NCBI GenBank assembly: GCA_021108185.1
Contig: JAIORJ010000059.1
Location: 1 to 64,000 of the forward strand
Reading direction: 5' to 3'
From: Methanococcoides sp.
GTDB taxonomy: Archaea; Halobacteriota; Methanosarcinia; Methanosarcinales; Methanosarcinaceae
DNA length: 64,000 nt
Part shown: positions 1-64,000 of the stretch, piece by piece
How positions within the stretch are numbered: the stretch's first letter is position 1
Layout: the number at the start of each line of letters is the position of its first letter
Position numbers and translations under genes: made by a program
Notes under the pieces: generated by a model
What the model was told of the DNA's origin: nothing
The model's input: the letters and a program-made list of their open reading frames with translations, nothing else
Databases searched by the model: none

Positions 1-134
1 ACTACGCAAACGCTCCTGAAGGTAAGAGATTCCAGGACTGTTACGATGTTGCAACTGTTACACCAACAGACGAGTATGTCAAGGTCTATGAGGGCGCAAT
101 AAAGAAGCTCGAAGACTTCGGTCTTACATTCTAA
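1..134 (+). CDS. mtmB: Monomethylamine:corrinoid methyltransferase MtmB, C-terminal end (partial)
   Basis: Only the last 43 codons are inside the window, in the frame that begins at base 3 and stops with TAA at 132-134. The tail has the FQDCYDV motif followed by a TPTDEY segment and ends in GLTF, which I recognise as the C-terminus of MtmB. The enzyme moves a methyl group from monomethylamine to its corrinoid protein MtmC in the cytoplasm; full-length MtmB contains pyrrolysine at an in-frame UAG, but that part lies outside. The methylamine permease just downstream supports the call. A related tail recurs as a remnant near 42.1-42.3 kb. Confidence 0.75.
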   Translation, partial: YANAPEGKRFQDCYDVATVTPTDEYVKVYEGAIKKLEDFGLTF

Positions 135-159
135 CCCTAAAATTAGCAATGACGTTTTT

Positions 160-188
160 ACCAGCGAGAGATCGCTGGTTTTTTTTTA
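160..188 (+). terminator. Hairpin plus T-run terminator after mtmB
   Basis: ACCAGCGA at 160-167 pairs perfectly with TCGCTGGT at 172-179 around a GAGA loop and is followed directly by a run of T. It lies 25 bases past the mtmB stop and probably ends the mtm transcript, so the permease group downstream would have its own promoter. Confidence 0.7.
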
Positions 189-196
189 TAACGCCA

Positions 197-220
197 TTTG
201 TCACTATTTTAATAGACAAA
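197..220. other. Imperfect inverted repeat upstream of the permease group
   Basis: TTTGTC at 197-202 and TATT at 205-208 pair with AATA at 211-214 and GACAAA at 215-220, leaving a two-base AC bulge. It sits between the mtmB terminator and the first small gene of the permease group, so it may be an operator or a leader hairpin. The function is not shown by sequence alone. Confidence 0.3.
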
Positions 221-269
221 TAAACATCGGAATAAAAAAGTCAAATAAGATGTTAAGGGGGCATTCAAA

Positions 270-368
270 ATGGATATGTGGACTTTAATAAACGGGGCAA
301 TTTACCTCATATGTTTTGCCTTGATCGGCTGGATGTTGTTGGACGCAAGCAAAGCATCCAACAAGTAA
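270..368 (+). CDS. 32-aa single-span membrane protein upstream of MtmP
   Basis: ATG at 270 and TAA at 366-368 encode 32 residues. A ribosome site AAGGGGG (255-261) lies about eight bases before the ATG. Residues 4-24 form one hydrophobic helix (starts WTLINGAIYL) followed by a short polar tail ending KASNK. The stop lies 19 bases before the permease start, so the two are probably co-transcribed. I do not recognise a named family. Position suggests a small accessory subunit of the permease, which is inference. It is too short for ordinary gene callers and could be missed in annotation. Confidence 0.6.
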   Translation: MDMWTLINGAIYLICFALIGWMLLDASKASNK

Positions 369-387
369 TGCTACAGGAGGAGGACAA

Positions 388-1761
388 ATGTCAGAAAATT
401 CAAATACTGAAGTCGACCTGGTAAAGTCACTGCGTCCATATCATGTATGGGCACTTGGTGTCGGTATCGTATTGGTCGGAGAATACATGGGTTGGAACTT
501 CACAGTTGCAAAAGGTGGTATACTCGGTTCACTCTTTGCACTGCTGGTTGCAGGTACCATGTATGTAATGGTTTCACTGTGTGCCAGTGAACTAGGTTCA
601 TCCACGAAACTTGCCGGTGGACCGTACGATTGGGCACGATTATTCGTAGGACCCGGTGCGGCGGCCATTGTAGGTCTTGCTGTTTATATGGAATATATTG
701 CCCTGGAAGCTGCTGACGCTATTGTTGTAGCATCCATCGCACAATCGATCTTCCCGGAGATACAAACATTCCCGGTAACTTTGCTTGTTATCGCGGCCTT
801 GACATTTATGAACTATCGTGGAGTTGTAGCAGCACTTAATCTTAACTTTGCTCTTACATTCACAGCATTGATAGCAATTATAGCATTCTTCTTTATGAAT
901 ATTGGTGGAATTGGCGGAGCATGGCATCCGGAATACCTTATTTCAGGAGCTATACCTAACGGGTTTATCGGAGTTTTCGCCGCATTGCAGTTTGGACCAT
1001 GGTTCTACCTTGGTATCGAAGGAGCAGCAATGTGTGCTGAGGAATGTAAACACCCAACAAGAGCTATTCCTCTTGGACAGCAGGCAGGTATGATCACCCT
1101 TCTTCTCGGAGCAGGTATGACATTCTACGTCTGTGCAGGACTCATTCCAACCGCAGAACTCGGTGTTTCAGTATATCCACTCTTTGAAGCAGCAAACCAG
1201 AGCGGTGTTAAATTCCTGGTTGCATTCCTTGCAATAGGTACCCTATTCACCTGTCTTGCAAGTGCCAACGGTACTGTCTGTGATTCATCAAGGTCCTGGT
1301 TTGCTCTGTCAAGAGATCATTTCCTGACCAACTGGTTCGCTGCAGTACACCCAAGATACAGCACTCCATACAGGGCAGTCATTTTCACAATGCCAATTGC
1401 TGTTGCCTTTGCATACAGTGGTTACCTGGACCAGGTCATTACTTTCTCCATCACATCAGGACTGGTATGCTACGTGATGATCCCATTCTCCCTGATACGC
1501 TTCAGGAAGATGTTCCCGGAACACACACAAAAAGTACGTCCATTTGTCGGACCTCTGCAACCTTATCTGGCATACTTCACAATATTGCTGGCGATCGTGA
1601 TCATGTCTACACTTAACTGGGGATACAGCTACAACCTTCTCTTCGGACTCTTGTTCTATGTAGTAGCCTACTTCTACTTCTCATGGAGATACAGGAGCAT
1701 AGACGCAAAACACGACTGGGGAGAGGATCTTGGATGGCCTGAACCTGCACACAGGAGATAA
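388..1761 (+). CDS. mtmP: Methylamine permease MtmP (APC superfamily)
   Basis: A 457-residue integral membrane protein with about twelve hydrophobic segments. The first helix has GVGIVLVGEYMGWN and is followed by the AGTMYVMVSLCASEL region typical of amino acid-polyamine-organocation permeases of the ethanolamine-permease type. It sits directly downstream of mtmB, where methanogens keep the monomethylamine permease MtmP. The likely role is uptake of methylamine across the cytoplasmic membrane. A clear ribosome site AGGAGGA (375-381) precedes the ATG. It is flanked by three very small membrane proteins in the same orientation, with gaps of 19, 13 and 13 bases, which points to one operon. Substrate specificity is inferred from context and family. 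Confidence 0.8.
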   Translation: MSENSNTEVDLVKSLRPYHVWALGVGIVLVGEYMGWNFTVAKGGILGSLFALLVAGTMYVMVSLCASELGSSTKLAGGPYDWARLFVGPGAAAIVGLAVYMEYIALEAADAIVVASIAQSIFPEIQTFPVTLLVIAALTFMNYRGVVAALNLNFALTFTALIAIIAFFFMNIGGIGGAWHPEYLISGAIPNGFIGVFAALQFGPWFYLGIEGAAMCAEECKHPTRAIPLGQQAGMITLLLGAGMTFYVCAGLIPTAELGVSVYPLFEAANQSGVKFLVAFLAIGTLFTCLASANGTVCDSSRSWFALSRDHFLTNWFAAVHPRYSTPYRAVIFTMPIAVAFAYSGYLDQVITFSITSGLVCYVMIPFSLIRFRKMFPEHTQKVRPFVGPLQPYLAYFTILLAIVIMSTLNWGYSYNLLFGLLFYVVAYFYFSWRYRSIDAKHDWGEDLGWPEPAHRR

Positions 1762-1774
1762 TGGAGGAAGAAAA

Positions 1775-2038
1775 ATGGTAAATGAAACAAAATATCACAA
1801 CGACCTCAAAAAAGATGCAGGCATTATTGTTCTTGTATTAGGACTATTGTACTTCTCAGAAACATTTGTCTTTTACAAGATAATGTCGACCCTTTGGGAT
1901 GCAGTGCCTGAAGCTCGTACACTATTTCCGGTCTACCTCTTGTTCCTCTTGCTCCTGCTCGGGATCGAGACCATCGGATGTATCAGAGTGTACAATTCTA
2001 TCAAAGAACACATGTACGACTTTAAGTATTACGAATGA
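1775..2038 (+). CDS. 87-aa two-span membrane protein downstream of MtmP
   Basis: The start is ATG at 1775, chosen because GGAGGAAG (1763-1770) sits just upstream; a longer reading from 1730 would overlap mtmP. The protein is 87 residues with two hydrophobic helices at about residues 14-37 and 49-71 and charged ends (KYHNDLKKD at the start and a tyrosine-rich KYYE tail). I know no named family. Its position 13 bases after mtmP suggests a partner or assembly factor of the permease, but only context supports that. Confidence 0.65.
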   Translation: MVNETKYHNDLKKDAGIIVLVLGLLYFSETFVFYKIMSTLWDAVPEARTLFPVYLLFLLLLLGIETIGCIRVYNSIKEHMYDFKYYE

Positions 2039-2051
2039 AGGGGGGAAAGAC

Positions 2052-2300
2052 ATGGCAAGCGAAATAAAGACAGAAAGAAGCATGTTCATGACGATATTCG
2101 ATATCCTGTTCATATTCATACTGGCAGGTATCTGTATCGTATTCCCGGTGATCATTCAGGGAACGGTCCTTGTGGGCTGGGAAGGAACAGGATCAATGCA
2201 ATTCGTCTGGGATCCAGTACAGTATTTTGGATTGCTGGCAGTAATTCTTGTATTCTTCGGTGTGGTACTCTACCACTCGGTCAAGAATTACAGGTTCTGA
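2052..2300 (+). CDS. 82-aa two-span membrane protein, last gene of the permease group
   Basis: ATG at 2052 follows a GGGGGAAA ribosome site (2041-2048). The 82 residues form two hydrophobic helices, about residues 13-34 and 56-76, joined by a loop with a GWEGTG segment, and end in KNYRF. The general plan (polar N-end, two spans, basic aromatic C-end) resembles the 87-residue neighbour, so the two could be diverged relatives, though sequence identity by eye is weak. A strong terminator follows at 2314, closing the group. Function unknown; an MtmP-associated subunit is the simplest idea. Confidence 0.65.
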   Translation: MASEIKTERSMFMTIFDILFIFILAGICIVFPVIIQGTVLVGWEGTGSMQFVWDPVQYFGLLAVILVFFGVVLYHSVKNYRF

Positions 2301-2313
2301 ACATGTGAGAAAT

Positions 2314-2336
2314 GTTGCCAGCATTTTGCTGGCAAC
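2314..2336 (+). terminator. Terminator hairpin after the permease group
   Basis: GTTGCCAGCA at 2314-2323 pairs perfectly with TGCTGGCAAC at 2327-2336 around a TTT loop. It lies 13 bases after the last gene of the permease group. Confidence 0.65.
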
Positions 2337-2385
2337 TTATATATTTTCAAATATCGTATAAAATAATGAAGTAATGGGTGATTTT

Positions 2386-2859
2386 ATGAGTGAACAAGTG
2401 ATCAACCGCCTTAAAGACCCGGAAAACATCACAGAAACAGAGCAGAAACATGTACCTGTTATCGAAGCTGATGAAGTGATGACCGCAGAAAGTTCGTTCA
2501 AAGTTACTGTAAAAGTGGGGGAATTACCACACGTTATGCAGGATGAACACTATATAGAGTGGATCGAACTCTCGCTCGGGGATATAAAGATCGGCAGGGT
2601 AGAACTATCACCTTCCGATGAGAAAGCTGAAGCAACATTTACTGTTAAACCAACAGAAGAAATTGTGGGTATCCATGCCTATCAGGTATGCAATATTCGT
2701 GGTGTGAATGTTTGTGGAAAGTGTGGCAGCAAATCTGTTGTAATGAAGTTAGATGCACTGGCAAGCTGCAACGTTCATGGTTTGTGGGAGTCAAAGAAGG
2801 AAGTCACGATCATGTCAAGTCATGAAGGCGAAGGGAAAGCCTGTGCCTGGCATAAATGA
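2386..2859 (+). CDS. Methanoferrodoxin (superoxide reductase with extra Fe-S cluster)
   Basis: The protein has the superoxide reductase iron-site motifs: HVMQDEHYIEWIEL gives the histidines and SCNVHGLWE gives the cysteine and last histidine. Unlike plain neelaredoxin, it has extra cysteines: a C-x7-C-x2-C set (CNIRGVNVCGKC) and a C-terminal CAWHK. This fits methanoferrodoxin, the Methanosarcina superoxide reductase reported to carry an additional [4Fe-4S] cluster. It reduces superoxide to peroxide in the cytoplasm of these strict anaerobes. I chose ATG 2386 because GGGTGA precedes it; an ATG at 2374 would add four residues. It stands alone between two terminators. Confidence 0.8.
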   Translation: MSEQVINRLKDPENITETEQKHVPVIEADEVMTAESSFKVTVKVGELPHVMQDEHYIEWIELSLGDIKIGRVELSPSDEKAEATFTVKPTEEIVGIHAYQVCNIRGVNVCGKCGSKSVVMKLDALASCNVHGLWESKKEVTIMSSHEGEGKACAWHK

Positions 2860-2904
2860 TCTTTTAATAGTGTTGATGTATGGGGGTACGTCATAACTAC
2901 TAAA

Positions 2905-2936
2905 CCCGGAGTTGATACTCTGGGCCTTTTTCTTTT
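2905..2936 (+). terminator. Terminator after the superoxide reductase gene
   Basis: CCCGGAGT at 2905-2912 pairs with ACTCTGGG at 2917-2924 (one G-T pair) around TGAT, followed by a T-rich tract to about 2938. Confidence 0.65.
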
Positions 2937-2979
2937 TTGCAATGAATTTACAATTTACAATCAGTTCAACTGTGGTAGT

Positions 2980-3384
2980 ATGAAAGAAAAGAGCATCCTA
3001 ATAGTCGAAGATGAAATGATAGTCGCCATGATGATCAAGTTGAAACTTCTTGAAATGGGATACAAGGTAGCAGGACATGCAGTATCAGGGGAGCAAGCAT
3101 TAATGATGATCAATGAAAATATTCCAGATCTTGTTATAATGGATATTTTTATCAAAGGAAACCTTGATGGTATCGAGACAGCATTAGAGATAGAAAATAG
3201 ATGCTCAGTTCCAATCATTTTCTTAACAGGGGACTCATCCAATGAAACAACTACAAGAGCATCCTTTGCAAACCCTGTAGGTTATTTACAGAAACCGTTT
3301 ATGGATGAAGAATTAGAATATGTAATCGAATCTGCCATGCACAAGCATATTGCCCAGACAAGAGAAATTTCCATTCCAAATTGA
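2980..3384 (+). CDS. Stand-alone response regulator receiver domain
   Basis: A 134-residue CheY-like receiver with nothing attached. The acidic pocket is VEDE at residues 9-12, the phosphoacceptor aspartate lies in LVIMDIFIKG (near residue 54), the conserved Thr/Ser is in FLTGDSS, and the lysine is in LQKPF near residue 107. It would take phosphate from a histidine kinase and signal through protein contacts. No kinase adjoins it; many Methanosarcinaceae have orphan receivers of this kind. The start ATG lacks a strong ribosome site in view. Confidence 0.85.
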   Translation: MKEKSILIVEDEMIVAMMIKLKLLEMGYKVAGHAVSGEQALMMINENIPDLVIMDIFIKGNLDGIETALEIENRCSVPIIFLTGDSSNETTTRASFANPVGYLQKPFMDEELEYVIESAMHKHIAQTREISIPN

Positions 3385-3483
3385 TCAGAACATCATTGTT
3401 TTAGTACTAGTATGACATTGTTTTAGTACTATTATAACATTTTTTTACATAAAAAGGTTCAAATTCTCCATAGGATATGGAAC

Positions 3484-4008
3484 ATGAAACTTGATCACGA
3501 ACAGGGAAGATACATCATATTAGGAAGTATAGATGGGATACTGGCAGTTCTTGGTGTTGTCATAGGAACATCCCATGTTGTGGAAGATCCATCGATCATT
3601 ATCAATGCTGCTCTTGGTGGTGCCGTTGCCCTTGCATTGACTAACGGTATCGGCTCATACCTTGCTGAAAGTGCGGTAGAGTACGGCAATCTTGCAGAAC
3701 TGGAAAAACCCCTTCTACGAAGTCTTGAATCCACAACCCTAGAACGTGATACAAAGAAAAAGATATGGAATGATTCCATTACACACGGCGGATCAAGCCT
3801 TATTGGCTCCCTTATACCGATAATGCCCTTCGTATTATTTGATACGCTTGCACTTGAGATAGCGATCATACTCAGCATATCTGTTCTTGCCATACTTGGA
3901 GTATATTCGGGTAAGCTTGCTAAACAAAGTCTCATAAAACATGCTGTGAGAATGGTAGGACTGGGAATATTGATCGTCCTGGCTGTTACTTCATTAGGTC
4001 TTCAATGA
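3484..4008 (+). CDS. VIT1/CCC1-family membrane protein
   Basis: 174 residues with about five hydrophobic helices. The GSIDGILAVLGVVIG segment near the N-terminus and the later KKIWNDSITHGGSSLIGSLIP segment match the VIT1/CCC1 (DUF125) family, whose eukaryotic members move iron or manganese into vacuoles. In archaea the substrate is not settled; metal transport across the cytoplasmic membrane is the likely role. It stands alone in the plus strand, upstream of a universal stress protein and a cation exchanger, a run of ion and stress functions that may be coincidence. Confidence 0.75.
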   Translation: MKLDHEQGRYIILGSIDGILAVLGVVIGTSHVVEDPSIIINAALGGAVALALTNGIGSYLAESAVEYGNLAELEKPLLRSLESTTLERDTKKKIWNDSITHGGSSLIGSLIPIMPFVLFDTLALEIAIILSISVLAILGVYSGKLAKQSLIKHAVRMVGLGILIVLAVTSLGLQ

Positions 4009-4080
4009 CAGAACGATGGAAATCGTATCAGTTACAATAGCTTAAATGATCAAAGACATAATATCAAAAGGTGAAAGAAC

Positions 4081-4521
4081 ATGGAAGAGATCGCTTATAA
4101 GAACATTCTTGTTCCCATTGATGAAAAGCAGCTTTCAAAAAGGGTCATCGATCACGCACTACATGTCGCGGATAAAGAAGCAGGCAAGTTGATCATTGTC
4201 TATGTGGAAAGGAAAAAAACTCTGGAATGCATCTTTCCAAAAGAACTGGCTGAAAAGATGATGGTGATCGTAAAGGAGAATATTGAAGCCAACATGAACT
4301 ATGCTCTTGAAAATGCAAAACGATCAGGCGTAGAGATTGAAAAGATCATACTTGACAATGATGACATTGCTAAAGACCTTATCAGAGTAGCCGAAGAAAA
4401 TAGTGTGAACCTGACAGTAATGGGTTCCGAATCTTTAAGGACTGACCCCTTTGGAAGTATTACCCGATGGCTTATCGCAGCAGATATCGGACCTGTTCTG
4501 GTTATCACTGACGAAGACTGA
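4081..4521 (+). CDS. Universal stress protein (UspA family)
   Basis: 146 residues with the Usp fold: an N-terminal strand NILVPIDEKQLSKRVIDHAL and a C-terminal ATP-binding-type motif VMGSES followed by FGSITRWLI. The ribosome site AAAGGTGA (4069-4076) lies just before the ATG. Usp proteins are cytoplasmic and often bind ATP, and they are induced by stress; the exact role here cannot be read. It is followed closely by the exchanger gene, and the two may be co-transcribed. Confidence 0.85.
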   Translation: MEEIAYKNILVPIDEKQLSKRVIDHALHVADKEAGKLIIVYVERKKTLECIFPKELAEKMMVIVKENIEANMNYALENAKRSGVEIEKIILDNDDIAKDLIRVAEENSVNLTVMGSESLRTDPFGSITRWLIAADIGPVLVITDED

Positions 4522-4565
4522 TACACGCATTTTAAATCTAATGGGAAGCTATAGGGGTGAACATT

Positions 4566-5510
4566 ATGCTATCCACCCTATTGCTTTTCCTGTTAAGCCT
4601 TGTCCTGATCACCAAAGGTGCGGACTGGTTTATTGAAGCCGCTGTGGCCATCTCTGCCAAAAGTGGCCTTCCAAAGATCATAATCGGAGCCACCATAGTC
4701 AGTTTTGCTACGACAGCTCCCGAATTTACAGTTTCTTCAATGGCCGCATACCTTGGCCATACCGACCTGACGATCGGGAATGCAGTCGGATCCGCCATCT
4801 GCAACATAGGGCTTGCGCTTGGAGTAGTAATAGCAGTAAAGGCAATACCGGTGGATGGACACTCTTTCCTTCATAAAGGTGCTATAATGCTGATAGCAGC
4901 GCTCACACTCGTGGCACTGACATTGGATAGGACATTAAGTTCTTTCGATGGCATTATTTTACTTACTATATTCGTTGGTTTTCTCTACTATAACTATCGC
5001 CTTCAGTCTGCCATATTTAGTGAGAATGAGAAAAAAAGGGAAAAACTGTCCTTAAGCGAAATAAAATCAGATATCTTCTACTTTTTACTTGGAGCAGCAC
5101 TTGTAGTTATCGGAAGCCGCATACTTGTAGACACAGGCACCGAGATAGCACGCTGTTTTGGCATTCCTGAAATGATAATAGGACTAACCCTTGTAGCACT
5201 TGGAACATCCCTTCCTGAGCTTATAACCGCAATTTCTGCAACCCTTAAAGGGCATCAGGACCTTTCCATCGGAAACATCCTCGGTGCAAATACCATGGAT
5301 ATTGCACTCATACTGGGATTCTCCTCACAGATAAGAGATATTCCTATACCTGACCAATCCCTCATGTATGACTTCCCATTCATGATAGTCATCATGCTCT
5401 TGCTTATTATTTTCGGGATCACGAAAAAACGGCTTGACAGGTGGGAAGGTGTAGTTATCATGTTGGTCTATTTCGGTTATATTGCAGGTCTTTTCCTGCT
5501 CTACACCTGA
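4566..5510 (+). CDS. Calcium/sodium exchanger family protein (CaCA, YrbG-like)
   Basis: About 314 residues and ten hydrophobic helices in two homologous halves. The two alpha-repeat signatures are GATIVSFATTAPEF in the first half and GLTLVALGTSLPELITA in the second; each carries the acidic residue that coordinates the cation. This is the K+-independent Na+/Ca2+ exchanger family, acting in the cytoplasmic membrane. I prefer ATG 4566 because AGGGGTGA lies five bases before it; the GTG at 4557 is part of that ribosome site. Confidence 0.85.
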   Translation: MLSTLLLFLLSLVLITKGADWFIEAAVAISAKSGLPKIIIGATIVSFATTAPEFTVSSMAAYLGHTDLTIGNAVGSAICNIGLALGVVIAVKAIPVDGHSFLHKGAIMLIAALTLVALTLDRTLSSFDGIILLTIFVGFLYYNYRLQSAIFSENEKKREKLSLSEIKSDIFYFLLGAALVVIGSRILVDTGTEIARCFGIPEMIIGLTLVALGTSLPELITAISATLKGHQDLSIGNILGANTMDIALILGFSSQIRDIPIPDQSLMYDFPFMIVIMLLLIIFGITKKRLDRWEGVVIMLVYFGYIAGLFLLYT

Positions 5511-5619
5511 ATCCCTTTCAGATCCATTTATTCAGAAAAATAGCCATATTGCTGATCACGTATCAGCAAATCCGTCAGGCTTAAATCATGTCAGATAAAA
5601 TATTCTTAGAGGTTTTGCT

Positions 5620-6063
5620 ATGAAAAAAATGTGGATAATGATATTTATGGTAGCGGCTCTTATCACCGCAGGATGTGCCGGAGATAGTACAGAAACAACA
5701 ACTTATACTGATGATGATCTGGAAGTGACAACTAATATACCCGAAGGTGCTGAAGACCAATGGTGTCCTGTCGGTACTACCTGGGAAGCTGTGAACCCAC
5801 AGACAGGTGAATCAATGACCATGGAGATCACAGGTACTGAGACCGTTAACGGCATAGAGATGTGCAAAGCTATGGTGGAGATCGACCCTGCCGTAGATGG
5901 TGTTGCAAAAATGGTATACTTGTGGGCGGAGAATGGAGAATCGGTTATCTGGACAAACTACGATGGATCAGGAAATGTTCATTCAAGAATAACAATTCTT
6001 GATGGAAAGATGTCTATTACTGCCGAGGGTGGGGAAGTAATAGAGTTTGGAACGACAGAATAA
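5620..6063 (+). CDS. Small secreted lipoprotein of unknown function
   Basis: 147 residues. The N-terminus MKKMWIMIFMVAALITAGCAG is a signal peptide ending in a lipobox, so the cysteine at residue 19 is probably lipid-anchored on the outer face of the membrane. The mature part is acidic and threonine-rich first, then has a compact strand-rich domain containing WCPVGTTWEAVNPQTG and MCKAMVEID. I recognise similar lipoproteins in Methanosarcinaceae but no named function. A terminator follows at 6079, so it is monocistronic. Confidence 0.7.
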   Translation: MKKMWIMIFMVAALITAGCAGDSTETTTYTDDDLEVTTNIPEGAEDQWCPVGTTWEAVNPQTGESMTMEITGTETVNGIEMCKAMVEIDPAVDGVAKMVYLWAENGESVIWTNYDGSGNVHSRITILDGKMSITAEGGEVIEFGTTE

Positions 6064-6078
6064 CTTCCTGTTGATCAT

Positions 6079-6118
6079 ATAAGCAGATGAATACTGCTTA
6101 TGTATTTTTATTTTTTTA
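6079..6118 (+). terminator. Terminator after the lipoprotein gene
   Basis: ATAAGCAG at 6079-6086 pairs perfectly with CTGCTTAT at 6094-6101, followed by a T-rich tract reaching about 6118. Confidence 0.65.
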
Positions 6119-6266
6119 ATTATTGGTATTTCTGTACCAGATCCTATTCATAAAGTCTTTTTGTTAGAATTTCCTTTAATCAAGGTAAAGAACTATAATA
6201 AATCACATCTTATACGGGACCATTCATTCTAACGAACTATCAAGTCATTGAAAGAAGGATAAAAAT

Positions 6267-6545
6267 ATGACCTCAACCCGCTTTATAATCACTGTTATTG
6301 GTATCGACAAAATAGGCATTGTTGCCAGCATTACAAAAGTTATGGCAGATTTTAATGTGAATATCGTTGATATCAGCCAGACCATAATGGAAGACCTGTT
6401 CACAATGATCATGCTGGCAGGCGTGAAATCCGAGAACTTTGACCTTGCAGCATTCCAAAAAGCAATGGTTGGAAAAGGGGAAGAGCTTGGTGTTGAAGTG
6501 CGTGTACAGCATGAAGACGCCTTCCGCTTTATGCACAGGATATAA
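6267..6545 (+). CDS. ACT-domain protein, UPF0237 family
   Basis: 92 residues forming one ACT domain: the strand [21 protein letters not shown] and the following [11 protein letters not shown] element are the usual ligand-binding start. UPF0237 proteins are GcvR-like and often sit, as here, directly before a UPF0210 gene. Only 14 bases separate its stop from the start of the next gene, so an operon is clear. The likely role is amino-acid-responsive regulation of the neighbour, which is inferred from conservation of the pair. Confidence 0.85.
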
Positions 6546-6559
6546 AACAGGTGATCAAG

Positions 6560-7921
6560 ATGCTTATTCATCCAGAAGAGATACTTGAGACCATCCACAT
6601 GATCAAAGCTGAGAACTTTGATATAAGGACAGTTACCATGGGAATTAATCTTCGTGATTGCTGTCACAGTGACATCGATGTCCTCAATAAAAATATCTAC
6701 AACAAGATAACTGGTTATGCAAAGGAACTTGTGAGAACCACAGAGGAAGTTCAGAACCTTTACGGCATTCCCATAACCAACAAACGAATTGCTGTTACCC
6801 CTATTGCCATCGTTGCTGAAAGTTGTGACACTGAGGACTATGTTTCCATAGCAAAGACCCTTGACAGAGCTGCTGAAGATGTAGGTATCGATTTCATAGG
6901 AGGTTTCAGTGCCCTTGTACATAAAGGGATAACTCCTGGTGATCTGAAGCTTATCAATTCGATCCCGCAAGCTCTTGCCAGTACTAAAAAAGTATGTTCA
7001 TCCATCAATGTCGCAACTACAAAGGCAGGGATAAACATGGACGCTGTGGCAATGATGGGACATATAGTCAAAAAGACAGCGGAAGCAACTAAAGATGCTG
7101 ATGGTATCGGATGTGCAAAGCTTGTTATCTTTGCAAACGCACCTGAAGATAATCCTTTCATGGCAGGTGCATTTCATGGTATAGGAGAACCAGATTGTGT
7201 CATTAATGTCGGAGTCAGTGGTCCAGGTGTCGTAAATTCAACTGTACGCGAACTGAAAGACCCGGACCTTGGTGAGATCTCAGAAGCCATCAAGAAAACC
7301 GCTTTTAAGATAACAAGGATGGGAGAGATGGTAGGAAGAGAAGTTTCCCGGCGGCTTAATGTCGATTTTGGAGTTCTCGACCTTTCCCTTGCACCTACCC
7401 CGGAAATAGGCGATAGTGTTGCGGCCATCCTTGAAGCCATGGGACTCGAGGCTTGCGGAACACATGGAACAACTGCAGCTCTTGCTCTACTTAATGATGC
7501 TGTGAAAAAAGGTGGTTCAATGGCCTCATCCTATGTGGGCGGTTTAAGTGGTGCTTTCATTCCGGTCAGCGAAGATGCAGGAATGATACGTGCGGTCGAA
7601 TTGGGTGCATTGAGCCTTGACAAGCTAGAAGCCATGACCAGCGTATGTTCCGTGGGACTGGATATGATAGCAATTCCAGGAGACACGTCTGCAGCAACCA
7701 TTTCAGCAATCATTGCCGATGAAATGGCCATTGGAATGATAAACAAGAAAACGACGGCAGTACGCCTTATACCTGCTCCGGGCAAGAAAGTAGGAGATAG
7801 CGTAGAATACGGAGGATTACTTGGAAGAGCACCGGTTATGAAAGTCTCTGAATTCAGTTCAGAAAAGTTTATAGCACGCGGTGGAAGGATACCTGCCCCC
7901 ATTCAGGCACTAACGAATTGA
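6560..7921 (+). CDS. UPF0210 (DUF711, PFL-like) protein
   Basis: About 453 residues. The sequence follows the UPF0210 family from the N-terminal [22 protein letters not shown] through the glycine-rich [12 protein letters not shown] and the C-terminal [11 protein letters not shown]. The family has a fold related to pyruvate formate-lyase-like proteins, but no confirmed reaction is known to me. ATG 6560 is preferred since AGGTGATC lies directly before it; a GTG at 6551 would add three residues. It forms a conserved pair with the ACT protein upstream. Confidence 0.85.
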
Positions 7922-7942
7922 AATTTGAAACCGGCATATATT

Positions 7943-8464
7943 TTAGACATTTCCAGAAGTAGAAACTTTATCAGAGCATGAAAAGATGATGCGTTCTACA
8001 ATATCCCCTTTTTTCGCCCCTTTCTTTATTTTTATCCGAACGTCTAAATAACGTTCGTATAACTTTTTTCGCTCATGATACAGGTCTTTCAGCCCTTTGT
8101 CCTTAAAACCAACAAGCCCTCTTTTGGAAGGAGAGATACGCCGGGCGATCAGACTAAAAGATACATCCAGATAAACTATCGTGGAAATTTCCTTAAGATG
8201 TTTCATCGCTTTATCCGAATAGACTATGCTACCACCAGTTGCAATAACATAGTTATCCAGTTCACGAAGTCCAATAACTATCTGTTCTTCAAGCTCAATG
8301 AACTCATCGTCACCGTGATTATCTATGAATGTTTGCAGGTCCGTACCGATCTTTCCGCGTATGAGATTATCAATATCTATGAACTTGCGGCCAAGTTTTT
8401 TTGCAAGTTGTTTTCCAATCGTGGATTTGCCTGCTCCAGACATGCCAATAAGTGTAATGTTCAT
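7943..8464 (-). CDS. Shikimate-kinase-like P-loop kinase
   Basis: 173 residues with a P-loop GMSGAGKST at residues 7-15 and a DID segment near residue 31, as in bacterial-type AroK. However, the usual substrate-binding F-R-x-x-E is F-I-E-L-E here, so the shikimate-contacting arginine is missing, and the normal GGG is ATGGS. Archaea usually make shikimate-3-phosphate with an unrelated GHMP kinase, so this is more likely a small-molecule kinase with another substrate. The C-terminal lid region has KRGLVGF. It is encoded alone on the minus strand and its stop lies 22 bases from that of UPF0210, convergent. Confidence 0.65.
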   Translation of the reverse strand: MNITLIGMSGAGKSTIGKQLAKKLGRKFIDIDNLIRGKIGTDLQTFIDNHGDDEFIELEEQIVIGLRELDNYVIATGGSIVYSDKAMKHLKEISTIVYLDVSFSLIARRISPSKRGLVGFKDKGLKDLYHERKKLYERYLDVRIKIKKGAKKGDIVERIIFSCSDKVSTSGNV

Positions 8465-8614
8465 GCTTTTTCCTTATTCTTTCTATCCTCATTTGTCAAC
8501 CTGGAATAAATAGTATAGTATGAAATAACCCGAAATAAAGGTGTTAGATGGAGGGAATGGAATCAATATAGCTATAAAATTATATACACTTGCAAATAAT
8601 TAAGTATGTAGGAC

Positions 8615-8624
8615 AAATATATAA
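8615..8624 (+). promoter_or_regulatory. TATA box of the 75-aa gene
   Basis: AAATATATAA is an archaeal TATA box. Initiation about 25 bases downstream would fall near 8645, giving a very short leader that still contains the GGGAGGGA ribosome site before the ATG at 8661. Confidence 0.4.
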
Positions 8625-8660
8625 GCAATGAATAACCCATAATTATGAGGGAGGGATAAA

Positions 8661-8888
8661 ATGAGTAGATCAAAGAAAGATATGCATATAAATTCAGCTT
8701 CAACTGATGAAGATATACAGAAAACACCGGTCGGTCATGCATTAAGAATGACTGCCGATTTTAGTGTGAAAACTCCTAAAGGTACATTACAGGGGAAAGC
8801 CGGAGATTACATCATAAAAGATAGATCAGGAAGGGTATCTGTAGTTGAAAAGAACACATTCAATAAAAGATATGAGATCCTCCACTAA
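8661..8888 (+). CDS. 75-aa hypothetical protein with PGDY-like motif
   Basis: 75 residues, starting ATG 8661 after a strong GAGGGAGGGA ribosome site. The body reads ADFSVKTPKGTLQGKAGDYIIKD, a pattern seen in small proteins of the PGDYG type, with an ending like FNKRYEIL. No catalytic residues or membrane segments are visible; it is basic and soluble. The strong ribosome site and TATA box suggest real and possibly high expression. Function unknown. Confidence 0.65.
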   Translation: MSRSKKDMHINSASTDEDIQKTPVGHALRMTADFSVKTPKGTLQGKAGDYIIKDRSGRVSVVEKNTFNKRYEILH

Positions 8889-9024
8889 CGATATCTGGAC
8901 TCCAATGAGAAATTAATTCCAATGCAGATATTCGTTCTTACTTCATTCTCACTACTGCAACTGTCCTACTTTATGAACAAGCTCATTTAAGGAGCGTTTA
9001 AAGTGATCATATACAGATACAAAG

Positions 9025-10164
9025 ATGTATCTATCTTCCATTATATTATCAGCTATTATGGACAATGACAGGTTCTTGATCTATTCATCCGTTTTAGTCA
9101 TAATGGGACTTTCAAATGCTGTCATACCCGTACTGCCAGAACTTTCTGCCAGTGGACAGATATACGGCATAAATTCCTCAAGTTTGGTATATTCTTCGTT
9201 CTTCCTCGGTGCATTAAGTACTATGCTTCCATTTGGAATATTAAGCGATAGAACTGATACTCTGAAATTGGTTAGTCTTGGTCTCTTACTATCATTTATA
9301 TCAGGGCTGTGGATGATCTTTACGGATAACTTCATGATATTCGTATCAGCACGCTTCATTGAAGGGGCTGCATGTGGTGCATTCTTCCCTGCAGCATATT
9401 CAAGGCTGGCAGTTTATACGAAAAGAGCACGTTATATGGGGGAATTCAGCTTTCTCATCAATGCCGGACTAGCTTCCGGTGTTGCAGTTACCGGTTATTT
9501 GGTCCACACTAATATCAAGAACGGTATAATTCTTTTTTCGATTTTGACATTCTTAATAATTATTTTTGCAATATACCTTTTTATAGTCCCTTCAAAGACC
9601 ATAGGAAAAATAGAAATTCAAAAGAAAGTAAGTAAAAGGGAACACTCAAAATCACATATTTTCACCTCAAAGGATACCCGCGGAATATGGATCATCTCAT
9701 TTATACTTGCGGGGTCAAGCGGCGTTCTTGTATCCCTCTACCCCGAATATGGGATCGATACACTCTCAAAGACAGAACTGGGCATATCGATCTCACTTCT
9801 CTATGTATCTACAATGATCTCATCCCTTCTGGCATCTTATATGGATATCGGCTATGCAAAGCTCATTAAAAGAGGTATACTGATAGCAACCGTTGGCATA
9901 GTCGTTACAATTTATAGCTCGATGTTAGGTTTTTTCATCATTGGCACTGGCTCCGGCCTGCTGCTTGTAGGACTTCCAATTGCCATCGCTTCCATGAAGG
10001 TCGAGAAGGGGATTGCAATGGGTGTCTATAATACCTGTATCTATGCGGGACTTGCACTGATGCCATTGATGGCCGGAGCACTTGCAAAGAATATAGAGAT
10101 AAAGACCATTTTCCTCATGACAGCTATTCTTTTCGGCCTCACCATTTTTCTAAGCAAGGATTGA
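9025..10164 (+). CDS. Major facilitator superfamily transporter
   Basis: 379 residues with about eleven or twelve hydrophobic helices. The loop between helices 2 and 3 has GILSDRTDTLKLVSLG, the MFS loop signature, and ARFIEGAACGAFFPAAYSRL is the helix-4 region of drug:proton antiporter-like members. It would be a proton-driven exporter or importer in the cytoplasmic membrane; the substrate cannot be told. The start is uncertain: ATG 9025 and ATG 9058 are both possible and neither has a good ribosome site. It appears monocistronic. Confidence 0.75.
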   Translation: MYLSSIILSAIMDNDRFLIYSSVLVIMGLSNAVIPVLPELSASGQIYGINSSSLVYSSFFLGALSTMLPFGILSDRTDTLKLVSLGLLLSFISGLWMIFTDNFMIFVSARFIEGAACGAFFPAAYSRLAVYTKRARYMGEFSFLINAGLASGVAVTGYLVHTNIKNGIILFSILTFLIIIFAIYLFIVPSKTIGKIEIQKKVSKREHSKSHIFTSKDTRGIWIISFILAGSSGVLVSLYPEYGIDTLSKTELGISISLLYVSTMISSLLASYMDIGYAKLIKRGILIATVGIVVTIYSSMLGFFIIGTGSGLLLVGLPIAIASMKVEKGIAMGVYNTCIYAGLALMPLMAGALAKNIEIKTIFLMTAILFGLTIFLSKD

Positions 10165-10315
10165 CATTATCTTAATATGCAATTATATATAGTAACATAT
10201 TTATTTAAGTAATAACAATTTAAAGATGAAATCTCCTTAGGCCAGTACTAAAGAGGGGGAAACAAAGGGATGAAAATCGTATCAGAAATACCTTTACTTT
10301 TTAGGAGTCTACCAT

Positions 10316-11959
10316 ATGAGTGAATTGCTTCCAAAGATACTTGTTGTCGATGATGAACCATGGAACCTTGAGCTAATGGAAGCATACCTTTCAAGTGATT
10401 ATGAACTTACAATGGCTACTAATGGTGTTGAAGCCCTTGAAAAAGTAAAGGATTTTGAGCCTGACGTGATCCTTCTCGATGTCCTAATGCCGAAAATGGA
10501 TGGCTACCGAACCTGTGAGATCCTCAAGAAAGATGACAGCACGAAATTCATCCCTGTAGTTCTTGTTACAGCATTATCTGAAAAAGAAGACAAGATAAAA
10601 GGTATTGAATCAGGAGCCGATGAGTTCCTTTCCAAACCTGTTGATATGCTGGAACTGAAGACAAGGGTACATTCTTTGTTGAAGCTGAAACAACAACAGG
10701 ATATGGTACTCAAAGAAAGGGATACTGCCCAGAAATATCTCGATGTTGCAGGTGTCATGATACTAATAATCGACAATGATCAGAATATTGTCGAGATAAA
10801 CAAAAAAGGGAAAACGATACTCGAATGTTCCGAAGAGGAACTGATCGGCAAAAACTATTTTGATAATTTTATCCCAGTGGAAGACAGAGAGTTCATAAAA
10901 AAACGCTTTAACGACTTTCAAGGTGAGGTAGAAACAGAAGAATGTTCTGTGTTCGAAATGAGCATTATTGCAAAGTCAGGGCAGAAGAAAGTGCTTTCAT
11001 GGAATGCTATCAAACTGAAGGATAAGGACGGGAACAAAGCGGGAATTCTCTGTTCAGGAGAGGATATAACCGCTCGTAAGATCGTGGAAGAAGAGCTTAA
11101 AAAAGCTAATGAACACCTTAATCTGCTTATCAGGATATCACCAATTGCAACAATTGTACTTGACAGCGAACAAAACATCGTTACGGCTAATGAGAAAGCT
11201 ACAAAACTTCTTGGGTATGCCAATGATGAGATTATCGATAATTCGATATCCACAATAACCTGCAATAATGATTTGTTCGAATTTGCTGATCAGGATAACC
11301 TTATTGTAGGACTATCTAAAAAAGATGGGAAGTGTATCGATCTTAACATAGCAACTTCTGTCATAATGGAGAACGATAACAAGAAAGGACTTGTTGTCAC
11401 ACTTCAGGATATTTCCGAACTAAGCGGACTTTTGATTGCTCCTTCTATCGAAGAGAATAGAGAGATAAAAGATATTCCAAAACTTGAAGCAAGTTGTACC
11501 TACATACAGGATAGTGGCGATCTGAATACTTCTTATGAGATATTCGCCACCATGGTCAAGCAAGGAAGACCTGGACTTTGCATTACAAGAGAAAATCCTG
11601 CAAAGATAAGGAGCAAGTACAATATTACAAAAACGCCCATTGTCTGGCTTACGAAGGCCAAAGGATCAGAATATCCTTCGGTAGATCCTGCGGAATTGTT
11701 CAAACTTCATCCTACAATAGAGAATTTTATCAAAAAGGTAAATGACGGCATTATATTGATAGATGGCCTTGAGTATCTCACACTTGAAAATGATCTCAGG
11801 TCAGTTATTAAGTTCATGGAACAGACCAATGACTCTATAATGGCATCTGATTCCAGATTGATCCTTCAGATCGATCCTTTAATTTTTGATACAAAGGACC
11901 TCCATCTTTTGAAGAGGTGGATGAGATCGCTTACAGAGGAAGACAATTATAATGAGTGA
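10316..11959 (+). CDS. Receiver-PAS-PAS-DUF835 signalling protein
   Basis: 547 residues. Residues 8-125 form a receiver with VVDDEPW, the phosphoacceptor in VILLDVLMPKMDG and the KPVD lysine. Two PAS domains follow, about 140-260 and 268-375, the first closing with a PAC-like GEDITARKI. The C-terminal part, about 405-540, is a DUF835 domain (GRPGLCITREN through GIILIDGLEYL). There is no kinase domain. DUF835 proteins are archaeal and of unknown output; the fold looks P-loop-like without a Walker A, which is inference. The stop is 10 bases before the CheF-like gene, so the two form an operon. Confidence 0.8.
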   Translation: MSELLPKILVVDDEPWNLELMEAYLSSDYELTMATNGVEALEKVKDFEPDVILLDVLMPKMDGYRTCEILKKDDSTKFIPVVLVTALSEKEDKIKGIESGADEFLSKPVDMLELKTRVHSLLKLKQQQDMVLKERDTAQKYLDVAGVMILIIDNDQNIVEINKKGKTILECSEEELIGKNYFDNFIPVEDREFIKKRFNDFQGEVETEECSVFEMSIIAKSGQKKVLSWNAIKLKDKDGNKAGILCSGEDITARKIVEEELKKANEHLNLLIRISPIATIVLDSEQNIVTANEKATKLLGYANDEIIDNSISTITCNNDLFEFADQDNLIVGLSKKDGKCIDLNIATSVIMENDNKKGLVVTLQDISELSGLLIAPSIEENREIKDIPKLEASCTYIQDSGDLNTSYEIFATMVKQGRPGLCITRENPAKIRSKYNITKTPIVWLTKAKGSEYPSVDPAELFKLHPTIENFIKKVNDGIILIDGLEYLTLENDLRSVIKFMEQTNDSIMASDSRLILQIDPLIFDTKDLHLLKRWMRSLTEEDNYNE

Positions 11960-11969
11960 GTGAAGAGAG

Positions 11970-12962
11970 ATGGAAGTTAAGTTATCATACGTTATCGATC
12001 TGCAACGGATCATGATAAACATGAGTAGTCATAGCTTGGCATGGAAAAATGCTGTTGTGGCTTTCACAGACAATGATGTTTGGTTCCCTTCAGGTTCCGG
12101 TTGGAACATGATCCCTTACAAATCGATCGAAACTGTGGACCGTGAACTATCTCCTTCCGTAAGAAATAATGTACGAGCAGATACAGGATATAGTGCAGAG
12201 ATAGCTATCGATTATAAGAAGAATTCGATCTTTGGTTCTTCCCATATAAACTATTCAATGATATTTGCAGGAAATCCTGAAGATATAGAATATATAAGAA
12301 CTCATTTGCTTGAAAGGATCGGTTTCAGAGCAAATACGGATTTTGAAGGATTGAAGGAAGAAGAAACAAGACTTTTAAGTCTTCTTACAAGAGAAACAAA
12401 GGACATCAATAGGTATATTTCACTTGTTTCAACTGATAGGGAAGTTCTCGAGCGTGCTTTTGATACACTGAAGATACGAAAACTTGTTGATGAAAATGCA
12501 CAAATAACACAACAGGGCCATTATTACCTTGAAAATATCAAAGAAGAAGATCCATTCGATAATGCTCTGCCATTGCCATCTTTGTTCTCATCAAGTGAAA
12601 TTCCCAACACATTCACACCAAAGAGCAATATTGTGCGATATACTAAAAAATATGAATATTCATCAGTATCAGGGACTGTTTTTCTTGAAGATCTCTGGTA
12701 TTTTGTCCTATCCCCTGAGATCAGGAACATCAGCATAAATAAGATCGATATTTTCGATATGGAACTCCATTTGCAGAATCTTTCAGGTGCGACCATATTG
12801 ATAGAATCAGAAGATAATAGAGTTCTGCTGGCACTATCAAAAATATTGAACATGAAAGAAAATCTGCATACAAGAGTATTTAATTGCCTTTTTGTAGGTA
12901 TTAAGGAAGAAAAGGATATAGTCAATATTCTGTACATTGAACCTCATGAACTTGAGATGTAA
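11970..12962 (+). CDS. CheF-like taxis/signalling protein (DUF439 type)
   Basis: 330 residues. The N-terminal 120 residues, with KNAVVAFTDNDVWFP and MIPYKSIETVD, look like the strand-rich domain of archaeal CheF, and residues about 130-190 (EEETRLLSLLTRETKD onward) look like its winged-helix end. The last 110 residues, with FLEDLWYFVLSPEIRN and ILIESEDNRVLLALSKIL, form an extra domain. CheF links Che proteins to the archaellum motor, but no che or arl genes lie here, so a diverged role in the neighbouring receiver and ATPase pathway is possible. The family assignment is by pattern and only moderately sure. Confidence 0.5.
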   Translation: MEVKLSYVIDLQRIMINMSSHSLAWKNAVVAFTDNDVWFPSGSGWNMIPYKSIETVDRELSPSVRNNVRADTGYSAEIAIDYKKNSIFGSSHINYSMIFAGNPEDIEYIRTHLLERIGFRANTDFEGLKEEETRLLSLLTRETKDINRYISLVSTDREVLERAFDTLKIRKLVDENAQITQQGHYYLENIKEEDPFDNALPLPSLFSSSEIPNTFTPKSNIVRYTKKYEYSSVSGTVFLEDLWYFVLSPEIRNISINKIDIFDMELHLQNLSGATILIESEDNRVLLALSKILNMKENLHTRVFNCLFVGIKEEKDIVNILYIEPHELEM

Positions 12963-13088
12963 ATGAAACAAATGCTCGAAAGTAAAGTGATAAACGCTGA
13001 AAATATCCTTACTGAAAAAGGGATTGAAACAATAAAACATATCCTTAAGATCAAAAATATATCCAGACAGGAACAAAATGTTTTATGA
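12963..13088 (+). CDS. Possible 41-aa protein abutting the CheF-like gene
   Basis: ATG at 12963 follows the previous stop codon with no gap, and TGA lies at 13086-13088. The 41 residues are charged and probably helical, including GIETIKHILKIK. Direct stop-start abutment would allow translational coupling. There is no separate ribosome site. Alternatively it may be the tail of a formerly longer CheF-like protein, or a chance ORF. Confidence 0.3.
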   Translation: MKQMLESKVINAENILTEKGIETIKHILKIKNISRQEQNVL

Positions 13089-13158
13089 TAAATGATCGCA
13101 TCATATTATAAATAAAATTAAATTATATCAAAGTTATTGTAGAAAGTGGAGGAATTTG

Positions 13159-13857
13159 GTGAGGTTCATTGATACTATTGAAGGGCTGGACGATATATTC
13201 AGTACAGACATACCAAAAGGAAGTGTGGTTTTAATAACGGGTGCACCTGGAACTCTTAAATCCGGAATTACTTTTTCCATCCTTTCAAAATACCTGGAAA
13301 ATGTAGGAGAGTTCGGGACCTACATTACCCTTGAGCAAAGCAAAGATAACCACCTTGCGAACATGGAAAGTATGGGACTGGAACTTTCGGATAATCTATC
13401 AATATCTGATTTTAGCGATTATAGACTTCAATACGATGATTTTTCAGGCGATCTGCTAAACCTTATAGAGACAAATATCCTGCAATATAAGCAGAAGATG
13501 GGCGATAAGTTTACTTGTGTAGCATTGGACTCCCTTGGTGCCCTTTACTCGCTCCTCGATGTTGAACCTCAAAGGATGAGAAAAAGACTTTACCATCTTT
13601 TCGAACCCCTCAGGCGTGAAAATCTGACAACGTTCGTGATACTTGAAACCACTGAATCCCTTGGAATGAATTATGCAGATAACTTTGAAAGTTATCTTGC
13701 AGACGGTATCATAGAACTGGGAATTCACATGAAGGACAATACAACGAACCGTTATATACAGGCTAGAAAAATGCGTGCTTCAGCACACAGCATGGATCCC
13801 TTCATCCTTACGGTCTCAGACGAAGGGCTTAAGATATACAGAGGAAATATCTTCTGA
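13159..13857 (+). CDS. KaiC/RAD55-like RecA-superfamily ATPase
   Basis: About 233 residues forming one RecA-type domain. Walker A is GAPGTLKSG near residue 30 and Walker B is FTCVALDSLGALYSL near residue 130. It has ITLEQSKDN like the KaiC/GvpD-like signalling ATPases of archaea, and no DNA-recombinase N-terminal domain. Such proteins often work with receiver or DUF835 proteins; the adjacent cluster fits that. The GTG at 13159 is preferred because GGAGGA ends six bases earlier; the TTG just before would be too close. Confidence 0.7.
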   Translation: MRFIDTIEGLDDIFSTDIPKGSVVLITGAPGTLKSGITFSILSKYLENVGEFGTYITLEQSKDNHLANMESMGLELSDNLSISDFSDYRLQYDDFSGDLLNLIETNILQYKQKMGDKFTCVALDSLGALYSLLDVEPQRMRKRLYHLFEPLRRENLTTFVILETTESLGMNYADNFESYLADGIIELGIHMKDNTTNRYIQARKMRASAHSMDPFILTVSDEGLKIYRGNIF

Positions 13858-13873
13858 AATATAATACAAGATA

Positions 13874-13960
13874 TTAAGCAAAACCCACGCCCACGAATAT
13901 AAGTTTAGTCTCCATCGGAGGATGATGCCAACCTTCCGGTAAAAGGCATTCTTCTACAAC
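13874..13960 (-). pseudogene. Remnant of the 3' end of a hydantoinase-family gene
   Basis: Read on the minus strand, the last codons before the TAA at 13874-13876 give PEGWHHPPMETKLIFVGVGFA (shown shortened here as PEGWHHPPMETK plus a VGVGFA end), the same C-terminus as the intact gene that ends at 15326. Nucleotide identity is very high over about 80 bases and then fades. There is no open frame long enough for a whole protein, so this is a leftover of a duplicated copy. It lies on the 3' side of the broken CobW gene, in the same orientation as the intact copy. Confidence 0.75.
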
Positions 13961-14034
13961 AATTATATGCAAAATAAAGAGATGCACAAAGCTAAATAGT
14001 TGTCAGGAGAATATTGAAATTGTAAGCAAACGCA

Positions 14035-15161
14035 TCAATGATCGTGCTCATGATACGCTTCAACCTTTTCAACCTCAATTCCATAACGTTTGGATATATC
14101 TGTTGCGAAGGTATCGACGATCTTCATAAGTTCTTTTTTTTCCATGTTCGAGATCGCTGAAAGTATCTTTAACTTAAGGATATCATTTTTTCCAGTTTCG
14201 ATCAGTTCTAATTGTGGATCTTCGAAGTATGCAGTTACATTCATTTTTACTGTATCCGTATCAGAATCCAAGAACATCTTGATATGGCCAATGAACTCGG
14301 GACTATGTTTCATAACTTCTGCTTTTATGTTCGTCATGATTTCCTTAGCGATCAGCATTGCTTTATTGATATCTGCCCTGTCTTTGATCTTATATTCTGT
14401 AGCATAGGTTGCAACACCTGATGCATCAATGGAGCTTTCGGTTTCCTGCTCATCACTGATAAGATCCATCTCTTTCTTGCTGACAAGGGATATACCATTT
14501 GCAGAGGCAATAGATGTTTTTCCCATCTCTTTTGGCTTCGTTTCCTGAACTTTGACATCCAGAGACCTATTAAGTAGTTCTTCAGGAAGTATCATGTCCA
14601 TAAAACTGTAGAAATTCTCATCGTTATTATTTGCAGATATCCGTATTATTTTTGCTTTTTTGTTGAGCTGCTGCACAGATTCTTCTACGATAGGTATCTG
14701 TATTCTGTCCATAAGGTCGACCTTGTTGATAGCAAGGATCTCTGCATCCTCTATCTGACGGGTGGAGAAATTCTTCATCTCTTTTAATATGTGTTTGAAC
14801 CTACTGCCGTCGATAAGGGTCACAAGAGGTGCGATCTCGGAACCTTCTCCAAGGTCCATCAGTTCGATCTCTCTTTTGATAACATTTGGAAATGCAATTC
14901 CAGTAGGTTCGATTATAAGGACATCCGGATTATAAGAATTAAAAAGTGTTATCACAGTTGAGCGAAGCCCCATCTTGAGTGAACAACAGATGCATCCGTT
15001 AGTGATCTCTTTTGTATCGAAACCGAACTTGCTGATGATACTCCGATCTCGTTGACAATAATAGCAACTTTATGTCCTTTGTCCACGAGATATTTCCCCG
15101 TATTGATTATCGTGGTGGTCTTTCCGCTTCCAAGAAAACCACCAACTACAAGTGTTAACAT
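14035..15161 (-). pseudogene. CobW/P47K-family GTPase, frameshifted
   Basis: From ATG 15161 the frame has GGFLGSGKTT (P-loop) and continues to VNEIG, then runs into the wrong frame. The right frame resumes near 15038 with SKFGFDTKEI and the hallmark GCICCSL metal-binding motif, then NKVD and a histidine-rich HEHDH tail at the 3' end. The usual E-x-G-x-D-G stretch after NEIG is missing, so bases were lost near 15036-15044 and the reading frame shifted. CobW-type GTPases deliver metal ions to enzymes in the cytoplasm. A ribosome site GAGGAG precedes the ATG. The frame breaks at TGA, not at UAG, so pyrrolysine readthrough does not rescue it. Confidence 0.7.
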
Positions 15162-15325
15162 TTTAATAACTCCTCTTTTGTTTTCCACGAACGCATCATC
15201 CTATCCAAAAATGATACATTCTTTTTTTATATGTTCAATATTACTGGTCATTATATCTGTTTATAGTGATTTCAGCTCTCAAATAGGTCCTCTGAAACGC
15301 TTTTACATTTCTGAGACACCCGATG

Positions 15326-17242
15326 TCAAGCAAAACCCACACCTACAAATATAAGTTTAGTCTCCATCGGAGGATGATGCCAACCTTCCGGTGAGAGGCG
15401 TTCTTCTGTAACAGTTATACTTACTTTGTTTTTCATCATCCCACACTCTGCCATATAGGAATATATCAACGACATCCCATGTTCATTAACGAATTCAAGT
15501 GCTTCTACATAAGTATTGAACTTCTCTCTTCCCTCAGGTGAATAGACAAAGAATTCTTTATCAGGATCATTCAAAGATAATGGCCTGATCATTATTTCCA
15601 GACGTTTGACTCCTTTACCAAACAAAGCTCCTGCTGCATTCCCCACATCTGAATATTTAGGAACTATGATGTCTGCTTTGATAAAGGAGTTTATCTCATC
15701 CCTATAAGCAGATACCGGACCTCCAATAAGTACTACAGGGACCTCTACATCGAACTTCGCTTTGAACTTGCGATTAACGATCCCACCGATGCTCTCTGGA
15801 TCAACGCCTGGCAAAAGGTATGACATTAATTCGAATGCCATATTTCTCGCAAAACGCTTTTTGAGAAGAGAGCACATTTCATATTTCCCGAGATTATTCA
15901 ATTTAGCCAGAACATCGGCAGCCAGTTTTGAAGCCTCTTGATTCCATTGATCATATTCTCCCAGCACATGCAATACATCAGTAGGAGTGAAACCAATAGC
16001 TTGCACAAGCCTTTTACTTATCAGAGAACTCAAAACAAAAGGTGAAGGTGGTTTTTTAAGCATTATGGAAATATCATCAAATGAAACAGGATCGTCTCCA
16101 ATAACAGATATTATCATATTTTCATTTTCAGTCAATTCCAGAGGTTCCTGTCTGGTCCTTACAAAGAACTTTGTAGATTGGATATTTTCATCCAGCAGTT
16201 TTCTTGAGATCCACTTAATGTTCTTAAGTTTTTCAAGAAAACCAGGATATTTTACCGCTGCAACACAGATAGGTTCGACTCTTCTGGGGCCAATGAACAG
16301 ATCATTATCTCTTGTCCATATATGACTGTCACCACCCATTGCCGATGTTTCCATGTGGATAGCTTTTACACGCGTTTGCCATTTTCCGATAACTGCACCC
16401 GATTCGCTAATATCCGGCACACCTTCGGAGAGCATTGATACATCTGTACTTGTACCACCGACATCTATCACAACACAACTGTCAAGACCTGAAAGAAAAG
16501 AAGCACCAATAAGACTTGCAGCCGGACCTGAAAATATTGTCTCGATAGGTCTTTCAAGTGCATCCCTAATACCAACTACAGAACCATCACATTTAAGCAT
16601 CAGTAATCTTGCATCCATCTCACGTCTCTTTATCTCAGAGATCATCGCGTCTATGAAATTCTCACCGACAGGCAGCAACTGTGCATTAAGGTATGCTGTA
16701 ACTGCTCTTTCGTAAGCACCAATATCCTGTGACAGTTCATGCCCACAAACAACCGGCATTCCCGTAAGTTTTGATATGAGCTGTTTTGCCCTTAGCTCGT
16801 GCTCAGGATTTCTTATACTGAAATGTGATGAAACCGCAAAAGCAGATACTCTCTCCTTTGAACCAATTACGAAATTCTTCATAGCATCAACATCAAGCGG
16901 CATTAATTCGTCGCCCATGTGATCATGACCACCTGATATGAAGATGATATCACTTGTCGGGAAATTCTTATTGTGAGAATGATCTCCTATGAGAATGAGA
17001 CCTACGGGGTAGCCAGTATCTTCCAACACAGTATTCGTTGCAAGTGTGGTTGAAACCGATATGACATCCACATTTTTCAGATATCTTTCATCGATCCCGT
17101 CAATTGCATTTCGTATTCCTTCAATATGATCTGGATAGGTTGTCAATGCCTTATTGGACATCACTACAGACCTGTCACTATCACTTATAAGAATTGCATC
17201 AGTATAGGTCCCACCGGCATCGATACCAAGACTATATTGCAT
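15326..17242 (-). CDS. Hydantoinase/oxoprolinase-family protein
   Basis: 638 residues. The N-terminus SLGIDAGGTYTDAIL is the actin-like phosphate-binding loop of the family and VVIDVGGTSTDVSML near residue 265 is the second loop. The C-terminal half contains PVVLIGGPVSAY. Family members hydrolyse cyclic imides with ATP, or act as ATP-dependent activators; in methanogens the substrate is not known. The 3' end is repeated downstream of the cobW gene (13874-13960). It lies between cobW and the CDF-like gene on the minus strand, with small gaps, so co-transcription with them is possible. Confidence 0.75.
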   Translation of the reverse strand: MQYSLGIDAGGTYTDAILISDSDRSVVMSNKALTTYPDHIEGIRNAIDGIDERYLKNVDVISVSTTLATNTVLEDTGYPVGLILIGDHSHNKNFPTSDIIFISGGHDHMGDELMPLDVDAMKNFVIGSKERVSAFAVSSHFSIRNPEHELRAKQLISKLTGMPVVCGHELSQDIGAYERAVTAYLNAQLLPVGENFIDAMISEIKRREMDARLLMLKCDGSVVGIRDALERPIETIFSGPAASLIGASFLSGLDSCVVIDVGGTSTDVSMLSEGVPDISESGAVIGKWQTRVKAIHMETSAMGGDSHIWTRDNDLFIGPRRVEPICVAAVKYPGFLEKLKNIKWISRKLLDENIQSTKFFVRTRQEPLELTENENMIISVIGDDPVSFDDISIMLKKPPSPFVLSSLISKRLVQAIGFTPTDVLHVLGEYDQWNQEASKLAADVLAKLNNLGKYEMCSLLKKRFARNMAFELMSYLLPGVDPESIGGIVNRKFKAKFDVEVPVVLIGGPVSAYRDEINSFIKADIIVPKYSDVGNAAGALFGKGVKRLEIMIRPLSLNDPDKEFFVYSPEGREKFNTYVEALEFVNEHGMSLIYSYMAECGMMKNKVSITVTEERLSPEGWHHPPMETKLIFVGVGFA

Positions 17243-17281
17243 TATCTCACCATTATCCTAATTAAATTGTATTCAATTGTT

Positions 17282-18124
17282 TCATCGTCTCTCGGGAGGT
17301 TCGATGTGCACCAGCACATCTGAGATTCCTGTAAATGTTCGTTTAAGTTCCCTTTCAATACTTTCAACTATTCGATGAGCTTCCATTACATAGATATCAG
17401 AATCCACCTTTACGTGAATATCTACAAACATATCGTCAGGTGAACCATGAGTTCGCACTTTATAGCAATTCTCAATTCCTTCAATGGACCTTACAAGACG
17501 CCGAACGTTGTGTTCATCAAGACAGCACGCATCGCATAATACGTTACAAGACATGACCACGACCGATACGCAATATTTCATAAGTACGAGAATTAGCAAC
17601 ACCGTTTCCAACATTAGAACAGTTGGACTAACTTGAATGAACAAAGTCAGAACGATCAAAACTGAAAACATAACATCTAACTTAAGTGCAAATGAGTTAG
17701 ATATTCCAGCCTGATCAAATTCATCCAAAGAGCAACATTTCAGAATAGCTGCTGATAGAATAACAGACATTAAAAGCAATATATAGATGGAAATCTCCGG
17801 GAATGGAGAGTTACTTCCATTAACGGTAGAGTGAACTTCAGAGAGGATATACAAACTTGCCAGAATAAAGATGATCGCGATGAACAATGATACCAGAGAA
17901 CTGTATTTCTTGTAACCGTATGGATGGAAGTGGTCGGTCAAAAGTGAGATGATATTAGGTACAAAGTGATGAACTGCGGCAATGAGACCGATAAATAAGG
18001 CAAAATATCCTGTGACCTGCACAGCGAGAATATCAGAATAGATACCTGCGAATATCCTTAGCAGAGCTATTTCAATAAAGACGGAAAGAGCAAGAGATCC
18101 AGTTCCGTTCTTTCTGGCAGACAT
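17282..18124 (-). CDS. CDF-like membrane protein with degenerate metal sites
   Basis: About 280 residues: six hydrophobic helices, then a soluble C-terminal domain with DDMFVDIHVKVDSD and EAHRIVESIERELK that closely resembles the cation diffusion facilitator cytoplasmic domain. In helix 2 the expected H/D-x3-D pair is absent (TGYFALFIGLIAAVHHF), and in helix 5 only one Asp remains (FALKLDVMF). So it looks like a CDF paralogue that no longer carries metal by the standard route, or that uses other ligands (there are Cys-rich segments CNVLCDACCLDEH). ATG 18124 is preferred over a TTG at 18130. Confidence 0.65.
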   Translation of the reverse strand: MSARKNGTGSLALSVFIEIALLRIFAGIYSDILAVQVTGYFALFIGLIAAVHHFVPNIISLLTDHFHPYGYKKYSSLVSLFIAIIFILASLYILSEVHSTVNGSNSPFPEISIYILLLMSVILSAAILKCCSLDEFDQAGISNSFALKLDVMFSVLIVLTLFIQVSPTVLMLETVLLILVLMKYCVSVVVMSCNVLCDACCLDEHNVRRLVRSIEGIENCYKVRTHGSPDDMFVDIHVKVDSDIYVMEAHRIVESIERELKRTFTGISDVLVHIEPPERR

Positions 18125-18239
18125 CCTCAATTGTTACCACCTGGCATTTTATTTATGTTTTTAAGGGAGGGGAATGACCGACCTTATGGACGGCCACGGT
18201 CTGAATATTACGTACCTGCCATTCTAGCCCGATCTCACC

Positions 18240-18857
18240 TTAAAGTGGAGCTACTGTCTTTCCAAAAACTGAATTTGTTACAAGCGCCAGAGATGTGTAC
18301 AGAGCTGAGATTCCAAGCAACAAGGTCATGTAACCTGCAAGTGAACCAATACCCATTCCGAAGTTTGCAGCTGCGTTAAGGAAGAATGTCAGAGTAAGAG
18401 TGATGAAAACGATGGTTATCGCTTTAACCCCAATCTTGAGTGTTACAAGCAGCAGTACAAAGGAAACAAGCCCCCATATGAATAGATAGAAGCCTATTGA
18501 AGTTGCACTGGCTACTCCAAGAACTCCGCTTGCAAGACCTGAGGACATCAAGATGAACGCAAAGGAGAACCAAAACAGACCAAATGCTGAAAAAGCAGTT
18601 GCACCGAATATATCTCCTTTTTTCCAGCCTTCTATACCCGCGAATACTTGTGCAAATCCTCCGAGGAAGATCGACATTGAGACGACCATTGTAGCGTCTG
18701 TGAAAAAACCTGACCCCATCATTCCCAGCATTATAGCTGCAAAACCAAGACCTGCAAATCCGAGTGGTGCATGATCTGCTGTTTTATCGATTATATGAAA
18801 TCCATCCGTAGGGTTACATAAAATACAGTTTTCTGGTATCTCTTCATTATTTGTCAA
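18240..18857 (-). CDS. AceP/YaaH-type transporter (GPR1/FUN34 family)
   Basis: 205 residues with six hydrophobic helices. APLGFAGLGFAAIMLG near the N-terminus fits the NPAPLGL/M motif of the acetate/succinate transporter family, and GGFAQVFAGIEGWKKGD is the well-conserved loop motif. Members exchange small carboxylates or ammonium across the membrane. It starts with TTG at 18857, preceded by an AGTGATC ribosome site. It lies between the CDF-like gene and the methanol genes on the same strand; a direct link with methanol growth is only contextual. Confidence 0.8.
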   Translation of the reverse strand: MTNNEEIPENCILCNPTDGFHIIDKTADHAPLGFAGLGFAAIMLGMMGSGFFTDATMVVSMSIFLGGFAQVFAGIEGWKKGDIFGATAFSAFGLFWFSFAFILMSSGLASGVLGVASATSIGFYLFIWGLVSFVLLLVTLKIGVKAITIVFITLTLTFFLNAAANFGMGIGSLAGYMTLLLGISALYTSLALVTNSVFGKTVAPL

Positions 18858-19015
18858 ATATGATCACTTCCGTTAGTTCGATTAACAATTTTTATAAACT
18901 ACAATAAATAATATTATAACTCGATATATACAAATGATTGTTAAATGTGATTCGGGGCAAACATGCACCCATTAATAAATATCAAAAAGACATAAAGGAG
19001 ATAAAGGAGTTTTAA

Positions 19016-19117
19016 ATGTCTGAATATCACCTCCAGTATTATTTTTTAGAAAGGGGTGTTTCTATGATTATAGGGATGAAGCTTACAAAATCGTGCAATA
19101 CACATTTTTCAAGGTGA
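19016..19117 (+). CDS. Possible 33-aa ORF with strong ribosome site
   Basis: On the plus strand ATG 19016 is preceded by AAAGGAG with proper spacing and reads 33 residues (starting MSEYHLQYYFLERG) to TGA at 19115-19117. An upstream GATATATAC could act as TATA box. It sits between divergent-free neighbours, before the mtaB1 terminator on the other strand. No family is recognised; it could also be chance. Confidence 0.3.
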   Translation: MSEYHLQYYFLERGVSMIIGMKLTKSCNTHFSR

Positions 19118-19122
19118 TGAAA

Positions 19123-19147
19123 GTAGCCCCGAGCAATACGGGGCTAC
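19123..19147 (-). terminator. Terminator of the mtaC1B1 operon
   Basis: GTAGCCCCG at 19123-19131 pairs perfectly with CGGGGCTAC at 19139-19147, loop of seven. It lies 33 bases beyond the mtaB1 stop. Confidence 0.7.
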
Positions 19148-19179
19148 AGTCCACGTTTGGAGACTTCGATGATAAATGC

Positions 19180-20565
19180 TTAGAGACCGTAGTTCTCTGG
19201 CAGGAAGACTTTAACTTCTTCCTTGTACTTGGTCATGCAATCGCTCATGAAAGTGTCCTGGTCGTCTGTGAGTGCCATAAGTGCAGCTTTTGCGTCTGCA
19301 AGGGCGCCCTTCTCGAACTTAGTGAGTTCGAGCTTGCCAGCTATGCCTTCTTCCATGATCTCTACTGACTTGATCGCAGCGTTCTTTGCACGGAGGTAAA
19401 TGTCATTACCGTCCTTGACAATAGCTTCGCCAACGCGGTATGCGTTGTCATATGCAAGAACATAGCCCTGTGGATCCCTGTACTTGTCAGAAAGCATAAA
19501 GAGATCCCTGAGGGTCTTTTCCTGACCTGTTGCAGTTGCTGTGTTCATCAAAGCACAGTCGTAAGCAAGGGACTCTGACCAGCACTGTACGGAAGTTCCA
19601 CCGAATTCTGCGTGGTATTCGACAGATTCATTTGACCAGAGGTCACAGCACTGCATGACAAGGTTACCCATGACATCGGAGTGTGCACATGTGGAAGACT
19701 TACCTTCCTGTGAGATAGGTACACCAGAGATAGCCTTTACGATGGTGTTCTCATATCCACAGTCCTTACCTGGGCCAATTGCACCAGCTTCGTATGCAGC
19801 AAGTGATCTTGGTGCAGAGATAGCCCTTGCGACAATAGCAAGTGTGTGTGCAAGGTTCTTGTCAAGAAGACCGCCACCAATGAACATTGCAGTGTTTGCT
19901 TCGGAACAGTCAGTGTCACCTGCAGAAACTACTCCGTGCTTCTTTGCAACAGAGGTGATCTCCTGCCAGATGAAGTCCATATCCATGGTACCAAGGCAGC
20001 CAATCGCATAGAGCATACCAGGTACATCGTTTCTCAAGATAGCATGATCGAATACTTCTTTACCACCCATTGTCTCAATGGAAAGCAGGTCAGCACCGTT
20101 TGCTGCAACTTCTTCAAAGGACTCCATCAGGACGTTGAACTTGTCTCCTCTAAGACCAAGGAAGTCACGGTCTTCACGGATGTCACCAGGGGTGTGTCTT
20201 AATGCACATTTGATGCCGTATTCATCGTGGAACTCTTCCATGATGGTCTTCTGTGCGTGTGCGACCTCTCCTCCCCATGTTGGGTTGTTGGTCATCTGCT
20301 CGACGTGTTCTGTCTCAAGGACAACAGCAGGGAAACCTACCTGGACCATACGGTTCATGATATCTGTGGTGATCCTCTGATATTCCTTGACGAGCTTCTC
20401 TTTTGATGCACCGGCTTCAGGCCTTGGTGCATAGTTAACTTCAGGTGTAGTGTATCCGCCACCGATCTCGAGTCCAAGTCCTGCTTTTACAGGATGCTTA
20501 CACTTACCAAAGACCATGTCATCTGCACTGTCATATGCCATTTTTGTATATCTGTTGATTGCCAT
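19180..20565 (-). CDS. mtaB: Methanol:corrinoid methyltransferase MtaB (copy 1)
   Basis: 461 residues, full length for the family. It carries the zinc-site cysteines in GDTDCSEANTAMF and GPGKDCGYENT and the acidic ligand region around ETMGGKEVFD. The enzyme binds methanol at Zn and methylates the Co(I) corrinoid in MtaC; the TIM barrel is cytoplasmic. ATG 20565 is chosen because GGTGA lies five bases before it (a GTG at 20574 lies within that site). Its partner mtaC ends 13 bases upstream. A strong terminator follows. Confidence 0.92.
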   Translation of the reverse strand: MAINRYTKMAYDSADDMVFGKCKHPVKAGLGLEIGGGYTTPEVNYAPRPEAGASKEKLVKEYQRITTDIMNRMVQVGFPAVVLETEHVEQMTNNPTWGGEVAHAQKTIMEEFHDEYGIKCALRHTPGDIREDRDFLGLRGDKFNVLMESFEEVAANGADLLSIETMGGKEVFDHAILRNDVPGMLYAIGCLGTMDMDFIWQEITSVAKKHGVVSAGDTDCSEANTAMFIGGGLLDKNLAHTLAIVARAISAPRSLAAYEAGAIGPGKDCGYENTIVKAISGVPISQEGKSSTCAHSDVMGNLVMQCCDLWSNESVEYHAEFGGTSVQCWSESLAYDCALMNTATATGQEKTLRDLFMLSDKYRDPQGYVLAYDNAYRVGEAIVKDGNDIYLRAKNAAIKSVEIMEEGIAGKLELTKFEKGALADAKAALMALTDDQDTFMSDCMTKYKEEVKVFLPENYGL

Positions 20566-20578
20566 TTTTCTCACCTGT

Positions 20579-21349
20579 TCAGTGTTTGTGGAATTCTTCT
20601 TTCAATGCACTAATGCTAGATCCTGCAAGGATCTTGTCAGCGATCTTAGGTGCGTCAGCAGCTTCTTCGCCATAAATACCCAATTCATAGGTAGATACGA
20701 AGTCCTGGTTAACAGCTCCACCACCACAGGCGAATGGAACATTAAGACCTGCTTCAAGTAACCTGTCGTTGACCGCTTTGAAAGCATACATTGTTGTGGT
20801 CATCAGTGCAGTACCTGTAAGCATGAGAGGTTTCTCTGCCTTGACAGCTGCAATGACCTCATCCACAGGAACATCACGGCCAAGGTCAACTACCTCATAT
20901 CCGTTTGCTCTGAGAAGTGCAGCAACTATTGTCTTACCGATGTCGTGAACATCTCCTTCTGCAACGTGGCAGACGACCTTGCCTTTTGAAACAGGTGTTT
21001 CATCTGACTGTGACTTACAGAACTCGATACCGTCGAGCATTGCATCTGCGGACATCATTACGTTTGGCAGGAAGATCGTTCCCTGATCATACAGATCAGT
21101 AACTACTTTCATACCCACCATTAGAGCATCGTCGATCAGAGCAATTGGGTTCTTTCCTGCTGCTATGGCTTTTTCAAGACCTTCGATAACGTCGTCTTCC
21201 TCACCGTCAAAGATTGCTACTGCAATTTGTCTGTATAACTCATCCTTAGGATAGAGTTCAGCTGCAGCATCTTCAGGCGTCATTGCCTTCTCCAATTTCA
21301 CATTATATCTTACCAGAATATCACTGGGGTCTATATCCAAACTGGTCAT
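20579..21349 (-). CDS. mtaC: Methanol corrinoid protein MtaC (copy 1)
   Basis: 256 residues. The N-terminal helical domain is followed by the B12-binding domain with EGDVHDIGKT, whose histidine is the lower cobalt ligand, and by VVDLGRDVPVDEV and CGGGAVN of the Rossmann-like fold. It carries the methyl group from MtaB to MtaA. It starts at ATG 21349 and is the first gene of the mtaC1B1 operon, preceded by a long AT-rich leader and spacer. Confidence 0.92.
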   Translation of the reverse strand: MTSLDIDPSDILVRYNVKLEKAMTPEDAAAELYPKDELYRQIAVAIFDGEEDDVIEGLEKAIAAGKNPIALIDDALMVGMKVVTDLYDQGTIFLPNVMMSADAMLDGIEFCKSQSDETPVSKGKVVCHVAEGDVHDIGKTIVAALLRANGYEVVDLGRDVPVDEVIAAVKAEKPLMLTGTALMTTTMYAFKAVNDRLLEAGLNVPFACGGGAVNQDFVSTYELGIYGEEAADAPKIADKILAGSSISALKEEFHKH

Positions 21350-21390
21350 GTTTTACTTCCTTTGTTTTTTTAAATATTAATTGAAGTGTT

Positions 21391-21408
21391 ATTCTTCTTG
21401 GGAAGAAT
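21391..21408 (-). promoter_or_regulatory. Leader hairpin upstream of mtaC1
   Basis: ATTCTTC at 21391-21397 pairs perfectly with GAAGAAT at 21402-21408 around TTGG. It lies about 42 bases before the mtaC1 start, inside the presumed 5' untranslated leader. It could be an RNA control element or an operator. Confidence 0.4.
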
Positions 21409-21470
21409 ACCACCCTCGATCCAATCATAGGATTTCGTTCTGAAAACCTATTCAAACGTCTCTCATTCCA

Positions 21471-21490
21471 GTATATAAATGTTTGTTTTT
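21471..21490 (-). promoter_or_regulatory. Candidate promoter of mtaC1B1
   Basis: On the minus strand an A-rich BRE-like stretch AAAAACAAAC (21490-21481) is followed by ATTTATATAC (21480-21471). Initiation would fall near 21450, giving a leader of about 100 bases. A second TATA-like site near 21504-21515 would give a longer leader. Confidence 0.4.
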
Positions 21491-22143
21491 GAAGCATATT
21501 ATATATAAGTATTACTATTTGATTAAAAAAATTTGCAAATGTAAAATAAAATGAAAATAAGCTTTATTGCTATCGAAAATATACAAAGAAACCAGCAATA
21601 TAAAAAACAAATGAAATAAATTTAGTAAATATGTTTATATAACAGTATTAATTTTGCTTTAAAAATAACTAATATATAAAACATTTGCAAAATTAAAATC
21701 TATAACCGATATCAATATACACAAATAAAGGCTAATGATACTTATTTTTCAAATTTGTCCATTGATTTTATAGAAATATAAACACTTTACAGTAGAAACT
21801 TATAAATATAACATTTCATAGTGCAATTTTGGTCAAATAAAAAGAAAACGACATCAATAAAAGGATTAACCAAAAATAGCAATTCAAGATCATTTTATCA
21901 TATCAACAAAATGAAACAATAATCTGTATATACACAATATATTAACTAATTAGTATATATACATATTAATTTATACATAATCGAGCAATACAAAACACTT
22001 AAATACTACATATTGAGGTATCAACGATCCAATCCAGAAAATGAAAATAAATAGCTGAAAATTTCATTGCATGACAAATGTACCAAACAAAAAAAGAAAA
22101 TGAGCCGTAAGATGGAGGGATGAAAGGCAAAAATTGAAAAACT
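21491..22143. other. AT-rich spacer between the two mtaCB pairs
   Basis: More than 600 bases with no supported gene on either strand. It is very AT-rich with many TATA-like words. It must hold the control region of mtaC1B1 and the trailer of mtaC2B2; no hairpin terminator is seen directly after mtaB2. Confidence 0.6.
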
Positions 22144-23532
22144 TCAGTAACCATAATTTTCAGGTCTGAAGCACTCCATCGTTGAAAATTTGTTCATATT
22201 CTCTTCAATAAACACATCCTTTTCATCAGTAAGTGAATGAAGGGACTTGATCGCCTTTGCAAGAGATGCTTTCTCAAAGCGCGAAAGTTCAAGCTGTCCA
22301 CGAGAACCTTCATCAACAATATTACATGCCTCGATCGCAGCATTCTTAGCACGTAGATAGATATCATTACCATCCTTTACGATCGATTCACCTATCCTAT
22401 AAGCATTATCGAATGCAAGTATGAATGCCTGAGGATCCCTATATCTGTCAGAGACCATGAAAACATCCCTGAAGACCTTCGCATATCCAGCCTCTATTGC
22501 CGTATTCATCATGGAGCAATCATAAGATAGGGTCTCTCCCCAACATTGAACACTTGTACCACCAAACTCACCACGGTACTCCACAGATTCATTGGACCAG
22601 AGATCACAACATTGCATAGCGAGATTACCCATTAAATCAGAGTGAGCGCAAGTTGAGCCCTTTCCTTCCTGTGAAATAGGGACACCAGAGATAGCCTTGA
22701 TTATAGTATTCTCATACCCACAATCTTTACCAGGACCAATAGCCCCTGCTTCATAGGCAGCAAGTGAACGCGGGGCCGAAACCGCTCTTGCCACAACAGC
22801 AAGAGTGTGAGCAAGCTTTCTGTCAAGTAGACCACCTGCAATGAACATTGCAGTATTAGCCTGAGAACAATCAGTATCTCCAGCAGCCACAACATCATGT
22901 TTCTTTGCTATTTTGCTAATATCTTCCCATATGAACTCGACATCAAGAGTGCCGAGGATACCTATTGAAAAAAGCACACCTGTGATATCGTTTCTTAATA
23001 TTGATGAATCAAAGACGCTCTTACCACCAAGTGATTCAATGGAAAGCATATCGGCTCCATTGGAAGCAACCTCTTCAAAAGATTCCAGTAACAGACCATA
23101 CGAGTCGCCCCTAAGATCGAGGGATTCTTTTCCGCCCCGAATATCAGCAGGCGTGTGGCGCAATGCACATTTGATGCCATATTCATCATAAAACTCTTCC
23201 ATAATGGTCTTCTGTTCATGTGCTATCTCAGCACCCCAGGACGGATTGACGGTCATTTGTTGCACATGTTCCGTTTCAAGCACCACAGAAGGAAAACCGA
23301 CCTGTACCATCCGTTGCAGGATATCAGTTGTGATCTTCTGGTATTCTGCAATAAGTTTCTCTTTAGACTCACCCGCTGCTGGCCTGGGCGCATAGTTAAC
23401 TTCCGCTGAAGTATATCCCGCTCCGATCTCCAGATCAAAACCGGTCTTAACAGGATGGATGGAATGTCCGAATACCATATCTTCGAAGTCATCATAAGCC
23501 ATTTTATTATAACGTTTTAAACTCAAACTCAT
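22144..23532 (-). CDS. mtaB: Methanol:corrinoid methyltransferase MtaB (copy 2)
   Basis: 462 residues, clearly a paralogue of copy 1 with the same zinc-site cysteines (GDTDCSQANTAMF, GPGKDCGYENT) and the same ending ENYGY against ENYGL. Differences are spread throughout, so the two pairs are old duplicates rather than a recent copy. A GAGGAGGA ribosome site immediately precedes ATG 23532. It lies six bases after mtaC2. In Methanosarcina, paralogous mtaCB operons are used under different growth conditions; the same may hold here. Confidence 0.92.
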   Translation of the reverse strand: MSLSLKRYNKMAYDDFEDMVFGHSIHPVKTGFDLEIGAGYTSAEVNYAPRPAAGESKEKLIAEYQKITTDILQRMVQVGFPSVVLETEHVQQMTVNPSWGAEIAHEQKTIMEEFYDEYGIKCALRHTPADIRGGKESLDLRGDSYGLLLESFEEVASNGADMLSIESLGGKSVFDSSILRNDITGVLFSIGILGTLDVEFIWEDISKIAKKHDVVAAGDTDCSQANTAMFIAGGLLDRKLAHTLAVVARAVSAPRSLAAYEAGAIGPGKDCGYENTIIKAISGVPISQEGKGSTCAHSDLMGNLAMQCCDLWSNESVEYRGEFGGTSVQCWGETLSYDCSMMNTAIEAGYAKVFRDVFMVSDRYRDPQAFILAFDNAYRIGESIVKDGNDIYLRAKNAAIEACNIVDEGSRGQLELSRFEKASLAKAIKSLHSLTDEKDVFIEENMNKFSTMECFRPENYGY

Positions 23533-23538
23533 TCCTCC

Positions 23539-24303
23539 TCAGTGTTTATGGAACTCCTTCCTGAGCTGGCCAATATTTAAGCCGTTGATGATAGCATCTG
23601 CGATCTTTGGTACGTCAGAAGCTTCTTCACAATAAAGGCCAAGTTCATACTGGGACACAAAATCCTGTGTTACGGCACCACCACCACACACAACAGGCAC
23701 ATTGATATCACTTTCAAGCAAGCGGGAATTCACATCCTTGAAACCAACCATAGTTGTCGTCATTAACGAAGTTCCCGTAAGCATAATGGGTTTTTCTCTT
23801 TTGACAGCCGCAATGACCTCTTCCACACAGACATCTTTCCCAAGGTCTACAACTTCATACCCCTTTGCTCTGAGAAGAACTGTCACGATCTTCTTACCAA
23901 TGTCATGGATGTCCCCTTCCACAACATAGGAAACGATCTTGCCTTTGTATTCATGCTCCTGACCGGATCGTTCTTTGCAATATTCAATACCTTCGATCAT
24001 TGCCTGCGCCGAAATAATGACATCCGGAAGGTAGAGAACGCCATCATCATAAAGAGTGGAAACTATTTCCATACCCACCATCAGTGCATTGTTAATAAGG
24101 TTCAGTGGATCAAGTCCATTATTGATCGCATTCTGGATACTTTCCACAACCTCATCTTCATCCCCCTCAAAGACAGCCTTTGCGACCTCCCTTATATTTT
24201 CTTCCACAGGGAATAATTTCTCAGCCACCTCTTCTGGGGTCATTTCTTTTTCCACTTTTACATTATATCGTACTAATATACGTTGAGGATTAATATCGAT
24301 CAC
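23539..24303 (-). CDS. mtaC: Methanol corrinoid protein MtaC (copy 2)
   Basis: 254 residues with the cobalt-ligand motif EGDIHDIGKK and VVDLGKDVCVEEV. It starts with GTG at 24303, supported by GGAGGG seven bases upstream. It begins the mtaC2B2 operon. The gap to the PAS/GAF gene upstream is about 120 bases, so the mtaC2 promoter must lie in that gap or further up. Confidence 0.92.
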   Translation of the reverse strand: MIDINPQRILVRYNVKVEKEMTPEEVAEKLFPVEENIREVAKAVFEGDEDEVVESIQNAINNGLDPLNLINNALMVGMEIVSTLYDDGVLYLPDVIISAQAMIEGIEYCKERSGQEHEYKGKIVSYVVEGDIHDIGKKIVTVLLRAKGYEVVDLGKDVCVEEVIAAVKREKPIMLTGTSLMTTTMVGFKDVNSRLLESDINVPVVCGGGAVTQDFVSQYELGLYCEEASDVPKIADAIINGLNIGQLRKEFHKH

Positions 24304-24423
24304 AACTTAGCCCTCCATTAAAATAATTAATATAAGTGCCTACAACTATACTGATGTGATAAGATAAATGCAAGCATGTGATAAAAATATTATTTGCCAG
24401 GCAGACAAAGCATGCAGGTCCCT

Positions 24424-27400
24424 TCAATTTATGCCAACCTCCCGACAGATAGCAATGATCGCATCCTGACGATTCCATTTACCCTTTTGCAATCTTGTTT
24501 CCACAGACATAAGCATGCCAGTACCTGTAACCAAAGGTAACCTGAACTCGACCTTATTACCTGCAAGTGCATCCCCAAAGAGCTTTGCTGCTTCGAGTAC
24601 CTTATTATGAGGATGCATTTTTATGAAATTCATGCCAGTGATCTCTTCTTTTGAGTGAGCTAGTTTTTTCGAGACTGCCTCATTGCTATATAGTACACAA
24701 CCCTCACTGTCCAGAACAAGGATCAGATCCTCAATACCATCAACGAGTGATTTAAGATCGTTCTGGTTCTTTTGCATATCGACTTCTGATTCAATGCGAC
24801 CGATGATGGAGCCCATCTGTTCAGCAACTGTTTCTACTGATGTACGAATATTGTACGGCATTTCATATTCAGTACGCGATGCAAGGAAAAGGACAGCCAC
24901 TTCTTCCTCCTGATATTTCACCGGGATCACTGCTGTTGCCAGCAGTCCTTCATCTACCCTGTTATCACGCTTTGTCACAGGATAGATATCGGAATACATT
25001 TTGTAGAGCGGATAACCCATCATGAAAAATCGACTCTGCATGGAATCTGCTGCGTAGTGAGAATTGCTTTTTACAAAATCTTGCGAAAGTCCTTTATGAG
25101 ATATAAGGTTCAATCCGCCATTGTCCTTGTCTATCAGATAGAGACTACCAGAATCGATACTATCTATATGTAAAGCAAATTCCAGAAGCTGGTCAAAGGT
25201 TTCCTGAAGGTCCCCTGAAGGAGTGAAGAAATTACCTACCTCGGACTCAATGTTCAAGAATTGATTGATCCTTTTACGCTCAGTGATATCCATGATGATA
25301 CCCTGTATATGGACAAGATCACCCTCTTCATCATACTGCGGAGTGGATCTTTCGACAACCCATCGAACATCATCAGACCTGGTTATTATCCTGTATTCGA
25401 GACGATATTCTGAAGCATTTTCTGCAAATTTTCGGGCAAAATAGCTGTGCACCCTTTCCGCATCAGACGGATGAATAATGTCACCGTATTGTAGTTTCCC
25501 AGAAAGAAAATCCGATGGAGAATATCCAAATGTATCGATGTTCTCAGAAACGAATTCAACTGGCCATCCCGACTTAGCATTCCAGAAAAATACAATTGCA
25601 GGACTGCTCTTGATAACTGTTTGTAATACCTTTTGTACTTCCAGTGAATCAAGCAGTTCCTGTTCTTTCTTTTTCTGCTCAGTTATATCACGTATAATAG
25701 CCATTACAGCAGGCTTACCCTGATCATATATGCGTGAAGGACTTATCTCAACAGGAACAGTTTCACCTTTACGATCAAGCAGATCCACCTCGAATTTATT
25801 AGAGCTGCTCTTCTGTTTTTCCATTATCTTCGAGAACTGCTTAGTCACCATTCGCCGATATTCAGGTGACAGATAAGAAGAAAAACTGGAGTTATGTACC
25901 TTTTGGGGACTGAAACCAATAATCTCACAGAACATTGAATTTACAAATTCCAACACATCATCACGAATTATGATAATGCCGTCATTCCCATTCTTAACGA
26001 GATTGGAGTATTTTTCTTCCGACACACGTAAAGCTTCATCAGCCTCCCTATGCTCGATTAGTTTTTTCATTTCCTGGATCAATAGTGCCAGGTTACGAGT
26101 ATCAAGATCATCATAAGGAGAATCTTTGTTGCCAACTCCCATAACGAATCGCTCACCTTCTTCGTTGGAGACAGGAATATCAAAATGACGTGTGATCGTA
26201 CCAGTTATATTATGGTCATTTTCCATTTCAAAAATATCATTCGGGTAATTTGAAAGCAAATATTTCCCACTTGAGCTCACTTTGATAACCCTGCTGGAAA
26301 TGTCAAACGGATAATCACCCAGGTCCTTGCTCAATTTGTATTGACCCTTTTCGTCTGTTAAAAGGAGGAAGACCATGTCAAAAGAGTTGTCTTCACGGAC
26401 ACTGACAAGATAACCTATATTGCTCTGAGTGAGTGTTGCAGCAGCCTCCAAAGTGAAATTTAATATGTCTTCAATGGATTCATCGGACATCTGGTTGAGT
26501 TCAAGAAGCGTCTCAAGACGAGACTCGTTTAGCTGGAGAGAACGTTCACCCATCTTCCACAGGGTGACATCTTCAAATATACCCATTCCACCCTGCAATG
26601 ATCCATCTATGATCAAAGAACTGAAAGTGACATGTAAGATAGAATTATTATCATTTACAATTAGGTGAACATCATCCTCATAGTTCCTTATCTTTCCCGA
26701 GATCACATCACTTATATCGCTACGAACATCTTTGTCACTAAAAAGATCGAGGACATTATAGCCTGCGATCACATTCCTTAAGTGATCGAATATCTCATTG
26801 AATACTTCATTTGAATTCGTTATAATTCCTTTCCGATCAAAACGAACTATACCTATGGGAGATTTTTCAAAGATTATCCTGAAGTTCTTTTCAGTGTCAA
26901 CAAGAGCTTTTTCTGCTTTTCTTTTTTCCCTAATATCATTTAAGTTCAGCATTACCGCAGACTGTCCTTCGTATTCAATGTATGAAGCAGTGACCTCCAC
27001 AGGAATTTCACCTTCAGTAAGCGAAACAATATTTGCTTCATAAATATTGGAGTCATTATTCTTGCTTGAAAGACATTTATTGTATTTTTTAGAGACCATT
27101 CTGCGATATTCAAGCGAAATATGATCAAGGAAAGGTGAACCAATGATATTGTCCTTTGACGAGCCTGTCAGTTCACAGAACTTCTTATTTGTATACCGTA
27201 TTTCATTGTCAAGGACAACAATTACTCCTTCATTGCCTTTTTCGATCAACGTTGAATATTGACCTTCGTATCGGGTAATTCCCTCTTCCGAGGTTTTCAA
27301 TTCGTCAATATATTCAAAGGTAACAAGAGCAACACAGCTGCCATCGTATCTGATCTGCCTTCCGTTGATCAGCACAGACCTTGTACCGGCATTGATAAAA

Positions 27401-27840
27401 TGATAGGTAAGTCCGAAGTCCTCAAGTAAGAAACCTTTTTTACAAACTCTGCTAAGCCTGTCAAACAGTTCAGGTGAATTTTTCTTAAAATCAACAAATG
27501 TATCAGTATCATTTCCCAAGAGTTCGGCAGGTTTGATCTTGAACATTTTATAGAATGAATCATTCGCATATATCAGGTTCAGATCAGGATCTAGTACCAT
27601 GATAGCATCTTTCAGAGATGCTACTATAGCCTCAAAATAGTTTCCGGGATCATCGGAAAAAGAGACAGAACTACAGCTAGCAGGTTCTGATATTTCATCA
27701 GACACAACTTTAGATGAAGTCTTTTTGACAGATATATTACCGGTCTTTTCCATGGAACTGTATATCTTATACATCTCCCGTTTTTGCGTTTTTTGATCTA
27801 AACGATTTATTGTTTCGGATATGGAATTTGTTTGTTTCAA
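24424..27840 (-). CDS. Giant PAS/GAF sensor array without output domain
   Basis: Up to 1138 residues. In order I see PAS near 68-170, PAS near 190-305, PAS near 315-430, GAF near 445-600, PAS near 610-730, PAS/PAC near 735-860 (VRWVVERSTPQYDEEG), GAF near 870-1010, and a final PAS near 1020-1130. The PAS boxes at 190 and 610 are very similar (YRRMVSKKYNK, YRRMVTKQFSK), hinting at internal duplication. No histidine kinase, ATPase, HTH or membrane helix follows: the protein ends in a PAS domain. It lies between mtaC2 and ramA, so it may regulate methanol genes through a partner. The TTG start at 27840 has no ribosome site; ATG 27774 or ATG 27750 are alternatives. Confidence 0.8.
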   Translation of the reverse strand: MKQTNSISETINRLDQKTQKREMYKIYSSMEKTGNISVKKTSSKVVSDEISEPASCSSVSFSDDPGNYFEAIVASLKDAIMVLDPDLNLIYANDSFYKMFKIKPAELLGNDTDTFVDFKKNSPELFDRLSRVCKKGFLLEDFGLTYHFINAGTRSVLINGRQIRYDGSCVALVTFEYIDELKTSEEGITRYEGQYSTLIEKGNEGVIVVLDNEIRYTNKKFCELTGSSKDNIIGSPFLDHISLEYRRMVSKKYNKCLSSKNNDSNIYEANIVSLTEGEIPVEVTASYIEYEGQSAVMLNLNDIREKRKAEKALVDTEKNFRIIFEKSPIGIVRFDRKGIITNSNEVFNEIFDHLRNVIAGYNVLDLFSDKDVRSDISDVISGKIRNYEDDVHLIVNDNNSILHVTFSSLIIDGSLQGGMGIFEDVTLWKMGERSLQLNESRLETLLELNQMSDESIEDILNFTLEAAATLTQSNIGYLVSVREDNSFDMVFLLLTDEKGQYKLSKDLGDYPFDISSRVIKVSSSGKYLLSNYPNDIFEMENDHNITGTITRHFDIPVSNEEGERFVMGVGNKDSPYDDLDTRNLALLIQEMKKLIEHREADEALRVSEEKYSNLVKNGNDGIIIIRDDVLEFVNSMFCEIIGFSPQKVHNSSFSSYLSPEYRRMVTKQFSKIMEKQKSSSNKFEVDLLDRKGETVPVEISPSRIYDQGKPAVMAIIRDITEQKKKEQELLDSLEVQKVLQTVIKSSPAIVFFWNAKSGWPVEFVSENIDTFGYSPSDFLSGKLQYGDIIHPSDAERVHSYFARKFAENASEYRLEYRIITRSDDVRWVVERSTPQYDEEGDLVHIQGIIMDITERKRINQFLNIESEVGNFFTPSGDLQETFDQLLEFALHIDSIDSGSLYLIDKDNGGLNLISHKGLSQDFVKSNSHYAADSMQSRFFMMGYPLYKMYSDIYPVTKRDNRVDEGLLATAVIPVKYQEEEVAVLFLASRTEYEMPYNIRTSVETVAEQMGSIIGRIESEVDMQKNQNDLKSLVDGIEDLILVLDSEGCVLYSNEAVSKKLAHSKEEITGMNFIKMHPHNKVLEAAKLFGDALAGNKVEFRLPLVTGTGMLMSVETRLQKGKWNRQDAIIAICREVGIN

Positions 27841-28096
27841 TTATATATTTGTTTTGAATCCTCTTATAACTAAACAACTCATGATTTATACATTATCTTC
27901 CACAAAGATAGAATATCCATATTTTGATGATCTTCCTGAACGAAAGAATTATCTTAAATCAATGAATAAATGAAATTGCTCACATCTAAGATCTATAGTA
28001 GCTTCCTTCGATCCAATCTGTTTACTTTTTAGATCTATATCCAGTACGTCAGTACAACAGGTGTGAGCAAATAATTCAATGTTCACCTCGTGAAAG

Positions 28097-29707
28097 TTAT
28101 TCTACTACTTTGAGAAAATGCCAGTCGAGGACATTTTCCGGGCATGAATGAATACATTTCTGGCAGTGTGCACCATCGCAAAGATCAGTTCTTATTCTCA
28201 CAGACCGATCCTCCTGTTCCAATGCATCGTTTGGACACACATCGACACATTTTTTGCAGTCGATACAACCTTCCATATCGATTTCCAGAAATGTACCTAT
28301 CTGGTCAACCACATGAAGTCCTTCGCCCCCAAGATCAGGAATATCCTTCTCGACGCGCTTTTCGATTTCGGGTTCCTTAGTTACTTCATCGATTGTAGGA
28401 AGACCTTTTTTCTTAAGATATTTTTTCAGTGTTTTGAAAGGCATGCCTTCGTTCCAATAGGAAAGTTCAAGAATGTAAGCATCCTTGAATGCTTCATCCA
28501 TTGCAAACATTACATGTGTGCCAACTATCTCCACTGCGATCTCCTGAAGGTCCCATAATCGTTCTTCTGAAAGTAGTATTTCCCTTGCAACAATAAGAGA
28601 AGTGTTCCCTATCTGGCAGATCTTTGAGACATTGTAAGGTATCATGCCGATACGATGAGCTTTTATCGCATCCATATAAGTACCGGCAGCACCGGACATG
28701 TATGCGACCTCCACATCTTCCATTGCAATATTTGCAGCATTACATAATGTCACATGACCGGCACGTATTGCACCGATAGCCCTTCCAGCTTCAGCAAGGT
28801 CTTTTTCTGTGAAATGCAGACCATCCTGAAGGTAAAGTTTTTTATCAGGCGTATTTATATTTGGTAATTGTATGGTTCCATTTTTTATGGCCTCATCGAT
28901 AAGTGCAATAACACCGGTACCTGTTATGCCGATAGCATGCACATCACCATTTTTGAGAACATCACCGTTTTTATAGTTGACAAGGGAACCACTGACAGTG
29001 TTCATTTCCTTATCAAGAACGTAATTCAATACATCCCCATTGTTAAATTCAACATCTGAGATCACAAATGGGCGTGCAATACTTCCGTCCCCGATCTCCT
29101 GACCTTCAAGTGCAGGACCTGCTGCTGCAGAACCTGTGAAGATGACATTACCGACCTTTAACGCCATTTCCGCATTGGTACCATAATCGGTTGCAATAGC
29201 GATCTTATCAGATTCAAGCATTCCGGACTTTACGATCAATGCAAGAGCATCTGCACCGACCTCGTGTTTGATGGCAGGCGGAATAACTACTTTACAATTA
29301 AGGAATTCAAGGCCTTTTACCTGAGTGCTGTCAATGATACAAGCATTCCTTTTTTGTTCCTCGATATTCATCAACTTCTTTTTTCGCTCTCCTGCATAGG
29401 CAAGGTCATCGATCGGAATTCCCTGGAACAATGATAATTGTATAGGATTTCCACATACAGCGATCCTCTCAACAAGTCCACCTTCCGGTTCAAGTTCATT
29501 AAGGATGTGAATGAAAGCATTGATCACAAGGTCATGAGCTTTGTCCTGACCATATGTCATGGCAAAATCCAGATGATCCATAACGTTCGCACCGGGCAGA
29601 GGATTTCTCATTGTGATGACAGTTCTCTGTATCTCACCTGATCCAAGGTCTATTTTTTGTGCCCTGAAACCACTTGTACCAAGATCTATTGCAATTCCTG
29701 TTCGCAT
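28097..29707 (-). CDS. ramA: Corrinoid activation protein, RamA-type
   Basis: 536 residues. The N-terminus GIAIDLGTSGFRAQ and the middle part carry the ASKHA-like (DUF4445) domain, and the C-terminus has two ferredoxin [4Fe-4S] motifs: CIDCKKCVDVCP and a second set with CDGAHCQKCIHSCP. RamA reduces inactive Co(II) corrinoid to Co(I) with ATP for the methyltransferases. It lies downstream of mtaA on the same strand, separated by a hairpin. RamA was described for methylamine methyltransferases; here the position suggests a methanol-dedicated relative, which is inference. Confidence 0.88.
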   Translation of the reverse strand: MRTGIAIDLGTSGFRAQKIDLGSGEIQRTVITMRNPLPGANVMDHLDFAMTYGQDKAHDLVINAFIHILNELEPEGGLVERIAVCGNPIQLSLFQGIPIDDLAYAGERKKKLMNIEEQKRNACIIDSTQVKGLEFLNCKVVIPPAIKHEVGADALALIVKSGMLESDKIAIATDYGTNAEMALKVGNVIFTGSAAAGPALEGQEIGDGSIARPFVISDVEFNNGDVLNYVLDKEMNTVSGSLVNYKNGDVLKNGDVHAIGITGTGVIALIDEAIKNGTIQLPNINTPDKKLYLQDGLHFTEKDLAEAGRAIGAIRAGHVTLCNAANIAMEDVEVAYMSGAAGTYMDAIKAHRIGMIPYNVSKICQIGNTSLIVAREILLSEERLWDLQEIAVEIVGTHVMFAMDEAFKDAYILELSYWNEGMPFKTLKKYLKKKGLPTIDEVTKEPEIEKRVEKDIPDLGGEGLHVVDQIGTFLEIDMEGCIDCKKCVDVCPNDALEQEDRSVRIRTDLCDGAHCQKCIHSCPENVLDWHFLKVVE

Positions 29708-29777
29708 AGTATTACCTTCCTGCCCGACCGATCAATGTGATCGACAATTATTGACAGATGATCAAAAAGAAATAAAT

Positions 29778-29804
29778 GAAAGGTCCTGCAAAACAAGACC
29801 TTTC
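29778..29804 (-). terminator. Terminator or attenuator between mtaA and ramA
   Basis: GAAAGGTC at 29778-29785 pairs perfectly with GACCTTTC at 29797-29804. On the minus strand it is followed by a T-rich stretch, as expected for a terminator of mtaA with partial read-through to ramA. Confidence 0.55.
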
Positions 29805-29851
29805 CGACTGGATGTTAAGATTTTTGTATATATGTTTCGTTTCTACAGATA

Positions 29852-30868
29852 TTATGCAATGTATTCGTCCCTTGCTTCGACAAGGGCTTTAACATTCTCC
29901 ACAGGAGTATTTGGTGCAATACCACATCCAGGAGAAAGAACTGCAACACCATCTTCAAGAGCATTCTTTGAATCTGCTTTGACCTTTTCAACATCACCAG
30001 AAAGTAACGTGAACGGACTGGACACATTACCAACGAGCACAGCCCTGTCTCCGACAGTTTTGATAGCTCCCTTAAGGTCTGCTACCTTTTCCTCAATGCT
30101 AAGTCCCTCGAATTTACAGTCTGCCATCATATCGAGAATAGGAGTCACATTCCCACAAACGTGAAGAACCATCGGACATTTGACACCTTCTGCAAACCTT
30201 GCAAGCCTTGGCTTAAGCATCTTGTCAAATGTTTCAGGGTTCATAAGGTCAGGGGATGCTACAGGATCAGGCACACATATCACATCTGCACCAGCATCTG
30301 CCAGTGCATTTGCATACACTATGCATGCATCTGTGGCAAAGTCAAGGATAGTCTCGAAGTCATCTGGTTTCTTGATAGACCATTTCATGAACTTCTTTAC
30401 ACTTACAAGATCGGATGCGAGGGTTACAGGCCCTTCCATGCCAGCTACCAGAGGAATTTTATCTCCAACTTTGTCGATGATTATCTTCGTTGCTTCAAGC
30501 ACAGCAGGTATTCTGCCATTGCTAAGAAGGTCATCAGGCATTACGAGGTTGTCAACGTCTTTATATGGGTGATCAGTTACAGATGGTTGTCTGTTCTTTG
30601 TTCCCATATTAACTTCACAACCCATAGCTTCTGCAAGAACTGTCAGACAATATGGGTACCTTACAGCTTCAAGACCTGCGATCTCGTGTGATGCTACGGC
30701 GAGTGTTGCCAGCTTCTCTGCATCTGAATGAGCTTCAGGCCACTCTGCACCGGTCTGATCCATAAGATCAACTATAGCGGTCTGTGTTACAGAGACTACC
30801 GGGACTTTATCAACTGGTTCGCGGTTTAACGCGTTCAATAATCTTTCTTTTGGGTTTAAATCGGTCAT
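29852..30868 (-). CDS. mtaA: Methylcobalamin:coenzyme M methyltransferase MtaA
   Basis: 338 residues of the uroporphyrinogen-decarboxylase-like fold. The zinc ligands are the His and Cys of LHVCGNVTP and the Cys of LSPGCGIAP. It transfers the methyl group from methylated MtaC to coenzyme M in the cytoplasm. ATG 30868 is preferred because GGAGTGATC precedes it with good spacing; a reading from 30904 would lack one. Its promoter region has a TATA box and a perfect inverted repeat upstream. Confidence 0.9.
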   Translation of the reverse strand: MTDLNPKERLLNALNREPVDKVPVVSVTQTAIVDLMDQTGAEWPEAHSDAEKLATLAVASHEIAGLEAVRYPYCLTVLAEAMGCEVNMGTKNRQPSVTDHPYKDVDNLVMPDDLLSNGRIPAVLEATKIIIDKVGDKIPLVAGMEGPVTLASDLVSVKKFMKWSIKKPDDFETILDFATDACIVYANALADAGADVICVPDPVASPDLMNPETFDKMLKPRLARFAEGVKCPMVLHVCGNVTPILDMMADCKFEGLSIEEKVADLKGAIKTVGDRAVLVGNVSSPFTLLSGDVEKVKADSKNALEDGVAVLSPGCGIAPNTPVENVKALVEARDEYIA

Positions 30869-30971
30869 TTTGATCACTCCTTCATAATTAAAGACCCGGT
30901 ACATCCGGATGCTGATGTTTTTTGATCGTCGTTCACACCATCCAATTAATCCAGAGATGGAACAACTGATA

Positions 30972-30989
30972 TTGGGTAGCTATACCCAA
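30972..30989 (-). promoter_or_regulatory. Perfect inverted repeat at the presumed mtaA start site
   Basis: TTGGGTA at 30972-30978 and TACCCAA at 30983-30989 are separated by GCTA. It lies about 20-37 bases downstream of the candidate TATA box on the minus strand, so it covers or abuts the likely transcription start. It may be an operator or a leader hairpin. Confidence 0.45.
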
Positions 30990-31008
30990 ATTTCAAACTG
31001 GAATAATC

Positions 31009-31018
31009 ATATATAAAC
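31009..31018 (-). promoter_or_regulatory. Candidate TATA box of mtaA
   Basis: On the minus strand GTTTATATATG spans this site. Initiation about 25 bases downstream would be near 30988, giving a leader of about 120 bases. Confidence 0.4.
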
Positions 31019-31459
31019 ATATGTATGGTTCATATTTAGTATAAATATGTTACTATATGGCACGTATTATGAACAGCATTATTCATTGAAATTGTAATGC
31101 CCATTGATAGCGTTTTTACTAAATACAAGATGTTCTGAAAAATTAACATATAATTTAATACCAAAATACTTATATATAATACTTGAAAATTTGAAAAATA
31201 AAACTAATATAAAAACAAAGCTACTATTAAAAATCTATAATTAAATAGATAGAAGTAATAAAAGATATCAATAAGCATAATTTATAATAATCAGAATTAA
31301 TTATTTAAAAAATAGCTATTTGATAGTAGAAAAGTACATATATAAAATTATGAAATACCTTACATTATTAGAGGAAAAAAACAAAAAACAATATCTATTT
31401 TAAAAAAATGTCAAAGAAATGAAATATAATTAATTATATTAGTCTAAAAAAATATTGCA
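31019..31459. other. AT-rich spacer between divergent genes
   Basis: About 440 bases of very AT-rich DNA between mtaA (minus) and the phosphatase-superfamily gene (plus). No supported ORF, RNA or hairpin with GC-rich stem is seen. Confidence 0.5.
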
Positions 31460-32920
31460 TTGGTCGTGAAGAACGTATCTACATTCAACCATAATTTAAA
31501 AAGAAGAGCGATCTTAGTTCTATTTTGTCTTATAATAGTGCAACTTTCAACTCCTGTTGTGGCACTCACCCCAATAGACATCCAAAACATAGAAACCGAT
31601 CATAGTGCAGTCATACTGATAGTAGATGGCCTCGGTGCAAGCTATATAGATCCGAAAAAGATCCCTTATGCACTTGATGGAAGCCCTTTGGAAAAGCCAA
31701 ATATCCAAAATATTTCAGCACTTGCAAAAGATGGACTTCAAGCATTCAGTGTTCTTACACCCTCTACAGAAGGTGAAAATGGGCATTCGGTGATCGTTAC
31801 AGGAAATCCAAGGGCTACCTCTGCAATGATAACACACAATGATGCCACTATCTATGATGTTGCCCGTGACAATGGATACCTCATGTTCGCAATATTGGAA
31901 AAGGGTGACACGACCGAACTTCTTGCAGAACAGGATGTTGCCATATATGATAGCACCACATCAATAAATGACCCACAAATGAAAGTCGTGCTCAATGACC
32001 ACACCAGTAAGTACGATACCGATATGACAATCAATGTTGAAAAGATATTCAAAGAGTATGCCATTCTGGCCCCAACCTATGTACAGCAGTATAAGGAAGG
32101 GGAGATCGAGCGTTATAACGCTTACAACCTCTGGGGGATCGAAACAGCCCTTGAGGTCATTGAACTGATGGAGCAATATCCTGACCAGAAATACATACTG
32201 ACAATAAATATCGGTGCCATTGATACTGCCGGACTTTATCGCAGAAATGAAGGGTATATCGAGTGCATCGAAGCATTCGACATTATGGTCCAGCCTATTA
32301 TTGAAAGAACGGAAGATAATGACCTTGCTTTCATCTTAACTTCAGATCACGGGATGGCCTTCCAGTCAGTAAATGGACGTGGTGGTAGCAAGTCCGAAAA
32401 ATATTCAACCACACCGGAAGTGCTTCAGATACCTTTCATTGCAACATCATCCAATATAGAAAGAAAGCTCGTTGATGAACAATTAGGTCAGGAAGATATT
32501 GCAGCCACTATCCTTAGTATCCTTGACCTGCCAAACGAGCTCCGCTTTTCAACCGGTGAACCTTTTACAACTAAAAAATATGTTAATTTCAAAGTATTAC
32601 TTCCGGAAACAGGTAGTGTTAGGATATCTTCGGAACAGGCCATCCTGGAATCAGAAGGGGATAGCGAGTATATTATATACGGACTCGAAAAGGAAAAGGA
32701 ATACACCATCAACGCTGAGCTTTCCGGAAATAGCAAACAGGCATATGAAAGAACCATCTTTGCAGATTCTGATAAGGTCATCCGATTCGATGCAGATAAA
32801 AAGCCGGATAAAAATAAGGATATGATACCCAAAGGGATGCGAAAGATCATTGGTTCGACCCTTATTATAGGTATCAATCTGACAGGTCTGGCAATGATAT
32901 TCAGGGTAGTCAAAAGTTAA
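31460..32920 (+). CDS. Membrane-anchored alkaline-phosphatase-superfamily protein
   Basis: Up to 486 residues. An N-terminal hydrophobic segment (ILVLFCLIIVQLSTPVVA) looks like a signal peptide, and a C-terminal helix (STLIIGINLTGLAMIF) followed by basic residues looks like a membrane anchor, so the catalytic part is outside. VILIVDGLGASYID carries the metal-ligand Asp, and LTSDHGMAFQ the D-H pair of the alkaline phosphatase/phosphoglycerate-mutase fold. The usual Thr/Ser nucleophile is probably in TPSTEGENGHSV. Substrate unknown. The start is TTG 31460 or GTG 31466; neither has a good ribosome site. Confidence 0.7.
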   Translation: MVVKNVSTFNHNLKRRAILVLFCLIIVQLSTPVVALTPIDIQNIETDHSAVILIVDGLGASYIDPKKIPYALDGSPLEKPNIQNISALAKDGLQAFSVLTPSTEGENGHSVIVTGNPRATSAMITHNDATIYDVARDNGYLMFAILEKGDTTELLAEQDVAIYDSTTSINDPQMKVVLNDHTSKYDTDMTINVEKIFKEYAILAPTYVQQYKEGEIERYNAYNLWGIETALEVIELMEQYPDQKYILTINIGAIDTAGLYRRNEGYIECIEAFDIMVQPIIERTEDNDLAFILTSDHGMAFQSVNGRGGSKSEKYSTTPEVLQIPFIATSSNIERKLVDEQLGQEDIAATILSILDLPNELRFSTGEPFTTKKYVNFKVLLPETGSVRISSEQAILESEGDSEYIIYGLEKEKEYTINAELSGNSKQAYERTIFADSDKVIRFDADKKPDKNKDMIPKGMRKIIGSTLIIGINLTGLAMIFRVVKS

Positions 32921-32967
32921 AGCCTGCCATCACAAACTATTTTTAAGAGGCAAGCCCATTTGCACCG

Positions 32968-33822
32968 ATGATCGTTGGCGTACTCGGGCCTGCCGGATCC
33001 TACTCGGAAAAAGCAGCAAAAGGCTGGATAAGCAAAGAATCAAAGTCTGAGGGGACATCCCTTGTCTATTATGATGACATAAACGATACTTTTGCATCCG
33101 TCATCAATGGAGATTCGGATATAGGAATAATCCCAATAGAGAATTCCATAGAGGGGTCCGTTGGGATCACACTCGATCTGTTGCTTGAGAGTGATATGAC
33201 CATTATAGGGGAGATAGTTGTACCCATTGAGCATTGTCTTCTCTCGAAGGGTGAGATGAAGGATATAAAAATAATAATGTCACATCCTCAGGCACTGGGC
33301 CAATGCAGTAAGTTCATAAGGGAACATTTCAAGAAAGCAGAAATACGTACGACAGGAAGTACATCCCATGCTGCCAAGCTTGCTAATGAGTTCTGCGAGA
33401 TGGCAGCTATCGCATCAAAGGAATCCGCCAGAGAATATGGATTGAAGATACTTGTTCCGAATATTCAGGACTGGGAGAAGAACCATACACGCTTTATCGT
33501 CATAAAACAGGGCAAGTGGCAGGAAGATGATGTCTGCATACCTAAAAATGATACATGTAAGACATCCATCATTGCTGATATCGATGAGGACAAACCTGGC
33601 TCACTCTATGAGATCATAGGGGAATTCGCAAAGAGAGACATTAATCTGACACGTATAGAATCAAGACCATCGAAGCGTTCTTTGGGAGATTATCTGTTCT
33701 ATATTGACATAGAAGGAAGTACAGGCGATGCAGTTATAAAAGATGCTTTATATTATATAAATTCGAAAGTATCTATGCTCAAAGTCCTTGGTTCCTACAA
33801 TGGATACAAGCTGGATAACTAA
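32968..33822 (+). CDS. pheA: Prephenate dehydratase
   Basis: 284 residues. The catalytic domain runs from VLGPAGSYSEKAA to the conserved NHTRFIVI, whose Thr-Arg-Phe is the family hallmark. The last 80 residues are an ACT domain with the LTRIESRPSKR motif that binds phenylalanine for feedback inhibition. It converts prephenate to phenylpyruvate in phenylalanine synthesis. It stands alone, without chorismate mutase fused, as is usual in archaea. Confidence 0.92.
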   Translation: MIVGVLGPAGSYSEKAAKGWISKESKSEGTSLVYYDDINDTFASVINGDSDIGIIPIENSIEGSVGITLDLLLESDMTIIGEIVVPIEHCLLSKGEMKDIKIIMSHPQALGQCSKFIREHFKKAEIRTTGSTSHAAKLANEFCEMAAIASKESAREYGLKILVPNIQDWEKNHTRFIVIKQGKWQEDDVCIPKNDTCKTSIIADIDEDKPGSLYEIIGEFAKRDINLTRIESRPSKRSLGDYLFYIDIEGSTGDAVIKDALYYINSKVSMLKVLGSYNGYKLDN

Positions 33823-33882
33823 AAAAGTGTTCATATAAGGTATGAATGTTCATTCAAGTTTGCTTTAGAGAGGATAGTGATC

Positions 33883-34779
33883 ATGGATATTGATAATTTT
33901 GTAGAGAAACAGGAAGCTACGGTCAATAAATACCAGCGTATCTACAAGATCATCGATCTCACTATAATTGCACTGACCTTGTTCACTATTTTAAAAATAC
34001 TGAATATAGACCAATTTATCCTTACATTAAGAACATTTGAACTTTACGCAGATTCTACCTATGGCCCTTCGGGTATGATCTCAGCAGGAGAACTTCTCCT
34101 TGCAGCTATTTCTATATTGTTTGCCATCATCCTTACCTTTGCTTTCCATTACAGGGACAGGAAAGTTCTGCTGATACCATTCATAGAGGAACGTTTCCCA
34201 GCACTTCAGGAAAGGCTCAGGACTGCTTTTGACAACAGAGATGTGCACAATATAATTTCAGACGACCTGATGGGAAATGTACTGGATGTGGCCTCGAAGA
34301 CCGACAATTCAAAGCTTATTGAAAAGAAAAGGCTCAAGAAGAGCATGGTTCTTCTGCTAGCAGTTTTCATTATGTTCACCACCATAAACGTACTGGATTA
34401 CAGGACAGATCTCACACCCGAGGACATCAATAGTCTAATAGATGAGATACCGTTCATACCATCAGCAGAGAATGGAACATCCCCTGATGAACAGTTCTCG
34501 CTTGAAGGAGAAGAAGGAGATTCAGGAGGAAACAGTGAGGACCTTGTCGGAGAGACCGCCATCATCGTGGTCGAGGGGGAAGAGGTCGACCTCTCATTAC
34601 CACCAGGAGCAGGAACAGGTTTTACTGAAAGTGGAGATGAGGAATCACTCCCGCCTGAGTTTGAGAGCTCATCGGCATACGAGGTTGGAAGGATATCATC
34701 ACCTGCTTACTATGAGCAACTGCCGGAAGGGTATGAGAGTATTATAAAAGAATACTTTGAGCAGATGGCCAATAACTGA
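33883..34779 (+). CDS. Membrane protein upstream of the MoxR/VWA operon
   Basis: About 298 residues. Three hydrophobic helices lie near residues 23-42, 68-87 and 150-170. After them comes an acidic, glycine-rich segment (LEGEEGDSGG) and the tail YYEQLPEGYESIIKEYFEQM, which resembles the C-terminal motif of accessory proteins in MoxR/Bat operons. I chose ATG 33883, with GTG 33877 as alternative. It precedes the MoxR gene in the same orientation, but 147 bases with a TATA-like site lie between, so it may have its own promoter. Family not named with confidence. Confidence 0.6.
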   Translation: MDIDNFVEKQEATVNKYQRIYKIIDLTIIALTLFTILKILNIDQFILTLRTFELYADSTYGPSGMISAGELLLAAISILFAIILTFAFHYRDRKVLLIPFIEERFPALQERLRTAFDNRDVHNIISDDLMGNVLDVASKTDNSKLIEKKRLKKSMVLLLAVFIMFTTINVLDYRTDLTPEDINSLIDEIPFIPSAENGTSPDEQFSLEGEEGDSGGNSEDLVGETAIIVVEGEEVDLSLPPGAGTGFTESGDEESLPPEFESSSAYEVGRISSPAYYEQLPEGYESIIKEYFEQMANN

Positions 34780-34926
34780 CCTCAGATAACCACATCATGA
34801 CAATAAATATATCAATGATTTTATTAATATATCATTATCATTAAATTAACATCGATACATTCACATTAACCTATCAATTTATACCACCAACATATTTCAC
34901 CAATTGCAATATAAGGAGAACACCAC

Positions 34927-35901
34927 ATGAATTCCAATGATGCAAGATCAGGAGACCTTGAACAGACTTACAGAGGTGCTGGTGATGCATTTACAGCACT
35001 TTTCAATGAGATCTCCAAGGTCATAGTAGGACAGAAGGATACGGTAGAACAGATAATCATTGCAATCCTTTCTAACGGACACGCACTGATGGAAAGTAAC
35101 CCAGGTCTTGGAAAAACACTTACAATTTCTACTATCTCCAAGACAATGGACCTTGGGTTCAGTAGGGTTCAGTGTACCCCCGACCTTATGCCGGCAGATA
35201 TCACAGGCACACACTTTATTGAAGAGACGGGAGGGAAAAAAGAGTTCAAATTCGAGCCAGGACCTGTCTTTGCCAACATTGTCCTTGCCGATGAGATAAA
35301 TCGTGCCTCCCCAAAGACACAATCTGCATTGCTTGAAGCCATGCAGGAGAAACAGGTCACGGTAGGTAACGATACATTTATTCTTGACAAACCGTTCTTC
35401 CTGCTTGCAACCCAGAACCCTATAGAAATGGAAGGAACTTTCCCATTGCCGGAAGCGCAGCTTGACAGGTTCCTTTTGAAGATCGTTCTGGATTATCCTT
35501 CATTTGAAGAAGAAAAAGAGATCGTAAGACGCTACACCAAGTCTGACGAACCGCATGTAGGCAAAGTGCTTGACAAAAATATGGTATTGCAGCTCCAGCG
35601 TCTTACAAGAGACATGCCAATTGCAGATGATATAAAAGAAAGAGCCATCAAGATAGTTATGGCAACCCGTACATGGAAGGAATTCATTGAGGTTGGAGCT
35701 TCTCCAAGAGCATCTATCGGAATTATTCTGGCAGCAAAGGCTCGCGCATTGATAAGAGGCAGGAACTTTGTAAGTGTTGAAGATGTTGACGCAATGGCAT
35801 ATCCGGTATTAAGGCACAGGATCATCCTCACTTTCGAATCCGAAAGACGTGGGATATCACAGGATCATGTGATAAAGGAAATACTTGCCAAAATTAAATG
35901 A
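34927..35901 (+). CDS. MoxR-family AAA+ ATPase
   Basis: 324 residues. Walker A is NPGLGKT near residue 60, Walker B IVLADEINRA near residue 120, and ATQNPIEMEGTFPLPEAQLDRF carries sensor 1 and the arginine-finger region of the MoxR group. MoxR ATPases act as chaperones that insert cofactors or assemble complexes together with DUF58 and VWA partners, all of which follow here. AAGGAG precedes the ATG with proper spacing. It is the first gene of a tight four-gene run. Confidence 0.88.
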   Translation: MNSNDARSGDLEQTYRGAGDAFTALFNEISKVIVGQKDTVEQIIIAILSNGHALMESNPGLGKTLTISTISKTMDLGFSRVQCTPDLMPADITGTHFIEETGGKKEFKFEPGPVFANIVLADEINRASPKTQSALLEAMQEKQVTVGNDTFILDKPFFLLATQNPIEMEGTFPLPEAQLDRFLLKIVLDYPSFEEEKEIVRRYTKSDEPHVGKVLDKNMVLQLQRLTRDMPIADDIKERAIKIVMATRTWKEFIEVGASPRASIGIILAAKARALIRGRNFVSVEDVDAMAYPVLRHRIILTFESERRGISQDHVIKEILAKIK

Positions 35902-35959
35902 TAAGCATCGGTAAGTCTGAGAAGGAAAAGCCTACGAACACCAATATGATGCTTGAACC

Positions 35960-36841
35960 ATGAGTGACAGAAAACACCGTATAGATGTGGATTTCTTCCG
36001 CCAGCTTGACCGCTTTACTTTTCTGGTAAGGAAGCGGGTCTCCAGTGCTTATGCAGGAAGCAGACGCTCCCACAGGAAGGGACAGGGGCTCGATACGATG
36101 GGCTATGCAGAATACCACCCCGGAGATGACCTCAAGTCCATTGACTGGAACGTTTATGCAAGGTCAGAGAAGCTCTATGTCAGGGAATTCGAAGAAGATA
36201 AATCAGTTACCACACACATACTTCTCGATTCAAGCAATAGTATGGACTATGCCCTTGACACTGTCACAAAGTTCGAATATGGTGCTATGCTTGCTGCCGG
36301 CTTTGCATACCTTGTCACAAAGGATAACGATAAATTTGGCATATCCACCTACTCCGAAGATATCGCCATATCCCAGACGCACAGAGGAAGACGTCATTTA
36401 TTAAGGGATATCGATAAACTTACGGAAGTGGAACTTAAAGGTCAGACAGCTCTTGACCACTGTGTCCAGCTATATGAAAAGATGATAAAGTCGCGTTCGC
36501 TGGTAATCATCATCTCGGATTTCATGGAAGACCTCAAATCCATTGAATCGGCAATCTACAGACTTTCAAACCATGACCTTATTCTCATACAGGTGCTTGA
36601 CCCTTCCGAAAGCGATCTGTCAATGCATGGTCATGTAAAACTGATGGACCTCGAGACCAATGATGAACTGAAGACATATCTAAGTAATAATTTCAAGGAT
36701 AAGTACCAGGAAGAATTACAGGCACACATCGATGGCATACAGAACATCTGTAACCACGTAGGTGCTGACCTGTATACATTCACGACTGATACACCCATCT
36801 TTGAGGCGTTCTTCAATGCCATCAACAGGAGGCATATGTAA
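35960..36841 (+). CDS. DUF58 protein (MoxR partner)
   Basis: 293 residues. The DUF58 signature GMDxxEYHPGDD-type segment appears as DTMGYAEYHPGDDLKSIDWNVYARSEKL, followed by a VWA-like part with the MIDAS pattern DSSNSMD near residue 94. It is soluble. The stop overlaps the ATG of the next gene by one base (TAATG-type junction), so translation is coupled. Partner role with MoxR is known for the family; the target here is not. Confidence 0.85.
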   Translation: MSDRKHRIDVDFFRQLDRFTFLVRKRVSSAYAGSRRSHRKGQGLDTMGYAEYHPGDDLKSIDWNVYARSEKLYVREFEEDKSVTTHILLDSSNSMDYALDTVTKFEYGAMLAAGFAYLVTKDNDKFGISTYSEDIAISQTHRGRRHLLRDIDKLTEVELKGQTALDHCVQLYEKMIKSRSLVIIISDFMEDLKSIESAIYRLSNHDLILIQVLDPSESDLSMHGHVKLMDLETNDELKTYLSNNFKDKYQEELQAHIDGIQNICNHVGADLYTFTTDTPIFEAFFNAINRRHM

Positions 36842-38712
36842 TGCCTTTTGCGAACATACTCGGACTTGCTGCACTGGCAAGTATAATCCCACTTATCATA
36901 TTGTACCTATTACGCCCAAAACCTCTGGAACTGAAGATACCTTCCCTTATGTTCCTGATGCTTGCAGAAAAGAAAAAGAAGAGATTTGCATCATTGAGGC
37001 GACTTATAAAGGACCCGATCTTCCTTGCCCAACTTCTCATTTTGATATTGATCTCCATTGCTATAGCCGGACCTTTCTATACCGCCGAAGAAGAACTTAG
37101 CGGCGAACATACGATATTCGTCATTGATGCCTCTGCCAGCATGAACACTGAGGGCAGATTCGATAGTGCCACTGATATTGCTAAGACCTATGTCAGTAAG
37201 AAGAACAGCATAATACTCGCAGAGAACATTCCGGTGAACGTGCTGGAATCCGGCGGTTCTTCCGCCACTAAGAACGCCCTTGATAGCCTTACTCCGAAAG
37301 GCTCTGTTGCAGACCTCTCCAGTGCAATTACCAATGCCATGAGAACCCTTTCAAACGAAGGAGGGAGGATCGTGGTCATCTCAGATTTCACTAACTGGCA
37401 GGGAGAAGACCCTGTATCAGCCATGAGACTTGCTGAATCCTACGGATTGAAAGTTACCTTTGTAAGAGTAGGTTCACCAACTGACAATGTAGGCATAATA
37501 CAAGGCTGGATCGATGCCGAGGAAGAGGGTTACACCTACAATTGTGTTGTCAAGAACTACATGGAAACGACACAGAACGTCAAGATGATCATCGATACAC
37601 CGGGAAGCCAGAACAAAAAGAGTGTGACCCTTGATATAGGTCCATTCTCAACTAAACAGTTCAAGCTGACAGACCTTGGAACTGGCATTACGGAGATAAC
37701 GATAGACAGGGAAGACAAACTTGCAGTTGATAATGCTGCCTATGTATCAATTCCGGCAAATGTGCAGAACGAACTGCTTCTTGTTACCGATGTTAAAAGA
37801 TCACCTTCGTCAACTGCCCTTTCACTGCTGCCGAACATAAAAGCCACCCAATCCAATAACGTGCCTGCTGACCTTAGTGATTATAAGGTCATTGTTGTCG
37901 ATACACAACAAAGGGCAATAACCTCTGAAGAAGCTTCAAGGCTTAGCACTTTCATTGAGAACGGTGGGAACGTGCTTGTTATCGCCTCGCCCACACTTGA
38001 CCCGAAGAATGCGAACATCGACCTCATGCAATTGCTCCCTGTAAAGATCATCACCACCTCAGAGAGCAGTAAAGGTGTGGCATTGAAGGTCGAACAGGAT
38101 ACGAGGCTCACAGATGAAGTGAAGTTCGAGGATATTGCAGTCTACACTTATCTGAATTCGACCATAAGGTCCGATGCAGTGTCCCTTGTTGATACTCCCT
38201 CGAACGTACCGATGCTTGCATATTGGAATGTCGGCGACGGTACTGTCATGTACCTCGGATTAAGCGATATGCTCGGAGAGGAAGCATGGAACAACTTCCA
38301 CAACCTTCCGGAATATCCTGTGTTCTGGGCAAAGGTTATCGCATGGCTTGGAGGTACTGGCGACATAGGGGATTACAATGTCCAGACCGGTGCCGTTTCA
38401 GCATTGTCAAAGGAGCAGGAGGTTACAACTCCTTCAGGTTCTATAACCACGAGCAGATTGCTCTATGATGAAGTGGGTGTCTATGAGGTAGCTGGCAAAA
38501 GAATAGCTGTGAACCTTTACGATGATATGGAATCCGATACCACGATAGACTCCTCGAACGTCCTTGAAAGAGCAACATCAAATGAAGGTGGCGATATCAT
38601 CAGACAGACCACATATACTGCAAATAAATACGTTGATATTTACCTTATCATTATTGCCATGCTGCTGGTAGTCCTTGAGATCCTTATCATTAGAAACCGG
38701 GGTGAACTATGA
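36841..38712 (+). CDS. BatA/VWA-domain membrane protein
   Basis: 623 residues. The first 85 are the BatA N-terminal membrane domain (IILYLLRPKPLELKIPSLMFL) with two helices, then a VWA domain with the MIDAS motif DASASMN near residue 98, a strand-rich region, and a single C-terminal helix (YLIIIAMLLVVLEILII). The bulk lies outside the membrane by the usual topology. Part of the MoxR-DUF58-VWA operon; its stop overlaps the next start by four bases. Confidence 0.85.
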   Translation: MPFANILGLAALASIIPLIILYLLRPKPLELKIPSLMFLMLAEKKKKRFASLRRLIKDPIFLAQLLILILISIAIAGPFYTAEEELSGEHTIFVIDASASMNTEGRFDSATDIAKTYVSKKNSIILAENIPVNVLESGGSSATKNALDSLTPKGSVADLSSAITNAMRTLSNEGGRIVVISDFTNWQGEDPVSAMRLAESYGLKVTFVRVGSPTDNVGIIQGWIDAEEEGYTYNCVVKNYMETTQNVKMIIDTPGSQNKKSVTLDIGPFSTKQFKLTDLGTGITEITIDREDKLAVDNAAYVSIPANVQNELLLVTDVKRSPSSTALSLLPNIKATQSNNVPADLSDYKVIVVDTQQRAITSEEASRLSTFIENGGNVLVIASPTLDPKNANIDLMQLLPVKIITTSESSKGVALKVEQDTRLTDEVKFEDIAVYTYLNSTIRSDAVSLVDTPSNVPMLAYWNVGDGTVMYLGLSDMLGEEAWNNFHNLPEYPVFWAKVIAWLGGTGDIGDYNVQTGAVSALSKEQEVTTPSGSITTSRLLYDEVGVYEVAGKRIAVNLYDDMESDTTIDSSNVLERATSNEGGDIIRQTTYTANKYVDIYLIIIAMLLVVLEILIIRNRGEL

Positions 38713-41150
38713 CCTTCACGTTCGAACAACCATTGATGTTTGCATTGATACTGCCTGTAATAATAGGAGGCATTTTCCTTCTCAGGGAAGGAGCAAGAAG
38801 ACCAATTATCATCTCACGCATGATAGTGCTTTCACTTCTGGTCATCGCACTTGCCTCTCCCACTGCTATTGTCAGTGATGTGACAAGTGATGAGAACCCG
38901 AACCTTGTGGTGATCTCTGATGAGACCGCCAGTATGAGCCTTTTCGAGGAAGGTGTGGGAATGAACGTCTATGAGTCCCTCACAGCCAATACTCCGACAA
39001 CATTCATCCGCCTGACCGGTGAAAGTACGTCCCTTGGAGATGCCATCGAGCAATATTCCACCGGAGACAACCAGATAGTGCTCGTCAGTGACGGTAACAA
39101 CAATTTCGGAAAAGACATCGACGAATCCCTCCAGTATGCAAAAGAGATGGGTACGACCGTTTACTCCGTTGCACCAGACCTCGAAAAGAACGATATAAGT
39201 GTCCAGATGCTTGGGGACAAGACCGTGGTCATCGGGAACGAGAACCAGTTCGATATACTGGTATCCCAGGCAGAGGAAGGCGAGATCAGATACAGCTTTG
39301 AGGTCTATGCAGGGGACACCCTCATCAGAAGTGGTACGTTCTCACAGGAAACACGCACAAGGACAATTCGTGTTCCATATACTTTCAAAAAGCTGGGTGC
39401 TCAGGAGATGAGAGTGGAACTGAGCCCGCTGACCGAGGATAAAGATGATATCAACAACGTCTACTACAAATCCGTCTACGTTGTTCCAAAACCTAATATC
39501 AATCTGATCACAAGCGATACAGGCGCACCCCTTGGCAATATACTATACAACCTATACGATGTCTCGAATTCAAAAGAATTTACCAATCTTGACAATAAGA
39601 AAACTGTCGTGCTTGATAATGTCAACATGAGAGAACTGTCGGAAAGTGATACTGATAAGCTCAAGGAATACGTGTCTCAAGGTAATGGACTGGTCCTGGT
39701 AGGCGGTGAGGCTTCGTTCGATCGTGGGAACTATCTTGATTCTTCCTTTGAGGAATTACTTCCTGTGATTTCAAAACCTACTGACTGGAAAGGTGGCAGA
39801 AGCATTGTTCTTGTACTTGATATTTCCCAAAGCACAGCTGCTCATGAAACGCTTTCTGACATTCTAGGCAATGCCATATTCATACTTGAGAACGAGAACC
39901 TCAGAGATGCATATGCCGGAGTTATTGCATTCGGTAGTGAAGGTGTCGATGTTTCCGATGGCCTGGTATATCTCGGAACACATTCAAATCTTGAAAAGCT
40001 TGAAGAAAGTATCAGTTCACTTACTCCGGGTGCTACAAGTGAAACATCTCTTGACCAGGGTCTTTTAATAGCACAAGAATGGCTTGAGACCGAATCAGGA
40101 GAACTTGACATTATAATAATATCTGATGGTGGTTTCGCGCAATCATATGATGAGAGCCTAAAAGTTATAGAAGAGATACACGAGGAGGGTATCGATTTCT
40201 ATTTCATCCACATCCATGAACAGGGTGCTCCTTCACAGTATGACAAATTTGGAAACCGTTATTCAGAGGAATTAATGAAGAGTGTGGACGGAACCTATTT
40301 CTTTATTGAGAAGGGCGAACGTGCGAACCTTGTCTTCGAGGATCAAGAGATACCCGAGGAAGAAACAGACGAGATCCCACAATTAACATCCTTCCCACTT
40401 ATAGAATACAATCCAAATCACTTCATTACCCGCAACATCGAGATCGAAGGTAACATCACAGGTTACAATGACGTCACCCCAAAACCAGGTGCAGACAGAA
40501 TAATCATCACAGCCACAGGTAAGCCGGTAGTGACCACATGGAGATACGGGCTTGGCAGGGTAGCAGCCATAACTACGGATAACGGCAGAGGTGGGCAGAA
40601 CACATGGGCTTCCCAGATGTATTCGGGTAACAATTCAAAGCTCATATCATCTACCATAAACTGGGCTATCGGCAATCCACAGGTCGAGGAAGGCACTGTT
40701 GTTGAAGCTGAGGATACGTGGTTCGGCACTCCTGCAACACTTTACATCACCCATTACGATGGGAACACACCGGTATTGAGATACAAAGGAGATACCCTTG
40801 AACTTGCGGTAACCGGCAAGAACACCTATGAGACCACGATCGACCCGAAGAGCATTGGCTTCCACGATGTTTCAGGCTATCCGATAGCTGTGAACTATGC
40901 CATCGAATACCGGGATGTCGGCATGAATGAGGACCTTCCGGTATTCATCAAAGCAAATGGTGGTAAGACATACACCGAGAATGAAGCTCTTGCTCTCCTG
41001 TTAACTGATGCAAGAGGAAATTCACTTAAGAGTGTACAACGGTCCGAAAGCCAGAAACTCTACTTCCTGATAGCTGCGTTATTGCTGTTCCTTGGAGAAA
41101 TTGCAGTAAGGCGTATAAGGGAGATCAGGGAATCGAAAAAGGGCGATTAA
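38709..41150 (+). CDS. Large VWA membrane protein with amidotransferase-like region
   Basis: 813 residues. Two N-terminal helices (MFALILPVIIGGIFLL and IVLSLLVIALASPTAIV) precede a first VWA-like part, then an amidotransferase-like GLVLVGGEASFDRGNY, then a second VWA domain with the MIDAS DISQST and IIISDGGFAQ, and a last helix (LYFLIAALLLFLGEIAV). Such proteins close aerotolerance-type operons. It overlaps the previous gene by four bases, and a terminator follows. Confidence 0.82.
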   Translation: MTFTFEQPLMFALILPVIIGGIFLLREGARRPIIISRMIVLSLLVIALASPTAIVSDVTSDENPNLVVISDETASMSLFEEGVGMNVYESLTANTPTTFIRLTGESTSLGDAIEQYSTGDNQIVLVSDGNNNFGKDIDESLQYAKEMGTTVYSVAPDLEKNDISVQMLGDKTVVIGNENQFDILVSQAEEGEIRYSFEVYAGDTLIRSGTFSQETRTRTIRVPYTFKKLGAQEMRVELSPLTEDKDDINNVYYKSVYVVPKPNINLITSDTGAPLGNILYNLYDVSNSKEFTNLDNKKTVVLDNVNMRELSESDTDKLKEYVSQGNGLVLVGGEASFDRGNYLDSSFEELLPVISKPTDWKGGRSIVLVLDISQSTAAHETLSDILGNAIFILENENLRDAYAGVIAFGSEGVDVSDGLVYLGTHSNLEKLEESISSLTPGATSETSLDQGLLIAQEWLETESGELDIIIISDGGFAQSYDESLKVIEEIHEEGIDFYFIHIHEQGAPSQYDKFGNRYSEELMKSVDGTYFFIEKGERANLVFEDQEIPEEETDEIPQLTSFPLIEYNPNHFITRNIEIEGNITGYNDVTPKPGADRIIITATGKPVVTTWRYGLGRVAAITTDNGRGGQNTWASQMYSGNNSKLISSTINWAIGNPQVEEGTVVEAEDTWFGTPATLYITHYDGNTPVLRYKGDTLELAVTGKNTYETTIDPKSIGFHDVSGYPIAVNYAIEYRDVGMNEDLPVFIKANGGKTYTENEALALLLTDARGNSLKSVQRSESQKLYFLIAALLLFLGEIAVRRIREIRESKKGD

Positions 41151-41178
41151 AGGCGGAGTAGATTCGCCTTCTTTTTTT
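41149..41178 (+). terminator. Terminator of the MoxR/VWA operon
   Basis: AAGGCG at 41150-41155 pairs with CGCCTT at 41165-41170 and is followed by CTTTTTTT. Confidence 0.65.
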
Positions 41179-41295
41179 AAAAAACGCATTCAGAAGACTA
41201 CAAATTGAACTGTAGTTAAAGTAATGAATATATAAGAAGTACTCATTCTATCACCTGAAGCCAATTACTAACATCATATAGCCCAAGGTGATAAA

Positions 41296-42042
41296 ATGAA
41301 AAACACATACATACCATTACTTGTACTCCTCGTACTCGCAGTCATAACTGCCGGTGCCACGATAATGAATGCTGATGCAGATGAAAAGATACTGATAGAC
41401 AACGGTGAACTGGAATCCGAAAATTTACCTGCTGTTGATGGTGGAAACAACGACAAACTGCAGCCTCTGAATACCATTGCTAATATCATCGGAATCGAAA
41501 CATGGGATAGTACAACAGTTCTCCTTCTGGACCAGGATGAAAGTGACATTGGCGAAGGTTATCCATGTGACATCTATCTGAAGATCGGGCAGGAAACAAC
41601 CATTAAAGACAGCAATGGGAACGAACTCACCATTGAAGACCTTGACAACGGAACAAGGATAGAAGCATATTACGGACCTGCTACAACCAGAAGCCTGCCA
41701 GCACAGAGTGTAGCCATTAGCATTGTCGTACTTGATGAAGATGAAAAACCAGGCATCCTACAGCCTGTAAAGACTCTCGGGACCATTATTGGAACTGAAA
41801 AGTGGACCAGCAGCACAATGGTCCTTCTGGATGAGGACGAGGTTGAGATCGGTGAAGGATATCCATGTGACATATATCTGAGCATCGGCGATCAGACAAC
41901 CATTGAGGATGAGAATGGAAATAAGCTGTCTGTTGAAGACCTCACAAAAGGAACACGCGTGGAAGCTTACTATGGACCAATGGTCACAGCAAGTTTGCCG
42001 CCACAGAGTGGAGCTGTAAGCATTGTGGTTCTGTCAGAGTGA
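41296..42042 (+). CDS. Secreted protein with a duplicated domain
   Basis: 248 residues. A signal-like helix is at the N-terminus (YIPLLVLLVLAVITAGATI). The rest is two copies, about residues 57-150 and 156-248, each starting with an I-G-(I/T)-E-x-W segment, then LLDxDE, IGEGYPCDIYL and VEAYYGP. Identity between the copies is high, so the duplication is clear. Both have the same single cysteine (YPCDIYL). The repeat looks like a small strand-rich OB or DUF3221-type domain. Function unknown; it probably sits outside the cell. A terminator follows. Confidence 0.7.
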   Translation: MKNTYIPLLVLLVLAVITAGATIMNADADEKILIDNGELESENLPAVDGGNNDKLQPLNTIANIIGIETWDSTTVLLLDQDESDIGEGYPCDIYLKIGQETTIKDSNGNELTIEDLDNGTRIEAYYGPATTRSLPAQSVAISIVVLDEDEKPGILQPVKTLGTIIGTEKWTSSTMVLLDEDEVEIGEGYPCDIYLSIGDQTTIEDENGNKLSVEDLTKGTRVEAYYGPMVTASLPPQSGAVSIVVLSE

Positions 42043-42069
42043 AATGAGAATAGCATATCTATAAATAAA

Positions 42070-42095
42070 GGCGGAATAAAATCCGCCATTCTATT
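42070..42095 (+). terminator. Terminator after the duplicated-domain gene
   Basis: GGCGGA at 42070-42075 pairs with TCCGCC at 42082-42087, followed by a T-rich stretch. Confidence 0.6.
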
Positions 42096-42263
42096 TTAGG
42101 CCAGACCATTAACCATAAGATCATAGATCTCTTTGGTAACCTTTGTATGTTTTGCACGGTATTCTGCTGTAGGTTCAAGAGTTGTAAGATCATAACATTC
42201 CTTGAAGGTTTTACCAACATCAGGATTCTTCACCTTGTACTTGTATTTTTTGAACAAAAACAT
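42096..42263 (-). pseudogene. Remnant of an mtmB-type methyltransferase C-terminus
   Basis: On the minus strand the last 45 codons before TAA (42096-42098) read NPDVGKTFKECYDLTTLEPT then AEY and a helical tail ending VNGLA. This matches the mtmB tail at the start of the window in the pattern G-K-x-F-x-x-C-Y-D-x-x-T-x-x-P-T-x-E-Y. Upstream codons (MFLFKKYKYK) do not match MtmB and the frame closes soon after, so only a fragment of about 140 bases remains. An upstream in-frame TAG was examined; sequence beyond it is not MtmB-like, so this is not a pyrrolysine gene. Confidence 0.65.
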
Positions 42264-42380
42264 GTCAATAGCTGATGTTGAGTATAGGTTCTTTTTGAAT
42301 ACTTGCAGCTATAAAGTGGTAAATGCGAGTATCGTGTTACTTGTAGAGCTATATCGATAAACTTTAAGTACTTGTTAGAC

Positions 42381-42406
42381 AAAACACAATCACCCCCTTG
42401 TGTTTT
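42381..42406. repeat. Perfect 9-bp inverted repeat
   Basis: AAAACACAA (42381-42389) and TTGTGTTTT (42398-42406) flank TCACCCCC. It lies between the mtmB-type remnant and the binding-protein gene; it could be a terminator or an operator, or a trace of an insertion. Confidence 0.4.
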
Positions 42407-42472
42407 TGGTGCAAACGATCACAGGGGACTTCTTCTTATAAAAATAATAGGATGTTAATCCAATTTAGAAAA

Positions 42473-42490
42473 GAGGATTTCTACAGAGCC
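42473..42490 (+). repeat. Insertion-end-like repeat, copy 1
   Basis: GAGGATTTCTACAGAGCC. It recurs with small changes at 43488-43505 and 43677-43694 and inverted at 43563-43580. It lies 22 bases before the binding-protein gene. Confidence 0.5.
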
Positions 42491-42512
42491 AAAAAAATAG
42501 TGTTGTGATATA

Positions 42513-43391
42513 TTGAATGGTAAAATAAAATCGTTATTAATGGTATTGCTAATTGCAATAAGCCTTGTTGGTGCAGGATGTGTCCAGCAGGAAGATGGAA
42601 CACCATCTGAAGAAGCAGAACCTGTCATTATTGGTTATCCTCCATGGGATGATGTGAGGGCAAATACCTTTGTGCTAAAGCAGGTACTTGAGTCTGAAGG
42701 ATATGAAGTTGAAACTGTAAACGCTGATCTTGGAGCTGTTTTCCAGGGAGTTTCACAGGGAGATATCGACATCTTTGCCGGTGCATGGTTACCGACGACC
42801 CAGGGATTGTACTGGGACAAATATGAGGATGACCTTGATTACGTTAAGAACATAAGCAGCGGTGCAAAGATCGGATTGGTCGTTCCAACGTATGTTACTA
42901 TTGACTCCATAGACGAACTTAATGAAAATAAGGACAAGTTCGAGGGAGTTATACAGGGAATTGAACCCGGCGCAGGAATAATGGCAACTACTGAAGTTGC
43001 AATTGAAGAATACAACCTTGATTATGTACTAAGTGCAAGCAGTACCGTTGGAATGGCAATTGAGCTGCAGGATTCAATAGATAATGAGGAGTGGATGGTT
43101 GTAACACTCTGGCAGCCACATTGGGCATTTTCACGCATGGACTTGAAATTCCTGGAAGACCCGGAGAATGTCTATGGTGAAGGTGACAATATTGCTCTCG
43201 TAGCAAGAAAACATTTGTCTGAGGACAGGCCAGATGTCTATGAAATTCTTTCAAGATATGAAATGGAACTCTCTGATATAGAATCCATCATGCTGGATCT
43301 TGATCAGGGATTGACTCAGGAAGAGGCAGCAGCAAAATGGATAGAGAACAATCCTGAAAAGGTAAACGAATGGCTGGGAGAAGAATTATAA
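42513..43391 (+). CDS. Glycine-betaine-type ABC substrate-binding lipoprotein
   Basis: 292 residues starting with TTG at 42513 (GTGAT lies about five bases upstream). The leader LLIAISLVGAGCVQQ ends in a lipobox, so the protein is anchored at Cys-22. The mature part fits the OpuAC family: IIGYPPWDDVRANTFVLKQVL, FAGAWLPTTQG and VVTLWQPHWAFSRMDL are the substrate-pocket regions with aromatic residues. It would capture betaine or a similar compatible solute outside the cell. No permease or ATPase gene adjoins, so it is an orphan. It is flanked by insertion-end-like repeats. Confidence 0.8.
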   Translation: MNGKIKSLLMVLLIAISLVGAGCVQQEDGTPSEEAEPVIIGYPPWDDVRANTFVLKQVLESEGYEVETVNADLGAVFQGVSQGDIDIFAGAWLPTTQGLYWDKYEDDLDYVKNISSGAKIGLVVPTYVTIDSIDELNENKDKFEGVIQGIEPGAGIMATTEVAIEEYNLDYVLSASSTVGMAIELQDSIDNEEWMVVTLWQPHWAFSRMDLKFLEDPENVYGEGDNIALVARKHLSEDRPDVYEILSRYEMELSDIESIMLDLDQGLTQEEAAAKWIENNPEKVNEWLGEEL

Positions 43392-43487
43392 CTTCTCTCT
43401 AATTTCTTTTTTTATTAATTTGTACATAGCATAAAAAGATTTGAAGTTATCATTTTCTACGAACATTTTTGTATCTTTTTTATTGCA

Positions 43488-43505
43488 GAGGATTTCTACA
43501 GAACC
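43488..43505 (+). repeat. Insertion-end-like repeat, copy 2
   Basis: GAGGATTTCTACAGAACC, 17 of 18 bases as in copy 1, same orientation. Together they bracket the binding-protein gene. Confidence 0.5.
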
Positions 43506-43562
43506 TGAGAAACAAAATTGCTTAACATTACTGTCGAGAAAAATATAAACAAGTGATAAATC

Positions 43563-43695
43563 GGCTCTGTAGAAAACCTATCAAAATCAACATCAATGAG
43601 CTGGAATTGGAATTATATTCCAACATCATGCAACACATCCAATAATATTTTTAAATTGGATTATTGTCCGAATATTGAGGATTTCTACAGGGCTC
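43563..43695. mobile_element. Possible MITE-like element with terminal inverted repeats
   Basis: GCTCTGTAGAAAACCT (43564-43579) is inverted at 43678-43693 (AGGATTTCTACAGGGC), 14 of 16 bases matching, with about 100 bases of AT-rich DNA between and no ORF. The ends belong to the same repeat family as the two copies upstream. No clean target duplication is visible. The rest of the gap from 43392 to 43812 is AT-rich without any gene. Confidence 0.4.
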
Positions 43696-43812
43696 AAATT
43701 TTATTCATTTATATCAACTATACCTATTTCTCCAAAAAGTCTAATACCCTTAAAAATTAATCTTATTAACAGTTAAAAAGAATAATTCATTCTAATAACT
43801 GGGGGTTAATCA

Positions 43813-46218
43813 ATGGGAGATAGTAAATACATTCGATGGTTCGAAGAGATAAGCATAGAGGATATACCTTCTGTCGGAGGTAAAAATGCCTCACTCGGTG
43901 AGATGTATCGGGAACTGACTGAGAAGGATATTAAGATACCAAACGGTTTTGCAGTTACAGCGGATGCTTACTGGCATGTGCTGGAATCTGCAGGTGTGCT
44001 GCAAGAACTTAAGGATAGTCTGGAAGGACTTGACACAGCAGATGTCACTGACCTTGCTGTAAGAGGGAAAAAAGCAAGGAGTATAGTACTCGATGCAGGG
44101 ATACCGGATGATCTCTGGGAAGAGATAAAAGAAGCTTACGACAAACTGAGCGAAGAGTATGGAACTGAGACCGATGTGGCAGTTCGCAGTTCTGCAACAG
44201 CAGAGGACCTTCCTAATGCTTCATTTGCAGGACAGCAGGAAACCTACCTAAATGTACACGGCTACCACTCCCTGAAAGATGCATGTAACCGGTGCTTGGC
44301 TTCTCTTTTCACGGACAGGGCGATCTCCTACCGTGTGCACCACAAATTCGATCACTTCAAGGTCGGCCTTTCAATAGGCGTCATGAAGATGGTACGCTCA
44401 GACCTTGCATCCAGTGGAGTTATATTCACCATCGATACCGAATCCGGATTCGAGGATGTTGTATTCATAACAGGCTCTTATGGTCTCGGGGAGAATATCG
44501 TGCAGGGACTGGTCAATCCGGATGAGTTCTACGTATTCAAGCCCACATTAAAAGAAGGCTACATGCCTATAATTAAGAAAAGGATAGGCAGCAAAGAGAT
44601 AAAGATGATATACGGACGTGGGGATTCCCGTATTCTTACCCGTAATGTGGAAGTTCCACTTGCAGACCAGAGAAAGTTCTGTATCAACGATGATGAGATA
44701 CTCACGCTTGCAAAATATGCTGCTACCATTGAGGACCATTATTCCAAAAAGAAAGGTAAGGCTGTGCCCATGGACATAGAATGGGCAAAGGACGGCAACA
44801 CCGATGAGCTGTTCATTGTACAGGCAAGACCGGAGACAGTGCAGTCCAGGAAAAGAAAAGATGTCCTTGAGACCTATTTTCTTGATGAACGGTCGGACGT
44901 TCTCGTAACTGCCAGAAGTGTAGGTGATAAGATAGCAACTGGTACGGTGCATGTGATCGATGATGTTTCCAAGCTTTCTTCTTTCAAACATGGGGAGATA
45001 CTGGTGGCTGATACGACCACTCCTGACTGGGAACCTATCATGAAACGTGCGGCTGCCATCATCACCAACAAAGGCGGAAGGACATGCCATGCAGCTATCG
45101 TCAGCCGTGAGCTTGGAGTTCCGGCAGTCGTGGGTGCACAGGATGCAACTGAAAAACTAAAGAACGGGATGGATGTCACGATTAGCTGTGCTGAAGGGGA
45201 TATCGGCAGGGTCTACGACGGCATACTGCACTTCCACATAGAGACCGTTGACCTCAAGGGACTGGGAAAGACAAAGACCGAGATGATGATGAACCTCGGC
45301 AATCCGGAAGAGGCATTTTCCCTTTCCATGATACCGAACGATGGGATCGGACTTGCAAGACTTGAGTTCATCATCTCGAGTTATATCAAGGTCCACCCCA
45401 TGGCACTGATCCATCCTGAAAAGGTGGAAGATGAAAGTGTGCTTGAGGAAATTGAGAAACTTACAGCCGGGTACAAGAGCAAGGAAGACTATTTCGTGGA
45501 AAAGCTTTCCCAGGGAGTAGCTACCATTGTGGCTTCATTCTATCCGAAACCTGTGGTGGTGCGTATGAGCGATTTTAAATCGAACGAGTATGCAAGCCTG
45601 ATCGGCGGGAAATATTTCGAGTTCGAAGAGAGCAACCCCATGATAGGTTTCAGGGGAGCATCCCGCTATTATGATGAACGCTACAGGGAAGGATTTGCAC
45701 TTGAGTGCAAGGCCATGAAGAAGGTCAGGGATGAGATGGGACTTACAAACCTTATCCTTATGATACCTTTCTGCAGGCGTGTGGAAGAAGCGGAAAAAGT
45801 GATCGCTGAAATGAAAAAGAACGGTCTGGAAAGGGGGCAGAACGGCCTGCAGGTATATGTCATGTGTGAGATACCAAGCAATGTGCTGTTGATCGATGAG
45901 TTCAGCAAATACTTCGATGGTTTTTCCATTGGCTCCAATGACCTTACCCAGCTGACCCTTGGAGTGGACAGGGACTCTGAAATCTTAGCTTCGTCCTTTG
46001 ATGAAAGGGATGAAGCTGTGAAGAAAATGGTTTCCATGGCAGTTCAGGGAGCAAAGAGGAATGGCAAGCACAGTGGAATTTGTGGTCAGGCACCCAGTGA
46101 TTTCCCAGAATTTGCAGAGTTCCTTGTGAGAGAAGGTATCGAATCAATCTCGCTCAACCCGGATTCTGTGATGAAGATATCATTGAAGGTCCTGGAAACC
46201 GAAAAAGAGATGGAATGA
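43813..46218 (+). CDS. ppsA: Phosphoenolpyruvate synthase
   Basis: 801 residues, full length. The N-terminal ATP-grasp part starts SVGGKNASLGEMYREL and has DVAVRSSATAEDLPNASFAG; the swivelling domain carries the catalytic histidine in GGRTCHAAIVSRELG; the PEP-binding barrel has GIGLARLEF, GSNDLTQL and GICGQAPSD. It makes PEP from pyruvate, ATP and water, the first step of gluconeogenesis in methanogens. Monocistronic, with a long T-rich trailer. Confidence 0.92.
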   Translation: MGDSKYIRWFEEISIEDIPSVGGKNASLGEMYRELTEKDIKIPNGFAVTADAYWHVLESAGVLQELKDSLEGLDTADVTDLAVRGKKARSIVLDAGIPDDLWEEIKEAYDKLSEEYGTETDVAVRSSATAEDLPNASFAGQQETYLNVHGYHSLKDACNRCLASLFTDRAISYRVHHKFDHFKVGLSIGVMKMVRSDLASSGVIFTIDTESGFEDVVFITGSYGLGENIVQGLVNPDEFYVFKPTLKEGYMPIIKKRIGSKEIKMIYGRGDSRILTRNVEVPLADQRKFCINDDEILTLAKYAATIEDHYSKKKGKAVPMDIEWAKDGNTDELFIVQARPETVQSRKRKDVLETYFLDERSDVLVTARSVGDKIATGTVHVIDDVSKLSSFKHGEILVADTTTPDWEPIMKRAAAIITNKGGRTCHAAIVSRELGVPAVVGAQDATEKLKNGMDVTISCAEGDIGRVYDGILHFHIETVDLKGLGKTKTEMMMNLGNPEEAFSLSMIPNDGIGLARLEFIISSYIKVHPMALIHPEKVEDESVLEEIEKLTAGYKSKEDYFVEKLSQGVATIVASFYPKPVVVRMSDFKSNEYASLIGGKYFEFEESNPMIGFRGASRYYDERYREGFALECKAMKKVRDEMGLTNLILMIPFCRRVEEAEKVIAEMKKNGLERGQNGLQVYVMCEIPSNVLLIDEFSKYFDGFSIGSNDLTQLTLGVDRDSEILASSFDERDEAVKKMVSMAVQGAKRNGKHSGICGQAPSDFPEFAEFLVREGIESISLNPDSVMKISLKVLETEKEME

Positions 46219-46313
46219 ATTTCTTTTTTATTCATTCTTCTTTTTTCTTTTCAGAACTCATCCTGCAGTAGATCAAATACCTGTAAAAGTCTAAAAAATA
46301 GAAAGTAAAAGGA

Positions 46314-47780
46314 TCAACCGATCAGTCGGTTGATGTCCTCACTATCGATGATACCAATAAGTCTTTTCTTCTCGCCAACTACAGGCAAAGCTGAGATGCT
46401 GTGGCGCTCCAGTCTCTTGGCAGCAGCTACTATCGGTTCATCAGGGGAAGCCGTCAGAACATCCCTGGTCATTATATTCTCCAGCTTGTTGCACTTCAAT
46501 GCGACAGCTTTTGAGATGTCCCAGGAAGTGACGATACCAACAAGACAGCCGTTCTCATTAACCACAGGCAGATGAGTAAGGGCCTCCTCGAACATGACCT
46601 TTGCAGCTGTTTCTATGCTCACACCTTCCCTGATGGTCGCAACCTTTTCGGTCATTACATCAGCAACGGATGTGTGAGTCAGGAAATTATGAATTACATA
46701 ATTGATCTGGCCGCTTTCGAGCAGGAAGGCATCGTGTCCATAACTGGATTCGATCTCACGATAACTAACATCATGTTCCTTTACAGTAAGACCTTCGACT
46801 ATCTTTCTTGAATGATATGGCGAATACAGCCAGTCGGAAGTGATTGAAATTACCAGCATCTTTGCCTGCACTTCTTTCAGGCCTTCTGCCAGAGAACCGT
46901 TCTTTGAAAGGTCGAAATAATCCACAGCTTTTGTAACATAAAGATAGGAATTAGCATCGAACCTGCCGGTAAATGCATCTCCCTGATATTTCAGATAGCT
47001 CTCCACCTGAAAATCATTGGACATATCGAACTTGTAGCTTTCACCCTGTTGCAATTTCCGTCCAAACTTCTCATGCATGGAAGCATCACTAAGATATGTG
47101 ATGTGAGCGATCATCCTTGCTGTGGAAAGACCATTTGCCGGGGGTTCACCCTCGTAATATTCCCCTCCATTCCAGTCAGGGTCAGAGATAATGGCATTCC
47201 TGCCAACCTCATTGAAAGCTATCTGCTGAGGTGATGAAATCGCAGTAGAAGCAATGACCACGGCTTTCTTTACAAGCTCAGGATAGGCAACACACCATTG
47301 AAGCGTCTGCATACCGCCCATGGAACCACCAACTACTGCAAAAAGAGTGGAGATGCCGAGATAGCTTATCAGCTCTTTCTGGACATTCACCATATCCCCG
47401 ATCGTTATGACCGGAAAAGTGATACCATATTGCCGGCCCGTGTCAGGATCGAGGGAAGCTGGTCCGGTAGTACCCTTACAGCCCCCCAGAACATTGGAAC
47501 ATAGCACGAAATACCTGTCAGTGTCAAGGGCTTTTCCGGGACCGATGATGTCATCCCACCATCCCGGTTTTTTGTCATCGCCACTGTGCCTGCCTGCTGC
47601 GTGTGCATCGCCTGTTAGAGCATGGCAGACAAGGATCGCATTACTTTTCTCCTTATTGAGATTACCATAGGTCTCATAGGCCACCCTGATGTTCTTCAGG
47701 GTATGACCGCCTTCTAACTGGAACTCACCTTCTATGGTATGGTAGTTCGTTGCCACAATGCCTACAGACCTTTCACTCAT
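46314..47780 (-). CDS. metX: Homoserine O-acetyltransferase with C-terminal CBS pair
   Basis: 488 residues. Residues 1-370 are the alpha/beta-hydrolase MetX with the nucleophilic Ser in GGSMGGMQ and the Asp-His part in [11 protein letters not shown]. Residues about 375-488 are two CBS domains ([12 protein letters not shown] and [13 protein letters not shown]), a fusion found in Methanosarcinaceae. The CBS pair probably senses adenosine compounds such as SAM and tunes the activity; that part is inference. The enzyme activates homoserine for homocysteine synthesis. It lies two bases after metY and is the last gene of the sulfur operon. Confidence 0.9.
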
Positions 47781-47782
47781 AC

Positions 47783-50480
<2,698 letters not shown>

Positions 50481-50910
50481 CTGTTCGTTCGGGATATATG
50501 AAGTTTCAAAGACTGCAAATTCCCAGCGCTTTCGGCTTGCTTTACATTTACCGGCAAGATTATCCGGCTCTGATGCGCGGTTAACAGTGTTAACATTCTG
50601 TAGCTTTACTTCAGTTCTTATTTATATTTACCTATCGTGACAATATATGCAAATTGCCGAAGTTTTCCCGCACTCAAATAAATTTAGTCTTCCATGATAT
50701 ATAAGAGCAATTTAATTGAGAGGGATGTATCATTATAAGTGCCAATAGCAAAAAAATAGATTCAACGCATTAGAAGTTTAGACAATAAAATACGATAACT
50801 TTTAAATAGTATTATTTTTTGCAATTTTATTGCGCAAGCTATGCTATGTAAAAATACATCTTTTGTTAACGGCGTTTACTTTAAATACTAAAAAACTTAT
50901 ATAGTAAGTA

Positions 50911-51071
50911 AAGGTCGAGAGTTATGCCGTTTCTCTTGACCTTAAGCAATATTGTCGAAAAGCCTTAACTTTTCGGGGTTGAAAAGTCGTGGGGGCTAAC
51001 CGTATTGGCATGTCTGGAACTTCAAAGTTTCAGCATGCTGATACATCAACAACTTACCATTAACATTTTTT
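50911..51071 (+). ncRNA. Probable structured small RNA
   Basis: Three hairpins follow in 126 bases: GGTCGAGAG (50913-50921) with CTCTTGACC (50933-50941); AGCC (50961-50964) with GGCT (50994-50997), enclosing CTTTTC (50969-50974) with GAAAAG (50981-50986); and GCATG-CTG-GAACTT (51008-51022) with AAGTTT-CAG-CATGC (51025-51038). Two of the stems use a G-U pair that would be A-C on the other strand, so plus is favoured. A TATA-like TTTAAATA (50881-50888) lies about 25 bases before 50911, and T6 lies at 51066-51071. No ORF fits. The class is unknown to me. The rest of the gap 50641-51220 is AT-rich. Confidence 0.55.
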
Positions 51072-51220
51072 CATCGATTATCAATTGATAGAACAAATTG
51101 TTTGTAATGTTCGATATCATCTTTACCATGGTAACTGTCCTTGTTATTACCCATTTCAAAATTCTATTTTCAACCATCAAAAAACCGCTCCATACTGGTC
51201 CCCTCACTGCACCATTTCTT

Positions 51221-52066
51221 TTAAAAGACCTTTTCCTGTTTGAAATGTACCTTACCCATCTCCAAAAAGATTCGTATCAGATGCAGATGCATATCATCGC
51301 TACCCAAATTTTCATAATACAAGAACATATTATCATCTTTGGGATGATTACTAGAGGACAAACTGCCGCACATAAAATGGGTAAAGGAATGACCTCGATA
51401 CAGATCATTGGCTCGCATAATTTCCAGTTCGTGGGTATGACCACAAAAAACGTATTCAATTTTATGTTTTTGTACAAAATCAATCAGGTCTGCGGAATTT
51501 TTTAGAGGAAATGCGTCAGTACCTAAAATAGAATAATGGGTGATCAACAAAGGCAGGTCATATTCTGTCTGTTCAATTTCTTTTGAAACAGCATTCAGGA
51601 TCTCTTTTTCAACATACCCATCATCACTGTATAGTTCATTGGTGTCGATACTGATAATTAATACAGTTTTTCCATTTATCGAAATGGATTTGATAAAATT
51701 TATATCGGTAAAATTCTCATCAACCTTGGTAATTTCTCGGTTTAAAAAAATGTTTTTCTTGCTTGTTTTTATCGTTTCAGAGATGGAGATGATCTCAGAA
51801 TTGTCAATATATTTACGGAATCGTTCATGAGAACGCATATTTCGTTTGTCATGATTGCCTAAGGTGGAAATGACATTTTTGCACTTAATTGCCTTTAGAA
51901 AATGACCCGCATCAGCACACTCATCTTCCAGACTATCTGTTGTATTGTCTCCGGTATTTATGACGATATCGGCATCAAATGAATTGATCATCTCCAGCAG
52001 AATCAGATCGTCCCCATCCCAATGACGGGGGCCGAAATGCAAATCCGAAATATGTAAAATATTCAT
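51221..52066 (-). CDS. Metallophosphoesterase (calcineurin-like)
   Basis: 281 residues. The family motifs are in order: ISDLHFG, NTGDNTTD, LGNHDKR, ITHYS and CGHTHELE. These bind two metals and hydrolyse phosphomono- or diesters. The protein is soluble, with no signal peptide. The substrate cannot be told. It is alone on the minus strand, starting at ATG 52066 with GGGGGA before it. The 296 bases upstream up to the bactofilin-like gene carry nothing else that I can support. Confidence 0.85.
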   Translation of the reverse strand: MNILHISDLHFGPRHWDGDDLILLEMINSFDADIVINTGDNTTDSLEDECADAGHFLKAIKCKNVISTLGNHDKRNMRSHERFRKYIDNSEIISISETIKTSKKNIFLNREITKVDENFTDINFIKSISINGKTVLIISIDTNELYSDDGYVEKEILNAVSKEIEQTEYDLPLLITHYSILGTDAFPLKNSADLIDFVQKHKIEYVFCGHTHELEIMRANDLYRGHSFTHFMCGSLSSSNHPKDDNMFLYYENLGSDDMHLHLIRIFLEMGKVHFKQEKVF

Positions 52067-52362
52067 TTAATCCCCCTTGTTATAATTGTTATAAATATGG
52101 AATAATAATACGACATATTCCCTTATGCTAATTATATTCACGTAGATTTGAACATGATTACCAGTTTTCTGAGCCCCCATACAAATAATTGTATGAGGTA
52201 GTATTTAGAGTTTTGAAATGGACTCATTCGTATCCCGACATGTTCCAGATCAGATGTGTCTGTCTGTACTCCACCAATTTTTAAATAAGTTATTCAAAAT
52301 TCAGAAACATTTAATAGTCATTAATATCAAACTTTACATTAAAAATTAAAAGGTGGGGTAAT

Positions 52363-53484
52363 ATGAAATTGAAAGATAGTCTATGGATGATATGCGTTAT
52401 TGTATTCTTATTGTTATCTTTAACATCTAATGCAACCGCATCCAGTATGTTCGAAAGCGGTAGCCTGGTAATCATCAATGAAACGGTAGAAGATGATGTT
52501 TACATTGCAGGTGACACCCTGATAGTGAATGGGGATGTCCTTGGAGATGTCGTAGCCGCCGGAGGTACTGTGCAGATCACCGGGAATGTATCCGGGGATC
52601 TAATTGTTACTGCAGGTGATGTGACAATTTCCGGCAACATCGGCGATGATGTAAGGATAGCCTGTGGAACTTTCAAACTTAGCGGCCTGATCGGTGACGA
52701 CCTCCTGGTAGCTGCCGGTACAGTGTCCACAACCGAGAATGCAAACATTGGCGGTGATACGACCATAAGAAGTGGCGATGCAGATCTTGCAGGAAACTTC
52801 GGAGGCTTACTGGAGGTCTCAGCAGGTTCACTGGTGCTCTCAGGTAATGTCGAAGGAGATGCAAAACTGGATTCAGCCGATATAACCATCCAACCCGATT
52901 CAAGCGTAAAAGGTAACCTGGAATACACCACCCCCGAAGAAATAACAATACCTACCGGTGTTGTAGGGGAAGATATCAAATTTGACAGGGGAGGAGAGCG
53001 CGATGACAGGTCTGATGCTGATGGAATATTCAAAGGGATAGCCATCGTTGGCAAGATCTCATATTACATCTTCCTGTTCGCTCTGGGTGTAATGTCCATC
53101 CTGGTCTTCCCGGAAAAGACCGAAGAGATCGCAAAGAAAATACAGGAAGAACCTCTCAAGAAGATCGCAGTAGGACTGCTGATACTGATAGGCTCGTTCA
53201 TAGGAGCAATCGTCCTCCTGATAACGATAATTGGCATCCCAATTGCACTCTTCCTGCTATTGATGCTGGCCATCGTCCTGGTGATCGCAAAGATATACAC
53301 TGCAATGTGGCTCGGAGAGGTAACGTTCAGAAAAGCAGGCTTCAAATATAACCAGTGGGCTGTATTGGCAGTCGGCCTCCTTATAGTATTGATATTAACA
53401 GAAATACCGTATGTAGGCGGGATCATCGGCCTTCTGGTTACACTGGTAGCAATGGGAAGTATGTACTTTGCATTGAAGAATTGA
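52363..53484 (+). CDS. Secreted bactofilin-like membrane protein
   Basis: 373 residues. After a signal-like helix (LWMICVIVFLLLSLTSNATA) comes a beta-helix of short repeats about 85-200 with turns such as GDVLGDVVAAGGTV and GNVSGDLIVTAGDVTISGN, as in polymer-forming bactofilins. The C-terminal part has four hydrophobic helices (from SYYIFLFALGVMSILVF to IIGLLVTLVAMGSMYFAL). So the beta-helix should lie outside and the protein is held by the four helices. It is monocistronic. Function is likely structural, at the cell surface. Confidence 0.75.
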   Translation: MKLKDSLWMICVIVFLLLSLTSNATASSMFESGSLVIINETVEDDVYIAGDTLIVNGDVLGDVVAAGGTVQITGNVSGDLIVTAGDVTISGNIGDDVRIACGTFKLSGLIGDDLLVAAGTVSTTENANIGGDTTIRSGDADLAGNFGGLLEVSAGSLVLSGNVEGDAKLDSADITIQPDSSVKGNLEYTTPEEITIPTGVVGEDIKFDRGGERDDRSDADGIFKGIAIVGKISYYIFLFALGVMSILVFPEKTEEIAKKIQEEPLKKIAVGLLILIGSFIGAIVLLITIIGIPIALFLLLMLAIVLVIAKIYTAMWLGEVTFRKAGFKYNQWAVLAVGLLIVLILTEIPYVGGIIGLLVTLVAMGSMYFALKN

Positions 53485-53587
53485 TGCAGGGGATGTACTT
53501 TTTATTTTTTTTAGATCATACCTGATCGTGAAATAAGCATCTACAAGAAAAGTGCTGTCTGCATAAGCAGACAACAGCATCATATCC

Positions 53588-55078
53588 TCACTCACCGTCC
53601 CCGTTGATCACTACCATGATCTCCTTGAAGCTTTCAAGGGATGCTTCGATGTTCTCGATTATCTCGTTTGCGAGAATATCAGGGTCAGGCAAGTTATCGA
53701 GGTCAGCAAGACTTGCATCCTTGAGCCAGAATATATCCAGGTTCGTCTTATCCCTTGCCACGATCTCATCATAGGTGAACTTACGGAATCGTCCTTCCGG
53801 ACTTTCGTCGCCCCAGCTTTCCTGACGACTGAACCGGTCTTCGGGATTGTAGCACTGGATAAAGTCTTCCAGATCAGAAAATTTTAGAGGGTTCTTTTTC
53901 AGCGTGTGATGTACGTTGGTCCGGTAGTCGTATATCCATACTTCCTTTGTCCACGGCTCTTTGGCTGCGGGTTTTGCTTCAAAGAAAAGCACGTTCGCCT
54001 TGACACCATTAGCATAGAAGATGCCTGTGGGCAGGCGAAGGATCGTATGCAGGTCGGTGGTCTCAAGGAGCTTCTTGCGCAAGACCTCCCCTGCACCGCC
54101 TTCGAAGAGAACATTATCCGGCAGGACCACTGCTGCCTGACCGCCTGCTTTGAGGATCGTGTGGATGTGCTGCACAAAGTTGAGCTGCTTGTTGCCTGTG
54201 GTTACCCAGAAATCCTGACGGTTGTAGGTGAGATCTTCTTTTTCAAGCTCTCCTGCATCGTTGGTGAAGGTCATACTGCTCTTCTTACCAAATGGAGGAT
54301 TGGTGAGGATGTAATCGTAACGTTCCCCTGAATCGGCTATGAGTGCGTCAGAATTGGATATCGAAGGCTCCCCGTCGATCTCCCCGATGTTGTGCAGGAA
54401 CAGGTTCATCAGTGCCAGCCTTCGGGTTCCGGCAACGATCTCATTGCCTCCGAAGGTACCGTTCTTCAGGAACCGGCTCTCCTCCCGGTCCATCTGGTTA
54501 TGCAATGTCAGGAAGTCATAGGCTGCCAAAAAGAAACCACCTGTGCCACAGCAGGGGTCACCTATTGTCTTCATGGGTTCAGGACGCAGACATTCCACCA
54601 TGGTCCTGATGAGCGGGCGAGGAGTGAAATACTGCCCGGCCCCGCTTTTGGTATCCTCTGCATTCTTCTGCAAAAGCCCTTCGTAGATCTCGCCCTTGGT
54701 ATCAACGCCCATCATTACCCAGCTTTCCTTATCGATCATATCAATGACCTTGTAAAGCATGGCAGGATCACTGACCTTGTTCTGCGCCTTGAGAAATATC
54801 TGTCCCAGCATCCCCGGCTTTTTCGCCAGCTCCTCCAGCAGCATCTTGTAATGAGTGTCAAGCTCAGCTCCACGCTTTTGCTTCAGCACGTCCCAAGTAT
54901 ATTCCTCCGGTATCCCGATATCCCGACTATAAGGCGGCTTCCTGTATTCCTCCGCCATCTTCAGGAATATGAGATATGTCAACTGCTCCAGATAATCGCC
55001 ATAGCTCACTCCCCCGTCACGCAGGACATTACAGAAGCTCCACACTTTGGAGACAATGGATGATGTATGTTCGGTCAT
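53588..55078 (-). CDS. hsdM: Type I modification methyltransferase HsdM
   Basis: 496 residues with an N-terminal helical domain, motif X/I in DPCCGTGGFFLAAYDFL, and the catalytic motif IV NPPFGKKSS. It adds N6-methyl groups to adenine in the target and needs an HsdS. It is intact here. It is the last gene of the R-(AlbA)-S-M order on the minus strand. Because the specificity subunit is broken, its activity may be lost, or guided by another HsdS elsewhere. Confidence 0.88.
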   Translation of the reverse strand: MTEHTSSIVSKVWSFCNVLRDGGVSYGDYLEQLTYLIFLKMAEEYRKPPYSRDIGIPEEYTWDVLKQKRGAELDTHYKMLLEELAKKPGMLGQIFLKAQNKVSDPAMLYKVIDMIDKESWVMMGVDTKGEIYEGLLQKNAEDTKSGAGQYFTPRPLIRTMVECLRPEPMKTIGDPCCGTGGFFLAAYDFLTLHNQMDREESRFLKNGTFGGNEIVAGTRRLALMNLFLHNIGEIDGEPSISNSDALIADSGERYDYILTNPPFGKKSSMTFTNDAGELEKEDLTYNRQDFWVTTGNKQLNFVQHIHTILKAGGQAAVVLPDNVLFEGGAGEVLRKKLLETTDLHTILRLPTGIFYANGVKANVLFFEAKPAAKEPWTKEVWIYDYRTNVHHTLKKNPLKFSDLEDFIQCYNPEDRFSRQESWGDESPEGRFRKFTYDEIVARDKTNLDIFWLKDASLADLDNLPDPDILANEIIENIEASLESFKEIMVVINGDGE

Positions 55079-55104
55079 GTTTTTTAATCCTTGATATGAG
55101 AATA

Positions 55105-56157
55105 TTATTTTTTATTCGTTTTTTCAGCCCTTATCCGTCCCAGCAATACCTCAGCCGGCTCCCAATCCGGCTCACTGCGCACCTCTTCCAGCTCCCGTTT
55201 ACTGAGCAACTTCCCCTCGAAAGCCTTTTTCAAAATACTCTGCCGCAGTGCCTCGGCCTTTTCGAGATTCTCTTCGATGTCCTGCTCAACCTTATCGCAG
55301 ACCGAAAGGCGGGTTTCGATTTCGGTGACTATGGTTTGTTGTTCTTCGATTGAACAGATTGGCAAGGTAATTAATATCATTCTTGTTAATCCCAAATCCT
55401 GATTACCTACTCCATGTGTATATTTTTGAGATTGTTTATAGCAATGAAATGAATTTAACACATGCTGCAAATAAAAAGGATATATTGACTTTACAGTTTT
55501 AAGAACAGCTACATGAACCCAAACATTAAAGTCGAAATCATAAGTATTAACTTTATCCTCTACTTCATAAGTGTAACATTCCCGACTTTCTTTTATACAC
55601 TTATTATACCACGTATTAAAATCCGCGTCCCCATAATCTGATTTGAGCGAGTCAAAAAACGGTTGATTTATATCAATCTCATGAACATAACATTTCCTCA
55701 ATAAACTATGACTTGGATAAAAACGTCGGTAAAGGGTAGTAAAATGATCGAGAGCTGAATCTATTGAAAATACTCTGTCATCAAGATTCAGCAAGTTAGC
55801 TTTTTTCCGAATCCCTCTATCTTCTGTTATGAGGAAATCGACCAGATTTTTCTTTAATGAAAAAAGAATTTCATTGTCATTTATATCATGTGAATTTGCT
55901 GGAGTGCCTACTAAAGAGATAAACTCATCATCTGGTTTAGGGGGTGAAGGAAGTCGAGGATATCCATGGAGTTTTGATAAGGTTATTCTCTTTCTTTCAA
56001 TGTCACTGTCGTTTTCTATATCATTCAGGGAAGCAGGATGAATAAACTCTTGATGACCATGTTCTCGGATTATTGATAGTAATAATTGAAGATTAGGTGA
56101 AAGTACTTTTGGATCTTGGATGTGAATTAAAATATTGGTATCATACAGAATTTTCAT
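55105..56157 (-). CDS. PIN-domain / HsdS C-terminus chimera
   Basis: 350 residues. Residues about 1-160 are a PIN domain (LYDTNILIHIQDP, IHPASLNDIENDSD, DFLITEDRGIRKK), followed to about 205 by HEIDINQPFFDSLKSDYG and FNTWYNKCIKES, typical of PIN-GNAT proteins just before their acetyltransferase. From about 212 the sequence is the end of a type I specificity subunit: part of a target-recognition domain, SIEEQQTIVTEIETRL and the long conserved helix ALRQSILKKAFEGKLL. The GNAT part and the first half of HsdS are missing. So this is an in-frame fusion of two gene fragments; the HsdS function is probably lost. Confidence 0.75.
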   Translation of the reverse strand: MKILYDTNILIHIQDPKVLSPNLQLLLSIIREHGHQEFIHPASLNDIENDSDIERKRITLSKLHGYPRLPSPPKPDDEFISLVGTPANSHDINDNEILFSLKKNLVDFLITEDRGIRKKANLLNLDDRVFSIDSALDHFTTLYRRFYPSHSLLRKCYVHEIDINQPFFDSLKSDYGDADFNTWYNKCIKESRECYTYEVEDKVNTYDFDFNVWVHVAVLKTVKSIYPFYLQHVLNSFHCYKQSQKYTHGVGNQDLGLTRMILITLPICSIEEQQTIVTEIETRLSVCDKVEQDIEENLEKAEALRQSILKKAFEGKLLSKRELEEVRSEPDWEPAEVLLGRIRAEKTNKK

Positions 56158-56358
56158 AATCCGAGTTCAACTCCATTTTGAAAGTAGCAGTATAAATTTC
56201 AAATGTAACATCCACTATAAATATATTTCATTTTGATACGATTAAACAAAAAAAACCACAGTTGAACATAGATGTTTTGTTTCTGATCTGCGGTCATCAA
56301 CAGTTCATTTAGAACTATAATTGAATGATATTTCTAATAATGTGGATTTATCTCCGAA

Positions 56359-56380
56359 CTCAAGCCGCCAAAGCCTCATT
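56359..56380. repeat. Direct repeat of the hsdR tail, copy 1
   Basis: 22 bases matching 20 of 22 to 57787-57808, the end of hsdR. Copy 1 overlaps the stop of the AlbA-type gene, copy 2 lies at its start, so the pair brackets that gene exactly. Confidence 0.6.
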
Positions 56381-57785
56381 TAATTATGTCTAAATCAACT
56401 TCCCAATGACCGCCTTTTGCAGGACCAATGCGTTTCAAAAGCCCTTTTTCTTTGAGATTGGTGATGTTGTTTTCAATTGCAGTGGTACTAATACCTATTT
56501 TGTGACTCAATTCCACAATTGATACTTTGGGGTTGTCTCTTACTTCGTTTATGATCTTCAATTGATTTTCACCCAACTTTTCACCCAACTTTTCACCCAA
56601 CTTTTCACCCAACTTTTCACCCAACTTTTCACCCAACTTTTCACCCAACTTTCCACCCAACTTTCCATCAGAAACATCCAGTCCTCTTCGGAAGATCACG
56701 GAAAAACCGGTGTCGAACTTGAAATCTACGGAAGAATTACCACTCTCATCCACGGCTTGTTTAATGCGGCTGATGCCTGTACCGACCTTTTCAATATAGT
56801 TGATGCGATTGAGGAGGGAGGCTATAAGGGGATTGCGGGCAACGCTCTTGTGGCCAAAATCAGAAGGGTTCAGACCGCTGGGCAAGCCTCCTGGGTTTGA
56901 TATCTCGACCCTGTCGTCAAAGACCTCTATAAGCACATTCGAACCACGGTCAAAATAATCACGGTGGCAGACGGCATTGATAATGGCTTCTCTCAGGGCT
57001 ACATCAGGAATATCAGGAATCTCTTCCCTTCGGATATTCTCTATCTTATATTGCACATTCGTATGCCTTTTAACAAAAAGGATAGCATTATCTATGTTCT
57101 CGACGATATTTGCCTTGAAGTCCTTCTTATCAAGGATATTCACTTTTTTCGTACCCTTGTACAGGACACAGACAACAGTAGCATGGTTCAGCAGAAAATC
57201 AATATCCTTTGCAAAGAACAGGACACCTGCATTTGTGAGCTTGCCTTCATCGTTGATGCAGTCCAGGTTTCTCAGCAGGGACATCCGGTCAATTGAACGA
57301 CTGATACCCGCCATATCCAAAAAATCTGCAAAGGCCCTATCATCAAAATCTGTCTCAAGGTCCGCCTTCTCATTCTTCAGCTCATCAAAACGAATACGCC
57401 CCTCCTTCTGGAAGAACTCAATGATCTCATTTCGTGTCAGTTTCTGGGAATTGGCACCATTGCGAATAAAAAAACCTTTCGAACAGCCATAAGGCTTGTC
57501 ACTGCCCTCCGGCACATCCACAATTATCAGATCATTTTCTACAATTATATTGACATTAAGCTGTGGCTGTAACTGCCTTAGAGAATCCTGAACCTTTGAC
57601 CTGAAACTATTATCAGTAGAGATCCCCTTCACAACACCCTTATCAGAAACGCCAAGGATGACCTTTCCACCACTGGAATTAGCAAAGGCACACACCTCTT
57701 CAACAAAGGACTTGTCAAGAGATTGCTTAAACTCTACATGATAACCTTCACCTGCTTCTATTAAATCTTCAATTGAAAAATCCAT
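56376..57785 (-). CDS. Schlafen/AlbA_2-domain ATP-binding protein
   Basis: About 469 residues. The N-terminal AlbA_2 domain has YHVEFKQSLDKSFVEEVCAFANSSGGKVILGV, given here only as the anchors EFKQSLDKS and FANSSGGKVILGV. A middle part has DVALREAIINAVCHRDYFDRGS, typical of these proteins. A KLGE repeat linker and a winged helix (IVELSHKIGISTTAIENN) end the protein. Such proteins are often in defence islands and act as DNA- or RNA-linked regulators. ATG 57785 lies two bases after the hsdR stop. It appears inserted between hsdR and hsdS. Confidence 0.75.
   Translation of the reverse strand: MDFSIEDLIEAGEGYHVEFKQSLDKSFVEEVCAFANSSGGKVILGVSDKGVVKGISTDNSFRSKVQDSLRQLQPQLNVNIIVENDLIIVDVPEGSDKPYGCSKGFFIRNGANSQKLTRNEIIEFFQKEGRIRFDELKNEKADLETDFDDRAFADFLDMAGISRSIDRMSLLRNLDCINDEGKLTNAGVLFFAKDIDFLLNHATVVCVLYKGTKKVNILDKKDFKANIVENIDNAILFVKRHTNVQYKIENIRREEIPDIPDVALREAIINAVCHRDYFDRGSNVLIEVFDDRVEISNPGGLPSGLNPSDFGHKSVARNPLIASLLNRINYIEKVGTGISRIKQAVDESGNSSVDFKFDTGFSVIFRRGLDVSDGKLGGKLGEKLGEKLGEKLGEKLGEKLGEKLGENQLKIINEVRDNPKVSIVELSHKIGISTTAIENNITNLKEKGLLKRIGPAKGGHWEVDLDIIK
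56566..56661. repeat. 12-bp tandem repeat encoding KLGE units
   Basis: TTTTCACCCAAC is repeated seven times without change (56566-56649) and once with one change, then decays. On the minus strand it encodes repeated KLGE units in the linker between the ATP-binding and winged-helix domains. The unit is a multiple of three, so changes in copy number would change linker length without a frameshift. Confidence 0.85.
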
Positions 57786-57786
57786 C

Positions 57787-57808
57787 CTCAAACCGCCAAT
57801 GCCTCATT
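57787..57808. repeat. Direct repeat of the hsdR tail, copy 2
   Basis: The true hsdR 3' end with its stop codon; matches copy 1 at 56359-56380 in 20 of 22 bases. Confidence 0.6.
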
Positions 57809-60545
57809 CAATTCACTAATAACCCCATTCATCCCATTACCAAAGAGCTGGTACATCCTGCCACGTCCACCCATAGCATCGAAGGGGGTGTAATCGAGGT
57901 CTTCGAGTTCCAGGTGGAAACTGGTGGATACGTAATCTTTTATCATTCGGAGCCAGTTCATCTGGTCTTCATTGAACTTGAGGGTTCCGGCCTGTTTGCT
58001 GAATACCCAGTTCTGGAAGTTCCGGTTCACGGTCAGGTCGTAGGCTGTAAGAATTGGGTCGATCTCGGTAATTCTGCGGATAAGGGATACCAGGGCTGTA
58101 AGCTCGTTCTTTGGGGAGTTGCCGTTGACCTTTTCCAGTTGCTCGTAGGCCTGCCAGACCCTTGAGGGTGCGAGGTGGGGTTTTTCCAGCTTTAGTTTTT
58201 CCAGCACTTCCTTGATCATCTTGAAGGTCACATCCCTGCGCTGGTAAGGCTGGTTGTAGAAGATGCTGAGGGCTGTGATCTCGTCCTTGTTGGCTTCCAT
58301 ATAGGCTTTGAAGTCATTGATTAGCTCATCTGCTTTTACAACGGCGTCCTTGTCCCACTCGGCCCTGAGGACTGTATCGAGATTCACCGTATCGATGATC
58401 TGATCATGCACCCTGCGTACGTTCTCGATATACTCATTAAGCTCTCCTGAAAAGGTCGATCTGGCAACATCGATCAACTCCTGTTGTGCCTGCTCCTTCA
58501 CCTCCTGTTCAGGCATCTGGGGTTGCTGCTGCTTTATACCGGCAGCTCTGGCATCGATTATGTCAGGATTGTAGGCACTGAACAGGTCCCTTATAGCTGC
58601 ACTGATATCCTTTCCTTTGGCCTTTTCAGCAAAGGTCGCCCTCTCATCATCGGTGATCTGTTTGTTCAGTCTTGCCAACCTGCTTGCCAGTGAGATATAA
58701 AGGTCCTCATCCTGAGCGCCAAACGTTACCGCTTCCAGCAGGGCTTTCAGGGAGATCCCTTTTTTGCGCTCCAGCGGTCTGCTGTCGGTCTTGAGGTTCT
58801 TTGTAACGCCCACGGCATCCACGATCACAAAATGCGTCTTGGCCGAAACGGTCGAGGGTGTCACCTTCTTAAGGTCATCGAACCCCATTGTCCGCGTACC
58901 TCTGCCCTTCATCTGCTCGAAATAGTTCCGGCTTTTCACATCTCTCATGAACAATAAGCATTCCAGCGGCTTAACATCCGTACCGGTAGCGATCATATCC
59001 ACCGTCACAGCAATTCTTGGATTGTAATCATTACGGAACTGCGACAGCACCGATTTAGGATCTTCCTCGACCTTGTAGGTCACCTTCTTGCAAAAAGCAT
59101 TACCTTCCCCGAACTCTTCCCGCACGGTCTGTATAATATCATCCGCATGGCTGTCGGTCTTGGCAAATATCAGCGTCTTTGGAACCTCATCCCTTCCCGG
59201 GAATATCTCAGGCAATCTATCCCTGAAGGTCCTGATCACATTACGTATCTGGCTCGGGTTGACAACATCCCTGTCAAGCTTTATTGCCAGCATACGTATA
59301 ATCCTCATCAAGCTGTTCCCAGCGCTTCCTGCGGGTAAGTTTCTCCCGCCTGTCCACGAACTCCTTTGCCTTGATTAGAGAACCGTTCTTAGTTATCTCG
59401 GTCTCAATGGTGTACACATCATACCCGACATTCACGCCATCGGCCACCGCTTCCTCATGACCGTACTCGCTAACCACATTCTCATTGAAAAAACCAAAGG
59501 TACGCTTATCCGGGGTCGCTGTCAGGCCGATCAGGAATGCATCGAAATAATCAATGACCTGCTGCCACAGGTTGTAGATGGAACGGTGGCACTCATCAAC
59601 CACAATAAAATCAAACTCCTCAATAGGAATGCTCGCATTATAGACAACCGGAAGCGGTTCCTTTTTCTGCCAGTCCTTCTCAGCAGGATTCTGAGTTTCG
59701 GCTTCATCGTCCAACTCCTCACCCTTAAGGATGGAATACAGACGCTGGATGGTGGAGATACACACCTGACTGTCCGAAGAGATATAATTGGAACGTAAAC
59801 GCTGCACATTGTACAGCTCAGTGAATTTACGATTATCGTCATTTGGCATATAGGCCATGAATTCCTGCTCTGCCTGCTCCCCCAGATTTCTGGTATCAAC
59901 AAGGAACAGTATCTTTTTAGCATCCGCATATTTTAGCAAGCGGTAAATAAAAGTGACAGCAGTATAGGTTTTCCCGGAACCTGTCGCCATCTGTACCAAA
60001 GCCTTTGGGCGATTGTCCTTGAAGGACCTCTCCAGATTTTCAATTGCCATTATCTGGCAATCACGCAGACCCTCGGTCTTTAACTCTGGTAGAGAAAGTA
60101 ACCTTTCCCTTAATGACATCTCCTTTTTAAGATAGGGAGCGAATGTCTCCGGCCGATGAAAAGAGAAAACTTGCCTTGACCGGGGTTTAGGATCACGCTG
60201 GTCAGTATATCTGGTCAGCTTTCCGGTACTCTCATAAATAAAAGGAAGCGGATCATTGTTCAGGTATTTCAGTTTGCTCGTAGCATATTCACCTGCCTGC
60301 TCTTCAACAACGGTCAGATGGTGACCTTCCTCATCCTTTTTAGCTTCAATGATACCAACAGGTCTTTTGTTAACAAAAAGCACATAATCAGCCGGTCCCA
60401 CCTCGGTAGAATACTCCTTAACAGCAATGCCACGGGAAGTATTCCAATCAACCTCATTTTTTTTCAGAACTTTCCAGCCGGAATCAGTTAATTTTTTATC
60501 GATGCTATCCCTGGCTTTCTGTTCCGGATTCTGATTATCACTCAT
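57788..60545 (-). pseudogene. hsdR: Type I restriction subunit HsdR, frameshifted
   Basis: Two frames together give about 918 residues. The 5' part (60545 to about 59281) has the nuclease domain (GIIEAKKDEE), Walker A ATGSGKTYTAV and DECHRS; the 3' part continues with NPSQIRNVIRTFRDRL and helicase motifs FAKTDSHADD and GRGTRTMGF to the end at 57788. The break is in a run of three A on the minus strand (T at 59280-59282): one A too many turns AGNKLDRDV into a short stop. It could be a real mutation or a sequence error. HsdR translocates and cuts DNA. Confidence 0.85.
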
Positions 60546-60694
60546 ATATTTGTGCCCATTGAAGTTTTTAACTCTTATTTGTCTGGGATCAAGCTGTCAA
60601 TGATGACATTAGCTCATTCTGGCAACAGTTCTATAGTCACAATTGATATAAAAATGATTTCTTTTAGATTTTCGAAAGGACCTATAAAAAAAGC

Positions 60695-62614
60695 TCATTC
60701 CTCATTTCCATCAACTTCCCCACTATCCCTAACCTTTGGAAGCCTGATATGAACAGTGGTCCCCTTATGGGGTTCGCTCTCGATCCAGATCTCACCGGAA
60801 TGAGCATCAACGATCTTTTTACATATGTAGAGACCCAGGCCTGTCCCACCGTATTTTCGTCTTATGGACGAATCGATCTGGTAGAACTTCTTGAACAGGT
60901 TTGGGATCAACTCTTTGGGAATACCGATGCCAGTGTCACTGACAGTGAGGTGCAGGTCCTTTTCTTCATCAGATACTCCGAGGGTGATCATACCACCGGG
61001 AGGAGAGAACTTGATGGCGTTATCGACTATGTTGTTCAGCATATCGACCAGATGGGCTTCATCGGCTTCGATGGTTGGGATATCTGAAGGTATTTTCTTT
61101 TCGATATGGAGATCGTTCGCTTCAACGAGCATGATGGTATCCATAATGGTGTCGCTTATTATTTTTGCTATATGACACTCTTTGAATTTGTATTCAATTA
61201 TCTCTGCCTGTGCCTGGCTTATATATAGCAAGGAATTTACCAGACGCCTGAGTCTGTCTGCATTGCGAAGCACGGCTTCAAGTGATGCTTTTTGTGGGCT
61301 GTTGATATCACCCAGGGACTCATCATACACATTCTGAGTATAGCCTTTAATACTGGTAAGCGGTGTCCTTAGCTCATGGCTGACATTTGAGAGGAAAACA
61401 TCCTTCATCTGGTCCAGTGATTTGAGCTCCTTATTAGCTTTTTCCAGATCATCCGAATAGATCTGTAGCGAATCAAGGATGTCATTCAGCCCAGAGGGTA
61501 TCTTCCTGAAATCCACTCCCACATCCGTCTCAGCTCTCCTGTTCAGATCACCTTTCAGGGCAGAATTCGAGATGTCTTCAAAATTGGAAACGATCTCATT
61601 TATCGGACGGGTTATGGACATAGCAACGAGATAGGCTGCACCTGCCATGAAAATAAGTGCAAGCGATGAGATGAGTATAAGTTCATTCCGCAGGGCTGTG
61701 ACATCTGAGAGCATGTCCTCTTTCGGGATCACCAGAATAAAAGAATAATTACCTGTATGTACCGGCTCATAGAAGATGATCACATCCTCCCCTGTGGTCG
61801 GGTCAACTGTCTCTATATTGCCCCCCTGCCCGACAAGGATATCATCCGCCATGATCGCGATTTCAGGATCGTTGAAATCATAAAGGGTCTTCATCCCGAT
61901 CCATTCTTTGTGCACAGGATGGGACAACAGTATACCGGTATTACTTGTAGTGAAAGCATAACCTGCCTCAAAGGCAGTAACATTGGAAACGATCTCATCA
62001 ATATAGTTGAGCGATACATCAACACCACCAATACCAACGAACTCATCCTCCCTTATTATCGGGGATACGTAGCTCACAATAAGCTCTCCCTGATACAGAT
62101 ATGGCTCTGTCAGCACTTCCTGCTCAAGTTGTTTTGGCAATTGATAGTAATCGGAGGTTTCATAGTCAATAAGCGGTTCCACGAACATGGTACCACCGAT
62201 CTTGTTCCAATAGGGTACAAGCCGACCTGTGGAATCATAACCCTCAGTGCCTGCATATTCAGCATCCTTTCCATCAAAGGCATTGGGTTCAAAACCCGTA
62301 TAGGTACCGATCAGATTGGGATTATCGATGAGCACTTCCCTTAGAATATCATTGACCTCATCCCTGTCAGAGGAATTGTAAACGGTCAGCGTGTTTTCAA
62401 TTGTCCTTGCAATGGCCATGTTCGACTGCATATCCGAATTGAACTGGTTTGCATAGTTGCTTGATTTCTCTATGGACTTCTTATATGCAAGCTCCTCATA
62501 CTGGGATGTGCTAGTGGAAATAATGATAGCTGTAGTAGCAGCCATCACTAAAAGAACACTGAACCCTATGTACAGGATCAATTTCACTTTTAGAGGTACA
62601 TCATCCATTTTCAT
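60695..62614 (-). CDS. Cache-domain sensor histidine kinase
   Basis: About 639 residues. One helix near 15-35, an outer double Cache sensor to about 300 (with GGVDVSLNYIDEIVSN), a second helix near 318-340, HAMP, then HisKA with SNVSHELRTPLTSIKGY and HATPase with NNIVDNAIKFSP, DTGIGIP and GGTGLGLYI. All key residues are present, so it is a probable active kinase. No response regulator adjoins. I prefer ATG 62614 because GGTGTCC precedes it; GTG 62623 is possible. Confidence 0.88.
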   Translation of the reverse strand: MKMDDVPLKVKLILYIGFSVLLVMAATTAIIISTSTSQYEELAYKKSIEKSSNYANQFNSDMQSNMAIARTIENTLTVYNSSDRDEVNDILREVLIDNPNLIGTYTGFEPNAFDGKDAEYAGTEGYDSTGRLVPYWNKIGGTMFVEPLIDYETSDYYQLPKQLEQEVLTEPYLYQGELIVSYVSPIIREDEFVGIGGVDVSLNYIDEIVSNVTAFEAGYAFTTSNTGILLSHPVHKEWIGMKTLYDFNDPEIAIMADDILVGQGGNIETVDPTTGEDVIIFYEPVHTGNYSFILVIPKEDMLSDVTALRNELILISSLALIFMAGAAYLVAMSITRPINEIVSNFEDISNSALKGDLNRRAETDVGVDFRKIPSGLNDILDSLQIYSDDLEKANKELKSLDQMKDVFLSNVSHELRTPLTSIKGYTQNVYDESLGDINSPQKASLEAVLRNADRLRRLVNSLLYISQAQAEIIEYKFKECHIAKIISDTIMDTIMLVEANDLHIEKKIPSDIPTIEADEAHLVDMLNNIVDNAIKFSPPGGMITLGVSDEEKDLHLTVSDTGIGIPKELIPNLFKKFYQIDSSIRRKYGGTGLGLYICKKIVDAHSGEIWIESEPHKGTTVHIRLPKVRDSGEVDGNEE

Positions 62615-62967
62615 GCCGGACACCTTACTGGAAGCACACAGAATTCACATCAATTAGATCAAATTATCGGAAGGCAGAAACTCAAAGGAAAGCACACAGC
62701 TCCATTATGTAACGGTTGCACTAACCTCAATCCCCATTATTACATTTGAATAACTATCGTATAAATGCCTACCTGTTGCAACTATTCAGCACCCCCATAA
62801 ACGACATCATAGGATAGATCCATATGGGGTAAAACTTCCTCCGCATATCATTCCGATCATAAAAAATAGGTTGTTATTTAGAACTGGTCTTATGCCCTTA
62901 GTTTTTGTTGCAGTTCTGATAGGATCGGACAAAACTAAGAACACTTATATTTATTTTGAGTGACAAA

Positions 62968-62979
62968 CTTATATTATAA
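62968..62979 (+). promoter_or_regulatory. Candidate TATA box of the last gene
   Basis: CTTATATTATAA lies about 50 bases before the ATG 63028; initiation would be near 63002, giving a short leader with GGGGGA. The gap 62615-63027 has no other gene that I can support. Confidence 0.35.
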
Positions 62980-63027
62980 ATTGAATTTAGCGTTCTACAT
63001 AGTCCAAAAATGAAGGGGGATATGAGT

Positions 63028-64000
63028 ATGTCAAAAAAGGTGCTGATGTTGTTAGGAGTCTTTCTACTGCTTGCAGCAATCCCTAATGTTAGTTCTGAGG
63101 TCATTCCCCCCAACATTGGAGAACTCCTGGATGATTACTATGATGTTTCAGGAGAACCACAGCTATCGGGTTCTGTGATAGGGGACCTTGAATTTGAAAG
63201 CGGGGAAACTTCCAAGATATTCGTCCGGTTGCTGAATACCGGTCAGACAACTACCTTTGATACTGAAAATAGACCCTCAGGACCGAATGAGCTCATGGAT
63301 GCCGGCACGGAACTTGATCTTGAATACGACATTACCACAGCAATAAATATCCATGGTACCCTGGAAAATCCTGACGAAGCGCCAATTAGGGTCTTCAGCA
63401 CGCCTCAGAATGTAGAATATCTCAGGAGCGGGGAGATGGCACTCCCAATGGAATTCGGCATAGAGGTATTCAAGAATGCCCCCTCCGGAACATATGAGCT
63501 CACATTGGATCTGAACTATCAATACCAGAGTGATGTTAAGGTTGAGGGCTATCCGAACCAGATGATTGATTATTGGTATGTCACGAAGAACCAGACCCTG
63601 CCCATCCATATTGAAGTGAAACCCAAAGCTGACCTTATCGTTGAGAGTGTCAGGTCCCAGCTGATACCAGATCAAAAAAGCCTTCTTTACATCACATACA
63701 GGAACACAGGGGATGAGGTGGCTGAGGATGCCGTTGCCAGAATAACAGTGTCAGACCCATTCAGCACAACCGATGATCAGACATTTCTGGGCACCCTTGG
63801 ACCCGGCGATTCATACCAGGCGCATTACAATATAGAAGTGGAAAGTGATACACTGGCCAAAACCTATGGGATCGACACTGAGGTAGCATACAAGGACGTG
63901 AACGGCAATACCCGAACATCTGATGTGATGAAGGTATCGGCAACAGTGGAGAAAACGGATGACAGTATGATGTTGTCTGTATACCTGCTTGTCATTATAA
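63028..64000 (+). CDS. Secreted S-layer-type protein (partial, runs off the window)
   Basis: ATG 63028 with GGGGGA about eight bases upstream; the frame is open to the window end (324 codons). A signal peptide (KKVLMLLGVFLLLAAIPNVSS) starts it. The mature part has YRNTGDEVAEDAVARI and LGTLGPGDSYQAHYNIEVES, typical of COG1361-type S-layer or NEW3-like repeats that bind at the archaeal surface. A hydrophobic stretch at the end (MMLSVYLLVII) may be the start of a membrane helix. The start codon is chosen over ATG 63010 and 63022 by spacing. Confidence 0.65.
   Translation, partial: MSKKVLMLLGVFLLLAAIPNVSSEVIPPNIGELLDDYYDVSGEPQLSGSVIGDLEFESGETSKIFVRLLNTGQTTTFDTENRPSGPNELMDAGTELDLEYDITTAINIHGTLENPDEAPIRVFSTPQNVEYLRSGEMALPMEFGIEVFKNAPSGTYELTLDLNYQYQSDVKVEGYPNQMIDYWYVTKNQTLPIHIEVKPKADLIVESVRSQLIPDQKSLLYITYRNTGDEVAEDAVARITVSDPFSTTDDQTFLGTLGPGDSYQAHYNIEVESDTLAKTYGIDTEVAYKDVNGNTRTSDVMKVSATVEKTDDSMMLSVYLLVII

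Follow-up and report, generated by a model that had tools for sequence, protein, structure and literature searches.

Related Systems

The closest described system is the subject of a paper that we take to be Bell et al. 2020, referred to below as PMC7641849. PIN-GNAT-EVE proteins encoded beside type I restriction-modification (R-M) operons, with a near-constant ASCH partner, are already described in that paper, as is an ASCH-HsdS fusion from Methanohalophilus; according to the same 2020 paper, none of its modules was experimentally characterised (PMC7641849). The gene discussed here lies in the window, i.e., the whole 64,000-nucleotide stretch of Methanococcoides sp. DNA that was analysed, and it resembles the described module in several respects: its N-terminal half is the start of a protein of the same family (PDC-M11A), its operon, with hsdR, a Schlafen/AlbA-RecG-like gene and hsdM, fits the published neighbourhood (PMC7641849), and in the relatives of the window HsdS begins with the ASCH domain (PDC-M11B), an arrangement already known from Methanohalophilus. 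Unlike the described module, however, the window copy has only the beginning of GNAT and half of TRD2, with EVE, ASCH and TRD1 gone, so that PIN is joined to the HsdS tail.

A further comparison is offered by single-TRD HsdS proteins that work as homodimers, e.g., truncated EcoDXXI (reviewed in PMC3874165). As in that case, the C-terminal HsdS fragment of the window, with its helix, adjoins an intact hsdM; however, the working forms have one complete TRD (PMC3874165), whereas TRD2 in the window starts only after about 75 of its 168 profile positions, and a foreign PIN/GNAT fragment stands in front of this remnant.

The Fusion Gene and Its Join

The fusion gene (55105-56157, minus strand), recognised by ORF reading and family profile matches, is a single uninterrupted frame of 350 codons, from the ATG at 56157 to the stop at 55105, and it joins a PIN-GNAT-EVE N-terminus to an HsdS C-terminus. 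The PIN-GNAT-EVE-derived part (55553-56157, minus strand; residues 1 to about 202), as delimited by the profile match and by alignment with relatives (L042-L058), contains the entire PIN domain and the start of GNAT. Residues 1-203 match PADLOC PDC-M11A with E=7e-56 over profile positions 1-201 of 501, and the conserved acidic N-terminal PIN domain of this family is present, with D6, N8, D94, E96, E112 and D113 invariant across 15 aligned sequences, the window copy included. The alignment then ends at about residue 204, inside the region that corresponds to Acetyltransf_10 (173-296 in L063), and the EVE domain of the family is absent both from the ORF and from the assembly to which it belongs.

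The HsdS-derived part (55105-55546, minus strand), identified by profile and relatives, comprises the second half of TRD2, the conserved C-terminal helix region and the tail, and has 85-87% amino acid identity with the hsdS products of genomes G155 and G158 (L060, L061). Residues 246-350 match the type I specificity subunit profile of PADLOC (Specificity_I, E=1e-28) and residues 247-346 match EcoKI HsdS (2y7c, E=4e-11); from the sequence, the conserved C-terminal helix and the tail appear to be retained. Pfam Methylase_S aligns to residues 206-299 over profile positions 76-167 of 168 only, scoring 18.7 bits where 22 are required, so that the fusion has one partial TRD instead of the two, each with a conserved helix after it, that HsdS requires. 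A DUF596 Pfam match spanning the join (15.6 bits vs. a cut-off of 25) was put down to chance. AlphaFold modelled the fusion poorly as a whole, with too low a confidence for a fold search (mean pLDDT 47.6, 19 fragments) and the lowest values at residues 201-269.

The join was mapped by aligning the gene to four PIN-GNAT-EVE genes and to the hsdS genes of G155 and G158. Up to about gene position 605, nucleotide identity to the PIN-GNAT-EVE genes is 73-93%, and that to hsdS is close to background; past the join, it is 73-100% to the two hsdS genes and at background to PIN-GNAT-EVE. Position 605 fits PIN-GNAT-EVE only and position 612 fits hsdS only, while positions 606-611, a 6-nt AGTTAA microhomology (window 55547-55552, minus strand), fit both parents and are common to the fusion, the four PIN-GNAT-EVE relatives and the two hsdS relatives. 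By a hand calculation, six or more shared bases would be found in about 0.1-0.3% of random joins, a figure that is indicative only, since the aligned parents are proxies. In the AlphaFold model of full-length PIN-GNAT-EVE (mean pLDDT 43.9, 5 sequences; local pLDDT about 70), the join falls between the strands at 193-199 and 202-212 of GNAT, and in HsdS it falls in the middle of TRD2; both partners are thus cut mid-fold.

The preliminary description of this gene as an in-frame PIN/HsdS fusion is borne out by the single 350-aa frame, the profile match of each half and the sharp switch of identity, and its estimate of the join, at 55,500-55,560, was right. It had derived the N-terminal half from a PIN-GNAT protein with its acetyltransferase lost: the PIN half and the loss of GNAT hold, but the partner is a PIN-GNAT-EVE protein, and EVE was lost too. 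Likewise, the C-terminal part is indeed an HsdS tail, but less than the C-terminal half that had been proposed, because of the missing TRD2 positions.

Intact Relatives

Searches with the PIN half covered 186 genomes of the same order, 39 of them with matches, and 238 genomes of the same class, 49 of them with matches. Matches outside the window end at query residue 205 or thereabouts, or before, and most of them lie in frames of 450-530 codons; no PIN match continuing into HsdS was seen besides the window among the 238 class genomes, nor in the scan of genome contigs. Ten loci (L042-L048, L050-L052) contain an intact PIN-GNAT-EVE gene of 494-502 aa, followed, with an overlap of 35-50 nt, by an hsdS of 608-714 aa. 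This long hsdS is followed by an accessory gene (of the GmrSD type or a second one of the Schlafen type), by hsdM, or by both in this order. On the upstream side, in contigs that extend far enough, lies hsdR, often together with the same Schlafen gene as in the window; the operon order in relatives is hsdR, (Schlafen/AlbA), PIN-GNAT-EVE, ASCH::hsdS, hsdM. The Pfam matches of GNAT (173-296, Acetyltransf_10, in L063) and EVE (372-479) in the PIN-GNAT-EVE proteins are weak.

The additional N-terminal residues of the long hsdS, about 130, form an ASCH domain (PDC-M11B E=2e-49 in L063; Pfam E=7e-5 in L042), which in more distant relatives has an ORF of its own, of 127-168 aa, between PIN-GNAT-EVE and hsdS. 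The ASCH::HsdS fusion, published so far for Methanohalophilus, occurs directly after PIN-GNAT-EVE in at least five genera of Methanosarcinaceae (L042-L052; e.g., L063:7454-9499). The closest relatives of the two halves of the window gene belong to different genomes, and no PIN gene was found in the loci of the nearest hsdS parents (G155, G158), so that the exact parental locus is unseen.

The Operon and the Missing Pieces

The fusion gene is accompanied on the same strand by hsdM, a Schlafen/AlbA_2-RecG-C-HTH gene and hsdR, the latter in two frames. hsdM (53588-55078, minus strand; 496 aa), assigned by profile match, is intact and has 97.6% amino acid identity with that of G096. The accessory gene with Schlafen/AlbA_2, RecG-C-like and HTH regions (56376-57791, minus strand), assigned by Pfam and relatives, has a TTG start and overlaps the end of hsdR. 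Both parts of hsdR were assigned by profiles and relatives: the 5′ part is a 423-aa frame (59274-60545, minus strand), and the 3′ part a 507-aa frame (57788-59311, minus strand), cut off from it by a frameshift. Comparison with the intact hsdR of G096 (95% nucleotide identity) attributes the split to a 1-nt insertion, an extra A near 59282; the site (window 59274-59311) reads AATAAAGC vs. AATAAGC in G096, a run too short for a typical homopolymer sequencing error.

The lost segments were sought in the genome of the window itself, a draft assembly of 230 contigs that is 97.45% complete. Neither a GNAT-EVE query nor an ASCH (PDC-M11B) query had a match there, while both gave strong matches in the control genomes G096, G118 and G095, and no copy of the lost parts was found elsewhere in the window or in the genome. 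With full-length HsdS of L060 as the query, the sole significant match in the genome was the tail, two other matches being insignificant; the genome has two further hsdS genes, of other types, on contigs C5 and C85, so that no complete specificity subunit of matching type is available to the hsdM of the operon. Of the R-M set, hsdM is whole, hsdR is frameshifted and a full hsdS of the same type is absent from the genome.

Origin of the Fusion

The preliminary description had left the choice between a recombination scar and a new hybrid. The fusion gene is very probably a scar left by an in-frame deletion in an R-M locus undergoing decay, since its parents adjoin and overlap in ten intact relatives, the sequence lost is one contiguous piece, and a 6-nt microhomology in mid-domain marks the join. 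The ancestral operon would have had the order hsdR - Schlafen/AlbA - PIN-GNAT-EVE - ASCH::hsdS (or hsdS) - hsdM, as in relatives, and a single deletion between two AGTTAA copies, one in the GNAT part of PIN-GNAT-EVE and one in TRD2 of the adjoining hsdS, would have taken out everything from within GNAT, through EVE, ASCH and TRD1, to the middle of TRD2. In intact loci, the gene pair spans 2227-2542 nt more than the fusion, which puts the putative deletion at about 2.2-2.5 kb. Points against a scar are the preservation of the frame across the join, a dN/dS of the PIN half no higher than among relatives, and the loci of the nearest hsdS parents (G155, G158), in which no PIN gene was found; the ends would have been rejoined in frame by luck, with a 1-in-3 chance. 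The product would be expected to have neither DNA recognition nor acetyltransferase function, which would leave HsdM without a usable specificity subunit; for this reason, and given the frameshift in hsdR, the restriction system, judged from its genes, is most likely dead.

A chimera produced by assembly or amplification, in which a misjoin linked distinct genes or the haplotypes of two strains, might be suspected in a draft of so many contigs, and the nearest relatives of the two halves do come from different genomes. It is nevertheless improbable: the 6 nt shared at the join are far below an assembler k-mer and too short to mislead an assembler, the parent genes are natural neighbours in the same order and orientation, and the lost pieces are on no other contig, while a misjoin would normally leave them somewhere. 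Moreover, on both sides, in hsdM and hsdR, the sequence runs collinear with that of G096 and is 93-94% identical to it.

In the new hybrid, for which no positive support was obtained, the C-terminal helix of HsdS would bring a PIN nuclease onto HsdM, and this nuclease would cut RNA or DNA at the methyltransferase or close to it. The open frame through the join, the retention of the family-invariant PIN residues and of the C-terminal helix and tail, and the intact hsdM agree with such a function, as does a dN/dS that is not elevated: the values for the window PIN half against relatives are 0.08-0.22, compared with 0.08-0.25 among relatives, and those of the HsdS tail are likewise low and within the range of the relatives, giving no sign of relaxed selection. 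A low dN/dS, however, would be explained by a recent deletion as well as by a constrained fusion, and a functional hybrid is very improbable, given that GNAT and TRD2 are both cut mid-fold, that TRD1 and half of TRD2 are absent while the working single-TRD S homodimers have a whole TRD (PMC3874165), that the fusion was found in no relative searched, and that hsdR is frameshifted. That the protein is made and active, with PIN anchored to HsdM so that a dead restriction system has become a methyltransferase-tethered nuclease, is hardly to be expected. Full-length relatives in a known family, which the preliminary description had named as grounds for rejecting its claim, were found for each parent gene but not for the fusion.

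The fusion is best taken as an ordinary in-frame deletion remnant of an already known defence operon, and as a scar it is of little importance in itself. It advises caution, in that in-frame gene fusions in draft methanogen genomes are not to be taken for new domain architectures, and it leads to the intact system, PIN-GNAT-EVE with its ASCH partner built into HsdS, which is the more interesting object.

Other Features of the Locus and Its Relatives

Two short frames were considered as further cases of the fusion and rejected: in the 351-aa frame of G186, PIN-GNAT-EVE is broken later and the EVE half and ASCH are still downstream, and the short frame of G074 is due to the contig end. Three of the four same-genus PIN-GNAT-EVE copies, the window included, are broken past the PIN domain, which may be chance. 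In the gene of G096 (L049:9856-11343), codon 177 is an in-frame TAG, which may encode pyrrolysine in Methanosarcinaceae; that of G097 (L059:851-2324) has a frameshift near codon 220-230, and that of G186 (L082:1130-2605) a break near codon 347. In G095, a 565-aa ORF (L084:5664-7361) with an N-terminal ASCH followed by GNAT and an EVE-like region, i.e., an ASCH-GNAT-EVE protein, lies directly after the PIN-GNAT-EVE gene, with no hsdS nearby.

In the comparison of G096 (L049) with window 52295-62698, the PIN part is 80% identical, vs. the 93-94% of the hsdM and hsdR flanks, and G096 has no Schlafen gene ahead of PIN; the dS of the PIN half to L042-L044 is 0.56-0.64, below the hsdM dS to L042 of 1.03. 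Taken together, these values suggest that the middle block (Schlafen, PIN-GNAT-EVE, hsdS) may have been exchanged horizontally.

An Rfam search of 50000-62700 gave no match, and the counts of promoter-like and terminator-like sites were little above chance expectation. The Schlafen/AlbA gene contains a 12-nt tandem repeat (window 56566-56664; 8.2 copies), corresponding to LGEK repeats between the RecG-C-like and HTH regions; since the repeat keeps the frame, changes in its copy number would alter the length of the linker.
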